A DNA stretch of 64,000 nucleotides, taken from contig OY101122.1 in assembly GCA_956465555.1 (NCBI GenBank), positions 1,623,001-1,687,000 on the forward strand. The letters are read 5' to 3'. This document shows, one piece after another, positions 1-64,000 of the stretch (positions within the stretch are counted from its first letter, which is position 1; every line of letters begins with the position of its first letter). The position numbers and the translations under genes are program-made. Below the pieces are notes generated by a model. That model saw only the letters and a program-made list of their open reading frames with translations, made no database searches and was not told the DNA's origin. This DNA is from Nitzschia sp. pyKryTriq1 (taxonomy: Eukaryota; Bacillariophyta; Bacillariophyceae; Bacillariales; Bacillariaceae).

Positions 1-783
1 ATGAGCTCTTACACAAGGAAGTCCGGAGCGGTTGGGTCGATTCTGGATCTTGCCATCATGTATGCCAATGGAAGCACGGACCGGAAGGTCAAACTCGAAA
101 AGGTCGACAGTGTTGACAATTTATACTCTGGTGGCAGTGACGTGAAGCTCTCGAAACTAGCGTGTGCTGTCATCTTCCGAACGGTCGAGGTATTCCCTAC
201 GCTTTCGAAGAATTGGTGGGAAATGTCGTGTCCGAACTATTTCCGGGATGCCATCCGTGAGTTTGTTGAGGCAAATGTCTCTCCCGAGCTTTTGCGACGC
301 GAGCTACGCAAAATCAAGGCCGCTTCCTCATTTGGCGACATGACGGTCAAGGGCAGTTTGATCAGCCGTGAAGTGACGGCACTGTACAGCCAAGATGACT
401 TTACCCTGTCCGTGGTCATCAAGTTACCGCTTTCCTTTCCATTCCGAAGGGCAGAAGTTGACTGTTCCAAGACTTTGGGTGTTCCTGAAAGCCGTTGGAA
501 ACGATGGTCTTTGCAAATCACTCAAATGCTGAACAACCAAGGAGGATCCTTGACAGATGCGTTGCTACTTTGGAAGGAAAATGTAGACAAGGAGTTTGAA
601 GGGATTGAGCCATGCCCTGTTTGCTATTCCGTGCTTCATGTCAAGACACACAAACTCCCTGAAATGCAGTGCAAGACCTGTCAAAATCGATTCCACTTTG
701 ATTGTCTCACTCAATGGTTCCGCAGCAGTGGCAAGAGTGCATGCGTGATTTGCCAGCAGCCCTGGAGTGGCACTCGCGTGTAA
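1..783 (+). CDS. LTN1: E3 ubiquitin ligase Listerin, C-terminal part (partial at window edge)
   Basis: The frame is open at base 1 and ends with TAA at 781-783, so only the last 260 residues are seen. The C-terminus is a variant RING: CPVC near residue 203, CKTC near 223, the H-F-D-C core near 232 and CVIC near 250. A RING at the extreme C-terminus, preceded by a helical region with a conserved Trp-rich stretch, is the arrangement of Listerin/Ltn1, the ligase of ribosome-associated quality control that ubiquitinates nascent chains on stalled 60S subunits. The HEAT-rich body would lie to the left of the window. It is convergent with the next gene, 167 bp away. Listerin itself, rather than another RING protein, is supported by the region before the RING, judged by eye. 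Confidence 0.85.
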   Translation: MSSYTRKSGAVGSILDLAIMYANGSTDRKVKLEKVDSVDNLYSGGSDVKLSKLACAVIFRTVEVFPTLSKNWWEMSCPNYFRDAIREFVEANVSPELLRRELRKIKAASSFGDMTVKGSLISREVTALYSQDDFTLSVVIKLPLSFPFRRAEVDCSKTLGVPESRWKRWSLQITQMLNNQGGSLTDALLLWKENVDKEFEGIEPCPVCYSVLHVKTHKLPEMQCKTCQNRFHFDCLTQWFRSSGKSACVICQQPWSGTRV

Positions 784-950
784 GAGGAGTGTTTTCTAGG
801 GTAACAGACCAATGCCGGCCTGGCATGCGAAATTATTAGACTAGCCAATGAAGGCAATGCTATAGAGGTTTTTCTATTGCTAACGTTGTATGCAGCTGTT
901 GTGCTTTGCTTTGCTTCAGAGAATGTAAGTATTCGTAATGTGCCCTGCGA

Positions 951-2417
951 CTACGGCAAGAGTTCTCGATAGTCCAAATGCTCTCGATTGGTCATGGATG
1001 CAATTTCAAATTTGCCCAGGATATGATATTCGATGGCCAATCCTTTCTGAACTTTGCAGCAAACGCCTCCCTCTCGAGTCAATCCTACGGATTGATCTTG
1101 TGATAATCGCAACAACGACCGGTCGGGTTCTCGAACCTGCGCTTCATGCATTTTTGTGTTTAATTTCGTAGCTTGCATTCGTAGATCCATCATTTTCTTA
1201 GATCGTTGAACCTTGTTCCAGCTGACTAGATTCGAATCAGCTTCATTTTCGGCCGCCAGAGTTGCGTATTGGGCTTCTAATTGACGCATCTCTTGTTTCA
1301 AAAAATCCTTTTCAGAAATGCGTCCTTGTTGCTGTCGATCCTGCATGGGAAAGTAGCCACAAGTACAATAAATTCGTCCAGCCGGGCAGTAAACATCACT
1401 CCCCGCATGTCTCGTTTCTTCCTCGAGATCAAAATAGAATCTCAACACGCTGGTTCCCATGGGCCCTTCATTCGGTGCAACTCTCCAGCCCCCCGTCTCC
1501 CCGATTCGTACTTGTCGTCCCCCCTGTTGCATGGTGGGTGACAGCTCGGCTTGCCCGTGAACGACTTTCAAGAGTTTGGCGCCCGAGACTCCATTCAAGA
1601 ATTCTTCTCGTTCATATAATTGTTCCGGAGAAAACTCGAGCTCCAAATGCAGGCGGAGTCGATCCCCACTGACCCCCCACGTCTTGGGCATCCATGTGCC
1701 GGGTTCGCGACCAATATTCAACATGAGTCTCCATCGAGTATCGTCCAAATATTTGAGGGGTGCCGACGATGAGGCTTTTTTCGCTTTGGGTGCTGCCACT
1801 GCCTTAGTGGGTTTGACAGAAGTCGTGGTGGTGGCGGCCATAGTCTCATCAGCGACGACTGGATCCACAAAGTGCATTTGGTCTCGTTCCACGCGAGCTT
1901 TGACAAGGGCGTCAATTTGCTCCGCTTCGTTGAAGGAAAACATATCTTCCGCTTGATGCGGAGCGGGGATAACAGGAAAGGAATTGGATGTTGGAATGGA
2001 AGAAGCTGCCGCTGCTGCGGGATTTGGATTATCTGCCGTTTCCACTTGCACTTGCACTTTCACCGACGACGATGGTGGTGGTGCGATCATCTTCTCTTCC
2101 AGCATCTTTTGACCTTTCCACGCCACTTCAGCTTGACCCATTTCTTCATTCAACAGCTCCAGTCGATGCAGCGCTTCTTGTCGCATCCGCTCAATGTCGG
2201 CTTTCATTTCTTCGACGGTGGCGGTATGGTGATGATCACTGCTGCTACTTCTCACAGCCAGTGATGTTTTTGTTCTTCTGCTTTTTGTCGTGGTCGTCGA
2301 GGTCGTCGTCGTTGGAAGGATACTGCTGGATAGAATCCTACTTTTTGGAAGCATCAAAGCGTTGGAGAATGTGGCGGTGTGAACCACCGCGGCAGTACAT
2401 AGGACAAGAAACCTCAT
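951..2417 (-). CDS. Unknown protein with N-terminal signal peptide, probably plastid-targeted
   Basis: I chose the ATG at 2417 because it opens a good signal peptide (MRFLVLCTAAVVHTATFSNA); the same frame continues 30 codons upstream with low-complexity Thr-rich sequence. The product is 488 residues. After the signal come Ser/Thr-rich sequence, an amphipathic Glu/Arg helix around residues 75-105, and Ala/Pro/Ser-rich linkers. A compact region near residues 225-365 (starting at DDTRWRLMLNIGREPGTWMP) holds a Cys cluster near its end (YCPAG..YCTCGYFP). A charged coiled-coil region follows. The compact region looks conserved, but I cannot assign a function. The segment after the signal peptide could be a transit peptide, although no clear ASAF motif is seen. 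No introns are needed. Confidence 0.7.
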   Translation of the reverse strand: MRFLVLCTAAVVHTATFSNALMLPKSRILSSSILPTTTTSTTTTKSRRTKTSLAVRSSSSDHHHTATVEEMKADIERMRQEALHRLELLNEEMGQAEVAWKGQKMLEEKMIAPPPSSSVKVQVQVETADNPNPAAAAASSIPTSNSFPVIPAPHQAEDMFSFNEAEQIDALVKARVERDQMHFVDPVVADETMAATTTTSVKPTKAVAAPKAKKASSSAPLKYLDDTRWRLMLNIGREPGTWMPKTWGVSGDRLRLHLELEFSPEQLYEREEFLNGVSGAKLLKVVHGQAELSPTMQQGGRQVRIGETGGWRVAPNEGPMGTSVLRFYFDLEEETRHAGSDVYCPAGRIYCTCGYFPMQDRQQQGRISEKDFLKQEMRQLEAQYATLAAENEADSNLVSWNKVQRSKKMMDLRMQATKLNTKMHEAQVREPDRSLLRLSQDQSVGLTREGGVCCKVQKGLAIEYHILGKFEIASMTNREHLDYRELLP

Positions 2418-3237
2418 GCTGGCGTATGTATGCACTGATTTTATTGTAGCAAGATCGGTTGTGGTGGTTAGTGATGTTATGAATGAAAAGAGTGGTTGGT
2501 TGTGCACTCACTAACTTTCCAGAAGCTTCGCTCGACAGATGAAATAAAAACAAACAGCACAACGCGTATCGTTGCTTTTTTCTCTATCTGCACAGAGATA
2601 GATAGAGCGACTGTACAGGTATGTACTGCGTAGCAGATGGGAAAGAACGGCTTCTTTTTGCAGCCAACATCAACCGCCGGTGATGACGACGACGATGATT
2701 GGACAGGAATTGGTTCCCACCGAGATCGGAGAAGAACTCACACGATGATAACAAAGCTCAGTTTTCAGAGGAAGTTAGATGGAAAAATAAAGATTCAAAA
2801 CACTTGGATCTATGACATAAACGTTAAGAAAAAACGCGTTTCACCAACCTATAAGGAGAATAAAATGATGGATTTCTCGGAGTTTCGCGGAGTTGGACTT
2901 CGGCGGTCTTCTTCTCTTCCAACAATGAAACTACAGTGATTGGAGTTGGACTCACATGACCCAAAAATCACCTCCCCTCTATCTGAATAATTTTGTGAAA
3001 TGCGTTTTTGTTGTCGCATCGCACCGACCGCATACAGCTCGCACTTCGGTGGTCCAAGTACGAGTATGAATACTTGTGCACTTGTAGCTGTGGCGGCCCC
3101 CCCCTGTACCGTACCGTATTGGTAACGGTATCCATCTATCCATTATATCACATTCTACCATTACCAGTACCTGGTACCTGATACCATCGGCGCATCCTAA
3201 TCTCCGCCTATCATAATTTTCCATTGCAAACTAGACC
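2418..3237. other. Divergent intergenic region with GTAC-rich patch
   Basis: This 820-bp gap lies between two divergent genes. Roughly 3040-3190 is rich in GTAC words (CGTACCGTACCG, AGTACCTGGTACC). The part nearer the minus-strand gene is A/G-rich. I see no convincing coding frame; the 100-codon plus-strand frame at 2637-2939 has no recognisable features. Confidence 0.5.
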
Positions 3238-4482
3238 ATGGTAGCAAGGAAACACGCGGAAGCTTTAGCTTCATCGTCACATCATAACAATAATGCCGAC
3301 GAGGAAAATGGGGTAGACGGTAATGTTGAAACAATTCCCCTCACTCCCATGGGAAAGGGCGAGGCAAACAACCACCACCACGATGACGACGGCGATGAAA
3401 CGGATAGTGATCACTCAAAATCTGCCTGGGGGAAACTTCTCGGGACGCAGGGGATTGTCTTTTTGCTACAAATGGCCAACGTCTGTATGTGGTACTGGAC
3501 AAATGGAATGAATGGAATTTCCATGCAATCCTATGCGGAGGAAGTCAACGATCCTGCATTTTTGTCTACAGCATACCTTCGTTTTCTATCAACAGTAGCT
3601 TTGACTGGGGTCGTTACCACGTTTCAGTTGCTATCGGGAGCCTTGATCGGTCGCCTCTTGTTACTCGGTTTGAATCGTTCCATCACATGGCAACAAATTA
3701 CATCGACGCATTGGTTGCCACTGAGTGGCTTGCATGCCCTCGGATCAATCGCGACGAACTTGGGATTCATGTACGGAAAGGCGTCTCTGGTGCAAGTCAT
3801 TAAATTGTTGGAGCCCTTTGAGACGTTATTGCTATCGCATTTGCTCTTTCAGGAAGGAAAATTTACCATCGGGATCGTGAGTTCCATGCTGGTAGTGGTG
3901 GGTGCGGCAATGTCGTTGTTGAAATTGCAATCGACCCCACCGCATCCCCTTTCCATTGCATTTGCTGTCTTGAGTGGATTAACTCTGAGCTCTCGCAATG
4001 TCTTGCAACGAAAGCATCATCACCAACAACATCAAGAATCGATTCAGCATTGGAGCAAATTGGAGAAGAGTATCGTTCAATTCACACAACTTTCCTTTTA
4101 TAGTGGTCTATGGACAGGAGCTTGGGCTGTGGTGCTCTATGCTATTGTTCGGCCTCATTTTGTTCCTTGTAGTTTCCAAGTCGTGTTGTGGCATCCCCTG
4201 TATAACGTATTCTCGATGATTACTCTGGGATTCTGCTCAGCATTGACACATTCCTTGTTGAACGCCGGCAAACGAGTCTTTGCCATTTGCATGGCCATGT
4301 TATGGTTCAGAGAAGGATTGAATCCCGCCACATTGGCTGGATTGGCTTTAGTAGGGGTGGGAGGCTCCTGGTACAGCATGGAATCTAAACGAAAGGACGC
4401 CCCTGCGTCGCCCGAATACGAGAAGTTGGCTAGATCCATCGCGGGACTCGCGCTTCTCCTCTGGTTTCAAAATACGTTTTGA
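3238..4482 (+). CDS. Transporter of the triose-phosphate / nucleotide-sugar (DMT) superfamily
   Basis: This single-exon gene encodes 414 residues. The first 60 or so are hydrophilic, His/Asp-rich and likely cytosolic. From about residue 70 there are roughly ten hydrophobic helices in the EamA/TPT arrangement: NGISMQSYAEE near 92, TNLGFMYGKASLVQVIKLLEP near the middle, and a second half with SRNVLQRK and a Lys residue in a late helix (LLNAGKRVFAICMAMLWF). These features fit the TPT/nucleotide-sugar transporter family, but substrate residues cannot be read with confidence. No plastid presequence is evident, so a Golgi or ER location is more likely than a plastid one. The gene is convergent with the HIT gene, 89 bp away. 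Confidence 0.8.
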   Translation: MVARKHAEALASSSHHNNNADEENGVDGNVETIPLTPMGKGEANNHHHDDDGDETDSDHSKSAWGKLLGTQGIVFLLQMANVCMWYWTNGMNGISMQSYAEEVNDPAFLSTAYLRFLSTVALTGVVTTFQLLSGALIGRLLLLGLNRSITWQQITSTHWLPLSGLHALGSIATNLGFMYGKASLVQVIKLLEPFETLLLSHLLFQEGKFTIGIVSSMLVVVGAAMSLLKLQSTPPHPLSIAFAVLSGLTLSSRNVLQRKHHHQQHQESIQHWSKLEKSIVQFTQLSFYSGLWTGAWAVVLYAIVRPHFVPCSFQVVLWHPLYNVFSMITLGFCSALTHSLLNAGKRVFAICMAMLWFREGLNPATLAGLALVGVGGSWYSMESKRKDAPASPEYEKLARSIAGLALLLWFQNTF

Positions 4483-4571
4483 AAGACAAAAAATACGTGC
4501 TTGTCTACCCGAGAGCTACATAGGAATATTATTCATCTGTGCTCTTATGACGCTTTCAAAATACTTGTACT

Positions 4572-5228
4572 TTACGGTTTACATGTCCCTTCTTCCGTTT
4601 CTACAGACAGTAGTATGCCGCGATACGAGGCCGCCTCATCGGCCATCATTTCATCTGTCCGATCTACTCGGTTTTCATCGTCAGGGACATCAATAGTACC
4701 ACTCATTTTAGTCTCTCTTAACTCATCTCGGGGTGCCCATTGTTCCAATTCTTCGTATACGTCATCGTTCCTTTCAAAATCTCCCCCCTTTCTTGGCAAC
4801 ACGTGAACGTGTACATGTGGTACCGATTGCCCCGCCGCTCGTCCATCCTGGACAGCGACATTAAAGGCTGTCGTATCCGAGTAGTGACGTTTCAAAATTC
4901 GCTGGACCGTTCGCACGGACTTCCACATGTCCAAATATTCCTCTTCTGAAAGTTCTTCCATTGTGGCGACAATTCTTTCTGGCATGATCAAAACATGACC
5001 AGGTACAATAGGACGGAGATTGACAAAAGCAGCCGACAGTTGGGTCCGATAGAAAATATGAGGCGATGGAATGAGAAACTTTCCAAATCTCATGTCTGAA
5101 GTCGTCATCGGTGGTGATGGTGAGGGTGTGAGGGAGGGAGGCGCCATAGAGGTCGATATTGGAAGGAACAACAAACACAGTGCGAGGGTTGAAAAGATGG
5201 GAAGATCTTTCAGTAAATTTACTCTCAT
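4572..5228 (-). CDS. FHIT-like HIT-family dinucleoside polyphosphate hydrolase
   Basis: The 218-residue product contains the histidine triad HVHVHVLPRKGGDF near residues 144-157. It also has the FHIT-type elements FGKFLIP near 48, VNLRPIVPGHVL near 71, and NDDVYEELE after the triad. Family members such as human FHIT (about 147 residues) cleave Ap3A-type dinucleoside polyphosphates. Here about 46 extra residues precede the core, starting with a hydrophobic signal-like stretch (LALCLLFLPISTSMA). This suggests entry into the secretory pathway or a complex organelle, or else use of an internal Met at about residue 46. The C-terminal tail is acidic. It is divergent from the gene at 5952. Confidence 0.88.
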   Translation of the reverse strand: MRVNLLKDLPIFSTLALCLLFLPISTSMAPPSLTPSPSPPMTTSDMRFGKFLIPSPHIFYRTQLSAAFVNLRPIVPGHVLIMPERIVATMEELSEEEYLDMWKSVRTVQRILKRHYSDTTAFNVAVQDGRAAGQSVPHVHVHVLPRKGGDFERNDDVYEELEQWAPRDELRETKMSGTIDVPDDENRVDRTDEMMADEAASYRGILLSVETEEGTCKP

Positions 5229-5951
5229 CTTCCTCTTAGGAAGAAACTGAGTAGCCTGCTCGAGATTGGAGAGTACAATATTGGAAAGCCGCCGTCAATC
5301 ATCATCGTCGACGGTGGTGGTGTTGCTTTGGTCAAAGAAAAATACTGTAATGAACCAACTACCAAACGTACCGGTACACACGAAGTGCTCGTACTGTATG
5401 TACCTGTACTGTACCGGTACGTGGTAGACTACTGTACAGGCACTGTGCTGTACCGCACATACGACAGTACCACCGGTACACGTGTGCAGTACAGTAATAC
5501 TCTTACCGGTACCGCCCGACCAGGATCGCGACGGGGCGTACGGCGCATGGATCATGGTACGGCGTGCACAGCAGTCAGTCGCACTAGTCTAATCGAAACT
5601 GAAAAGACAGTAACTACGCGCGCGATGAACAGATCTGATGACGTCATTCATTCCGCTGATCAAAATCTACCGTACAGTATCCGTACAGGTACCAGGTACT
5701 TCCACAGTACAAGTACAGTACAGTATCGCGACCCGTCCGGGATCTGGTAGCTAAAAAAATCGAAGAAACTTCTCAAAACTCAAAACTCACATCGATCGAA
5801 AAAGCTTCTCAAAATCACCCCCGCTCACAAAATCGCGAGTTTTCCAAGCAGGAAAACAATGCGTTGCAGATTGCCGACTGCCGACAACTCTCTCCTTTCA
5901 TCATTCTATCCGTAGAAGCGAAAAACGTCTCTTGATCGAAAGATAAGAATA
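5229..5951. other. Divergent intergenic region with dense GTAC palindromes
   Basis: About 5365-5520 and 5670-5735 are packed with GTAC-centred words such as TGTACCGGTACG, ACCGGTACACG and ACAGGTACCAGGTAC. Open frames across it translate to Tyr/Thr/Val-rich text, as expected from GTAC repeats, and are not genes. The last 200 bp before 5952 hold AAACTCAAAACTCA-type short repeats. Confidence 0.6.
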
Positions 5952-7208
5952 ATGAGACTTTCGGTGACTTCATTGGTCACTCTTGTGCTGTTGACACCAA
6001 ATAAACGCTCATTCGGTACAAGCCTGGGTGCGACGAGCAGGCGACTAAAGACTTCTCGAGATTTTTGCCCGAAAGGCTCTCGTCTCCTCATTGCGGTGAA
6101 ATGCGGCGATGCAGCTGATCTACTTTACTGTCCTCCCATAGATGTGGGCAGGTACAGTCGCCAGTTGAAGGCAAATGCGAGCGAAGGCTCCAAGAAGGCG
6201 CCGAAGAAGCCGAAGAAGACGCCGAAGAAGACGCCGAAGAAGGCGTCGAAGAAGATGAAGAAGGTCAGTCCTGAAGAGTATAACCAGAATTCGAGGGAGG
6301 GACAACCAGAAGTATTGAGAGAGGGACAACCAGAAGTGTTGAGGGAGGGACAACCAGAAGTTTTCCTCTCTCCTGGTGGCGCCACTGCGTTCGATGAATG
6401 GGCCGCTGAAGCTACCTGCCAAGAGAACGAAGGTTTCCAAGAAATCCTGTCCTATTCTACCGGATGCTACCCGGAAGACGTTAGCTTTTGGAACTCCTTT
6501 GCACCCGAATTAGGTATTCAAAGTGCTAATGACCTTGACAGAAAAGTTGCGGGCTATCCCTTGCCACCCTTGAACGTGGCTAACTCGGATTTTGAAGATC
6601 CTGATATTGGAATCACCGAGTGGTCCACCGTGGTTTACGGGTGCGAAGCTGCGGTGAGTCAACAGTTTGATGACCCTCGGCGATGCACTGGCGTAAACAT
6701 GTGTCTGGCCTACAATGGTACAGGGTATGTTACCGTATCAGCTGGTGATAGCATGGAGGGGGAGACGCCTCCGAATTCGATATCTCGCAGTGACTTCCGC
6801 ATTCCGGCTGTCGATACGAAGCTCTACCAAACCGCGGAAAAGTTTTGCTTTTCCTTCGCTATGAGGTTCGTGAGTAGGGAGATTGATCTTCCTCCAAGTG
6901 AAACAGGAAACAATGACTTTTTCACTGTTGAGATTCAGGTGGGCGGGGACCAAGGTGAAATGCTTTTTGAAAGGACCATCCGCTCTACCGATGTCGAAGG
7001 TTTTGGAGATGCCACCCCGTTTAATGGTCTTGGGGACGATGGGGGTTGGGAGCTAGTTGAGATCGAGCTTCCACCAGCTCCGCTAGGAGAACCGACATTC
7101 TTCACCTTTCGAGCCATGGCCACGAATGTCGGTGACTATGCGCTTGATTCGGGGGGGTATATTGACTCGTTGAATATTGGGCCATGCAAAGGGAGTATCG
7201 TGGTGTAG
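5952..7208 (+). CDS. Secreted protein with Lys-Pro repeats and a beta-sandwich-like C-terminal half
   Basis: The single-exon product has 418 residues. The ATG at 5952 opens a short hydrophobic leader (MRLSVTSLVTLVLLTP). Residues about 80-104 are a Lys-rich repeat of KKAPKKP / KKTPKKT type, encoded by imperfect 12-15-bp repeats at about 6194-6262. Three near-perfect copies of EGQPEVLR follow, from a 24-bp repeat at about 6294-6360. The remainder has no Lys clusters: it contains spaced Cys residues, NGTGYVTVS and a final stretch rich in alternating hydrophobics (FFTFRAMATN ... GGYIDSLNIGPC) that reads like a beta-sandwich domain. I do not recognise a family. A Lys-rich repeat in a secreted diatom protein raises a silica or cell-wall association; that is inference only. 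Confidence 0.7.
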   Translation: MRLSVTSLVTLVLLTPNKRSFGTSLGATSRRLKTSRDFCPKGSRLLIAVKCGDAADLLYCPPIDVGRYSRQLKANASEGSKKAPKKPKKTPKKTPKKASKKMKKVSPEEYNQNSREGQPEVLREGQPEVLREGQPEVFLSPGGATAFDEWAAEATCQENEGFQEILSYSTGCYPEDVSFWNSFAPELGIQSANDLDRKVAGYPLPPLNVANSDFEDPDIGITEWSTVVYGCEAAVSQQFDDPRRCTGVNMCLAYNGTGYVTVSAGDSMEGETPPNSISRSDFRIPAVDTKLYQTAEKFCFSFAMRFVSREIDLPPSETGNNDFFTVEIQVGGDQGEMLFERTIRSTDVEGFGDATPFNGLGDDGGWELVEIELPPAPLGEPTFFTFRAMATNVGDYALDSGGYIDSLNIGPCKGSIVV

Positions 7209-7335
7209 GAGAGCTGGGAATCTGGGGAAAGAAACATCAGATCATAAATGGGCAAGGGAGTAGCCGGAGTAGAGTTAAACGTAGGCAAGTAAGGTACCAT
7301 GGCTCACAGAAAGTCGCTGACTAGTAGATCAAAGA

Positions 7336-10300
7336 TTATTTCGATGTTCGTGGCTGCGAAGATGCACACAGTTGTGTCGCCGCAATATGGTAGTTGTAAA
7401 TACCACCGCGAATGTGCCTTGGGTTGGATCCATCCGGAAGTAGCACTATACCTCTTGTGTTGACAGGACATTTGATTCGAATGATCATCGTTCCGTCCAT
7501 TTGACATTCCCAGTGACTTGAAGCCTTTCCTCGTTTCGTATCAAATGAACTATTGACAAATCGGAGGCCTGACTTTGCTGGGGGAGTGGGCGCAAATATT
7601 AAACGATCAGATCCTACAGCCCCCTTGGAGACACGGATCCCACCTAAATGCCCAGCCATCCACGATGCCACTCCACTGAACATTGGATGATTGTGAGAAA
7701 ATCTATCGTTTGAGAAGAACCAGCTTTCCCAGAGAGTCGTGGCATTGTTTTCAAGCATGTAGCCATACGATGGGTACGTTTTCTGCATGGTAATATCCCA
7801 GGCTAGATCAGACCTGTTCATCGCTGACAATGATTCAAAGAGTGGTATAACTCCAAACATGCCAGTCGTGATATGGCGTTGGCTCCTCTCGACAGCTCGC
7901 ACGAGACTTTCGGCGACGAGATGCCTTTTGCTGTTGGGAATCAAGTTGTACAAGAGAGCCATTGACTGTCCACTTTGCACGGGCTGTGATCCGTCGACGA
8001 CCACATCACCATTGTCGCCCACGAATCGGTTGTCAAAATTACGCAATTCTTCATGTGCTCGTTTGAGCGCCGCTACTTTCTCGTCAGCCGAGTCTGCTAG
8101 AAAGGCCCAAGCACGCAGAGATTCAATGAGAAAGACACGGCCTGAAATTACAGTAGACAACTTATCCGTTGCCATCCAGTCCCCAAGTCCGTGTTCAACC
8201 TCATACGTGTGATTCATTACCAACTCCATCCATCGACGGGTGGCATTCTGCATGTCAGATATAGCTCTTGTATTTGCATAGTACCGATGCAGTTCGGACT
8301 GGACCATCGGAAAGAAACTCTGCCAACCTATTGGGCCAGAATTCTCACCCAAACCATTGGAAGCAATACCTACGAAAGGAGCAGTCTCCTGGTGATATGT
8401 ATTTGGTGATTCGTGTACTGGTGAGGTAACCGAGCAATTCCACTAGACTCCTCTCTCAACTTGCGAATTTCTTACCGTAACCCCACCATTTACCCGGAGT
8501 GAGTCTTGGACGTCATAGAGGCGCTTTTCATAAAAGGCAGCACCGTCAAAAAAGGAAAGAGACGTAGGCAATGTTGCCAACGAGTCTCCCGTGTACCCAA
8601 AGCGTTCCCGATGAGGACAATCCGATTGTATTCCCATCATATTGGATGCATGCGTGTTTCGACAAAGCTCGTAAATGTCATTCAGTCGTCTATTCGATGA
8701 TTCAAATGAAGAAGTCCATTTCAAATCTGTCATGAGTGGGATAGCAGTGACATTCATTTCCCACCCTGGTGGTAACGAGCTGACCTGAATGTAGCGGAAT
8801 GCGCTCCAGGAAAACAGAGTGGTGAATTCGGATGTTTGCGTGGTTTTCAATATCATTCGCTGGTAGGCTACATTGGGGGCACACGGACCACAACATCCTT
8901 CTCGATTTATCTGCCCGCTGTTTTGGTAATGATGCAAAGGAAACAAGGGATTGAGCATGGGACATCAGTTCTTCCTATCTGAGACGATTTCGACTTACGC
9001 AACAGAAGTAAACCCATTGACTGTCCCGTTCGGAAACAGCAGTTCCCCAAATTTTAATTCGATCATTTGTGCACTACAGACCCAATCATGCGGGACAAAT
9101 ATCTCGACGTGGACCACAGCTGCGGTATTCAGACCCATATCCAGCACCAACTCAGAATCGATAATGGTCGTGGAGACTGGTTGGAGCAGATGGGGAGGGC
9201 GCGACCGAATGGGCGGGATGGGCTGGGGCTCTAGAAGGGGTAGCTCTTTATGGCCTGAAGGAGGAGGGCATGTTATTACCGGGTGCCATTCGATCAATGG
9301 ACTGTTGAAGCCTACTTTTGACCATCCTTCCAGCCACTTTGTACGATCCAAATCCACAACGTTGCCCAGATACAAGTCATTGCGTAGCAGGCCCGATTCC
9401 GCAGTACTCCATTCCATTCGATTGCTGCTAGTTATACTGGTTGTAATGATGAGGGGCTCGATTTTCTCGTCGATGAATTCTACTGCCAGAATGCATCGGA
9501 CTCGTGGTGTACCCACCGTCATGGACTCTCGTAAGTTTATCTTACCCCAGAATTTCATGGGCAAAACGTTAAACCAGCCATTCCCTACCACAAACCCCAA
9601 GGCCTGTCGCGTGCTATTGCTCTTGACAATCACATCGGTCACGTCGAAAGAGTTGTAGTAGATTCGTTTGTCATAACTAGAGGGCGCTGGATCCAGATAT
9701 CGATCTCGATTCAGGTGAACACCATTCATCCATGCATCATAATGACCCAAACCTGTTACAAACAAGCGTGCCGAAGACACCAACTCGGAGACTGGACCCG
9801 CAATAATTCCTCCATTGGAAATATCAAATTCCGTTCGAAACAATGGAGCTGCGGCCTTCCCGGTGGTGTCGTAGAAATCGCAGTCTGTTTGAACCTTGTT
9901 GGGGGCACAAATCCAGTCAGCTTGCTGCCAGAGCACCTGAGAAGGTCCCACTAAGAACGGCTCGTATTCGCTCCAGGGACATCCAACAACAGTGATGTTT
10001 GAATCCCCGATTCCAAAACGAGCTCTCCAAAATAGTTGTTCCATGGGAATCAAACCGTCGAGCTGTCGATCATCGGGGTGGGTGATATCCAAGCCATTCC
10101 TGCGACCCGCCAAAACCCATCCAGAGTCCCAAACCACTTGGACGCCATCCTCCTCTTCACAATTTGAAGATTTGCAATTCCGTCGTCGGATCACCTGCAC
10201 ATGACTGGCTATGGCTTCCGGCGCTGGTGTTGTGGCGCTCGATGCCTTGAACGAGAATCGTGGCGCGCGAGGAGAATCTGGATTGATCGTCACGAGGTCG

Positions 10301-10563
10301 TCGCTACTGTGAGAAGTTGACAAGTGTTCAATCGTCAATTCGTACGGCTTCAAGTCACAGCGGTCATCGCTTTTGGGGTAAGCGACCGGAAATCCCTCGA
10401 CTTGCGCAGACGGCGGTGTCAACAATTGATGGTGGCTTCTGTGCACCGCCCAACAAACCCATAACAGAACGGAAAGACCACATATCAAAAGACCTTTGAA
10501 AACGAGGTGCAATCTTCTTAATCTTGGTTCCGAACTCGCGCATACCGGTTGCAATCCAGTCAT
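7336..10563 (-). CDS. Alpha-L-rhamnosidase, glycoside hydrolase family 78, membrane-anchored
   Basis: There are three exons: 10563-8999, 8917-8476 and 8388-7336 (stop included), giving 1019 residues. The introns, 8918-8998 and 8389-8475, have GTAAGT/CAG and GTAAGA/CAG ends and keep phase. Near residues 20-45 a single hydrophobic helix (LLICGLSVLLWVCWAVH) after a short basic N-terminus predicts a type II membrane anchor. The GH78 parts follow: an N-terminal accessory beta domain (NGVHLNRDRYLDPAPSSYDKR, the rhamnosidase-type GxxLNxxxLxP region), then a catalytic (alpha/alpha)6 part with the DCPHRERFGYTGD motif, and a C-terminal beta domain. GH78 enzymes release L-rhamnose from polysaccharides or glycosides. 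An extracellular or Golgi-lumen orientation is expected. It is convergent with the gene before it and divergent from gamma-COP. Confidence 0.88.
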
Positions 10564-11463
10564 AGGAAGATATCGGGCCTTGCTGATGAGGTATCAGAGG
10601 GATGAATCTTCATCGAACAATCGATTATCATGGGTGATGGATGCCGCCTTTTGTGATGATATGAAAAGAGTGAAGTATGGGAATTGTACCGCATACCACT
10701 GTACCGGTACACGGGTACAGTAGACTTGTACGACTGCACCGTACCGTACCACAGTCCACTTTACGTATGTACTTCGTACAAGGCGATCGCTTAATAAAAA
10801 TTGGATCGAATGAGTCATCTTCGCGAGTACGCACAAGGATAACGGTACCTGGTACCAGGTACCAGGTACGAACCTTTTGCCGGTATGTAAAGTACGCAGT
10901 GCGCGCATCATCATACGGGACTCAGGACAAACAAACGCAAACGGCCCCCCTCGCTGCGCGCGACGACGCGTTAATGAGCGAGGGAAATCTTCTATCTCAT
11001 CATCATCGGTGTCTGTCTTTCGTACAGGTATGCATAGTCGCTGTGGCCCCTCCCAGCAGCAAGTACTGTGCTTGTACCAGTACCAGGTACAGCGTACCTG
11101 GTACGTACCGGTACAGTACCTTGTACTTGTACCTGGTACGCACTGCCGGTACGCTACAGTACTACCGGTAATCTTTTACGTACAACTCTACCTGGCGCGC
11201 AGCGAATGCGAGATCCATGTATTGTCGTACTGTGTGTACTCGTACCGGTACGGTACCAAGTACCAAGTAGCAGGTAGTGGTACTTGTACCGTAGACGATG
11301 GCGGCCGCTCGCACGGTCCACGGTCATCGTTAGTTGCAAAGACATTACGATGGTGCGTGCTACGAGCCGCCGTTGTTGCCATTGCACCGATCCACCGATA
11401 CATACCTGTACTTCAAAGGCTTGACTGCAATCATTGATTGAGTCGTTTACAACTACTTGAACC
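10564..11463. other. Divergent intergenic region with the longest GTAC-rich stretch
   Basis: From about 10680 to 11290 the sequence is dominated by GTAC words (TACCTGGTACCAGGTACCAGG at 10849-10869 and similar at 11080-11140 and 11240-11290), interrupted by an ordinary stretch near 10920-11030. It separates the rhamnosidase and gamma-COP. All frames through it look like translated repeat and I call no gene. Confidence 0.6.
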
Positions 11464-14405
11464 ATGCAGGACGGCCAAGGAGACAATAACATGGGCATGG
11501 CATCGATGATGCGGGAAGTCCAAGAGCTTGCGGAAAAGTTCAAGGTGGAGGAAGATGAACACTACATTTCACCTTACGCTCAACTCGAAAAGGCGGCTGT
11601 CCTTCAGGAGGCCAGGTAGGGCATTGCAAAGAGTAGTATGTAGTGGCGAATGCCGAGTATACATCCTGTGATTCCTCACAATCGTTCGCTCCTCTTGCTT
11701 TTGTGTCCAGAATTTTCCATGATCCCACAGGTGTCCGTGAGAATCCCCGCAAATGCTGCACAGTTATTGCGCAGCTTTTGCACCTCCAGAATACCGGACA
11801 GTACATGACCTCCACAGAAGCCACCGACGTCTTCTTTGGAGTCACCAAGCTCTTTATGAGCGACGACGCCTCCCTACGCAGAATGGTCTACTTGTTCATC
11901 AAAGATGTGGCTGAGACGTGCAACCCTGATGATGTCATTATTGTCACATCCTGTCTGACCAAGGACATGACTTGTGATGTAGACCTTTACAGAGGAAATG
12001 CGCTTCGCGTGCTTGTTCGTATCGTCGATGCCGCCATGTTGGGAGCGATTGAACGCTATGTCAAGCAGGCAATTGTGGATTCCTCGGGTCAAGTGTCAAG
12101 TTCGGCTTTGGTTTCGGCGGTGCACCTTTTCCAGCAGTCCCCGGAATGCGCGGCCGTCGTCCGAAGATGGATCAGTGAGACGCAAGAAGCTTGCTCTTCG
12201 TCCAACGAGATGGTGCAGTTCCACGCCATGCAGCTGCTTTATCAAATCAAATCGCACGATCGACTGGGCGTTTCAAAACTCGTCCAGCAATTCAGCACAC
12301 GCAACACTTTGCGTTCCCCCCTAGCTTTGGTTTTGCTGGTTCGCTACACTGCCAAACTCATCAATGACGAAGCCGCCGAGGGACGTACCATTAGCGCTTC
12401 CGGATCGGATGTCGCCAAGCAAGGCTACCGATTCTTGGAGGCCAGTCTTAGACACAAGTCAGAGCTCGTTGTTTACGAGGCTGCTCGTGCCGTGTGCAAC
12501 CTCGGCGGGCTTGAACCCCAGGACTTGAGCCCCGCCATTTCGGTCCTCCAACTTTTCTTGAGCTCTCCCAAGCCTGCTACTCGTTATGCGGCGATGCGAA
12601 CCTTGGCTCAAGTCGCGAATGCCCATCCTCGCGTCGTTTCCAAGTGCAACGAAGACCTCGAGGCTTTGATTGGAGACTCGAACCGCTCCATTGCCACATT
12701 GGCCATTACGACTCTCCTCAAGACCGGAAGTGAAAACTCGATCGATCGATTGTTGAAGCAAATCTCGGCTTTCTTGACTGAAATCGCTGATGAGTTCAAG
12801 ATCACTGTGGTCCGCAGTCTTCAAAAGCTGTGCTTGACATATCCTTCCAAACATCGTGTTTTGGTCGGTTTCTTGTCCAATTTTTTAAGGGAAGAGGGCG
12901 GCTTTGAATTCAAAAAGAGTATCGTGGCTAGTATCATTTCCTTGATCCGAACGGTCCCGGAAACCACGGAGAGCTCTCTCTTGCACTTGTGCGAGTTCAT
13001 TGAGGATTGTGAATTTACTCAACTTTCTACCCAAATCCTGCATTTGTTGGGAGAATTGGGGCCGACTACGACTGCTCCGGCTCGTTACATTCGATTCATT
13101 TACAACCGCGTTATTTTGGAGAACTCGGCCGTGCGTGCTGCGGCTGTCTCGGCCTTGTCCAAGTTTGCAGCCCAGTGTCCTTCGCTCCGAGCCTCAATCA
13201 TGACGTTGTTGAAGCGTAGTTTGATGGACGAGGACGATGAAACCAGAGATCGTGCCGCCATCGCGGTTGCTATTTTGGAGGATGCTATGGAACAGAATCC
13301 TTACGTGCCTCCACCGGAAGATGCCGAAGCCGAGGACATCCCACCGGATACACCCGTGCCAGGTGACACCGCTGCTTACGTATTGCTGGAGGGCATGCCC
13401 ATGTCCTTTGAAAAGTTGGAGCGAAGTATGCAGGCGTACATGGATACTCCAGTGTCTATGGATAGCCCCGATGCCATCACTTTCGAAGTACTACCAATCG
13501 TGGAGGATACCCCCGCTGAGATTGCTGCTGCCACGGGAGAGGCCGATATGGAGGATGCCAACGGTGTCATGGAAGCAGCTGCACCGAAGAAGAAGGAAAT
13601 TGTCGATCCTGCAGCCGTTGTCTACGCCATTCCCGAGCTGGCAGCCTTGGGCCGTGCCTTCCGATCGTGCGCTCCTGTCATGCTTACGGAATCCGAAACG
13701 GAATACGTCGTCCAGTGTACCAAGCACATCTTTGCCAATCATGTTGTTCTCCAGTTCAATGTTCAAAATACAATTGAAGAGCAACGGCTGGACAACGTCA
13801 CCGTTTTGATTGACGATAGCGATTCCGAAATCTTCACTGCTTCGGGTGAAATCCCCATCAATGGCATCCGATACGGGGATAGCAAGAACTGCTTTACCGT
13901 CTTGGAACGCAACACAGAAGCAGCACTGACACCGAGCACTTTTACCTGCGAACTTCGTTTCACTGTCATTCAAGTGGATCCTGCTACCGGTGAAGAAGAA
14001 GGCGACACTTTCGAAGAAGAATATCCACTGGAAGACTTGCAAATCTCCACTTCAGATTTCATGGCCAAAGTTACTGTGCCCGATTTCCGAAAGGGATGGG
14101 AAGTCATTGGAAACGACAATGAAGTACTCGAGAAATTCGCTCTTCAATTCAAGAAGATGGAAGACGCTGTCGCGGCCATTATTGATTTCTTGGGCATGCA
14201 ACCATGCGACGGCACTGGCGCAATAAAACCCAATGCTGACGGCAAGCCGCACATGCTTCATCTGAGTGGGGTGTTCGTGGGTGGGCAACAAGTTCTGGCT
14301 CGAGCGCAAATCGCCATGCAAGGCACAACCGGTGTCATCCTAAAGATTGCTGTCCGAAGTGACGACGCCACGGTATCGCGGATGGTTGCCGACTGCATCA
14401 TGTAA
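11464..14405 (+). CDS. COPG: Coatomer gamma subunit (gamma-COP)
   Basis: There are two exons, 11464-11615 and 11711-14405, encoding 948 residues. The 95-bp intron (GTAGGG...CCAG) splits an Arg codon and restores EAR-IFHDPTG, the conserved gamma-COP junction. The N-terminal solenoid (residues about 20-560) carries the adaptin-like motifs EATDVFFGVTKLF and RMVYLFIKD and repeated HEAT helices. An acidic linker (near 570-600) leads to the appendage: a beta-sandwich followed by the platform subdomain, ending at DCIM. Gamma-COP is a core subunit of the COPI coat for Golgi-to-ER and intra-Golgi traffic. Length is somewhat greater than animal orthologues (about 870) because of the linker. Very high confidence. 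Confidence 0.97.
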
Positions 14406-14881
14406 TCCAAAAGTTCTGTAACTTTGAATACATTTCTGGCACTACGAATAAAATAAGCTTCTGGGGAGCCGAATCAGGCACACGTTCACTTTTTCCGAAT
14501 AAAATAGTACCAAGTAGACTACAACCCAGACGTTTCCATTGTACCATCTAGCATACAGTACACCCATGGTGGCGTAAGATACCTTGGCAGAGAAACACAG
14601 CTTTGATATCTTTATATCTACTTGTGGGGCGACCAAATGAACATAAAAACTGTCTTAGCACATTACAAGAAACACATAATACTTGTTGTCGCGATGTAAT
14701 AGCGGGTAGCGAGTTGCATGCTGTAGTCCTTCATCTAACTACGAGTAATGAAATGTACGAGTAATGAACTGAAGGACCACCGAACATTGTTACCGCCTAG
14801 TTTGGCCGCCGCCTCGCATTTCTCTTTGGTCTTGTTTCTTTTTCTTGCGAAGCAACGTTTCCCACGCTTTCGTCCTTGTAC
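14406..14881. other. Convergent gap, no gene seen
   Basis: This is 476 bp between the ends of gamma-COP and the TRIC-like gene. It has an A/T-rich 3'-UTR character near 14440-14460 (AATAAAATAAG at about 14446). A 13-bp direct repeat (TACGAGTAATGAA) occurs at 14740 and 14756. Nothing else is seen. Confidence 0.5.
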
Positions 14882-15835
14882 TTATTTTTCCTTCTTGGCG
14901 GCGTCGACTTTCCCCTTTTTTGCCGGCGTCGCAGACTTGAAAACACCATTCACATACATTCCGTATGTGATGAAGAAAAGAGCAACCATCACCTTGCCCT
15001 TCTTCTCAACGTAAACGACATCGGTCGCCAAAGTAGTAAACAAATGGAAGAAGGTGGCTGCGACGAAGGCAGAAAACATGGGAGGGGCAAGACCCTCCTT
15101 AATGGGGTCAAGACCTTTGCTGAGTGGCATAAAAGCACCTCCGCATCCACCAAGAGTACCGCAGAAGATTGGACCGAACACGGCGAATGAAAAATCACTA
15201 GGTTCAATAGCCTTTGCAGCAGCCAGGGTCATTTTGGTCACAACAAACGCACGCATGGTTTCGTAGAGGAAAACGATGGCAGCTTTGAAGACTGGGGAGA
15301 TTTCGATGACTTCTCGAAGGACGGGGGCGTAGGTGTGAATCATGTACGAGGTGAAAATAGCAATTGGGTATGCATCTGTGGACAGGGGAACTGGAATCGA
15401 GTTGATAAGAAGGGGGACGATGATACCACCTCCAGTACATGCCATGACCATGTAGATGAACCTGTATGAAAAAGGAGCCTTCGGTCCGACCGCCTTGAAG
15501 ACCTTGCAGCCTTGACAAATTCAAAATTTCAAAAATGGAGATGTCAGTGTTCGTATTTTACCGGTACCTTTCGCAGAGAAAAGCACAAAAAGCTACTCAC
15601 CGTGCAAGAAGGTGTATCCAAGCATAACCATGTATTTCTGCAAGAGATAAAATCAAGGTGAGCATTCCAATTCATTAATGACCGTCCCGGACGAGAATCT
15701 CCCCGATATTTTGTCGCGGCCACTACTCACGATTTCGGAGGTATGCATCAAGACAAACTCGGCAAATCCATTGTCAAGAATCCAGGCGGTAGGGTCCGCT
15801 GGCATCACAGGTTCGGGTGTCTTTCCTCGGGCCAT
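14882..15835 (-). CDS. TRIC-type intracellular cation channel-like membrane protein
   Basis: There are three exons: 15835-15731, 15637-15601 and 15510-14882, giving 256 residues. The donors are GTGAGT and the acceptors TGCAG and CAAG; phases 0 and 1 fit. The product has about seven hydrophobic helices and ends in a Lys/Ala-rich tail. The order of motifs matches trimeric intracellular cation channels: a glycine-rich kink (ACTGGGIIVPLLIN), then SPVFKAAIVFLYETMRAFVV (compare the TRIC K-E-V-x-R helix, here E-T-M-R), then a second glycine cluster (GTLGGCGGAFMPL). TRIC channels supply K+ counter-current at ER/SR membranes in animals and also occur in prokaryotes. Assignment is from motif order by eye; another small polytopic family is possible. 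Confidence 0.65.
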
Positions 15836-16392
15836 GGTTTCGATCTTTTGGTTTCTCCAACAAGAGGGGTCTTTTTCAAATGTTGTTGTTTTGTTGCTGC
15901 CGTTCTCGTTTTCGTGTCATGTGGGTGGGAGCGAGCTTTTCTTACAAGAAAATCGTCAGCGTTTTGGTGCGATGCTTGCTTGCTTGGGATGGATTTTTTG
16001 GAAAGCAGTGACGAATGACGACACTACCTGGTACCTTGTTTTGATTGGCTGATTAAGATCCCAATTCTTCAAGAAGTGTTACCGGTAAAGTACCGGTGTG
16101 CACGGTATGTACCAGGTACCAGGTACAGTATGTGCTGTACCTGGTACTGCGGTACAGAAGCAGGGACCTCCTCTGGTAGAACCTCAGTGTGTCCGCGTCC
16201 GTTACTGTTCGACTAAGTAGTTCGACTTCATCGACTAAATAATGTCCAAGCTCTTTCGATCGCCCAGCAACGCAACAGCAACAAAGCAATGACGGCAAGG
16301 CGAGGAAGCCAGCAAACAGCGCATCATCACCATCATGTAACAATGAGCATCTCATACGCATTGCTCCCAGTTTATTACTTCATTTTTTGACC
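15836..16392. other. Divergent intergenic region with GTAC patch
   Basis: This 557-bp gap between the TRIC-like gene and APC11 has a GTAC-rich patch at about 16078-16155 (ACCGGTAAAGTACCGG, TACCAGGTACCAGGTACAG). The left 200 bp are pyrimidine- and G/T-rich leader sequence. No gene is seen. Confidence 0.55.
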
Positions 16393-16982
16393 ATGAGCTC
16401 CCGGAAACGACAAAGCGACACAACCATTGTCACATCTAGTCTTGATCGTGACATGATTTCCGACGCCAAGGCAGCACCAAAGTCGCGCATCAAGATTAGA
16501 ATCAAACGATTTCATGGTGTGGCCCGATGGACTTGGAATGCTGGCAGCGACGATGAAGTTTGCGGAATTTGTCAATCGGCGTTCGAGGGTGTGGCCCCAG
16601 GAATCAAGTATCCTGGAGATGAATGTCCTGTGGTGTTTGGTAAATGTGGGCATGCTTTTCATCTTCAGGTAAGATGCAGAACCGGATTATTTGTCCCCTT
16701 TTCTGTGGATTTGTGGAGCTACATCGCGCGTGTGCTAACAGAGCGTTCATTTTCTTTTCCTTTGCAGTGCGTTGCTACCTGGCTGAATTCTTCAAGGCAG
16801 ACCTGTCCAATTTGTCGGTACGTGATCAATAGTTGCAACGTTCGAACGAATCAATACTGTTTTTCTTGGGGCCGAATTCTTATATTGTAGTTATCTACTG
16901 TTCCATCTGTTTTCCTTTTTGCAGACGTGACTGGGAGTACGGGCAAAGTTCGGATCAGCAACGACGCTCGGACAACAACTGA
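16393..16982 (+). CDS. APC11: Anaphase-promoting complex subunit 11, RING-H2 protein
   Basis: There are three exons, 16393-16668, 16768-16817 and 16925-16982, encoding 127 residues. The core matches APC11: KIKRFHGVARWTWNA, then CGICQSAFEG, PGDECPVVFGKCGHAFHLQC, then WLNSSRQTCPICR and a short RDWEYGQ tail. All zinc ligands of the RING-H2 are present. APC11 binds E2 enzymes in the APC/C, the ubiquitin ligase that drives mitotic exit. Compared with typical orthologues (about 84 residues) there is a 35-residue hydrophilic N-terminal extension and a short extra tail. Intron 1 is 99 nt, a multiple of three, and has no in-frame stop, so its retention would insert 33 residues inside the RING. Confidence 0.93.
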
Positions 16983-17821
16983 TGATGAGTCAGGCTCAGT
17001 GACATTATTAGCTGACCGATTTCTGCTCACCACGCCCCTTCGGGAAGAAACGTTGAAGGGCTCGATCAAAGATTGGATGGAATGGTAGCGGCGTTGATGA
17101 ATGAACCCATCGTCAATGAATACCGGTACAGGCGTACTCGTAGCGACCTGAACTATCTGCGTATACGTGGCGTTTCCGCTGCAGTTGCGAGGAAGCAACG
17201 TGATCGATACGTACAGTACCTGGTGCTAGTAGATCTTGCGCCTCTTGCTTGCAGATATTCCTGTCTGATTCTCATACACTAATCGTATATCGGCTCCCTG
17301 ACGGTCGGTGTCCTTCTGTCATAAGGAACTAATGTAGGAATGTTCTCTCTTACTTTACGTCTTCCTATGCTACCCCTTCCCTCTCTAGAGTAGAGTGCAA
17401 GTATGAGTAGTAGACTGCGAGTAGAGTGTATGATGAATGATGATGTATACCGGTACTGTACCACGAACTAGTCTATTCTTCAACTGTAATCTGCAGTCTG
17501 CAGGTGCCGGTTCTCTTCACTCTTTAGCTATCGGCTGACTTACAGACGTGAGCGTCCGTGCGTCGTTATTTTTGGGGGACTGGCCCGCACCATACAGGTG
17601 GGTCCCCATAAAGATCCCCCAAAGGAACCCCCGATCTGTACGTCAGCCACTAGCTAATAATCATGCTGATTTCACCAGGGGCGACAACAAAGGACAAAAC
17701 AACGAGAGGACCCGTGCATCAACCTTCTGGCAGCAACTCATCACAGCGGTTGCATTCCAAGCGAAGATAGGTCCCGCCAGTAGTAGAGTGAAGTCATCCC
17801 AGGTATCGGCGCAAACGAAGT
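16983..17821. other. Intergenic stretch, no gene recognised
   Basis: This 839-bp stretch between APC11 and the next plus-strand gene has scattered GTAC and TAGACT words (17120-17135, 17205-17235, 17400-17465) and a purine-rich part near 17690-17720. Short frames on both strands have no recognisable features. Confidence 0.4.
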
Positions 17822-18427
17822 ATGAGTGTTGACCTGAAAGGTCTTTTGAGATTAATATCTTCGCAATGTCAAGAAGAAGTGCGTGCCTTTGAGTATGATA
17901 CCTCGGCTCTCGCTGAGTCGCACACTTTATTGCAGAATCGACGCCGAAGGCGACCAGGTCCTACGCATCTCGGAAGTCAGCTATCTTCTTTTGAAGAGCT
18001 GGTAAATTGTCATCGCTATGTGTGTTTCTTTGTGGTACAAGCAAATGCTTCCAATTTTTACTCGAAACATTGTCTGATGCTTCGCAAAAGACTTGCCGAG
18101 GACTACCACGATGTGATGACAACATTTTTGATAACAGCTGGCGGGCAAGAATCATCCAATGATAACGTATTTTGCCAAGGGACCGGTTTTGCTACCCTTC
18201 CAGCATCCCCAATACTGTTTACCATGATGAACATTAATCATGTACCTACTGTTGTAATTCTTGATACGGCCACGGGTCAAAGCATATCGCGCGATGCCAT
18301 ACTTGCAATGGAATGGAATGATCCTCATTGCGTAATCAATGCATGGCAGCGGGGGAAGTCAGGTTTGGATTGTATGCAAAAAATCCTAGCCGTAGCAACC
18401 TTACAAAGCGATTGCGTCATTCTATAG
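17822..18427 (+). CDS. Thioredoxin-fold (nucleoredoxin-like) protein without a CxxC active site
   Basis: The single-exon frame encodes 201 residues. Residues about 65-170 follow the nucleoredoxin/tryparedoxin order: a beta strand (YVCFFVVQA), a helix (NFYSKHCLMLRKRLAEDYHD), a central strand (TFLITAGG), a short loop with GFATLPASP, then VPTVVILDTATGQSIS with the cis-Pro before VVIL and a terminal region with DPHCVINAWQRG. The usual WCxxC at the start of the first helix is replaced by N-A-S-N, so redox activity of the classical kind is unlikely. The N-terminus contains an Arg-rich stretch (NRRRRRPG). Family assignment is by pattern only and the start codon is uncertain. Confidence 0.6.
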   Translation: MSVDLKGLLRLISSQCQEEVRAFEYDTSALAESHTLLQNRRRRRPGPTHLGSQLSSFEELVNCHRYVCFFVVQANASNFYSKHCLMLRKRLAEDYHDVMTTFLITAGGQESSNDNVFCQGTGFATLPASPILFTMMNINHVPTVVILDTATGQSISRDAILAMEWNDPHCVINAWQRGKSGLDCMQKILAVATLQSDCVIL

Positions 18428-20354
18428 ACTGTGAAATCAGTAATCTTTCTACTCGGCCCACAATGGACCAGTCACTTTGATACGAATTCACCAGTCACGA
18501 GACTAATTCAAAATGTAGGCAAAGCAATATAACATATGAATCTGGAAATAGTAGGTAGTTCTACTTCTTCTTCTTGAACACCAGAATGATTGCCATCTTC
18601 TCTTTAGCGAGGGAAATGCTTGGGAGTAGTAGTAGCACAAGTCCGTACTACGGTAATACTAGTGTCTCACTATTGAGGGGGGGCACTTAGTACATGGCAC
18701 GATCATCCTCGTACACCGCATCCTCAGCAAGGTCATCGCTGATGATTCGTAGCGCATTGTCGATGATGGCAAGAACAAACTCTCGCTTGGAGCTTGCCGT
18801 TCCATTGGTACTGGTAACTTCTTGGTCGTGTCCTGGTCGTTCTCCTTCCGCACGACCACGATGGCAGTCCTGCCCTACTCGGTAGTGGAAAGAGGGAAGA
18901 CTTCCATATTCTGTGGGTTCAAGGCGAGCACGGGAATATGGCAAGGATACTGCAGATGACCTGACTGCGCGAGCGCCGGGCAGCGATGCCCTTGCTGATC
19001 TTGTTCTTGCACTTGTTGTTCTTGTCGTTGTTCGTTCTCTACCACTTCTACTGGACAGAGAGTGAACTTGAATACCAGGGGGGGTCAAATCACGATCACT
19101 CTCGTGTTCATAGTGCCTTCTGTGAGAAGTGGGATGACGACGTCGTCGTTGCCATTGTTCTTGCACCCCCTGGTAGTGATTCATCGAGTCTTTATTGAAC
19201 ATACTGGTAGAAAATAAATGTCGGCACCACGTGGTTCAACACGGATAGAGATGGATTAGGCGAAGGGAAACTTTTTTATTTTGTGGGAAGTGTAAAAATG
19301 GGTGCAAACTTTACTGTACGTGTAGCGTAATCAGTTCAAACTAATTTTGTGGAGAAGGCGCAAAGAAATTCTTCGTTTGCAACTCAACAAGAATTGGGAG
19401 AAGCAACAAGCGGCATGCTACAGTAGTATAACTGTTGGTGTTCTGTGTTCTTGTGGTTGCTGCTGTTGCTGTTTTTGCTTAATTGTTGCTGGTCTGCTAC
19501 TAGTAGTCTACTCTAGAGCGAGGAAAATGTTTTGGCCTGTTAAGGAAGTTGAGTAACGATGCTCTCGCGTCAACAACACGCTTCCTCCACACAGTCTACA
19601 GTATTACAGCAGGAAGCCAAAAAACCGCCTCCTCAATCAACCTAATGTTGTGAGCGGAGGATAGTAGTAGATGATTGGAGGGTTAGTTAACCAGGACACG
19701 ATCGAAGTTCACTTAATTAATATGCCCTTTCGATCTAAGGGCAATTGAATGATAAATCTTTCAAGAAAGCTACGGGTACATAATATAACTACCTGGTAGC
19801 TATTTAAAAGTAGTTAAAAAATGTGACTAAAAATTTTTAAATTGGTAGAATTGCACCATCAAGCAAGACCTTTCTTCTGCGCAGTCCGCAATTTGCGGCG
19901 CAGTTTCAAAGTTGGTGGTGTTCTTTCCGATCCCCGGCCGGAAAATGAAAAGCTTCTACTGTACCGGTACAAGTATGTAGCTAGCACGAAATACAACGTA
20001 ACCCACTGCTGTAATGTTGAAGTGATGTTGAAGTTACTTGAAGCTATTATGGCCCCAAACAAGAAAGAACATAGTCTAAGTCGCAATAAAGCAAAACGCA
20101 ATCAAAGCAGATGGCGCGATCTTTGGTGGTCCTGATGCATCTCACACCAAAAAAACATCTTGCAATGGTAGTAGAGAGAGCGTCCCTCGTCACAACACCT
20201 GTGTTGAAACTAAACCTCCATGCTTTACTTGCAGCGGTTAGAAGCACAGTTGCATTCCAGTCGTCGAGTAGACATTGCTTTATCGGTCTTTTCCTCGACG
20301 GTCATTTCAGGGAAGGCCCTTTGCTGGATTGGCCACTGCGTGCATTGCGAGAAA
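18428..20354. other. Gene-poor stretch 3' of Raptor
   Basis: In 1.9 kb I see one doubtful minus-strand frame (18687-19202, listed separately). It also holds a CTACTAGTAG-type patch near 19500-19515, a short A/T-rich segment near 19715-19850 and a single TACCGGTAC word near 19962. No other gene is evident. Confidence 0.4.
18687..19202 (-). CDS. Doubtful ORF, Arg/Ser/Thr-rich
   Basis: The 171-codon frame encodes a low-complexity Arg/Ser/Thr-rich N-terminal two thirds and a more protein-like end (KREFVLAIIDNALRIISDD, then an acidic tail). The simple sequence here (Gln- or Arg-type repeats depending on frame) opens more than one frame on this strand. No family is recognised. It may be a small gene, or only its last 50 codons may be a real exon. 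Confidence 0.25.
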   Translation of the reverse strand: MFNKDSMNHYQGVQEQWQRRRRHPTSHRRHYEHESDRDLTPPGIQVHSLSSRSGRERTTTRTTSARTRSARASLPGARAVRSSAVSLPYSRARLEPTEYGSLPSFHYRVGQDCHRGRAEGERPGHDQEVTSTNGTASSKREFVLAIIDNALRIISDDLAEDAVYEDDRAMY

Positions 20355-23300
20355 TCATCGTACAACAACAGAAGGATGCTTTGGCTTGTAGATGCTGACT
20401 AGCGAGTTTGTCGCGCCAGCAGCCAGGACAAGTTTTTGCTTGTGGAACTCCAGACAACTTACAGGACCGATGCGATGACCGGCCATTTCCTCGTGAAACC
20501 GAACAACCTGAAGCGCTTCTCCGTCAAGGGTAAGTATTTTGATGAATTGGGCATGAGAACCTGTGGCAGCGATAGGGATCTGTTTGTGAACCGCGAGGGC
20601 CGTCATCGGACTCCGCTGGGCCTCAAGTGTGCGCAGACTACTAGATGTTCTCAGGTCCCATGCTCGTATGTCACCCGCAACGCTGCCAGAAATGACCTCG
20701 AAGCGACCGCCATACGAAGTAAATGATACATCAACAATCCAACTTCTGTGCTCGGTGAACTTGGTATGACGTCGTGGGCGGCCACCGATCTGCGCTTCCG
20801 CATTACGGCTTCTTATGTCAAAGAGCTTCAATGAGCCATCACTATGACCAGCAACAACGACATCTGGGCCCATCCCACTGTAACCGCCTTGCATCATGCC
20901 TTGGTCTTCATCCCATGCCGTCGTTAATGCCGTTACAACGGCTTCAGTGCCGGTTTCGAACGATGCACTGCATTTCTCGGTCGAGAGATCCCAGCAACGA
21001 AGATGCTTCGAATGTCCGCCAGCAATCAATGTACCACTGTATTGTTGCAACTCGCATATCATGCCGCAGACGCCCTGGCCTGTTTGCAGATCAGGAACGG
21101 CGAAGAATGCTGCTGAAAGTGTTGGGTACTGAGATGACGTCTCGCCATTGTCCTCGATAATTTTGCTCCAAAGGCGTGCTGAACCGTCGTTACATCCGAC
21201 AAAAAAGAGACTTTTTGTCTGCTCGTTTATCCAAAACGCTGATGTCATTCGAGAGCCTTTTTTATTGCCATTCTTAAATGAAAAATTGCAAGTCCCCTTT
21301 TCGTAGTCCCAAATCGATATCCCGTCCTGTTCGTCGCAAACCATCAGGATGTCCTCATAAGAATGAAATTTCAACATTGAAGTCATCTTAACCCCACTAG
21401 TCTTTAGAAGCTTGCTTTCTCTCAGCTTCAGTTCTCCTTTTAGCGCAGAGTCCTTGTCATCTGCATCTTCGTCACTTTCCTCAAGAAGAAGATCCAGTTC
21501 TTGTTTCTTCTGTGGTGGTTTCGGCTTGAGTCCAACGAACTGGTCAGCTAGTTTGCGACCACTGTTCTGCACCAAATAGTTCCGCCGTTGCCGGTACGCT
21601 CTGGCTGCCCCATTTGGATTTAACGGATCTCTATCCTCGAGATCATCTTCGTCCATGTCGTCAAAGTTCGACTTGAAAGAGTCTTTCCTCCAACTGTAGA
21701 AGGACGATTTAGGTAGGTTGAACTCGATTTTTTTCGGCGGCTTCACCTCTGCCGTTGGGCCAAGCAACATCGGAGAGCTTTTAACGGAATCCAGTGGCGA
21801 CCGTGAGATATTAAGCATTCCATCTTGATCGGAGGAAGTTCTTCTGAGAGGAAGTTTTGTGGTTGGCAGTCGATGCGTTGGACCATCACTTTGGGGATGT
21901 TTCTTCGGGGGTCTGCCCTCCAAATCTGGAGAGGCGGGTGAACGATCCAGCGATGGAGCGGTGTCTTCCTCCGCGATCCCTGTCAGTCCAGTATCTGCTG
22001 CTTCTTTCCTTGATCTTTCCGCTTGTATGCCCAGTTTCATATCCATAACTTGCTCGTTTACGGTTCCAACGACAGCGGAGGCCACATCCACGACGGATGG
22101 GTGGACATCTGTCCGTTGGGTGTTTCGTAGTATCTGCCAGTAGGAAGCAAAGCGTTCGAGGACAGCCTTGTTGAGACCATCTGGAATAGGTATCAAAATT
22201 TTCGGTTCAATCAATTTTTCATCACTTGATGGAGTTTTCTCGCTTGTTCCAGGATTGTCCTCGTCGGACCCCCAGGTAGTTCCTCTCTCAGTAACTACTA
22301 GGAAGGCTGCCATATATTTTTCGACGAAATTGCTTAGCGCCATCAATGCTTCATATCGAACCGTACTGCTGCCGTCGGAGAGCGATCTGATGAGAGGATC
22401 CACAATGCTCAAGTCCAGCTCCAAACGTCGACGGTCCTCGTAGACTGTTGGTCTCCGTCGGAGATTCGGAGGAAATCCCTGCTGCTGATTCGGTGGTGGA
22501 ATTGGATTCATGAGTAAAGGTGCTGCGGGATTCGGCATTTGCCCCAACTGACCTCCCATTAGTTGCGGTCCTCCAGGTCCCATCATTTGACCCACAAGAA
22601 TCGGAGTGCCTGCGCCCTGGGGTCTGACAATGTTTTGCTGCTGAAACATTTGCGCGCCCGTGGGCATTGGCTGTCCACCAAGGCGAAGACCTTGAGGGGG
22701 GTGCTGTCCAGGTGGCATCAACGACGGTTGCTGCGGTCTTCCCTGTTGTTGCATGTTTGGGGGTTGCATTGGTTGCATTCCTGGAAGTTGTTGCATTGGT
22801 TGCATTCCTGGAAGTTGTTGTATTGGTTGCATTCCTGGAAGTTGCTGCATTGGTTGCATTCCGGGAAGTTGCTGCATTGGTTGCATTCCTGGGAGTTGCT
22901 GCATTGGCTGCAGACCAGGGAGTGGTTGCAGTCCTTGTACTGGCTGGATGTACGATTGTTGAGGTTGTAGGCGACTCACAGGGCCCTGTGGCTGTAGTTG
23001 CGGCATGCCACCATGAGGCTGGAGGGAGGGAGGCCCACCACGCATAGGGTGCAAGGGTTGTCCGCCAAGCTGCAGTTGATTAGCTGCTAGTGGCATTGGA
23101 ACACCCTGCGGCCACAGGGGTGCTGGCGCCCCCCCACCAGGGTTCAGCAGATTTGGTTGTCCCATGGTGGGCTGGAGCCGTCCCGACAAAACTGCCGACG
23201 CCGTCAAGGCAGTCGCACCAACTGTCATTGTCGTAGCCGACATATGCTGGGGTACCAAGATCGGTTGACCTGGCTGAAATGTTGGAGGAGGTAGATTTTG

Positions 23301-26085
23301 TGGGACAAGACCAGGGCCCAAACTCATGGCCGGTGGGATTGGTGGTGGTGCATCGGGAGCGTACTCCAACAAGCATCCGAGGGCATACACAGCCGCGGCT
23401 CGAACGTGGGGATCATCGTCGCGCAGACGGGCCAACAGGCAGATGTGCATGTTCGTGTGATAGGCTTCACGTTGAACTGGTGGACATTTTTGTACCATAT
23501 TACCGAGGCAAACACAGAGCCAAACACGAGAAGTGGGAGATAAAAGTTGAAGTTGAATGGGCTGGGGTCGTGCCATCTGCATCTGTCCTCGATTCGATTG
23601 TTGTTGTTGTTGTTGCTGGTATAACCGTAGCTGATCTTGGTATTGTTCTTCCAACTTGGAGAAGGTCGTCAATAGGCCGATACAACTTCCGTGCAGATTT
23701 TGCCGAAGGCATTCGGTCTGAGCTTGTGGATATTTGTAACATGTTGCTGCCAGTGAAAATGCCGACAGGGTTCGTTGCTTGGCCGCTTCCATAGGGTCGA
23801 TTAGTGCACTTCCCCAGCTCGCCAATGGTTGAACGAAATGTGGCAGAGCCCCATCTTTGACCAAATCTACTTGGCATGACGGATCAAATTTTAATATACT
23901 TGCCCAAATACTGACCAGCAAACTTTTGTACTCGGGAGACTGTAGCAGCTTCATTACGTAGGGAAAGATTCCTAGACTCAAGGACAAATTCACTGCCCAG
24001 GGCCCCAGCAGCAAAAAACGCCGCAGTAATTCCAAAGCACGAACTCGATGCACTTGACTCAACAACACCTGCAATACTACAGGGAGCTGTTCCGGAGATT
24101 CCAGTTCGCTGATCATGTCTTGGTGACGCTCCGCATATTCCAACCAAATCTCAAAGGCAGTCAATTGCTCCGAGAAAAATGGAGACGAAATGGAAGAAAT
24201 TGGTCCGGTCGTTTTATTGGTAGCACCAGGATTGATGGGAGAGGCCGCTTGCTGGGGAGGTTGGGCTTGAGGTGTCGCCGGTCGAGAGGGAGTGGAAGGT
24301 GATGATGACGCCCCATCCGCCGTCCCCGTGTCGTCACTAGAGTGACCACCTGTTCCTGTGGGTTTGGCCGTTGCCAAGACGTGATTCCCCAAAATACCAT
24401 CCTTTAACAACCCAAACAAGCATGTCTCGCATGCTAAATCCCAAGCCTGCCATAATGGATGGTCAGCCACTCCTGGTGGTAGAGGCGGATAGGACTGCGG
24501 CGTGCAATTGAGACTTCGTAAAATACGATCCGCGAGTAAAAAGTTGCGGAACATACTGGCGACCAGTAAATCTTGCCGAAACAGTCGTTGAAAGAGCTCT
24601 TTCGGTAGAACATTCCACGCAATACTGTCCGTGACGGCCGTAAATATCCAATTTAGTTCCCCGAGGGGCGTTTTGCGGTCATTCGCTTGACCAGGAATGG
24701 CATCGACGGCCTCCGGATTCAAGGATCCCATGCTGTGGCGGTTACGTCGGACAAACCACCTCAAGGCAATTTGAATTGGTGTTGTCAAACACGAGGTGAA
24801 AATATCTGCCGGGTAGTCGGGGTGCATAGGTAGCCATTCTATAAACAGTAAAAGAGAGAAATGAAACGATGAGCATCGTCAATGATATCATCATCAGTAT
24901 TTGTCGAGCGAGTCGAATGGTGCTCACTGCTCACGTACCTCCTTCAGCGGTCGGGCACAGAACAATCGTATCTTTCACCCAGTGCGATGCCGCCGTCTCG
25001 ACATCCATCGGTTTCGGCGGAGCTTGAGGCGTATGTGGAGGTGTGCTCGGGGGTGTTTCTTGGATGGGAGTGGTCAAGACTGGGATCAAAATACCTGCCG
25101 AACTACAATCCAGTACGACAATGGTCGGTTTGCCCATCCATTGTCGCAGATCAGTGACCGAAAGTGGGATGTACTCGGTGTGATTCTTATCAAAGACCCA
25201 TATTTCTCCATTGGCTGTGGGACGCGGGACTCCATGACCATTATAGTGAAAGAGTATCCGTTCGTGCCTCGCTTGTCGTCGCAACCACAAACACAAAGCC
25301 CGCACATCTTCCACCGTCGGATCCAGGGCTCGTCGATATTTGAGTGGTCGAGCTGCCCGTTGTTGCTGCCATCGTGCATACTGTGCCTCTAATCGTTCTC
25401 CAATCTTTTCCTTGGCCTTTTGACGAGTGACACTGGAAGGGTCCATCCAACACTGCAGTTTCGCACAAGGGTGGGGTTTAATGATATCGGGTGGGTCCGT
25501 TCCTACGTTCAACGCCATGACGAGCCCCACACCCACCGTCTTCATGCGATCGCGTAGTCTCCACGAGGGTGGCGTTTCACTGTTATCAAAATTGCGAGTC
25601 ATGCCAATTTGGGGGGAGTGAATCGCCACATGAGGTCCCTCGGATGGATTGCGGTGGGAGCCTGTCTCACGAGAATCTTTGTGTTCGCCTCCCTGAGTGG
25701 AAGATACGTCGCCTGCATTATAACCATCCGTCAACGACAAACTAGACGCCACTTGGGGTAAATGAGAAGAGACTCGTGACATGATGCTAAAGCTGGACAC
25801 CCGCTTGAGCACAGATTGCGTTGCCCCTCCCGCGGCTGCATCGGCTTCTTGACCCTCTGCGGCAGAGGAGGGCTCGCACGAAATTTCCAAGTACGGCGGA
25901 ATGGGATGCGTTTTCTCATCATAGAAAGTTTGCTGCGGAAAGGCATTGGCGCTGGGGGGCCCTGCCATTGCAGAATTGATCGACGAACGACGTCTTGTGA
26001 AGCGCATTATGATAGGGTGGGCGGGTGTCTTCGGAGGCCTCGAAGATACAAAAGATACTTCACTGGTTGTCTGGTGCTGGTGCAC
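20355..26085 (-). CDS. RPTOR: Raptor, regulatory-associated protein of TOR complex 1
   Basis: There are two exons, 26085-24939 and 24838-20355, encoding 1876 residues. The 99-bp intron (GTACGT...TTATAG) restores EGGEWLPMHPDYPADIF, a conserved Raptor junction. The Raptor N-terminal conserved, caspase-like region spans about residues 205-560 and includes HYNGHGVPRPTANGEIWVFD, TIVVLDCSSAG and FTSCLTTPI. HEAT helices cover about 600-900 and reappear near 1160-1200 (VRYEALMALSNFVEKYM). The C-terminal WD40 propeller covers about 1530-1876. Raptor recruits substrates to TORC1. Between the HEAT segments is a Pro/Gln/Met-rich linker with six nine-residue LPGMQPMQQ-type repeats. The start is uncertain; a second Met lies at 26007. 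Confidence 0.95.
22761..22923. repeat. 27-bp coding minisatellite inside the Raptor linker
   Basis: Six tandem copies of a 27-bp unit encode LPGMQPMQQ-like nonapeptides on the minus strand, with only a few differing bases between copies (one copy reads MQPIQQ, one LQPMQQ). The unit length is a multiple of three, so copy-number change would keep the frame. Confidence 0.9.
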
Positions 26086-26710
26086 GGAATAAATTTCACA
26101 CTCCGGATCTCAAACGTTCCAAAGGGAATAACAAGCTTTCACCTGAGCGGGGGTCGCCGGTTGAGAGTCCTAACTACTAGGTAGTCGTCGGGTACACAAG
26201 TACAGTAGCAAGAAAGGCCGTTCTTTGTGTTTTGTGTAATCACGTGTGTGCCCCCCAGCGAGCCATTGTCAAACGAACGCCGAACGCACAAGCAATAAAA
26301 CAAACGTGAGAAAGAGAGGCGCGGCTCACGGCTCACGGCTGTTTTTCGCGGCAGGAATGGTCGAATTAGTCCTCGCCATTCGGATTAATACCTATGCAAT
26401 GTGCAAAGACGATTTTCTGGGATCAACACGCATACATACGTACCTTCATTTTTTCGTCCCCCTCCGCCACCATCGTCCGTCGCTCCAACGGATGGATCTT
26501 CTGGGAGCATCCAGGGAATTTTCTGAAACAATAAAAATTGCGCATTTTTACCGCGCTTATTGCGACTAGGTCAAAGGTTATCAAGGTTCAACCCGGCTGG
26601 TTCATATTCACGCTCATTGGCACATGAGACAAAGTTGATCAAAGATTCTGTTGGTGGTATATGGGTACGACCCACAATCGGCTATAGCTTGCAAAGAGGC
26701 CGAAGCACAA

Positions 26711-26774
26711 ACCCTAAAGACATATTCAATTCCTTGGGTACCACCCTAAAGACATATCCAATTCTTTGGGTGCC
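26711..26774. repeat. Two-copy 32-bp direct tandem repeat
   Basis: The copies at 26711-26742 and 26743-26774 both begin ACCCTAAAGACATAT and end TTGGGT.CC, with three differing bases between them. No known element is recognised. Confidence 0.85.
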
Positions 26775-26809
26775 GTCCTTACTTTCACGACCGCTCACAA
26801 GTTCCTCAA

Positions 26810-27085
26810 ATAATGCTTCATGCTTGGCATGGACGACGTCTCAAGTATCATCCGAGCTCACGCTACTAACTCTAGTACCATCGGGTACGAGAAGGAGTTC
26901 CTAAGCGTCGACGCGCCGAGGAAGAAGATATACAGGAAGCATCCAAATTTCCCCCACATCGAGGAGTTCCTGATGAACGGAGTCAGTTTCCACTTCAACA
27001 GGGAGCTGACGGAACAAGAAAGAACGGAAGACCTCAGGATAGCCTTGGGGTACACAGACATGGCGCTCACGCCACGGGGCTGAGG
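26810..27085 (+). mobile_element. Fossil retroelement fragment (region preceding a reverse transcriptase), broken
   Basis: The plus-strand translation contains a stretch of the type RKHPNFPHIEEFLMNGVSF followed by LTEQERTEDLRIALG. This resembles the region found just before the reverse transcriptase in a retroelement family common in stramenopile genomes (pattern: HPN, hydrophobic-x-x-G, E-x-x-R-x-x-D-L). It is a short, broken relic with no terminal repeats seen. Age cannot be judged; family assignment is tentative. Confidence 0.3.
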
Positions 27086-27775
27086 AAGTGGTCCCACTAG
27101 TCGAAGTGTCAGCTGACAGCGTACAGACGACGGAGATTTCAACAGCCCAAATAAATAAATTTGTGCGGGTGGCCGCGGCCTGCGCGGCTCCTTTGCTTGC
27201 TCATGGATAGAATGAGGCTCAGAACCTATTACTCAACGGATGATGCCAATGATTGGCATCTCCGACTTCGTGTCATTCAGAGCTAAATACTTAGAGGATT
27301 GTGACCCGACCGGCGTGAGTTCTGTCACGCGTAGACCCAACGTGGCTTCAGTACTGACGAAAATCGATTGGATCAGAGAGGCGTGGGGGCAATTTGGCCC
27401 GCCTCACGACCCAACTCGCCGCAACCTCCCTCATCACGCTCCATCCGAAAAAAAGAACCCACATGATGTCGTGAACACAACAACCCTCTCACACTTTCCG
27501 TTGCCATCATCATCGCAGCAGTGGAGACGTGTGACATCCAATTCTTTGTTGAGGAAACTTACTGAAAAAAGGCCATCTTTGTTCAATAATCCTCCTCTCT
27601 AGCTTCTTGATCATTGATTACAGCAATTACTTGTGACTTGTTATGCATCGCAGTTTTTCCGTTCACACCGAGTAGCTTTACCCCTTTCCCGTCCGTGTTC
27701 GTCACGGCGCCCATCGTGTTTCTTTTCTTTTCTTTGAAGAGGAAGAAATCAATAACAATAACATTCAAGATCATC

Positions 27776-28216
27776 ATGGAAGTCATGTTGACCCCCCGAT
27801 TTTTTGACACGCCCACTGCCTGGTCGCCCACCAAGGCAGAGCCCAACCGGTACTGTTCGCTGGCATTCAACGCGGGCACCACGTACGAGTACAGTGGTTC
27901 TCCCTGGAACAACAACGGCAGCAGCCAATATTACACGAGTCCTAACACCAGCAACGAGTTCACCAAGAACAACACAACGAACCCCGAAGCCACGACAGAG
28001 CCTCCCACTTTGGTTTACGCCTCGTCTGACAACTGGGACGATGTCTCGCTCTTGAATGATGATCCCGATGAGGACGATGATCAGCTCCTCCCTCCGTCCA
28101 CCTACGACGTCCTTGCCCCACTTTTGGACGAAATGTACAAGGACGAGAGTGAAGTGGAAGTTGCCGAAGCCTGCCATGATCTTGTGGACAGCGCCGTGGA
28201 GTGGAATGAGCAATAA
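27776..28216 (+). CDS. Small acidic protein of unknown function
   Basis: The ATG at 27776 gives 146 residues. The frame also runs 54 codons upstream into hydrophobic, low-complexity sequence that I take as 5' leader. The protein is Asn/Thr/Ser-rich in the middle and acidic at the end (DDPDEDDDQLLPP, then helices with DESEVEVAEACHDLVDSAVEW). The start MEVMLTPRFFDTPTAWSPT has no signal peptide. I do not recognise it. The short Pro-containing N-terminus and acidic helical C-terminus suggest a small regulatory or adaptor protein, but this is a guess. Confidence 0.5.
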   Translation: MEVMLTPRFFDTPTAWSPTKAEPNRYCSLAFNAGTTYEYSGSPWNNNGSSQYYTSPNTSNEFTKNNTTNPEATTEPPTLVYASSDNWDDVSLLNDDPDEDDDQLLPPSTYDVLAPLLDEMYKDESEVEVAEACHDLVDSAVEWNEQ

Positions 28217-29153
28217 GTCGCGGCCCGCCACTTACGAATAGTGCAGTTTGAAACTGGCTGCAGTACTTCTGACTGGCTGCCTTTATGTCATTGATTGTCG
28301 CTATAGAAAGCGACTTTGGAATCGATCAATCCCAAAAACAAACAAAATAGAAATGAAACCAAGATGCAACACCCGTAAGGTCCACAAGGAGCGATAACCT
28401 GTTGCTACCTGGAAGATTCTGACCTACTACTACGGACTAATTACTGTCTCTATGATCCGAACAATGTACGAGCATCGTACTCGTTACGAGAAACTCCTAT
28501 TATAAATTCCTTTTTTTAACCCTTCTTACTGTTATTCTACTCTCTCTCTCTCTCTCTAGAGAGAGGGGGGGGGGTTAAAGTTAGATCCCCTTGCTTGCTT
28601 GGAAGCAGAGATCCATCATCATGCATCGTGAGTGATCGTGCACGTTGCGACGCAAAAAGCCGATCCAAAAAACGAAGAACATCCAGCAAACTCCAAACCC
28701 ACCCACACAGCCTCTCGCTCATCTCGGACATCGCACTTCACAGCTGGCGCGAAGCAGAAGAAGAAGAATCAATCATCACGTCGATCTCGAGTTTCAAGCT
28801 CCATTATTTGAGACCTCGTGGGTCATGTTCCATTCCCGACCGAATCCTTTAGACGGACGCTCTCGAAATCAGTTTTGAGAACCCCGACCTACTGGATCTA
28901 TCTTAATCCAGAACGAACAGAAGTAGAAAATGAGCGGGAACGTCGGCCACTCACAGTATATTCTTTAACATTGAAAGAGGATAAACCATTAGTATGATCA
29001 AGGCCAGCAGAAACTCCAAAAGCAGGTGATTGATCTGTTCGGGAAAAGCTGAAACCAACTTGAAGAAGTAAAATGATTCTATGTATAAAAGACTGCCACT
29101 GTTGACTTTTGGTATCGCACTACCATACTGACTGCTAGTGAAAGCGTTTATAA
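28217..29153. other. Intergenic stretch with CT/GA and poly-G tract
   Basis: Contains the simple repeat at 28539-28574 (separate entry) and a possible extra 3' exon of the ankyrin gene near 28969-29060 on the minus strand. I see no independent gene. Confidence 0.4.
28539..28574. repeat. (CT)n - CTAGAG - (G)n simple-sequence tract
   Basis: A CT dinucleotide run meets its own complement (CTCTCTCTAGAGAGAG, a perfect palindrome) and then a run of about ten G. It can form a hairpin or purine-pyrimidine triplex structure. Confidence 0.9.
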
Positions 29154-30779
29154 TTATGCAAGTCTTGATGTTCTTACGTGCTGCTTCGAATGATGATTCA
29201 GGACTTGGGGATGAGCATTCAGCAATGTATAGACTACATCCAACTCGTACCCTTTGGAGGCGGCCACGGCAAACGGATACAACCCTGTGCTTGGATCCAT
29301 CGTTGTCAAGGTGACATCCGAATCCGCCCACAAGAGTTCTTTCAAAATATCCAGTGGCAAGCCTAACTCCAAGGCCAAGCCGAGAGGCGTGGTAGCCGTA
29401 GCAGTATCGGAAGTGCTGGCGGAATTGTTGTTGTTCTCCGCAACTGTTGGATGGTACGGGCACAGGTACAAAGCAGCTTGAGGAGAGTGACTTATGAGCA
29501 TGGAGACAAGAGTTTTGGTAGCATAGGGGTGTTTGGCGGACAAGACGTGGTGGACTGGCAACATTCCATATTCGTCTCGCATGAGAGCTTGTTCTGGAAA
29601 GACCATCAATGCCACCTGGAGCAAGTTGGGTAGAGGAACCTTGGCACTTGCGACACAATGGACAACTGCAAAGCGATCCTTGGAGAAGCTTTGTATGGAA
29701 GTGGGAATGGCTGTGGGATTGTCATCCTCGTTTCGTAATAGGAGACGAGGCACATGTTCATTGAAGAGTTCCACGCATTTGGTCCACAGCGAGAGTGCCT
29801 GCATTTCTTCTTCCGTAGTAATATCATCTCGGTCGTCCAATGATGGAATTTGTATGTCCTTGGTAGTGAGTTCACTAGTGTCGGTAACGCCATCATCACC
29901 AAGGCCATCCTCAGCCCGAGAGGCCCGTAGTCGTTCATTCCCGGTCAATTTCATTTGCCACAATAGCCGTGGCGTTAGTATTCGCGAAGCAGGAGGATGC
30001 ACAAATACCAGATCCTCCTCCTCATTTCCCGAAGAAGGAGGATCTCTGCATGGCTTCCGTTTGTGGAGGTCCCATGTGCCAACAGACCGATCCCGTAACA
30101 GAATTTCCAGTGGCGAAGAATACTCATCCAAAGTGTCCATCCAGTACGGTTCTCCACCGGTGGAAGGAGCTATCCATTCAGTCCTCTGTCTCGTGTCCAA
30201 CAATTGCCGCAAGGTGCGTAACGGTGCAGCTCGCTTGGCTGCTAGAAACAGAGGTGATGTCCCCGATGTGGGTGGAATGGAGCGGCCCTGTAACTCTTGT
30301 TCCACCATTATGGCTGTGTCGCACACAATCTTCACCAAGGATTCGCCCGGAAAGAAGGCGACATTGTGTAGAGGCGTGTACCAGTTCGCATCCTGAACCA
30401 AGACCATATGTCGGTTGGCTCTCAGTAGAGCTTGAGCGACTTTGAGGGGACATGCATGATTAAAAGTCGCTAAATGAAGCGCGGTTCGACCAGAGTGTGT
30501 GGTCATATGATAGGCTTCTTCGGGATACGAGTGGCAGCGCAGAAGCACTTGGTTCCAGTCTTGTTCCCAACAACAGGACAGCAGCTGAGACTGTTCTCTT
30601 CGAAGTCGGCGATAGGTGGGGACTTGCAACAGACCATCACCGTCTACTTTGAGTAAGGGAGATGACTTCTTCCTGCGGTAGCGGTCATGTTCTTCGTTAC
30701 TGTTGACGTTCGACGACGGATCTTCCACCAAAAATTCCAGCGATTTCGGCATGCACCAGGGAAATAAACAATTCGACAT
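29154..30779 (-). CDS. Ankyrin-repeat protein
   Basis: The frame encodes 541 residues with no signal peptide. The hydrophilic N-terminus is followed by ankyrin repeats: SGRTALHLATFNHACPLKVAQALL near 95, WYTPLHNVAFFPGESLVKIV near 130 and TSPLFLAAKRAAPLRTLRQLL near 170. After an acidic linker, a second group includes DEYGMLPVHHVLSAKH, PLGLALELGLPLDILKELL and GLYPFAVAASKGYELDVVYTLL. It is probably a soluble protein-interaction scaffold. The frame runs through a good splice donor (CAC-GTAAGA, donor at 29178) eight codons before the stop, so the true C-terminus may lie on a downstream exon. Function unknown. Confidence 0.8.
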   Translation of the reverse strand: MSNCLFPWCMPKSLEFLVEDPSSNVNSNEEHDRYRRKKSSPLLKVDGDGLLQVPTYRRLRREQSQLLSCCWEQDWNQVLLRCHSYPEEAYHMTTHSGRTALHLATFNHACPLKVAQALLRANRHMVLVQDANWYTPLHNVAFFPGESLVKIVCDTAIMVEQELQGRSIPPTSGTSPLFLAAKRAAPLRTLRQLLDTRQRTEWIAPSTGGEPYWMDTLDEYSSPLEILLRDRSVGTWDLHKRKPCRDPPSSGNEEEDLVFVHPPASRILTPRLLWQMKLTGNERLRASRAEDGLGDDGVTDTSELTTKDIQIPSLDDRDDITTEEEMQALSLWTKCVELFNEHVPRLLLRNEDDNPTAIPTSIQSFSKDRFAVVHCVASAKVPLPNLLQVALMVFPEQALMRDEYGMLPVHHVLSAKHPYATKTLVSMLISHSPQAALYLCPYHPTVAENNNNSASTSDTATATTPLGLALELGLPLDILKELLWADSDVTLTTMDPSTGLYPFAVAASKGYELDVVYTLLNAHPQVLNHHSKQHVRTSRLA

Positions 30780-31724
30780 GCTCTCTCTACTGAAGCAATG
30801 ATTTTATAAAGTGTGGGTTTATGGGAAGAGCCCAATAGTGGCTTCTTACTACTCTAGAGAGGAGACTTTGAGCCGTTCCATCGCGAATCATCGCGATCAT
30901 CGATCGCATGCATGTCACTTGGATTATTTTCTTTGTCGCCGGCCGCATGATCGCTAGTAGACGTAGACTAGTTGCACGAAAACGCAATCGAAGGCAGGCC
31001 CGGCGGGCGGATGGAATTATTGGTTTGACCCAACGGACCTTTTCTCATCATCATCGCGTCGACGGGCACAATCCGGACATAGGACAGATAGATGGTTATG
31101 GGTGCGATCAAGTTCAATAAGAAGTAGTGTACTGTAGTTTGAAGGCCAATGATCTTCGCGAACCCTTATTCCCAAGATCGTCTTTTTCATCATGTTTGTG
31201 ACATGCACGGCGAGAAATACGGCATTGGTAAGGAAGGCATCTTTTCCGGTCCACCTTCCCATGAAAAGTGAGGACACTCCACGAATGTTTTCCAACTAGT
31301 AGCTTTGGATGAATGTACGAAATATATACTAGACTATACTGGATTTTAGTGACAAGAGAGATATGAAGTAGTAGTCTATATCCACTGGCTGACTGTAGCT
31401 AGTAGGCTCATGCTTCCTGCTCCCTCGAACCCAATCACGTCAAATAATAACCAGTCGATGGACGACGACTTCTCCGATCGCACGAAGATCTGGTCAATGT
31501 GGTCGGCCACCTGCAGAAAATAATGCGGCGATCGCTCGATCGAGATCATCGAGCATCAGCGAGAATGAATCGGCCATGATGGTGAACATCAACATGGGTC
31601 ATTGCTCATTTGCTCGATGAATGCGTGTAATACCACACCCATACGAGTATCCTAAAGCCGAGAGCATAGAGCACAACTACAGTAGTCAAGAATCATCAAT
31701 CGGTACATAGCTGGTATCGTCAGA
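30780..31724. other. Divergent intergenic region with CTAG-type words
   Basis: This 945-bp gap between the ankyrin gene and glucosidase II beta has CTAGTAGACGTAGACTAG near 30953-30970 and TACTAGACTATACTGG, AGTAGTCTATATCC and CTAGTAGGC within 31326-31405. A GATCGCTCGATCGAGATC palindromic cluster lies near 31531-31550. No gene is seen. Confidence 0.5.
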
Positions 31725-34149
31725 ATGAGACAACCACTAGCTGTTCCGCGAACGCTTCGCCGCTCGGCATTGTTTGTAGTGACCGTCGTTCTGGCGCCTG
31801 CCGCAGTACCGGTGGTCACGGCCGATACCATTCAATGTGCTACTGGATGGAACCAGGAAATGAAAGATATTCCACAAGATTGGATCAATGATGGATATTG
31901 TGACTGTCCGCTGGATGGCGCCGATGAACCAAACACCGATGCCTGTTCGGGGTCCCGAGCCTGGCCTGGAATTCAGTTGACCGTTCGCGGAAGCAGCGAG
32001 GAGGAAAGGTACGTGAAAATATTGGATACGCTCCAGAGAATTCACGTAAAGAGGCACTACAGCGTCTGTTCTGACCTTTTTATCTTTTTGTAGTCCTCCG
32101 TCCCCATCCCTGACCTTTCAATGTCCCCAGCAACCCACGTTGAAACTGCCGCTGTCACGCGTGTCTGATGGAATTTGTGATTGTTGTGATGGTGCCGATG
32201 AAGCACCCGGAGTCTGTGAGGATGTATGCGAGGAAGTGTTGAAAGCTGAGCGGGAGGCGCGTGCCAAACTAGAGCAAGCCTTCGCAGTGGGACAGAACAA
32301 ACGAAAGCACGAATTGTATGCTTTCAAGAAATTGAGGGAAGAAAAGCTAAAGGAAATTGAAGAATTGGAACAGCAAAGTGAGACTCTGGATCCAGATGCG
32401 ATAACGACAAAGATGGAGGGACTCCAACTTGGGTATTTAATGACGCGAATGCCAGTGTCAAAGTCTATCGCCGCGGCGTCGGGGATTCTCGCGGGAGTCA
32501 CAGCGACTGAGCTGCGAAGCGTCATTGTGCATGCTTGTCAGCTTGCGGGTGAAATGGCAGCGGATGATACCAACACGTGTGCAGCCCTGAGACTGGCAGG
32601 ATTGGAAATGGGAATGACCTGGCCCAAGGATAACTATGATGATGCAGGATCGATGAAAGCGGAATTATCAGACTCCTCTTCTGTGGAATTAGCCACGCGG
32701 CTGTTTGCCAATGCAGCAAATTTAGAACGCAGCTGGAATCTAGGAGAGAGTGGGAATGCCAAGTCCAAGAATCGCCGTCGACTAGAAGAGGAGGTGATTT
32801 ACGACGACGAATATCACGATGACTTCGATGAACACTATGATGACGACGAATATCACCCGGAGGATTCTTTGAAAGGCGACGAAGTCTACGATATGCAAGA
32901 AGAGACGAAGGGTACGCTGGATATTCTGTCAGGTCTCGAAAAGGAGCTGGTTGAGAACCTTTACGCTCTCCCCTTCTCAGCAACTCGGAACGCCTTTTTG
33001 ACTCGTTCGAAGGAAACCCTAGCGGATATTGCCAAGGTAATGGCAGCCACATCGGAGGAAACGGAAAACAGCGAAGAAGAAGGTGTAGAAGAAGTCGGCG
33101 AGGCAGAGACGCAGGAGGCAAACGCAACAGCGCCACCGGTGGATCCTGTTGCATACACAATGTTGCAAACTAATCTTCGTCGCAAAGATGCTATCATTGT
33201 CAAAGGTTTGAGATGGGGAGCGTCGTCTCTGCTGTTCTTTTCCGCGAACTCTGACTTGGCGGAAGATCAAATGCTGCAGCTTGCCTTGTTCACAATTTTT
33301 TATGGCAGTGTGAGTTCGGTGCAGCTATGGCAGATTCTTCAAGTGGCATTAGATGACTTTCTTGTCCCGCCCATTGTCAGTGATGATGAGACTTGCGCTT
33401 CTCCCTGGGCGGGATCCTGTCCCCCAAAGGTAATTCAACGAGGCTCAATCAAAATACCTTCAAATAGCCTTTTGCTCGCTGCCAAAAAAATTTGTTCCGG
33501 GCAAACAGACGCGGCTATGGAAGCATGCTCGGCGAAGGCCGTGGATGCGAATGGAATCCCAACTGCCATTCCTGAAGGTTTTTATGGCTACGTCACACCA
33601 GTTCCCCGGGACGAGAAGGATGCCGTCGCTGAGATCTTTGCTCCATTGACAGCTCTTCCTGTTTACAAAGAAGGGCTAGCAAGGTTTGCAGAAGAAAAGA
33701 GTAAAATGGAGAAGGAAAAGAAGGAGATCGCGAAGAAAATCTCCGACATATGGAAGGATATTGGTGGTAGGAGCGGCGATGAAATGGGTCCCAACGGAGA
33801 ATTACATTCCATGGCGAACCAATGTTTCGACGTGCTAGCTGGCAAATACACTTACGAGGTGTGTGTCTTTGGAGAAGCAAAGCAAAAAGAAGGCAGCAGC
33901 AATCGTGGCACTGATTTGGGACGATTCACCAGAATGGAGCGCGACGATGAAACCGGAAAAAGAATTCTTTACTGGGAAAATGGTCTAAAATGCTGGAACG
34001 GTCCGAATCGCTCCGCTACCGTGCATCTCACATGTGGTCCTGAAAACAAAGTTCTCTCGGCAGACGAACCCGACACATGCCGATACGTCCTGGAGATGGA
34101 GAGCTACATTGCTTGCGATGACAAGTTCAAGGAACGCATGGGACTGTAA
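31725..34149 (+). CDS. Glucosidase II beta subunit (PRKCSH family)
   Basis: There are two exons, 31725-32008 and 32094-34149, encoding 779 residues; the 85-bp intron (GTACGT...TTGTAG) splits an Ser codon. A signal peptide (residues 1-32) is followed by two LDLa-like Cys modules (NDGYCDCPLDGADEPNTDAC; SDGICDCCDGADE), a Glu-rich coiled coil and an acidic tract near 260-285. The C-terminal MRH lectin domain (about 645-770) has CFDVLAGKYTYEVC, GPNRS and LEMESYIAC. This is the ER lectin subunit that helps glucosidase II trim glucose from N-glycans. A middle region of about 300 residues, with several hydrophobic helices, is not typical of the family. The C-terminus KERMGL lacks a KDEL-type signal. 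It is convergent with the next gene (81 bp). Confidence 0.9.
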
Positions 34150-34230
34150 ACTGTAAACCAGATTAAAAATTGTCAAATCCCACAGTTATTTAAAAAATCT
34201 TACGACTCGAAGACCGATTTGATCGAGTGA

Positions 34231-36348
34231 CTAAACCATTTCAGCTCGCAGTGTCACAAAGACTCGACTGGGTAGCCCCTTGTCGGACAATAGTTCCAGC
34301 TCGACAGGACCTCCTGCGAGCAACAGGTTTCCGATGGTTGTTTGGACAGTGCCTATGGCCACGTCGGGGTCTTCTTCTCGCTCATTCCGGTCCCATCCTT
34401 TGATTGACAAAACCTGGCCTTCATCCAGAAGTTTCCAATGTTTAGATTCGTTCCATTCGGGGGTGATGTTGTTGTGTTTCACACTGGTGATAAAGGTATG
34501 ACCCCTGAATTGGACAACGAAGTAGACATCGGGGACATCAATTCCAAACAATTCTTCTCGAATCGTCAATCCACGAGCCTTGACTACTGTCAGTTTGAAG
34601 GTGCCCGCGGAAGGTTCATCGTCGAGATCAAACCGCACAGAGTTCCCCATGCTAGGAGATCGAGGCAGGGACCGAGTTTCAAATGATGTTGCTGGTGAAA
34701 TGATATCCGATCTGTGGTCAATGGATCCATTTGTTGCAGGTTGCGACACGCCACTTAAGGAAACACGATATTCCAGCGAGGCCCCCTTGTGACCAATACT
34801 TCGTCGTTCGGTCAATGTGTGGTCAGGTATGTCTTTCAGACTCGAGAAGGGTATAGTAAATGATCCTACAATGGCGGATTTCTCATCTTCCATGTTGATC
34901 AAATCCAATTGAACTGTGGCCTTATCATCTCGCGGCATCTTGGTAGTAATAGGTATCGTGATGCCGGTCTCATAAATTGGGTTGAGCGAGTCCCAGCCTG
35001 GATAATCATAGATCATCTTCGAGTCGTATTCCATTCCGCCGTGGGTTACTTTCACAAATGTACACGCCGACTTCTGATTCAGTGGGAGGTCAAAGGCACG
35101 ATTAATAATGACGACCAACAGACCGCAAATCTTATTGTGAATCTCTCTATCCGTAGTCTGATCTGATGACTCTTCCAAGCTGCTCAAATTGGTGGTCCAT
35201 TTACAAATCTCACATGATAACGTCACTTTGGCACCCGTCTCCTCGTCCACACCTTTGGACCGGTTGTGCATTTTCAAGGGCAAAGTAACGGCACGTTTGG
35301 ACGACAAGAGCATGTCGGCAACCGTGACACTTGCCACTCCAAGATCATCATCGGGATCCAAAGGCCCTTTATCTTCGTCCCAGGCATGGATTTGGACCAG
35401 TTGCTCCCGATCGTAGAGGCAAAAATCCCCGACTTCGTTCCATTTAGGATTCAGATTGTCCTCGATCGTCTTCGTGCGCCAGGCATCAGAAACAGCCCCG
35501 AGAGAGACACTTAGGTACACATCTGGAATATCATCCTTCGCCAAGAAGCGTTTTTCGATTACAAATCCCTTTCCTCGCTGGACATGCAATCGCAGTACTC
35601 CGATTGGTGGCTGGTAGGTGTCTAAGAAATTGTTGGCGTCATTCATTTTGTAGAGACGACGATTGGGTAAGACAGTGGTAGACAAGCTCGATTGAAGAGC
35701 TTCTTCGACTGTTGACTCGAGTAAGGACAGCTCTGCCACAGAAGCCAACCCACTAAATGATAGATCGATCGTCGGCATATTAATGAAACCATATTGGATT
35801 CCAGATACCACAGGCAATTCGTTGGTGAGCGGTTTGAGGATGATGGCCATGCGCCCCATCAGTTTGAGATGTTTGACTCCGAATGAACCGATGTAGTCTG
35901 CCTTGAGTCTAAAATCACATTCTCCGTCCCATTCCAGATCCAGATCGAATTGAATACTTCCATCGGGTTTTAGAGGATGGACGAGAATGTTGTCCATGCT
36001 CATCGGAATGTCACCCAGATCCAGTTTAGTGAATCGGCATGTCTTCATCGGCCCAGGCAACGCAGCGAAGGAGGGTTCCACTGATGCTCGAATGGTCTCT
36101 GCTCCTGCGATCTTCATGTAGGGCCACATCTGCTCCATGATATCTGTCAGAAAGGAAGGATCAATTTTGGCATTCCGATTCAAAAATCCCAAGCCTCTTC
36201 TATTCTTTGTCTTGTTCGTCCGGTCCTTCTTCCTCGTTTTTGGCGGCGAGGGGTTCGAGAGCCAGGTTAATACAATTGCAGATACGGCGGCACCACATAG
36301 TACACCATTCCAGAATCCACTTGAGCTTGAAGAGGTTGCAACGATCAT
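34231..36348 (-). CDS. Extended-synaptotagmin-like protein: membrane anchor, SMP domain and three C2 domains
   Basis: The single-exon product has 705 residues. A hydrophobic hairpin or helix near residues 10-30 (GFWNGVLCGAAVSAIVLTWL) is followed by a basic linker. An SMP (TULIP-type lipid transfer) domain spans about 60-240 (PSFLTDIMEQMWPYMKIAG, LDLEWDGECDFRLKADY). C2 domains lie at about 248-365 (Asp-rich loop DEDKGPLDPDDDLG, calcium binding plausible), 400-525 (acidic loops poor) and 590-700 (DRNEREEDPDVAIG). The order matches E-Syts/tricalbins and plant SYT1, which tether ER to plasma membrane and move lipids. It may sit at ER contact sites here. No intron is needed. Confidence 0.9.
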   Translation of the reverse strand: MIVATSSSSSGFWNGVLCGAAVSAIVLTWLSNPSPPKTRKKDRTNKTKNRRGLGFLNRNAKIDPSFLTDIMEQMWPYMKIAGAETIRASVEPSFAALPGPMKTCRFTKLDLGDIPMSMDNILVHPLKPDGSIQFDLDLEWDGECDFRLKADYIGSFGVKHLKLMGRMAIILKPLTNELPVVSGIQYGFINMPTIDLSFSGLASVAELSLLESTVEEALQSSLSTTVLPNRRLYKMNDANNFLDTYQPPIGVLRLHVQRGKGFVIEKRFLAKDDIPDVYLSVSLGAVSDAWRTKTIEDNLNPKWNEVGDFCLYDREQLVQIHAWDEDKGPLDPDDDLGVASVTVADMLLSSKRAVTLPLKMHNRSKGVDEETGAKVTLSCEICKWTTNLSSLEESSDQTTDREIHNKICGLLVVIINRAFDLPLNQKSACTFVKVTHGGMEYDSKMIYDYPGWDSLNPIYETGITIPITTKMPRDDKATVQLDLINMEDEKSAIVGSFTIPFSSLKDIPDHTLTERRSIGHKGASLEYRVSLSGVSQPATNGSIDHRSDIISPATSFETRSLPRSPSMGNSVRFDLDDEPSAGTFKLTVVKARGLTIREELFGIDVPDVYFVVQFRGHTFITSVKHNNITPEWNESKHWKLLDEGQVLSIKGWDRNEREEDPDVAIGTVQTTIGNLLLAGGPVELELLSDKGLPSRVFVTLRAEMV

Positions 36349-36980
36349 TTCGGCTCTTCTGGATCGGCGTCTGCCTCAGTTCGTAGCAAAATATCACTTT
36401 CACCGCCGATCTTCGGGTGGTTGGATGTTGTCCTTCCGGGTATCGTCTCTATCGTCTCGAGCTATGCAATCGGCTTCTTGGCAATGGTACAGAGGATCCT
36501 TGATGATTAGGCACTGCAATGAATATGCATCAAGACCGTGCGAGTAGTGGAAGGGAACTGGCAATACTACTATTCCATACTGTCTGCAGTCGGTTGCGTA
36601 TCTCTACTCTCTACTACTAGCTCTACTAGCTAGTAGTAGTAGAGAAAGACTGTAGTCAAGATCCGTAAGGGTGGAGAACTGGCGGGAAAAAATCTGAAGA
36701 ATCAATCTCGATCTCCGTTGAAGAAGGCGAAGCGCGCGCGGGCGGGTCCCGTCGCGCCGGCCGATATTCGGATTAGCGAGCGAGCACGCAATTTTGGAGA
36801 TTATTTAGTGTCTTTTTCGAAGAAGGGTCTGTCCTCATCCCGCGCGTCTGGATGATGATTACCTGTGTTCTGTACTCCACATCAGAAAGCGCGAATTTTG
36901 ATTTGGCAGTTCCTCAACAACGCCAACGAACGCACGAAGGTCGCCCACACAATGGCGCTCTCACAAAAAGCCGATAGACC
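36349..36980. other. Divergent intergenic region with CTAG/TAGTAG patch
   Basis: This 632-bp gap between the E-Syt-like gene and NDUFV1 contains a dense TACTACTAGCTCTACTAGC patch at about 36607-36650. A GC-rich stretch (36730-36770) and the NDUFV1 leader follow. No gene is seen. Confidence 0.5.
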
Positions 36981-38635
36981 ATGGCCTTGATTGCAGCAGG
37001 TCGAAGGGCTGCCTTGGCAGCAGCCAAAAAGTCAACACGATCGTTGTCTTCACAAGCTGAGATTCTCTCCGGAAGTGGGTGAGTCAAAAGGTGTCTTGGA
37101 AGCATCACAAGTCATCTCGCGGATGAAATTGAGGGAAGATCGACTTGTGTTGAATTTCTGTATTCGGGGGAGAAATTCTGTATTCCTGTTTTTCTATTCT
37201 TTGGTTATGTCTCACCTCTTTTTTCTTTTTCAAATGAACACAAAGTGCCTATGGTGTCACTCTGGCGGACGAAGATAGAATATTCACCAACCTTTATGGT
37301 GAACAAGATTGGCGTCTCAAAGATGCCATGGGCCGGGGAGATTACCAAATGACCAAGGAAATCATGTGGATGGGCCCCGAATGGATCGTCCAAGAAATCA
37401 AGGATTCTGGGCTTCGAGGCCGCGGCGGAGCTGGGTTTCCTTCTGGACTGAAGTGGTCGTTCATGCCCAAGGAAACGGATGGACGCCCCTCGTTTTTGGT
37501 GGTGAACGCTGATGAATCAGAACCTGGAACTTGCAAGGATCGCGAAATCATGCGCAAGGACCCTCACAAACTCGTTGAGGGATGTTTGTTGGCGGGTTAT
37601 GCCATGCGAGCGCGAGCAGCCTACATCTACATTCGTGGAGAATACTTTAATGAGGCTGTAGTTTTGGACGAAGCCATCCACGAGGCTTACAGTGCGGGCT
37701 TGATCGGAAAAAATGCCTGCGGATCCGGATATGACTTTGATATCTTCCTTCACCGCGGAGCTGGTGCTTACATTTGTGGCGAGGAAACTGCCTTGATTGA
37801 AAGTTTGGAAGGTCGCCAAGGCAAGCCTCGTCTCAAGCCTCCATTCCCCGCCGGTGTGGGTGTCTTTGGATGCCCCTCCACTGTCACCAACGTGGAGACT
37901 GTGGCCGTTGCTCCTACCATTCTGCGCCGGGGTGCTTCGTGGTTCGCCTCGTTCGGTAACGAAAACAACCGAGGGACCAAGTTGTTTGGTATCTCTGGTC
38001 ACGTAAAGAACCCCAAGGTCGTGGAAGAGTCCATGTCGATTCCTCTTCAAGAATTGATCGAGAAGCACTGCGGAGGCATGCGCAACGGGTGGGATTCCTT
38101 GCAAGCCTGCATTCCTGGTGGATCCTCTGTCCCCGTCCTAAACAAGGCCCAATGCGACGAAGCCTTGATGGAGTTTGACGACCTGCGATCCAAGGGATCC
38201 GGTTTGGGTACCGCCGCCGTTACCATGTTCGATAATACGGTTGATATGGTCGGAGCGATTCGTCGATTGTCCCACTTTTATAAGCACGAATCCTGTGGGC
38301 AGTGCACCCCTTGCCGTGAGGGAACTTCGTGGCTTGAAGATGTCTTGATTCGTATGGAAAAGGGCGATGCCGACAAGCGTGAAATTCCCATGTTGGAAGA
38401 GATTTCTCGTCAAATCGAGGGACAGACCATCTGTGCCTTGGGAGACGCTGCCGCGTGGCCCGTGCAAGGCTTGATCCGACACTTCAAGAAAAACATTGAA
38501 GATCGTATTGACGATCCCTCCAGCTTTGATGCTGAAGCGGCCTTCCAAAAGTCATGGAGCGGAGACCCTTTCAACAACGAAGAATGGACTAAGGAACACG
38601 GAGCCGGCTTGACCTACAAGAGTGCGAAGGCATAG
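36981..38635 (+). CDS. NDUFV1: NADH:ubiquinone oxidoreductase 51-kDa flavoprotein (complex I)
   Basis: There are two exons, 36981-37078 and 37246-38635, giving 495 residues. The 167-bp intron (GTGAGT...AAAG) splits a Gly codon and restores [21 protein letters not shown]. Exon 1 is a mitochondrial presequence rich in Ala, Arg and Ser ([20 protein letters not shown]). The mature part has the FMN/NADH motif [31 protein letters not shown] and the 4Fe-4S ligands [12 protein letters not shown] with the fourth Cys in [12 protein letters not shown]. The protein is the NADH-oxidising entry point of complex I on the matrix side. It is nuclear-encoded. Very high confidence. Confidence 0.97.
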
Positions 38636-38944
38636 AGGTCTTTGGTCTTTCAGCAACCGTTTTAAGCACAAGAAATATAATTGCGTTTTTTAAGAAGAGC
38701 AACTTGTATTCAATACTGTAGAGGACTTGCGATGATAAAGAGGCTTCGGATGATGAAGAATAGTCTACTTGTATATACCGGTAGGTAGGTTTATCTCTCT
38801 GGTTCTTTTCTACTTTCTTGCCTTTCTTTTTTATCATATTTTTTTGACACACTCGACACATCGTGACTGAAACATTCGTGAGCCAGAAACCATGCCACCA
38901 TGATGATGGTTCACTGACGTTGCGATCTTTTCCAACGATACACG

Positions 38945-39250
38945 TGTAAGAATAATCAGGTAATGGGCTCTGAGGATTCGAGTCACTCTCACGACTCCGA
39001 GTGGGATTAACCGGAGTATTCCGAATACGAATGGTGCACGTTTGGAGAACTCTTCGGAGGCTTTCGAAGAACCCCTTCGTTATGAAAAGAGGCTCGAAGA
39101 ATATCGGAGGAGATCCATGGGAGAATGAAAAGAATCCATTCCCCTCAGAATACCCATAACGAAAAGCTCACAATTTTAATAATTCCATTTTAGGAAACGT
39201 TAAAACACTATTCGCCCAAATACTAGGCTCATTACCTCAGTATTTTAACA
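38945..39250 (+). repeat. Left LTR of the Copia derivative
   Basis: 306 bp, TG...CA-type ends (TGTAAG/TTAACA), with no difference seen from the right copy. Confidence 0.95.
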
Positions 39251-39666
39251 CGCTTCCTCTGCGCTAAGAACTGATCACGGAGAGCGAATTTACGGGAATC
39301 AGCTACGCACTTCGGGATGCAATTCCCGTCATGGAACTTTTCAAGGAAATGAAGGAAATAGGCTATCCTATCGTGACGACGACGTCGAAGATGAGATGTA
39401 AAGTGTTTGAGGACAATACCGGCGCCATCGAGATCGCTAAAGTCCCAAAGTTCCGACCAAGAACCAAACATTTGAACAACCGTCTGCACTTCTTCCGTTC
39501 GTACACCGATGGAAAGGATCCACAGATCACAATCCACAAAATTGCGACTGAAGATCAGCCTGCCGACATTCTGACGAAACCATTGAATGAAGAGCTCCTA
39601 GTTCGACATCGAAAGGAGATCATGGGATGGTAGCCTGAGCCGACTCGAGCAACCCGAAAGAGGGAG

Positions 39667-39972
39667 TGTAAGAATAATCAGGTAATGGGCTCTGAGGATT
39701 CGAGTCACTCTCACGACTCCGAGTGGGATTAACCGGAGTATTCCGAATACGAATGGTGCACGTTTGGAGAACTCTTCGGAGGCTTTCGAAGAACCCCTTC
39801 GTTATGAAAAGAGGCTCGAAGAATATCGGAGGAGATCCATGGGAGAATGAAAAGAATCCATTCCCCTCAGAATACCCATAACGAAAAGCTCACAATTTTA
39901 ATAATTCCATTTTAGGAAACGTTAAAACACTATTCGCCCAAATACTAGGCTCATTACCTCAGTATTTTAACA
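39667..39972 (+). repeat. Right LTR of the Copia derivative
   Basis: 306 bp, the same as the left copy, directly preceded by the purine-rich tract and followed by TACACG. Confidence 0.95.
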
Positions 39973-40120
39973 TACACGGCATCAGCATGCCAACATCTGC
40001 CATCTGCGGAGCGACAAACCCATCAAGGGCCAAGGGGCTTCCCGAAAGCTTTCACAGACGAGCACCAGCATAATTTCTCGATTTATCTTCTAGTCCAACT
40101 ATCTCGTAGATTGACCAACC

Positions 40121-41170
40121 ATGAAGCTCTTGGGAGTTCTTAGCTTGGCGGCAATTTGCCAGTCCACTGCCTTCCACTTTGGGCAGATGGAGCAAAAGCG
40201 ACACGCGATGCAACTGCAAGCGTCATCATCGGAGGGAGATTCCCGTCGCGACTTTTTCAGCAAGTCGGGTGCCGCGGCGCTTTCCATCGCCTCCAGCAGT
40301 GCACTAGGGTTCGGTGTCATGGCACCGCCTGCAAACGCTGTCGGTGGAGTCGGCAAAGTCAGCGACCGTTTGAAAGCGTAAGACAACTCAAAGGATGATT
40401 CTATCTGTTATTTTTATTTTTGTGTGATCTTCCTGCTGATATTGCGTTGTCCCCTTACCTGCCTGTCATTATAGCTATGGATTGCCACCCCTCGGCCCAG
40501 TTCCTAATGGTTTTACCCCGCTACTTGAGATTTGGGGCAAGGGAAAGAATCGGTTCCCGCTTCTTGTGTTGTTCAACCATCCTATCACTTGGGTGGTGAC
40601 AACCCCTAGTAATGATGTGAACGGAGAAGATGGAACTATCCAGGCTGGAGAGTACGCGAAAGGAGATACCGCTACGCTATTCGTGTACACTGAAGATGGA
40701 CATGTAGATGTGCGTGAAATGTGTTTTCTTGTTGGTTCCGCTTTGTAGATATTCGTGCGCCTGACAGCTGTTTCTCTTTGCTTTTTTTCTAGAATCTTGC
40801 TGATGCCGGAAAGCCTCTTTTCGAGAAGGTTCTACAAAAAGCAATCTCGCAAAAGTCGGCAAATATTTACCAGAACTTTAAAGTCACGAAAGTGGTTCCG
40901 CAAACGGGTCCCGAATATGAAGGTAAAGATTACGTTATTTGTGATTTCAAATACGAGCTCTTGACTGGGGCTGGCTTTGAAGTCGATCGTAGAGGTGTCG
41001 CAGCAATCACCAGCCAGGGTAAAGCTGTGGAAGTCTTGTGGACGGCTAGTATTCGAGAACGCTTCAAGAAAACCGAGCCGGCCCTTCGCGATATCGCCAG
41101 CAGTTTCCGTTGTTATGCAGATGGACTCAACTTTTCGAACGAGCTCATGCAATACGCTAATAACGACTAA
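40121..41170 (+). CDS. PsbP-family thylakoid-lumen protein with Tat-type signal
   Basis: There are three exons, 40121-40377, 40475-40709 and 40793-41170, encoding 289 residues; introns of 97 and 83 bp end in TATAG and TCTAG. The precursor has three targeting elements: a signal peptide ending STAF-HF (ASAFAP-like, plastid entry), a hydrophilic transit stretch, and SRRDFFSKSGAAALSIASS...ANA, a twin-arginine lumen signal with an AxA-type cleavage site. The mature part fits the PsbP fold (YGLPPLGPVPNGFTPLLEIW, DFKYELLTGAGFEVDRRGVA, ALRDIASSFR). Family members assist photosystem II or related thylakoid complexes. It is not close enough by eye to call PsbP itself; a PsbP-domain (PPD-like) protein is likely. 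Confidence 0.82.
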
Positions 41171-41423
41171 GGAATTGTCCGATGCTCTATAACACAAGGG
41201 TTACAGCACACCTGACACCAGACAGTAGCTATCAATCACCCATTTCTATGGTAGGTTCAAATTCTACTTCTGTTCGTTCGGTAGTGACTTCTTCGTGTAC
41301 AATCGCACCATTTCAGGGATCTCAAATGTGTGTTTGTGGAAATAAACCAAGCCGTTTAGTGATTGTCTATGGCTCTTGCGGTTGTGGGGCAGGCATAAAT
41401 GTCAAATGTGCCATCTAGAGAGT

Positions 41424-42203
41424 CTAGGGAAGTAACCCATGGTCGTCTTTTACTTTCGGAGGTGCTGGTTTGTCCTTTTTAACCCTTTGGGCCTCATAGA
41501 ACTCCTCCAATCGATTCTGAAATTGTTCTTCACGTTCCCTTCGGATCTCATGCGCACGATTTGTGAGTCGTTCCGCCCGTTTATCACCACCCCAATGCTG
41601 ATCATCAGTGTGTGTCACGTAGGGATCACCGGTGGTACTCTTCTTGCTGCGAAATTCGTCGTCGAGAACCATTACGCCTCCGATCAACTCCTCAATCTTT
41701 CCTTGGATTCGAGCCAGCTCTTCATCGTCCTTCAGGGATACTCTCTCAAAAGTAGCTTTTCCGTCTTTCGCTACTAGCCGCACATGTTCCTTTCCTTCCG
41801 CAATAACTTCTCTCTCATCCAGACGATCAACAATTCGCTCCAGCGTTTCGATACTAAGATTCATCTTGTGTAGACGATCGACAAGTGTCCAAGCACCCTT
41901 CTCAAAAAATAGACTGTTGATTAGTTTGTCCGTCTTGGCGTCTCGTTGAGCCTTTTTCTCAGACAACGCCACATGGACTTGGTGTTCGTCTTGGATGGCA
42001 CTTTCGCGTAGCTCTCGAGCACGTTGGAACAGCCGTTCCGCCTCGGACTGTCCCGAAGCAGTGGACAATAAACAAATGCTAGGGGGGAGGAAGGCGGCTG
42101 AAGGACTCTCCACCACCAACCTTACATCATTCTTCCGTGTACGGGGAACAAACGCCGATGAAACAAGTACAGGGAACGTCAAGACAGTCCAGTGGAATCT
42201 CAT
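41424..42203 (-). CDS. Plastid-targeted coiled-coil protein of unknown function
   Basis: I chose the ATG at 42203 because it opens a signal peptide ending SSAFVPR, a good ASAFAP-type motif. The frame continues 72 codons upstream with no signal. The product is 259 residues. It is highly charged and mostly helical: an Arg/Glu-rich helix near 55-90, a segment with FEKGAWTLVDRLHKMNLSIETLERIVDRLDE, and a terminal Arg/Glu-rich coiled coil (NRAHEIRREREEQFQNRLEE). I recognise no enzyme motif. A stromal structural or RNA/protein-binding role is possible. It is convergent with the PsbP-family gene. Confidence 0.72.
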   Translation of the reverse strand: MRFHWTVLTFPVLVSSAFVPRTRKNDVRLVVESPSAAFLPPSICLLSTASGQSEAERLFQRARELRESAIQDEHQVHVALSEKKAQRDAKTDKLINSLFFEKGAWTLVDRLHKMNLSIETLERIVDRLDEREVIAEGKEHVRLVAKDGKATFERVSLKDDEELARIQGKIEELIGGVMVLDDEFRSKKSTTGDPYVTHTDDQHWGGDKRAERLTNRAHEIRREREEQFQNRLEEFYEAQRVKKDKPAPPKVKDDHGLLP

Positions 42204-42672
42204 TGTACTAGTATTGCTTTTTATCTTTCGTGTAATGAGATGATGATTTTTCTGATTCTTCAACCTTTTGTGCTGGTCTTCCGAAATCCAATCCGTTTTG
42301 TGAGAAAGATTGTGGACTTGTGGAAGAGAAGACGAAGAAGAAGCCTGCTTCCTGCATGCTTCACGTTGCGATGATGTTGCTTGTTCGTTGATGACGCCAC
42401 GAACGAACCCACGGAGCATAATTCATTAAAAGTGGGGGGGAAGTGTGAGTCGTAGGTATGTCGTAGGTGTCAGCTGAGGAACGTTGAGATTTTAATTAGT
42501 CGTAGAAGTCAAATATTTGTGTCTGTCTGGCTCCCGTCAGATTTCAGGTCTCCCCGGCACCAACCATCGATCATCGATCGTCGCGAAAAACGAAGATCGA
42601 AATCCAAAATCTGCCCCATTCACTTTATAATTTTTTGTTCTACAACCACTACGAGTATGAAACCACAATGAG
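42204..42672. other. Divergent intergenic region
   Basis: This 469-bp gap between the coiled-coil plastid protein and PWP2 is one of the few divergent gaps with no clear GTAC patch. It contains GATCATCGATCGTCG near 42569-42583 and an A/T-rich leader. No gene is seen. Confidence 0.45.
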
Positions 42673-45600
42673 ATGAAGTTCAACTATAAGCTTCAACGAT
42701 TATGTGGGGCCTATTACGGTAATCCCACCACTACCGACGCCTATGGCGGTAACGGGAAGGGCAGTGGATCGAATGTTTTGTATACATCCAATGGCGACAC
42801 ATTGTTGTCGGCAGTCTCGAATCGAGTCCAAGTTTTGGATCTCAAAACCCATGCGGTGCGAACGTTACCAGTTGAAGCACGCTCAAATATCAAGTGCATG
42901 GCTCTTTCGCCGAATGATACTCTGCTGTTGGTGGTTGACGTTCAGTCCTACGCCATGATTATCAATTTTGTCCGAGGTGTAGTCTTGCATCGTTTCAAGT
43001 TCAAGCGAAAGGTTCGGTACGCCACCTTTTCTCCGTGTGGCCAGTATATCGCGGTCACGCACGGCAAACATATCCAGGTATGGTTCGCTCCGAATCACTT
43101 GCGAAAGGAATTCTCTCCCTTGATTCTTCATCGCACATATACTGGGCAGTCCAACGATGTGGTTCACATTGAATGGAGTTCGGATTCCTCTGTGCTGGTG
43201 GCTGCCAGTCGAGATGGCACGGTAAGGATATGGACCACTCATACCACAAGAGACTACCTGCCTGTAACTCTTAGTGGACACAAGACGGCAATTGTCGGTG
43301 CTTACTTTGCCTACACGGCTGATAAATCTCGCATTGAAGCGTGCTACACCATCAGTCAAGATGGGGCTCTAGTCAGCTGGAAGCCGAACTACCAAGACAA
43401 AATACCATCGAGTTCTTCTGAAGATATTGACTTACCACCCGGGGAGGACGAGTTTGAAGCTCAAATGGACCAAGCGGTTGACTTCTTTTCTGGAGGCGGC
43501 CAACCACAAACGGCTCCATCAACCTCCGCCGCTAGCGTTGAGAATAAGTCCCAAGGCCACCACCTCGTGGGATGCCAATGGAAATCTGACTCACGTCACT
43601 ATTTCAACCAAGAGGGATCAACGGTTGTGGCCGCCACATACAACCAAAGATCGAAACTCTTGGCCATTGGCTTTTCGTCAGGCGTGTTTGGTCTGTACGA
43701 AATGCCTGCGGTAGCCAACATCCACACCCTTTCGATAGGTGCGAGCCAGCGCATCCAATCTTGCATTCTCAACGAAACAGGGGAATGGTTGGCCCTGGGA
43801 TGTCCTTCTTCTCAGCAGTTATTGGTGTGGGAGTGGAGATCAGAAACCTATGTGCTCAAGCAACGGGGGCATGCCTATGGCATGCGCTGCATGGCCTACT
43901 CACCCGACGGTGTCGTCGTTTGTACCGGTGGAGAAGATGGGAAAATCAAACTCTGGAATGCTTCTAGTGGTTTCTGCTATGTCACTATGGAACAATCCCA
44001 TCAAGCACCTGTAACAAGTGTTTGTTTTGCCAAGCCGAGTGTGGTCTTGAGTGCCAGTCTGGATGGAACTGTCCGAGCACACGACCTTCACAGGTATCGA
44101 ACATTCAAGACTCTGACCACGCCTACGCCGGTTCAGTTTCTGAGTCTCGCTGTCGATCCCAGTGGTGAAATTGTAACGGCTGGATCAATGGACCCCTTTC
44201 ACGTATATGCATGGAATTTGCAGACAGGCAAGCTTCTCGATATTTTCACAGGTCACAGCGGGCCTGTGTGCAGTCTCGACTTCCAAAGCAGTGGAGGAAC
44301 CTTGGCCAGTGGCTCTTGGGATGGCTCAGTCAAATTGTGGGATCTTTACAAGGGCAACGTCCCAACAGAGAGTCTCCAGCACAACTCCGATGTGGTTTGC
44401 GTAGCCTACCGCCCCGACGGAAAGGAAGTTTGTGCTGGAACTATTGGTGGACTTTTGAGTTTCTGGGACGTGGAGAACGCCAAACTCAAATTTGAAATTG
44501 ACGGCCGGCGAGATATTGCTGGTGGTCGAAAGATGAACGATCGCCAGACTGCCGACAACAACGCGTCCTCCCGATATTTCACCTCCGTTTGCTACTCTGC
44601 CGATGGATCTTGCATCCTGGCTGGAGGCAATTCCAAATACGTATGCATTTACGAGATCTCTCAGCAGGTTCTGCTGAAAAAGTTCCAAGTTACATTCAAC
44701 CGTAGTCTCGATGGCGTCCTAGACGAGGTACGTTCGACGACGATTCATTCTTGTCACGTGGATAGTGGTTTGGATACCAGCGGAGAAAGAGGGAAGAACG
44801 CAGTGATGATGTACCCCATAAACGTTTGCAGAAACCCTGACGGGCTTAGACCCCCTATGGAGTATATTAACTTCCTTGGATGTCTGAGCGTTGCTTCTCT
44901 ATTTTCCGAAGGCTTCAATTCCAATGCCCCCTCTTGGGATTGGATTCTTGTTGTCATGACCTGTTCTTACATTTTTTCTCTTTTTCCAGCTCAACTCGAA
45001 AAACTTGACTGAATTTGGTCCGGTCGACGACCATGCCGACTCGGGCGACGAAACAACCTACAATGCAATTCGGCTCCCAGGTGCGAAACGAGGCGATGAT
45101 GGCTCCCGCTCCAGCAAGGTCGAGGTTTTGACCAGCCAGGTTTCGTTTTCATCGACTGGTCGCGAATGGGCAGCCGTGTCCGGCGAGGGACTTCATGTCT
45201 ACTCTTTAGACGAAGACATGATATTTGACCCTATTTCCCTCACGGAAAGCATCACACCCGCAGCCGTCGAGTCCAAACTCATGAACGGCGACTATGCGAT
45301 TGCCTTACAAATGGCAGCACACCTGAATGAGTTCACCTTGGTCCGACAAGTATTGGAAGAGACACCATTTGCCTCCATTACTCACGTTGTTCGTACCATC
45401 GGTCCAGAACACTTGGAACGCCTGATGCAATTCATTTCCAAGATCATGGATACATCTCCGCATGTCGAGTTTTATTTGGAATGGTGCCTCGAGATGCTCA
45501 AAACGCATGGCATGCACATGGATAAGCATCGAACATCTTTCATGAGAGCCTTTCGGGCGATGCACAAGGTCGTCCAAACGAGAGACGACGAAGTCAAGAC

Positions 45601-45715
45601 AATTTGTAACCAGAATCGCTACACTCTGGACTTCATCGCTAGCCAGGCACGTCTCGTCCAGAGCCAGCAAGAGTACGAAGATGAGCACGGGGTTGAAAGC
45701 ATGGTAATGACGTAG
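42673..45715 (+). CDS. PWP2: Periodic tryptophan protein 2 (UTP-B, small-subunit processome)
   Basis: There are two exons, 42673-44727 and 44990-45715, encoding 926 residues. The 262-bp intron (GTACGT...TCCAG) restores SLDGVLDE-LNSKNLTEFGP, typical of PWP2. Two WD40 propellers cover about residues 10-660 (repeats with VRIWTT, IKLWNAS, VKLWDL, LSFWDV), and a Utp12-type helical C-terminus covers about 740-920 (ALQMAAHLNEFTLVRQVLEE). PWP2/UTP1 is a nucleolar protein needed for early 18S rRNA processing. It contains a short acidic/Gln insert near 250-300. The intron has no in-frame stop until just past its end, so retention would remove the Utp12 region. Confidence 0.95.
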
Positions 45716-45759
45716 CGCCCGACATATTAGATTTCTATTTCCCCCTCTCTATCAGACTG

Positions 45760-47331
45760 TTACGGTTCTACACAATCCTCAAATTCGTCTTCTTCCGATG
45801 CATCAGAATGCAAACGCTGTATCGCTGGAATATCCGTCTTCCCGGCGACCCCCTCACTCGCCGGTTTGGCAACTTTATCGCCGCTTTCTTTTGCCGTCCC
45901 AGACACGCCTACGCTCATTTGAAAGCTTGCCGCCAAAGCCTGGATAGACTCTTGGTATTCTTTCTTGGAGGCCTCAATTTCCTTTTCTAATGTCTCGATT
46001 CGTCCCCCCATGAATTTGCGGACGGATTCTACTTCCTCAGATTGCTTCTGCTGGGCCTCTTGTTTCACTTTTTGCAACATTTCATCATGCTCGCTTTGGG
46101 CAATGACTAGCTTGGTCTGCAGTTCAGCTAACCTTTCCTCCAACAGTTGGGACTCCGAGTCTTCCTCCTCTTTGGCGTGCACCAATGCTTGCTCCAATGC
46201 TTGCTCCAATGCCTGTGTCTTGGACTGGAGCTCTTTTGTCAGAGTCTCTATTTGCTTTTTCATCTCGACATTATCGTGACTGGCTTGATCTCTTCCATCT
46301 CCTAGATCGTGCGTCGATATTCGGATTGCTAGCTCGGTTTCCAGCGAATTCTTCTCGGCGGTCACTTTAGCAAGAGCTTTTACGATTTCATCCTTTGCGT
46401 TTCTAGCCTCCTCCAATTCAATTTCCAACGCATCGGCCTTTTGCTTGGACATGGCACGTTGATTTCGTTCTTCCGCCAGTAGTCGTTCCATGACTTGCAA
46501 CGCAGTATCGACGGATGCCTTTGTCTTGGCTTGTTGTTCCTTAGTTTGCGTCGTCTTCCGTTCCAAAGCGTAATCATCCATCATCCAAAGCTGATGAGGA
46601 CTATCCACCAACTGAAACGAATTTGCCCGTGGCTTAGTAGGGGTGCTACTGCCGCCAGCATGCAATTCTTTAGTACCTGGTTCGTAAACGGGAGGCCGCC
46701 GTAACAAATTGGAAGAGGCTTCCTTGGGCCCACCTCCGTGATTGCTAGGGTTAGCAGCCTCCAACAACGACCGATTGTATGAATCAACACTTGTTTGAAT
46801 GAAAACATCAGAAATAGCAGCCAGCCAATCCATTTGTGTTTGATGATGATCAAAACACAATTTCCATTTGGTTTCCTGCGCCAATCCCACTGGAACTTTG
46901 ATGCTCAAACAAAATGGAGACGGTGCCCCTCCATGCCCAAAGCTTGCCTGGACAGTCGCCTTTTCTTCCGCTAAATCAATATATCCACGCAATAATTCTT
47001 GTGGATCATTCGAGGAAGAAAGTGCTTTACTAGGATCCGAATCAAAATAAAGGAGAACCTTTCCCCGTAACTGTAAATGGCGCGATTCCCAGGCACTCGA
47101 ATACGACGCCAACTTTCCCAGCCCGCCACGTCGTTTCCAGACAGATCCAGAAAATAAAATGGGTTCCTCTTGGAGCAAGCGTTTCAACTCTTCGTCAGTC
47201 TTGGCATTGGTCAATTTGATATTTGCTCCGCTGGCATTCGAAAGAGCGGTCGACGCGGCGTTTAAATTGGAAATGCTCGCTTGACGAGCTTTGTTGGCGG
47301 CCCTTTTCGTTTGTTCGAGAAACTTGTTCAT
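45760..47331 (-). CDS. PH-domain protein with long coiled coil
   Basis: The single-exon product has 523 residues. A helical Ala/Asn-rich N-terminus (residues 1-50) is followed by a pleckstrin-homology domain at about 55-185, starting LFSGSVWKRRGGLGKLASYS and ending at the Trp helix QMDWLAAISDVF. A linker of about 80 residues comes next, then a continuous Glu/Gln/Lys-rich coiled coil (about 265-470) and an acidic tail (DEEDEFEDCVEP-like). The architecture suggests membrane-phosphoinositide binding plus dimerisation, as in trafficking or cytoskeletal adaptors. No orthologue is recognised. It is convergent with PWP2, only 44 bp apart. Confidence 0.82.
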   Translation of the reverse strand: MNKFLEQTKRAANKARQASISNLNAASTALSNASGANIKLTNAKTDEELKRLLQEEPILFSGSVWKRRGGLGKLASYSSAWESRHLQLRGKVLLYFDSDPSKALSSSNDPQELLRGYIDLAEEKATVQASFGHGGAPSPFCLSIKVPVGLAQETKWKLCFDHHQTQMDWLAAISDVFIQTSVDSYNRSLLEAANPSNHGGGPKEASSNLLRRPPVYEPGTKELHAGGSSTPTKPRANSFQLVDSPHQLWMMDDYALERKTTQTKEQQAKTKASVDTALQVMERLLAEERNQRAMSKQKADALEIELEEARNAKDEIVKALAKVTAEKNSLETELAIRISTHDLGDGRDQASHDNVEMKKQIETLTKELQSKTQALEQALEQALVHAKEEEDSESQLLEERLAELQTKLVIAQSEHDEMLQKVKQEAQQKQSEEVESVRKFMGGRIETLEKEIEASKKEYQESIQALAASFQMSVGVSGTAKESGDKVAKPASEGVAGKTDIPAIQRLHSDASEEDEFEDCVEP

Positions 47332-48339
47332 TGTAGTCGTGCAAGTAGGTAAAAAGCAACTGTATAGCCAGGCAATGAAAGTCGTCGCTGACTCGCTTTC
47401 TCCCCGCTTGTGCTGTCTGTAGCTAGACTACTAGAGTAGAGGTGTCAAGAATGGAGAGGTCTACTAGCTAGTAGCTACTGGCAAGTAGTGAGTTGAGAGG
47501 AAAGCAACAACAGGCATGATCGCCGTCGTTCTGTTGATGATGTGATGATTCATTCAAGCGCACTCTCCGAAGAGAGCGCGATCGGAGGCATTATTTCTTC
47601 GGGCTGGCGCGTGTGTTCCGACCTAACCCCCAAGTCAATGACTCGACCGACTAAAAATGGTTTGATTTAATGTTAAAGATGTTGCCCTCTGATCACGAAG
47701 GATCACTCGGGGGTATTTCCTTTCCGACCGTTGAGAAGTTTCACATCATCATGCATTGATCATCGCTCGCCATCTTGAAGAATAATCTGCTGCCACTATT
47801 ATTCTGGTACGTAGTACTCGTACCGGTACGATAGATGATCGTTGATGACGATGATAGAAAGCGACACCACGATGCATTGATGTCGCGAAGCTATCGTACT
47901 CTGACCTTTCGTTCCCAAAAAGATGATGACCAAAGAGGTGGAGACAACAATTCATGTTCTATAGCGTACAGCCAGCAGCGAGTCTCGAGCGGGCTCCTCG
48001 TGAGGCACCAGGACAGGACAGCCAACGCTTCTGCTGCAGCATCAGCCCTCTGATCTACATTACAACAAGTACCAGTACAGTACTCTACTCGTAGAATGGA
48101 GGCACTAGGAGTGTGATGACAGCCACGTGGGCGTCTATAATGTTACGAATAATTGGACGGGAGACACACTGCACAACAATGCTGTGTGAATGATGATCAC
48201 TGGCATAAAGAGGATCGCTCTGCATAAGAGAGAAGAAGTGAAAGGGACTGACTGACCGTGATCATCGTCCTAAAGAATATAATTGCAGGAACAAACGACC
48301 CGTGCTGTCGCAATGCCGTGGAGGACGAAAACCGCCGCC
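47332..48339. other. Intergenic stretch with CTAG and GTAC words
   Basis: A CTAG-rich patch at about 47422-47490 (GCTAGACTACTAGAG, CTACTAGCTAGTAGCTAC) lies just upstream of the PH gene. GTAC words occur at 47808-47830 and 48070-48086. Short frames at 47749-48053 have no recognisable features. Confidence 0.45.
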
Positions 48340-49581
48340 TTATTCGTTGTCAATCAACAACATCAAAGGCGCGATTTCATCTTGCTCTACCATCTGGGCA
48401 ACAGAGAGAGAACATTCCCCCAAGGCAGCCAAGGCGGCCGACTGATATCCAGCGGCAGAGATCAATTTGCAAAAGGCGCGCTCAACCTTTTCGAGATTGA
48501 AAAAGGGAGCCAGGGCGGGGTCAAGCCCTTCTTCGGTCTCCCCGTTGTTGGCGCACGTACGGCACTGAACGCGGACCGAACCGCGCCAGGTGCCTGTAGG
48601 GCGACTTTCAGGAGCTCGGCTTCCGCGAAGAATCATCGATGGGACCGGTACTACCACCTCGTCGTGATAGAGCTCCAAGGAAGCTGGGACAAAGTCTTCA
48701 ATGAAGTAGTCATCACCAAAGTTGACTTTGTTGTAGGCAATGACGAGGGCGTCAGACACGATCTGAAGCAAACCATCGTCCTGGCAAGACGCAAAGTCGT
48801 GCGACTCATCGCAGCTCAGACCAGTCAAAGCAATGGAAAGGCTCGCGTCTCCAGTAGTGTCCTCATTGCCCGGGGCGGTCCCGTGAGTCTTGGCGGTGGT
48901 GTCTTGCTCGTTGCTGGTGCTCTCGTCCTCGAAATCCCAGCTTCCAAGAGACTCGATCTGAAAAATCTTGCAACCATCGACATCCCCATAGACCTCCTTG
49001 GGGCCTTCATTCTTGAGGGTCGTGCAGAGTAGGTCTTCGATGGGCTTGAGGTTTGTCAAGGGGGCTGGACCAGTCAAAGCGCCGGAAGAAAGAGCAATCG
49101 CATTCCTGTCCTTGCCGCATAGGCGGCACGAAATATCACTGATGCCGTAGGTACTGACAGTCCACTTACGCTTGGACGATCTTTTCCGCTTCCTGTCGAC
49201 GTCAGCGATGAGATCGCTTCCAGCGGTGAGCCACTCGAGATCATCGAAGACAGCGTCCAAGAACGAGGTGCTCTCCATGGAAACATCAACCTGCATCTCC
49301 ACGGCGGAGATGTTGAAGTCCACAAAGTTGTAGTCATCGTCGAGAGGAGCGTGGATGACGTTGTAGGAACGCTTGATGGCATGGGCCAGGAAGGCAAGAT
49401 CCTGGGCAGTAGGACGCTTCTTCATACCGCGGAAACCAATGCGAAGGCGGGAGAAGATATCACGCCAGCTTCCGTCGTCTCTGCCCTCGAGATCGACGGA
49501 CGGTTCGGGAATGGCAGCAGTTGCGCCAGTGGCGACTGCCAAAGGGGTAAGCAAAAGGAGAGATCCAGTAGAGAACTTCAT
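48340..49581 (-). CDS. Secreted protein with two related Cys-motif modules, unknown function
   Basis: The ATG at 49581 opens a signal peptide (MKFSTGSLLLLTPLAVATGATA); the frame extends 46 codons upstream without features. The product has 413 residues. Two modules look related. The first has a helix with AIKRSYNVIH, then DDDYNFVDFNISAVEM, CRLCG, a helix LKPIEDLLCTTL and a final DGC. The second repeats this order with DALVIAYNKVN, GDDYFIEDFVPASLEL, CRTCA, LEKVERAFCKLI and GEC. Between them is an acidic Thr-rich linker. The paired CxxC, the later single Cys in each helix and the last Cys suggest disulphides or metal binding in an extracellular domain. No family recognised; possibly lineage-specific. 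Confidence 0.78.
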   Translation of the reverse strand: MKFSTGSLLLLTPLAVATGATAAIPEPSVDLEGRDDGSWRDIFSRLRIGFRGMKKRPTAQDLAFLAHAIKRSYNVIHAPLDDDYNFVDFNISAVEMQVDVSMESTSFLDAVFDDLEWLTAGSDLIADVDRKRKRSSKRKWTVSTYGISDISCRLCGKDRNAIALSSGALTGPAPLTNLKPIEDLLCTTLKNEGPKEVYGDVDGCKIFQIESLGSWDFEDESTSNEQDTTAKTHGTAPGNEDTTGDASLSIALTGLSCDESHDFASCQDDGLLQIVSDALVIAYNKVNFGDDYFIEDFVPASLELYHDEVVVPVPSMILRGSRAPESRPTGTWRGSVRVQCRTCANNGETEEGLDPALAPFFNLEKVERAFCKLISAAGYQSAALAALGECSLSVAQMVEQDEIAPLMLLIDNE

Positions 49582-50530
49582 GGTTATGGTTGCAATAGAT
49601 GGAAACTGAAGAGTATTGACAACGTCGGTGCTTTCAATTTTATGAGAGTAGACCTTGGAGGGAATGGACGTCCCCGTTCCTGCAGTTCGATGGAGATCCT
49701 TGCGCATGATGCAGTACAAATTCTACGAGACTCTGTCATTTGTCTTGATACGACGACGACTCCTCGCATCGAAAACTAGCCAGTCATACTTTCTTGAAGT
49801 GATCGTTCGGCACATTACGCAGTATGTTCCCAGTAGAGGAGTCTAGTTTTGTGCTGGGAAAGTCCGAGAAGGATACGCTCTCGAGAAGGTTTTGAACAGT
49901 CTCAAGTCCCAGTTGGGGGCGTATGTCCTTTGAAACTCGTATAAATAGACTATAACTCTTATTAAGATCATACGGGAATGAGAGATGCTAGTCCGTACTA
50001 AAAGTTACTCGTAGTTTGCAGAAAGAGCTTCGTTCTCGCTCATCGAGAAAGCTTCTCAAAAATTCGCAACGAGATAGCATAAGGATGCGCGGTTGCAGAG
50101 ATCGACTATGACTGATGATTCACTAATCATCGAGTCACGTATAAGTCGACGCTGGAGTGAAACATTTTGATTGGTTTTCCAAGTCACGAGACCCATCAAA
50201 TTGCAATCACCAGTCATCCAGGGCCAACAGATCCTGTACAGTAGTCTACAGTATTCGACTATCGTACCGTGCAGATGGTCCGAGTACGGCGTACAAAGTA
50301 CTTGTGCAGTATGCATACCGTACCGGCGGTACCGTGTGCATACCGAACTGTACTCGTATCGAGTATTTACAAGTACGCAGTACCGCCGCGGCACGAGCAC
50401 GACGAGTATTTCATCTGCCGTTGATGATCTTCCTGTCTTGAGAGGTTATCAATTACAAACCTAGTCTAGTACTTTAATTGCCACCTCTTCCTTTTCGGAG
50501 CCAAGTCTTTCTCATCCGCTGCTCGGTATC
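49582..50530. other. Divergent intergenic region with GTAC patch
   Basis: A GTAC/ACCGG-rich patch at about 50230-50390 includes GTACCGTGCAGATGG, CATACCGTACCGGCGG and GTACTCGTATCGAG. The rest is unremarkable; short frames across it are repeat-derived. Confidence 0.55.
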
Positions 50531-51725
50531 ATGTCGCGGTGCTCAATAGTTGTGGCCTTGCTTTGCTTTAGAGCTGGAGCTTTCCAGCCGTCGGTCGGCG
50601 CTTTTCTGCCAAAAGTTCGCTCTTCACATCAAGTTCCTTTCAATCCTTTGGTTCTATCTTCATTTGCGGCAGACGGATCGGAATATTCATCTAAAGAATC
50701 CGACTATGACGATGAAGAGCTGGCGAGCATGGTTGCCTATCAGGGCGGTGAATTCGATGAAGATCAAGATGCCGAAGTGAAGGAGATGGCTCCGGTGACC
50801 GGGTCGAAAAATAGCGGAAGCCGATTTGTCGCTCTCATGTGGGATCAAGAGCTGGATACCAAGGGGCGGGATCCGCTTGAATTGCACCATGATCGCAACC
50901 AAATTGTGGAGGACCATGTCATGTTTTGTCGGAAGAGAAATCTATACAACGAAACCTTCAACACCGATAGTATGGTCGATATTCTGAGAAGTCTCCCACT
51001 GTAAGTGTTGGCACGATGGATTTGTCTCGAATTTTTATGCAAATCATTTGATCTCAACTACCGATTCAAACAAACCTTTTTTCATGTACTTTTTGTCCAT
51101 CTGCGTATATAGTCTGGCGTCGGACCTACAAAGGATTGTGGGAAGCCTCATGATTCTCGAGACCACCGATCTCAAGCACGTTAACGAAATGCTTCGAGAA
51201 GAGCCCAATCTAGTTGACTTGAATGGAGGAGATGTCAGCAAGATTCAATTGTATCGCTGGCGCCAAATTCGAGACTATACTTTACGTATCGATGACGGCC
51301 GATTTGGATTTCCTTGCATGATGGTTGGTTTAGACGACGAGCCAGAAAATATTGGAAATCTTCGATCAGAGATGAAAGCGAGTGCATTGGAGTACCTTAT
51401 CAAAAGTGAGAGAGTGATTGCATCTGGAGCCCTTCATCTGCCCACAGAATTTAAAGATGATCCATCTAGCATTCCAGTGGGCGATCTGATTCTGTTCAAT
51501 GCGAAGAATCGAGAAGATGCCATTCAGTTTGTTGAAGACATGCCATCGGCTATGGAAGGACTATACAAGGATTTGCGGGTACACTTCTACAACAATTTGG
51601 ATATTACTGGAAAATTCGTCTCGGAAGATCCACTGCGCGATGCACCTGGCTATCAGATGAAGGAGGCTCTTGAGTACTGGGGGTACCCAGTCGACGATGA
51701 GCAGACGCCTTGGTTGAACTGGTAG
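50531..51725 (+). CDS. Plastid-type protein with two tandem YCII-like domains
   Basis: There are two exons, 50531-51000 and 51113-51725, encoding 360 residues; the 112-bp intron (GTAAGT...TATAG) splits a Leu codon. The signal peptide ends GAFQPS, an ASAFAP-like motif. After an acidic linker come two repeats of a dimeric alpha/beta-barrel (YCII-like) pattern. The first runs from RFVALMWDQE to VGSLMILETTDLKHVNEMLREEP. The second runs from FPCMMVGLDDEPENIGNLRSEM to VGDLILFNAKNREDAIQFVEDMP and YKDLRVHFYNNL. YCII domains are small and of mostly unknown activity. Domain assignment is by pattern and moderately sure; plastid location is inferred from the leader. Confidence 0.68.
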
Positions 51726-52348
51726 TTCGGGACAAGAAAAAAAGAATCATCACTATAGTTCTCTATTACTAGCCGTATCCATCTTGTAGTTCCTGTCTGA
51801 GTGCTTGTACTCGTAGATGCTCTCTCTAGCTAGAATACTCATCTCTACTAGGTAGAGAGTAGAGCTACTATTCAAGAAAGAGGAGTAGATGATACGGTAC
51901 TAGACAGCGGCGCCGTGATGTGACGACGTACCGAGGTACAAGTACCGGTACCAGGTACTGTAGAATACTTGTACCGCTATGAACGCTAACAACGCGCGTT
52001 GGTGCGTAGAAAAGAGGCTCGCACGCTCGCTCGGAACGAACGGGCAAAAAGTTCGTTGGCGAACTTTTAGAACCAATCAATATCATCAATACGACGAGGA
52101 GATGTCATGCTCGATGCTCGCACCATTTGGGTTTTTGAATGAAGCTTTTCTCAGCCGACTTGCCTTCTAGTCCCCAACTAACACCGACCACCGTTCAATT
52201 TTTGTGTAAAAGGAGTGGAGTGCATCGGATCTTCAGTACAAGTACAAGTACTCGTATACAAGTAAATAGGATCCGCTTCATCGGGCGATATCATCATCGA
52301 AACTCATAATTTTGTTTTCTTTCTGACAAGAACAGCTGCACTGCCCGG
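51726..52348. other. Intergenic stretch with CTAG and GTAC words
   Basis: A CTCTAGCTAGAATAC / CTACTAGGTAGAGAGTAG patch at about 51818-51870, GTAC words at 51895-51977 (AAGTACCGGTACCAGGTAC) and an AGTACAAGTACAAGTAC run near 52234-52262 precede the RluA-like gene. No gene is seen. Confidence 0.5.
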
Positions 52349-53514
52349 ATGATGTCGATGCCATCATGTGTAACACACACTGCGTCGACTCGGGTGATCG
52401 GCAGGTATAGGCTGAGTCGTGTACTTTTCGCTGCGTTGCTCGCCGGCATTGTTAGCCAAAGCCTTGGAGCTTTTGTCGGTATGCAACAACAGCTCTCTCG
52501 CCAAGGGAAAACAATTGCATCATCACTTGAAGCATCTCTGAGCAGCGAGGAGGTTCGATCAAGACTTATCAGTCAGCTAGAAAAGCTCCGACTTAAGGAC
52601 CGACAAGCCAAAGTTGTTTCCAAAGAAGTAAGTGTTGGTGACGGATATTTAATTTTATTGTACTGGACGCCTGAGGACTCACAAGTGTTGCCATTCTCTC
52701 GACTTGCAAAACTTTGCCACAGGACATTGTTATTGTATCAGAAGATGAATATCTGGTCGTCGTTGACAAGCCCTCGGGTGTTTTGTCTGTTGCCAGTGAG
52801 CAGGGGATTCCATCACTTGCACAGACAGTTTTCGAAACTGCGAAAAGTAATTTCTCTTCATATGACCGGATGGTTGTGCATAGGCTAGGGACAGAGACAT
52901 CGGGTTTGATTGTGTTCGCAAAAACTATGGAAGCGCTTCGTGGAATGAATTCTTTGTTCAGAACCCGGCAGGTGACAAGACAATACGAAGTCCTGGTTTG
53001 TGGCCATGTAAAAGAGCAGCGTGGAACCATTGATATGCCATTGATGCGAGACTATATTCATCCACCATATATGCGCATATCCACAGATGAACACCAAAAG
53101 GCGTTACTGGATTTGAACCCCAACATTGTAGGGAAGAAGCTTCTCGAGGCCCCGAAGCCAAGTCAAACTCATTACGAGGTGGTGAGCCGCGAGAGCCTAA
53201 AGAGCACGGACTTGCCTGTCACGCGGCTAACTGTAACAAGTATTACCGGCCGAACCCACCAACTGAATGTACATTGTGCCGCTTTCGGTCATCCCATCGT
53301 CGGCGACCGTGTGTATGGGCTGGGTGGGGAAGCAGCCCCATATGGCGGCCTTGAAATGGCCCCGGATAGAGAAGGAGCTGCAACAATTGAGTTACAAGAT
53401 GAAATTGCCAAAGCCGCCGCTGATTTGAACATGTGCGTCCACGCCAAGCATCTTAAGTTCCGGCACCCGATCACAAACAATCTTCTTGAATTTAGAAGTC
53501 CTGCACCATTTTGA
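52349..53514 (+). CDS. RluA-family pseudouridine synthase-like protein, copy 1 (HRLG variant)
   Basis: There are two exons, 52349-52627 and 52723-53514, encoding 356 residues; the 95-bp intron (GTAAGT...CACAG) is phase 0, just before DIVIVSEDEYLVVVDKPSGV. The leader ends SLGAFVGM, ASAFAP-like, so plastid import is likely. The fold motifs are present: VDKPSGVL, RTHQLNVHCAAFGHPIVGDRVYG, and a C-terminal HAKHLKFRHP. The catalytic-loop motif reads VVHRLGTETSGLIVFAK, with Gly (residue 149) where canonical RluA enzymes have the catalytic Asp (HRLDxxTSG). It may be inactive, RNA-binding only, or use another residue. A paralogue with the same change lies at 59563. Confidence 0.85.
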
Positions 53515-55911
53515 ACTGGCTTGAATGAAGCGTTTCTCGATCACGGCGACAGAACGACGAACTGAAATCCAATGGGAAGCCGTTAGGTCGCTTCCCTGGG
53601 AAGTTGGGAGCGCGCCTGGGAAATTATGTTTGAGGGCGAGATGCCAGCACAGATTGCTGCCACCATGCTGCCATGTTCACTGACGAGATTGAAGCAACCC
53701 AGAAGCACACCCTAACTGCCAACTGAGCATACAATCAGTTCCAAGCAACCACTTTACTACTTCCTACCTTCATTTGCAGAGGCGCGAGTTTTTTGGGGAG
53801 AGAATCCCTCCTTCGCTGCTGCTACACACCAGCACAAAACTGCAACAAGAAGTTCAAAATCAGTTCTGTGATTGCAGTCTGATCTCTCTACCGTTACCGA
53901 CACGCAAGACTTTAGCTTCATCTGCCGACACACAGATGGGGAGGTGGAAGTGCAGGCCCGAGACACGAGAGATAGATCGATGCGATCATGATTTTTCGCA
54001 GTCTCTGCTAGACTATTAGACTCTACGTGTTACTGACTGTACTGGTTCAACGACCTCTAGAGTGATGATACGAGCGATGATGACAGTAGGTGCATGTGGT
54101 AGGTGGGAGCGATTCATAGAAGATGCTATTCGTAGGCTACATGGTCTATTTTTAGATACATTTGTTGCACTTTTTTCGCTATTGTTTTATATTGCGTAAT
54201 GGACACTGGACACCCCCAACGAACGAAGGACAGACAAGAAGTCGAACGAACACAAACTTGACCCAAGCTTGACCCGATACCGAAGAGAGACGACCGATGA
54301 AGAATTATCATCATCATCATCATCTCATCCTAGCAAGGATGCCGTCAGGCTGTATGACCAAGGTATGACAGCGGGTTCTTCGCACCCCCAACGAAAGACG
54401 GACAGACCAAAAGTCGACCAGCAGAGCGCGCCAAGAATTGGCGATCACCTATCCGACCAACGAGAGACGACCGATGATCACACAAGATCACCAGAAGTCA
54501 ACCAGAGCGCGCCAAGAATTGGCAATCAGCTATCCGACCAACAAGAGACGACCGATGATCACACAAGATCATCGATCGAAGAAACATCCCTCCGACTTCG
54601 ACTTACTAGCAAGAATAGATTTGAAAACCCCGCCCACCATCCCTTACACCTTTGAACGAGGCAAGGTGATGTACCGAAGGGTAACCCAAAAGACAGAGAA
54701 CAGCTACGCAGTTCGAAGTTGAGTAGGGTCTTAGGCCAACGAATTTGAAATACTATACACTAATATTCATTGGTCTAGAATGTCCGAGAGAGTTGAGGGC
54801 TGGTTGGTGCGTTATCTCTAACGTGATATGAAAATTATGAATTATTTTACTGGTGTTTTCGTCTATTCTCAAACCTTGGTAAACAGAGAGGAGAACCCAA
54901 CGGCCGGTATGTACCAGTACACGTACTGCACGGACAAAACGATCAAATTTTGCCTGATCGTGGTGCGTGGTGGGCGTGCGGACCGCATTTTGGGGCCCCT
55001 CCCCCAAAGCTAGCCGCGCTTTTTGTCGCACTCCCGTGCGGGGGGGGCGCGGTAACAACTGGCTAAGCTACGAATACACCACTGCCTGTTTTCACTGAAG
55101 ATTGTCATGATCATCGTCTATCACAGACTACTCAAGTAGATCTCCAACCTAAACTAACCTATTGAAGAGATCTCCCGCCTTCTTTGAGAGCGAGACCAGT
55201 TCTGTCAAGAAAGCTCCTCACCAGCAGGAAGAAGTACGGTTCGTACTACTACCAGTAAACGTAGAGTACTACCGGTACTCAGTACCGGTACAGTAGTAGT
55301 AGTGCGGGTAGGTGAATAGTACTACCGGTACCTTTACTCGGGTGCTGACGGTATCAATCATTCTGGCAAGTCCGATCTCTACCACTGTACCGATACCGGT
55401 AGAGACCAGTCAACAGAAGAGCGGATGCTGGTGTAGAGAGGCCATAAGTCCGATCCCAATAATTCAAACAAAAATAATGCAAAAATTTGGCGACGTGCGC
55501 GGAAATTTCACGAGTCTCAACGCACCAATGCTGACACCATACTCACCGCAGCCAAACATGAAATTTGCTAACGTTAGATGTATAAAAAGTGGAATCCAAG
55601 ACAGGATTTGTAGTAATGGTAGACAAAGAGATGGTTTACAAGGTTATCACTATGTAGAATACTTGCAAAGCATGGTTGCGACCGTGGGCCACTGGTAAGG
55701 TCCAATACCAGCGGACGATGATTCACAGTTCGAGGCGACAGCCTCATTCTTCGTAGTTGTAGCACAGGTGATATTATTGATAGTAACGAGGATTTGGTAT
55801 ATTGCTTACCAAAGAAAGGAAGTTAGAAACATTTAGCAGCAAACTGCTCCAGGTTGTGAGAAATTTGCTGGGGGTTGGTTGTACCCTTTGAGGGAAGGCA
55901 TCTCGGCTCTT
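53515..55911. other. Gene-poor 2.4 kb with dispersed repeat and GTAC patch
   Basis: It holds the 54381-54611 dispersed repeat (separate entry), a related diverged segment at about 54207-54310, an A/T-rich stretch, a poly-G run near 55038-55046 and a GTAC-rich patch at about 55236-55405 (ACCGGTACTCAGTACCGG). Frames at 54269-54655 and 55312-55698 are not called as genes. Confidence 0.45.
54381..54611. repeat. Dispersed repeat, copy A, with an internal 81-bp tandem duplication
   Basis: The sequence starts CGCACCCCCAACGAAAGACGG and ends CGACTTACTAGC. An 81-bp unit (AGCGCGCCAAGAATTGG at 54424 and again at 54505) is present twice. An inverted relative lies at 59290-59435 with one unit. Unit length is a multiple of three, so frames stay open, but I see no known protein. 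Confidence 0.85.
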
Positions 55912-57522
55912 TTACTTCGTATGAAGTTGAAGAGCAACCTCAACCAAGGTGGGAAGATTGGGTCCGGGACCATCTCCTTCCACAAAGTTGTGGATAGTCT
56001 TGGAAGGCGTTACTACCGTCGGAAGAGTCTTGGACTTCTTCATGGCTGGTAGCCGCGTTGCAAAAGTTGCAAGACCGGACGCCCGCTTGGGTTGAGGCGT
56101 GAGGACTGGCTTCGCTTGACCACTGCTGAAGTTGTCAGGGATTGACAGAATGACCGGTCGGTCTTCATTATCGCTATCTTCGAACGAAGATGGAGAAGAC
56201 GAGTCTCTTGGGGTAATAACAGCGACCCCAGAGACACGTTCCTCGGAAAACTTGCGTTTGGGGGTACAGGAGGGTGCCGGTGCCTCCTCTTCAAGAGGGC
56301 TCTCCCGCCCTTCAGAATTGGAGTCATCGACTTCGACGACAGAAGCCTCTTCAGGAGCTTCTTGCGAAACTTCCTCTTCGGCTTCCTTCTCCAGTTCTTC
56401 TTGTTCTTCTGCAGGGTCTTGATTCTTGAGGAGCGCTTCAACAGTGGAGCGAACCACCAACCTGCTTGACTTCTCGATCATCGAGGCAAGAATGTCAGTA
56501 TTGAGATCAATCACAACATCCGCCAGATGCTCGCGCCCGTCTTCAAAGCTGAGGAAGGTTCCCTTCATGGTTCCAGGAACCTGTAGGTTGATCGACGCAT
56601 GCCCCACAGCCGGTGCGTGGATGTTCAAGTCACAGTCAAAGGAGAGAAGGTGCGTCACGGTATACTCATACTCCGTCTCTTCGAGACCTGAATCCTCCGG
56701 TTGTTCCTCATCAAAGGTGCGCTGTCTCTTGACCGGTGGCTCTTCTTCACCGTCTTGAGACAATGGTACACGCTGCGGTAGTACGTTGAACACGTTGCAG
56801 GCTTCAATGACTTTGATCTCCTTGCCAATCTCACGCAGGCGCACTATAAGCATGGCTTCCGAAGACTCGCACAACGAGTGGATATTCTCCTCAGTGGCAA
56901 TCCCCTGGGCCTTGAGCTCCTTCTCTTTATCAACGAGGATAGACGACAACGAATCAACCCATGATTGAATCCTCCACTGGATTGCCTTCTCGTATGATTG
57001 CATGATGTTGCGCGCCATCGCTTCCGAAGACAATCTTAACGCATCCGGATCATCTACTTTGAGGACACGTCCGAGCATCGCCGCTGGCTCACTCTCCGCG
57101 GTAGTCTCCGAAGAGTTCGAAAATGAAGATGGAAAGTGAGGGGTTTGGACTTCGGCCTCTTGAGAGCGGTTCTCAAGAGACAGGGAAGGGCACGAAAATC
57201 TGAAGGAGTCTCGATGGCGAGAGCTCAGGCTGTTGCATGAAGAGGCGTCACTCGGAGGCGTGATTCGACCCGATTCGACAGTGATATTGGCGGGAGGTAT
57301 ACAGGAGAGACTCATGAGAAGTCTGGCTTCATTGCGAACGTCCTTTTCCTCGGCAATGCCGGGATCATTGTTGCTAGACACTGAATACAGCCGATGCGCA
57401 AAACCCATCAATGCTAGCTGTTCTGAGCTGCTACTGGAAGTCAAACTACCCTCTGATATCGTCCGGGCTTGCGTGTCCCATGCTAATGACTGCGGGATGC
57501 TTGTAACGTCCTCAGCCTCCAT
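55912..57522 (-). CDS. Acidic nuclear-type protein of unknown function
   Basis: I chose the ATG at 57522 (MEAEDVTSIPQSLAWDTQAR), since the 40 codons before it look like leader. The product has 536 residues. A Ser-rich N-terminus is followed by a helical region near 175-270 (YEKAIQWRIQSWVDSLSSI, ANVFNVLP-like end). Next is PPVKRQRTF, a plausible nuclear localisation signal, then a compact beta-rich segment near 295-375 (TVTHLLSFDCDLNIHAPAVG, GTFLSFEDGREHLADVVIDL). The tail has a Glu-rich stretch and a basic end with KRKFSE and KKSKT. I recognise no family. Codon-level continuity over 1.6 kb and domain-like conservation of composition support a real gene. Confidence 0.75.
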   Translation of the reverse strand: MEAEDVTSIPQSLAWDTQARTISEGSLTSSSSSEQLALMGFAHRLYSVSSNNDPGIAEEKDVRNEARLLMSLSCIPPANITVESGRITPPSDASSCNSLSSRHRDSFRFSCPSLSLENRSQEAEVQTPHFPSSFSNSSETTAESEPAAMLGRVLKVDDPDALRLSSEAMARNIMQSYEKAIQWRIQSWVDSLSSILVDKEKELKAQGIATEENIHSLCESSEAMLIVRLREIGKEIKVIEACNVFNVLPQRVPLSQDGEEEPPVKRQRTFDEEQPEDSGLEETEYEYTVTHLLSFDCDLNIHAPAVGHASINLQVPGTMKGTFLSFEDGREHLADVVIDLNTDILASMIEKSSRLVVRSTVEALLKNQDPAEEQEELEKEAEEEVSQEAPEEASVVEVDDSNSEGRESPLEEEAPAPSCTPKRKFSEERVSGVAVITPRDSSSPSSFEDSDNEDRPVILSIPDNFSSGQAKPVLTPQPKRASGLATFATRLPAMKKSKTLPTVVTPSKTIHNFVEGDGPGPNLPTLVEVALQLHTK

Positions 57523-59562
57523 TGTTCGCGCCTTGGTTTGGGTATATTGATAGATGCAATGCGGTAGAAAACAGTTCGTTGTTTTGTGAAGCAAATGCAG
57601 CGTTCTCGGGGGCAGTTCGGCACAAACAATGCTGCGGAACAATCATTCCTTGACGTCTCGTAGCCGCGCTACCAGAATTTACGTATGGCACAACGCATCC
57701 TCGCCTTTGCCGTCCTACGACCATTCTACGGTGATATTGTACTGAGTATTGGACAAAAATTGGCTGGCCGCTGGTTGGTCAGAAGGCATCGCAAGAATTC
57801 TACTACTACGTAGTCGTGTACGCTGACGCAAGTGAAATTGCGTGCAGAAACAGAGGTGCGACATCAACGACATTCCGTTGGCAGATTCCGTTTATGGCTA
57901 CACAACAAAGAGGGCAATAATATACTTTCAGCTCTCGCCACTTAGCGTCATAAATAGCTAATAATTTCGATAGCGACGCAGTCCTTGCCCGGGACTTGTG
58001 ATATGCGTCTCATCTGATGTGTCGCATGGGCTATGTGACAGCCTATTCGATGTGTCTGAAGCGTTGTGCAACGGCAATTACATAGACGACGAAATTTTTT
58101 ACATCCGACTTATCTACAAGATCGGTTAGCGATCGGCACAATTTTCTTCAAGACTGCCAATGTTGTGAGTTCTTCATTCATAATAAAGCACAGTGGACCC
58201 CTCTGTCGTCTACGATAGTGATACCATATTATGTGTGATCGGGAGATGCGTGTTCGTTGGCCGGCGGCGGGGTCGTCGGTTCCTTGTTTCTCCGGAAGTT
58301 TGGCTGTTCTGGTCAGAGTTCTGATACTGGTAGTAAACACATCACTCTGGCACGAAGAATGCATTCTGATCGAGCCAACCTGCTTCATTCTCATCTCAAA
58401 TAATGCTTGCTGTTCTGTGTTTTCCAACTTGATAGGCCCTACTACCGGTACTGCAGTACAAATAATAACAAATAATGCCTCTTCTTCGCCTCGTCTTCTT
58501 CTCCGTCTGCTGACGGTACAATACCAGTAACCGGTACGAGTACCAGGTACTGTACAAGTAGCTTCTTCGCATGCATGCACTGAAATTAGTTTATTTGATG
58601 GTCGGTGCAAGTACTATTCTTCCGGTTCCTGAACTTCGCGAGAAGGACTTGCCGCGCACTTCGCTTTGTATGAATAGTCTACTTCGGTTTGTATGAATAG
58701 TCTACTGTGTAATTCGAAAATACTGTATGATATCAAAGGACAAGATTCAAGCAGCTTCCCACAATTCTTCTGAATAGTCTCACTCCACTACTCTAGCTGG
58801 AGAGTAGTGTCCTCTTTTGAATCCAAGGAAAAAGGAAAAGCAAGTCAGATGGAAAGAACAAACATTGCAAAGTGGTGCTGCCACCCACCACTTTCTGTGA
58901 TAGGCTTTGCAACTTCCTTGTTGCATTGGTGCTGCTTGGGTGGTGGAAAGTAGAGGAACTGTGAAAGCAGGCAGCAAGCCAGCACAACTATATGCCTCAA
59001 AAGAAGACGCCATGGTTCCGGCAGAAGATGAGAGCAGACAAATGAATGGCCCACCGTGCACCACGTAGTTACACTATATGTAGTGTACAACAGTAGAAAT
59101 GTGGTTTCTGCCCAAACCAAATGCAGTACTCTGTCAGTGCGAATATGTGAAAGTACACTACAAAGTGGTCTCAGCTTTCAAAATGACCATGAAGGGGTCG
59201 CCGACCCGATTTGAATGTTCACCGCTGTCATATCGCGGCCATGGTCAAAATCCAGTGTGGCGTGACTCTACTAGTAGTCACTCTACTATGCTAGTAACTC
59301 GAAGTCGGTGTGATGTTCGTTCGATCGATGATCTTGTGTGACCATCGGTCGTCTCTCGTCGGTCGGATAGGTGATCGCCAATTCGTGGCGCGCTCTGGTC
59401 GACTTCTGGTCTGTCCGTCTTTCGTTCGGGGTGCGAATCATCACCAACACGTGTCCATCGCAGCCATCAGTATTTTCTTCGAAGCCATCAAGCATCCGTT
59501 AGAGTTGTGAGATTATTCATATTTCATACTTCCGACCGAAAGAGCTTCTCTCTTCTTACATC
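57523..59562. other. Gene-poor 2.0 kb upstream of the second RluA-like gene
   Basis: Contains a two-copy 19-bp repeat (TTTGTATGAATAGTCTACT at 58665 and 58688), GTAC words at about 58440-58560, CTACTAGTAG near 59268-59277, and inverted copy B of the dispersed repeat (59290-59435). No gene is recognised; short frames near 58110-58610 and 58845-59120 have no features. Confidence 0.45.
59290..59435. repeat. Dispersed repeat, copy B, inverted
   Basis: The reverse complement starts CGCACCCCGAACGAAAGACGG, contains AGCGCGCCACGAATTGGCG and ends CGAGTTACTAGCA. It matches copy A at 54381-54611 with scattered differences and only one 81-bp unit. It lies about 130 bp before the second RluA-like gene. Confidence 0.85.
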
Positions 59563-60820
59563 ATGCGTTTCCAGCTTGCTACATCGATTATCGCTACTTG
59601 TCTACTCGTTGGAGACTCCTTCACCTCGTCGCAGTGCAAATGGGGCATCACGAGAAGTGCCATGTTCAGCACTACCAACCCTGACCATGCCACGGAAACC
59701 AAGCAGGCAACTCAGCAACGTGTCGAGAGTACCGACATCGAAATTGATATTGCGGATATCTTTCCTATGCCTGATACAAAGGACGAGATCCTTCCATTGA
59801 CTGCCGAAGAAATTAATACTCGGCGTGATCGACAACTGACACAGCTTCGGCAGAAGGATCAAACCTCCAAACAGTTGAGCACGGAGGTATGTTCTTTGAT
59901 TTTTTTGGAAGGATCGCGGGGGAAAACACGTTGAATTATTCCAATGTTCTTGATTAGAACGTCACATTCACAAAGTCAAATACAAGCACAAGTCTAATGC
60001 TTTTTTTTATTTTTTTCAGAATCTCCAGATTGTATTCCAAGATGAAGATATGGTCGTGGTCGACAAGCCATCGGGTGTTTTGACCGTTGCGGGAAAAGAA
60101 CCCAATCCAAACATTGCGCAAACAGTATTTGATTCCACCAAAGCTGACCTTCCCACGGCGGACCACATGGTCGTACATAGATTGGGAATGGATACATCGG
60201 GGCTACTGGTATTTGCGAAAAGCAAGGCTGCCGTTCGGGGTATGAACGGAGAATTTCGTGAGCGTAAAGTCAAACGACAATACGAGGCGCTTGTCATGGG
60301 TCATATTGCAAAGGATGAAGGTCTTATCAGTCTACCGATTATGAGGGATTATGAATTTCCCCCGTATGTTCGAATTTCGACCGACGATCATCAGCGGGCG
60401 CTACTGGATTTGGATCCTGAAGAAGTTGGGAAAAAGATTTTGGAAGGCCCAAAGGCAAGCATCACAAAATATCAAGTTGTTTCAAGAGAAGAGTTCCTTG
60501 GACACCCGGTTACGAGAGTGACTCTCACGAGTATTTCGGGTCGGTACCATCAACTGAATGTGCATATGGCTGCCTTTGGTCATCCGATTGTTGGCGACTC
60601 TGTTTATGGCTACAATGGTGAGGCTGTTTCGAATGGAGGGCTTACGGACGAAGAATTGAAAGAATTGGCACCCAACCCAAATAGAGCGGAAGAACGACTA
60701 CAAGCTGCTATTGCAGCAGCTGCAAAGGACATGCCACCCTGTGTCCACGCAAAATATCTTGGATTCCGGCACCCCATTTCGAAGAAATTCGTCGAGTTTA
60801 GCACCGAATCTCCATTTTAG
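59563..60820 (+). CDS. RluA-family pseudouridine synthase-like protein, copy 2 (HRLG variant)
   Basis: There are two exons, 59563-59886 and 60020-60820, encoding 374 residues; the 133-bp intron (GTATGT...TTCAG) is phase 0 and at the same site as in copy 1, just before NLQIVFQDEDMVVVDKPSGV. The signal-like N-terminus (MRFQLATSIIATCLLVGDSF) suggests plastid or secretory entry, with a possible ASAF-like SFTS. Motifs: VDKPSGVLTVAG, RYHQLNVHMAAFGHPIVGDSVYG, HAKYLGFRHP. The catalytic-loop motif reads VVHRLGMDTSGLLVFAK, again with Gly (residue 164) in place of the expected Asp. The spacing from the intron to this Gly is the same in both copies. It is convergent with the deaminase-CRM gene. Confidence 0.85.
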
Positions 60821-60976
60821 CTGGTGAGGATACTTGGGCGAGAATGACTGACTCGGAGAAAGGCTCCCAAATTGTTGCCGAACAACCATAAAACAACCAT
60901 AAATCCGAATGTTTCAAACTGGAAACAGGATGCTGGTTGGCACCAATTTCGCCACTATTTAAAATTATAATAACTT

Positions 60977-62209
60977 CTATTTATCCTCCTCCTCCTCAGT
61001 CGTTTCGCTGGCTTTGTCGTTGTTATCTTCACTTTTCGTCTGACCATTTACAGATTCCTCCTCATTCCGACCTTCTTCGACAAGGTCATTAAGGTCCAGG
61101 AAGGGCGGTATTCCCGGGCGATAAAGCAGTGATGTGTGTCCAACTGTTTGGGCAACATGAGCTCCAAGCTCGGAAGCGATCCTTTCAGCCAGTCGTTGGG
61201 CCATTTTCTTTTTCCCAACAGCTTTGTTGAGGCGCACATTGACCAGCTCCTTTTGCCATAATAGAAAATCCAATCTCTCCATCCACATTCCGTCCAGTTC
61301 CAACTCGTCCACTTCCGCTTCACTAGATGCGGATATTTTCCCAGTCCAAGTATATTCCGTAAGACCATCCTCCGCCTTCAATTTCCCAGCCATACGCCTC
61401 AGTGCTCGTCGCATTGCGCCCGTCACCCACGAATAGTCTGTTTCGTACGCCTTGGGTTCGATTCGTTTCACAAAGCTGTCGACCATATCGGCACAGGCTT
61501 GGCCAGCCATACCTTCCGCCAAGTCTACAGTGACCCCTGCTTCCTCCAATAATTTGACACCGCCCCCATCCACACGGGGGTTGGGGTCGCGAAATCCTAC
61601 CACTACTCGGTCCACTTTGGCCAAGACCAAAGCATTCGCGCACGGTGGTGTTTTCCCCGTATGACAACAGGGTTCTAAAGTCACATAAGCCGTGACAGGA
61701 AAAGAGGCCAAGCTGTCGCCAAATAATTCCTTTGGGCCGCCGTCTGAGGAGTATTTGTCAGCGAGGGCTCGGACCGAATCCAGAGACGATGCATCCTGAT
61801 CCACGACCGCCTTAGCGGCTTGCACGCCACTCGGAACGTGGCCAGCTGCTTCCAATAACGCAAAAACTTCAGCATGAGGGTAGCCAGCTCGAGGGTGAAA
61901 TCCTGATCCGATGACTTCATTTGTATCTTGTCGAACCAAAACACATCCTACAGCGGGGTTGGGGAAGGTTCTACCAAATCCATTCCTTGAATGATCGAGA
62001 GCTTGAGACAAAAATACTTCGTCCTCCGCGGAGATTGCAAACAGAGGTGATCGTGCGGAAGTGAAGCTTCTCGTGCCGAAGAATCTGCCGCTGCTAGCAA
62101 TATTTGAGGATTGACTTTGCAGCGTCGCTCCAAACGATTTCGCCTGCCGCAGCAACATCAGCGATGCTGTCATGAACATGAGGACCTTGGGAATCGGATC
62201 GACCACCAT
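60977..62209 (-). CDS. RibD-type pyrimidine deaminase fused to a CRM (YhbY)-like RNA-binding domain
   Basis: I chose the ATG at 62209 (MVVDPIPKVLMFMTASLML), a hydrophobic leader ending AKSFGATL, ASAFAP-like; the frame also has an ATG at 62308. The product has 410 residues. The deaminase part (about 62-242) has SRNGFGRTFPNPAVGCVLV, the zinc motif PHAEVFAL, LEPCCHTGKTPPC and VVVGFRDPNPRVDGGG. These are hallmarks of the RibD deaminase step of riboflavin synthesis (2,5-diaminopyrimidine deamination). The RibD reductase domain is absent. Instead residues about 261-367 follow the CRM/YhbY pattern: TGAMRRALRRMAGKLKAEDG, WQKELVNVRLNKAVGKKKMA, ASELGAHVAQTVGHTSLLYR. CRM domains bind RNA in ribosome assembly and plastid intron splicing. 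The tail is Glu-rich. It is divergent from the HCF101-type gene. Confidence 0.85.
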   Translation of the reverse strand: MVVDPIPKVLMFMTASLMLLRQAKSFGATLQSQSSNIASSGRFFGTRSFTSARSPLFAISAEDEVFLSQALDHSRNGFGRTFPNPAVGCVLVRQDTNEVIGSGFHPRAGYPHAEVFALLEAAGHVPSGVQAAKAVVDQDASSLDSVRALADKYSSDGGPKELFGDSLASFPVTAYVTLEPCCHTGKTPPCANALVLAKVDRVVVGFRDPNPRVDGGGVKLLEEAGVTVDLAEGMAGQACADMVDSFVKRIEPKAYETDYSWVTGAMRRALRRMAGKLKAEDGLTEYTWTGKISASSEAEVDELELDGMWMERLDFLLWQKELVNVRLNKAVGKKKMAQRLAERIASELGAHVAQTVGHTSLLYRPGIPPFLDLNDLVEEGRNEEESVNGQTKSEDNNDKASETTEEEEDK

Positions 62210-62674
62210 CGGATTCACTTGGAAAAAAGAGGGTGATGGGTGATGGTTGCTCTCGATGCGGGCGGATGGCGGATTGGATCGAAAAATAGTGAAATATGTG
62301 AAATCCATCTCACGAAGAATCTGAAATCATCATGATCTTTCATCTTCGCCTGCACTGCGTCCGTCGGCCTTTTCCCCCCCCTCGCCCCCCTCGACACCAA
62401 ACACTTGGAAGTTCGAAACAAACGACGGACAGACCCTTATAAAGAAAAGTAACATGTGACGTCAACAACCGATTTTCTGTCAAAAAAAGTTTTCGTATGG
62501 AAGTCTACCGGTACGTACTGGTAAACTCAAGGTACCAGGTAATGTACCGGTAGACTAAACGACTACCATAGTCTACTGTTCTTCAAGTTGGAAAATCTTG
62601 AGTGATGATGAAACATCGCATGATGAGAAGATGATGGTCAACACATACTCTCTCTGATTACCATTTAAAATATC
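62210..62674. other. Divergent intergenic region with GTAC/TAGTCTAC patch
   Basis: This 465-bp gap has GTAC words at about 62505-62545 (TACCGGTACGTACTGG, GGTACCAGGTAATG), then CGGTAGACTAAACGACTACC and TAGTCTACTG near 62547-62578. A C-rich run lies near 62376-62390. No gene is seen. Confidence 0.55.
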
Positions 62675-64000
62675 ATGATGTATCTGCCTATGAAAAGTGC
62701 TTTGCTTCTGTTGGGATTGCTCCCGTGCGATGGTTTTGTGGCCCAATCGAAGTGGCAGTCCAACCATAAAGTTCCCACGAGAATATGGGGGGCGCCGTCA
62801 ACTTCTTCGGAAGACGGTGCAACGTCGCTGCCCGTCCCCAAAGAGTGGCAAGGGGAAGTTCTCAAATCATTAAAAGCTGTGATCGATCCCGATTTGAACC
62901 AAGATATTGTCACTCTTGGATTTGTGAAGAATCTATCTTTGGATCAAGCAAGCCGTGAGGTAGCCTTTGACGTCGAGTTGACGACCCCTGCCTGCCCCGT
63001 GAAAGATCAATTTGCGGCGGATTGTGAACGAATCGTGCTAGAATTGCCATGGATCGAAACTGCCAAAATCACCATGACTGCTCAGCCATCGGCAATGGAC
63101 ACTTCGACACTCGGCATGGCACAAATTGGCGCTGTGATTGCTGTCAGTAGTTGCAAGGGAGGGGTCGGAAAGAGTACTACTGCCGTCAATCTGGCGTATT
63201 CCCTGCAGTCCCTGGGAGCCACTGTTGGGATTTTTGATGCGGACGTCTATGGTCCAAGCTTGCCGACTATGATCAAACCTGACGATGATATTGTGCGATT
63301 TGTGGGACGTCAAATTGCTCCACTTCAACGTAATGGAGTCCGGCTCATGAGTTTTGGATACGTCAACGAAGGAAGCGCCATCATGCGAGGTCCAATGGTC
63401 ACCCAACTGCTAGATCAGTTCCTAAGCGTCACGCAGTGGGGAAGCTTGGATTATTTGATTCTGGATATGCCACCAGGCACTGGTGATATTCAATTGACGT
63501 TGACGCAACGGCTCAACATTACTGCTGCCGTGATTGTGACGACGCCCCAAGAATTGAGTTTTGCCGACGTTGTCAGGGGGGTGGAAATGTTTGACTCTGT
63601 CAATGTGCCATGTGTTGCTGTGGTAGAGAATATGGCTTACTACGAGGTTGAAAAGGACAAGGCATTTGATACCAGCAAACTTGAAGCAGCATTTTCCGAG
63701 GTTTTGGCGGCGAAGGGTGTCAACGGCGACTCAAAAGATCTCGCCAAAGAGCTTGTCAAAATAGTTCTAGACAAAACCGAGAGCAAGGAAATTCCTATTT
63801 TCGGTCCTGGTCACAAGCAACGATTATCCGACCAATGGGGCATTGAACACACCTTTTCGATGCCGCTGATGGATACGATTGCTTTCAATGGTGATTCGGG
63901 TACTCCATTTGTTCTGGAGTATCCAGATAGTTCACAAGCTGCCATCTACAAGGAACTTGCAAGATCTGTGGTCAGTGAGGTCGCCAAGGCTAAATATTCT
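62675..64000 (+). CDS. HCF101: HCF101/Mrp-type P-loop iron-sulphur carrier ATPase, plastid-targeted (partial at window edge)
   Basis: The frame opens at the first of two adjacent ATGs (62675) and is still open at base 64000 (442 codons). The signal-like leader ends GFVAQ, consistent with a plastid precursor. An N-terminal MIP18/DUF59 domain (about 55-140) has LDQDIVTLGFVKNL-like sequence and TPACPVKDQF with its conserved Cys. The Mrp-type ATPase (about 155-330) has the deviant Walker A CKGGVGKST, FDADVYGPSLP and LILDMPPGTGD. A further region carries IFGPGHKQRLSDQWGIEH and GDSGTPFVL. HCF101 transfers 4Fe-4S clusters to photosystem I components in plants. Orthology rests on domain order and the plastid leader; a generic Mrp/NBP35-like protein is the alternative. 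Confidence 0.88.
   Translation, partial: MMYLPMKSALLLLGLLPCDGFVAQSKWQSNHKVPTRIWGAPSTSSEDGATSLPVPKEWQGEVLKSLKAVIDPDLNQDIVTLGFVKNLSLDQASREVAFDVELTTPACPVKDQFAADCERIVLELPWIETAKITMTAQPSAMDTSTLGMAQIGAVIAVSSCKGGVGKSTTAVNLAYSLQSLGATVGIFDADVYGPSLPTMIKPDDDIVRFVGRQIAPLQRNGVRLMSFGYVNEGSAIMRGPMVTQLLDQFLSVTQWGSLDYLILDMPPGTGDIQLTLTQRLNITAAVIVTTPQELSFADVVRGVEMFDSVNVPCVAVVENMAYYEVEKDKAFDTSKLEAAFSEVLAAKGVNGDSKDLAKELVKIVLDKTESKEIPIFGPGHKQRLSDQWGIEHTFSMPLMDTIAFNGDSGTPFVLEYPDSSQAAIYKELARSVVSEVAKAKYS

Follow-up and report, generated by a model that had tools for sequence, protein, structure and literature searches.

We conclude that one gene in the window (the whole 64,000-nucleotide stretch of Nitzschia sp. DNA analysed here) encodes a RibD-type deaminase of riboflavin synthesis joined to a C-terminal domain of the CRM/YhbY type, and that, judged from its sequence, this unusual architecture is real. 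On balance, we think that the protein is a monofunctional riboflavin deaminase of the plastid with an added C-terminal CRM module, which probably contacts RNA or pre-ribosomes.

One reading frame carries both domains

The gene lies on the minus strand and has the following features.

60977..62308, minus strand: whole reading frame of the deaminase-CRM fusion, 443 aa plus stop from the first ATG
62135..62209, minus strand: putative signal peptide, residues 34-58, followed by Phe59 (AKS/FGAT), read by eye
61451..62035, minus strand: RibD-type deaminase domain, residues 92-286, with H145, E147, C214, C223 and DPNPRVDGGG
61694..61837, minus strand: insertion within the deaminase, residues 158-205, about 44 residues beyond the bacterial RibD model; the codon score favours coding
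61112..61423, minus strand: CRM/YhbY-type domain, residues 296-399 (104 aa), placed by profile matches; net charge +3, pI 9.4
61289..61354, minus strand: extra segment in the CRM domain after AEDGLTE, about residues 319-340, placement uncertain
60980..61111, minus strand: acidic C-terminal tail, residues 400-443, net charge -12

The 443 codons contain no stop, including between the two domains, which are separated by a linker of ten residues. The in-frame Met34, at 62209, is a plausible alternative start and was taken as the beginning of the gene in the original prediction. The claim of one continuous frame made there is borne out, with the open frame reaching 62308, and every motif quoted there is found in the translation.

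To score coding potential, we derived codon log-odds from nine long frames within this window and sampled the gene in steps of 25-codon windows. The in-frame score was above zero in every sampled window across residues 97-433, both insertions included, and slightly below zero at residues 61-109. It was low (0.01-0.02) at residues 289-325 and 373-409, and another frame outscored the true one in six sampled windows (121-157, 289-325, 373-409). An intron within the insertion of either domain is disfavoured by these scores, which were trained in the same window.

The same data bear on whether the frame might unite two neighbouring genes, one for a deaminase and one for a CRM protein, through misassembly, loss of a stop codon or an intron left unspliced. 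The sequence comes from one assembly, and the dip at residues 289-325, where another frame scores higher, falls around and just past the junction of the domains. However, the frame is free of stops, its in-frame score stays positive across the sampled windows of residues 97-433, and the short linker offers little space in which to fit the 3' end of one gene and the leader of the next. We consider such a merger improbable.

The deaminase looks intact and has no reductase behind it

The N-terminal half is readily assigned. It matches TIGR00326, the equivalog of the bifunctional RibD, at E=4.8e-39 over profile positions 2-137 of 343, without reaching the cut-off of that family (134.5 bits vs 156.35), and Pfam PF00383 at 51.2 bits (cut-off 25). 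Residues 92-157 and 206-286 align with bacterial RibD deaminases, and similar stretches are recovered against solved RibD structures. The HxE and PC...C zinc motif of RibD deaminases can be read from the sequence as H145, E147, C214 and C223, in agreement with the assignment first proposed. With the catalytic residues and DPNPRVDGGG in place, the enzyme looks active and apparently intact.

Models of RibD and of its reductase part were built from 52 bacterial RibDs of 320-430 aa, drawn from the 54 of 80 loci with a strict PCxHxGxTPPC frame (28 were dropped). The RibD alignment stops at residue 286 of the fusion protein. The reductase-only model, run on the C-terminal 164 residues, reported no individual domain; with E values up to 1000 allowed, this part was listed as a complete target, again without an individual domain. 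The original prediction had described the reductase as lost. Its absence from the fusion protein stands, but a recent loss is not implied, since a deaminase-only Rib2 has been described for molds (PMC8256712).

The C-terminal domain is related to YhbY

In place of the reductase we find a domain whose homology to YhbY exceeds chance expectation on profile evidence, with an uncertain register in its middle. A YhbY model that we built from the YhbY genes of 39 bacterial loci scored the C-terminal part at 32.1 bits and the whole protein at 28.6, compared with at most 10.2 bits in 1000 shuffles and at most 4.9 in 931 other frames of the window (at least 40 aa). This supports the CRM-type domain of about 107 residues that had been proposed, which we place at residues 296-399. 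The Pfam family put forward for checking it, PF01985 (CRS1_YhbY), agrees for the C-terminal 164 aa (29.1 bits, cut-off 27) but falls just short for the whole protein (25.6 bits), and both matches span only about profile positions 31-84 of 84. The cut-off of TIGR00253, the NCBIfam YhbY equivalog (78.5), is far from reached, with 26.7 bits for the C-terminal part and 23.6 for the whole protein.

The similarity is strongest at residues 343-399 (ELVNVRL ... GAHVAQTVGHTSLLYRP) and weak in the first half of the domain. The first helix, TGAMRRALRRMAGKL, scores 1.3 bits on its own with our YhbY model and was placed by global profile alignment, in which the domain reached 50.4 compared with a maximum of 14.5 among 200 shuffles.

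Comparison with structures was less informative. A phmmer search of the C-terminal part against the solved YhbY structures 1jo0 and 1ln4 gave E values of only 0.19 and 0.57, which are not significant. A profile built from the window domain plus 11 bacterial YhbYs matched 1jo0, 1ln4 and 1rq8, as well as chain mL127 (8a22, 8apn, 8apo) at 33.3 bits, which we take to be a protein of the mitochondrial ribosome; as 11 of the 12 rows of this profile are bacterial, these matches say little about the window protein itself. Single-sequence AlphaFold models had low confidence (mean pLDDT 37.4 for the full protein and 42.6 for residues 292-404 alone).

The best-matching relatives are bacterial, and no fusion was found among them

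Scanning genome contigs with the full protein (six peptide patterns) detected 305 relatives. The best 80 of these 305 all have bacterial titles and all match from the deaminase part, with some tblastn matches extending to residues 319-400. When the YhbY model was run against the 1902 plus-strand frames of at least 40 aa in the best 80 RibD loci, nothing was found at E<=1. Viral contigs yielded no relatives of the C-terminal part (126 pattern matches), no relatives in a search for a YhbY (18 pattern matches) and no match to the degenerate pattern QTVGHTxLLYR. Among phage records, the whole protein matched three, in the deaminase part only. The same fusion was thus not found in relatives among the bacterial, viral and phage sequences searched (for genome contigs, the best 80 of 305).

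The bacterial matches that run on to residues 319-400 could mean that a RibD reductase has degenerated in the C-terminal part, or that this part is an unrelated sequence resembling a CRM domain by chance; the partial profile match and the non-significant E value of 0.19 against a YhbY structure are compatible with such a reading. Yet the reductase model (52 bacterial RibDs) identifies no domain there, and no shuffled sequence came near the YhbY score of the C-terminal part. We regard this explanation as very improbable.

YhbY itself was present in 9 of the 20 genomes behind RibD loci. Of 120 genomes in the phylum to which a locus titled Methylococcaceae led, 83 had it, and of 146 in the phylum to which a locus titled Cyanobacteria led, none did. 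Cyanobacteria are therefore not a favoured source of the CRM half. One bacterial YhbY match lies in an open frame of 522 residues (G022:C139:4226-4471), which may be a fusion or merely a long open frame.

The CRM domain is divergent but basic

CRM/YhbY-type domains elsewhere help to build ribosomes. Their GxxG loop is a conserved CRM motif (PMC7154815) and contributes to RNA binding (PMC7352785). It is absent from residues 296-399, where the best register reads AEDG. GxxG was present in 34 of the 39 bacterial YhbYs, and the other five lack it too. In the best register, obtained by global profile alignment, AEDGLTE falls on the YhbY loop and resembles the AENG and ADNG loops of two of the 39 bacterial copies; about five residues of the first strand are missing before it, and an insertion of about 22 follows it. 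The register favoured by MAFFT is shifted by a few residues, and the loop assignment is uncertain.

In charge, the domain is like YhbY. Its net charge of +3 and pI of 9.4 are close to the YhbY means of +3.1 and 9.0 (39 sequences), unlike the deaminase domain with its pI of 4.8. That the region is as basic as YhbY counts against a decayed domain.

These observations are central to our main rival explanation, in which the CRM-like domain serves only structure, as a remnant or a stabiliser. It would take the place of the reductase by packing against the deaminase or promoting oligomerisation, and would no longer bind RNA. The non-canonical loop and the rebuilt middle point in this direction. A precedent may lie in Rib2: the C-terminal helix of the Aspergillus oryzae enzyme matters for its stability and activity, and the authors who describe it suggest that domain fusion may compensate for a short C-terminal helix in yeast Rib2 (PMC8256712). 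Against a purely structural role, the basic charge and many core positions are retained, and the AEDGLTE register looks like loops found in natural YhbYs. This role is quite possible, though we would stop short of calling it probable, and our preference for RNA contact is a modest one.

The leader suggests a plastid protein

Plastid leaders of ochrophytes typically carry a phenylalanine directly after the cleavage site. Read from Met34, the protein opens with a hydrophobic stretch followed by AKS/FGAT, which by eye resembles the bipartite leader of ochrophyte plastid proteins. PMC5462543 mentions an ASAFAP motif for this group, and riboflavin synthesis is among the functions of ochrophyte plastids (PMC9004409). 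In Arabidopsis, a protein with a single CRM domain, CFM4, belongs to the chloroplast (PMC4021458). We think it probable that the fusion protein is targeted to the plastid.

Similar leaders, with a phenylalanine after a hydrophobic stretch (again by eye), were seen in a neighbouring RluA-type pseudouridine synthase gene and in the gene at 62675-64000 (+). The latter combines an iron-sulfur assembly domain with a NUBPL-type ATPase, is presumably HCF101-like given these domains, and is divergent from the deaminase-CRM gene, running off the window.

The window holds two RluA-type pseudouridine synthase genes, at 52714-53511 (+) and 60050-60817 (+), which agree at 152 of 259 aligned positions. The second is the tail-to-tail neighbour of the deaminase-CRM gene. 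They are of interest in view of yeast Rib2, where a synthase of this type is joined to the deaminase, although this proximity may be due to chance. Inverted copies at 54379-54611 and 59289-59437 (90-93% identical), near both synthase genes, suggest local duplication or a mobile element. Elsewhere, two identical direct copies of 307 bases (38944-39250 and 39666-39972, 722 bases from start to start) lie downstream of the gene for the 51 kDa subunit of complex I and may be a recent duplication, a small mobile element or an assembly artefact. Further genes of the window, for coatomer gamma, Raptor, an LTN1-like protein and glucosidase II beta, mark it as eukaryotic.

A possible role for the fusion protein

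The explanation that we favour, an RNA-contacting CRM module on a plastid deaminase, would work as follows. The protein would be nucleus-encoded, probably plastid-targeted and responsible for the monofunctional pyrimidine deaminase step of riboflavin synthesis (RibD/PyrD/Rib2), with its single CRM domain occupying the place of the bacterial reductase. Its deaminase half would deaminate diaminohydroxyphosphoribosylaminopyrimidine, and the reduction would be supplied by another protein. In plants, PYRD is described as the deaminase and PYRR as the reductase (PMC10964609). In two sea-ice diatoms, a 2026 paper reports expanded RibD families (PMC13149256). The CRM half, which is still basic and retains most of the YhbY core, would most likely still contact RNA, probably plastid rRNA or pre-ribosomes, and this contact would add a second plastid function or tether the enzyme there. 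We infer the plastid location, the deaminase activity and the separate reductase, whereas the contact of the CRM half with RNA and the purpose of that contact are our guess.

A more ambitious version would make it a dual-function plastid protein. It would produce a riboflavin precursor, its CRM domain would bind RNA or pre-ribosomes of the plastid, and flavin supply would be physically coupled to the assembly of plastid ribosomes or to RNA processing; the fusion would also have been fixed across a lineage of algae with secondary plastids. We think this possible but doubtful.

Comparison with known systems

The deaminase half resembles bacterial RibD/RibG (TIGR00326), where a deaminase domain sharing its catalytic motifs likewise precedes a second domain. 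The fusion differs in having no reductase, about 44 extra residues within the deaminase and a CRM-type domain where the reductase would be. The CRM half shares with single-CRM proteins, such as E. coli YhbY and Arabidopsis CFM4 (PMC4021458), the first helix, the ELxxVxx strand and the helix that follows it, the GHTxLLYR end and a basic character. In contrast to them, it is fused to an enzyme, is without GxxG, has a longer middle and scores far below the cut-off for YhbY equivalogs.

A fusion of riboflavin enzymes is reported from ochrophyte plastids, where a chimeric protein combines DHBP synthase and GTP cyclohydrolase II (PMC5462543). That chimera joins two steps of one pathway, whereas the window fusion joins an enzyme to an RNA-type domain. 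The open-access literature, covered mostly as titles and abstract openings, gave no description of a riboflavin deaminase combined with a CRM/YhbY domain, and searching a paper on oomycete fusions (PMC2705460) for related passages brought up nothing relevant. As far as these literature searches reach, the deaminase-CRM architecture is new and undescribed, with yeast Rib2 as a precedent in kind.

Like the fusion, the Rib2 proteins of yeasts and molds are riboflavin deaminases without a reductase (PMC8256712). Yeast Rib2 is usually a pseudouridine synthase plus a deaminase, and mold Rib2 a deaminase only; that of A. oryzae carries just a charged flexible tail where the window protein has its CRM-type domain (PMC8256712). 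The partner also differs in kind and position, being an N-terminal, RNA-modifying pseudouridine synthase in yeast and a C-terminal CRM domain here. The deaminase-CRM protein would thus be a second joining of a riboflavin deaminase to an RNA-type domain, with a different domain and apparently in the plastid. Such a recurrence would suggest a real link between this step of riboflavin synthesis and RNA or ribosome biology, for which the protein offers a concrete test case.
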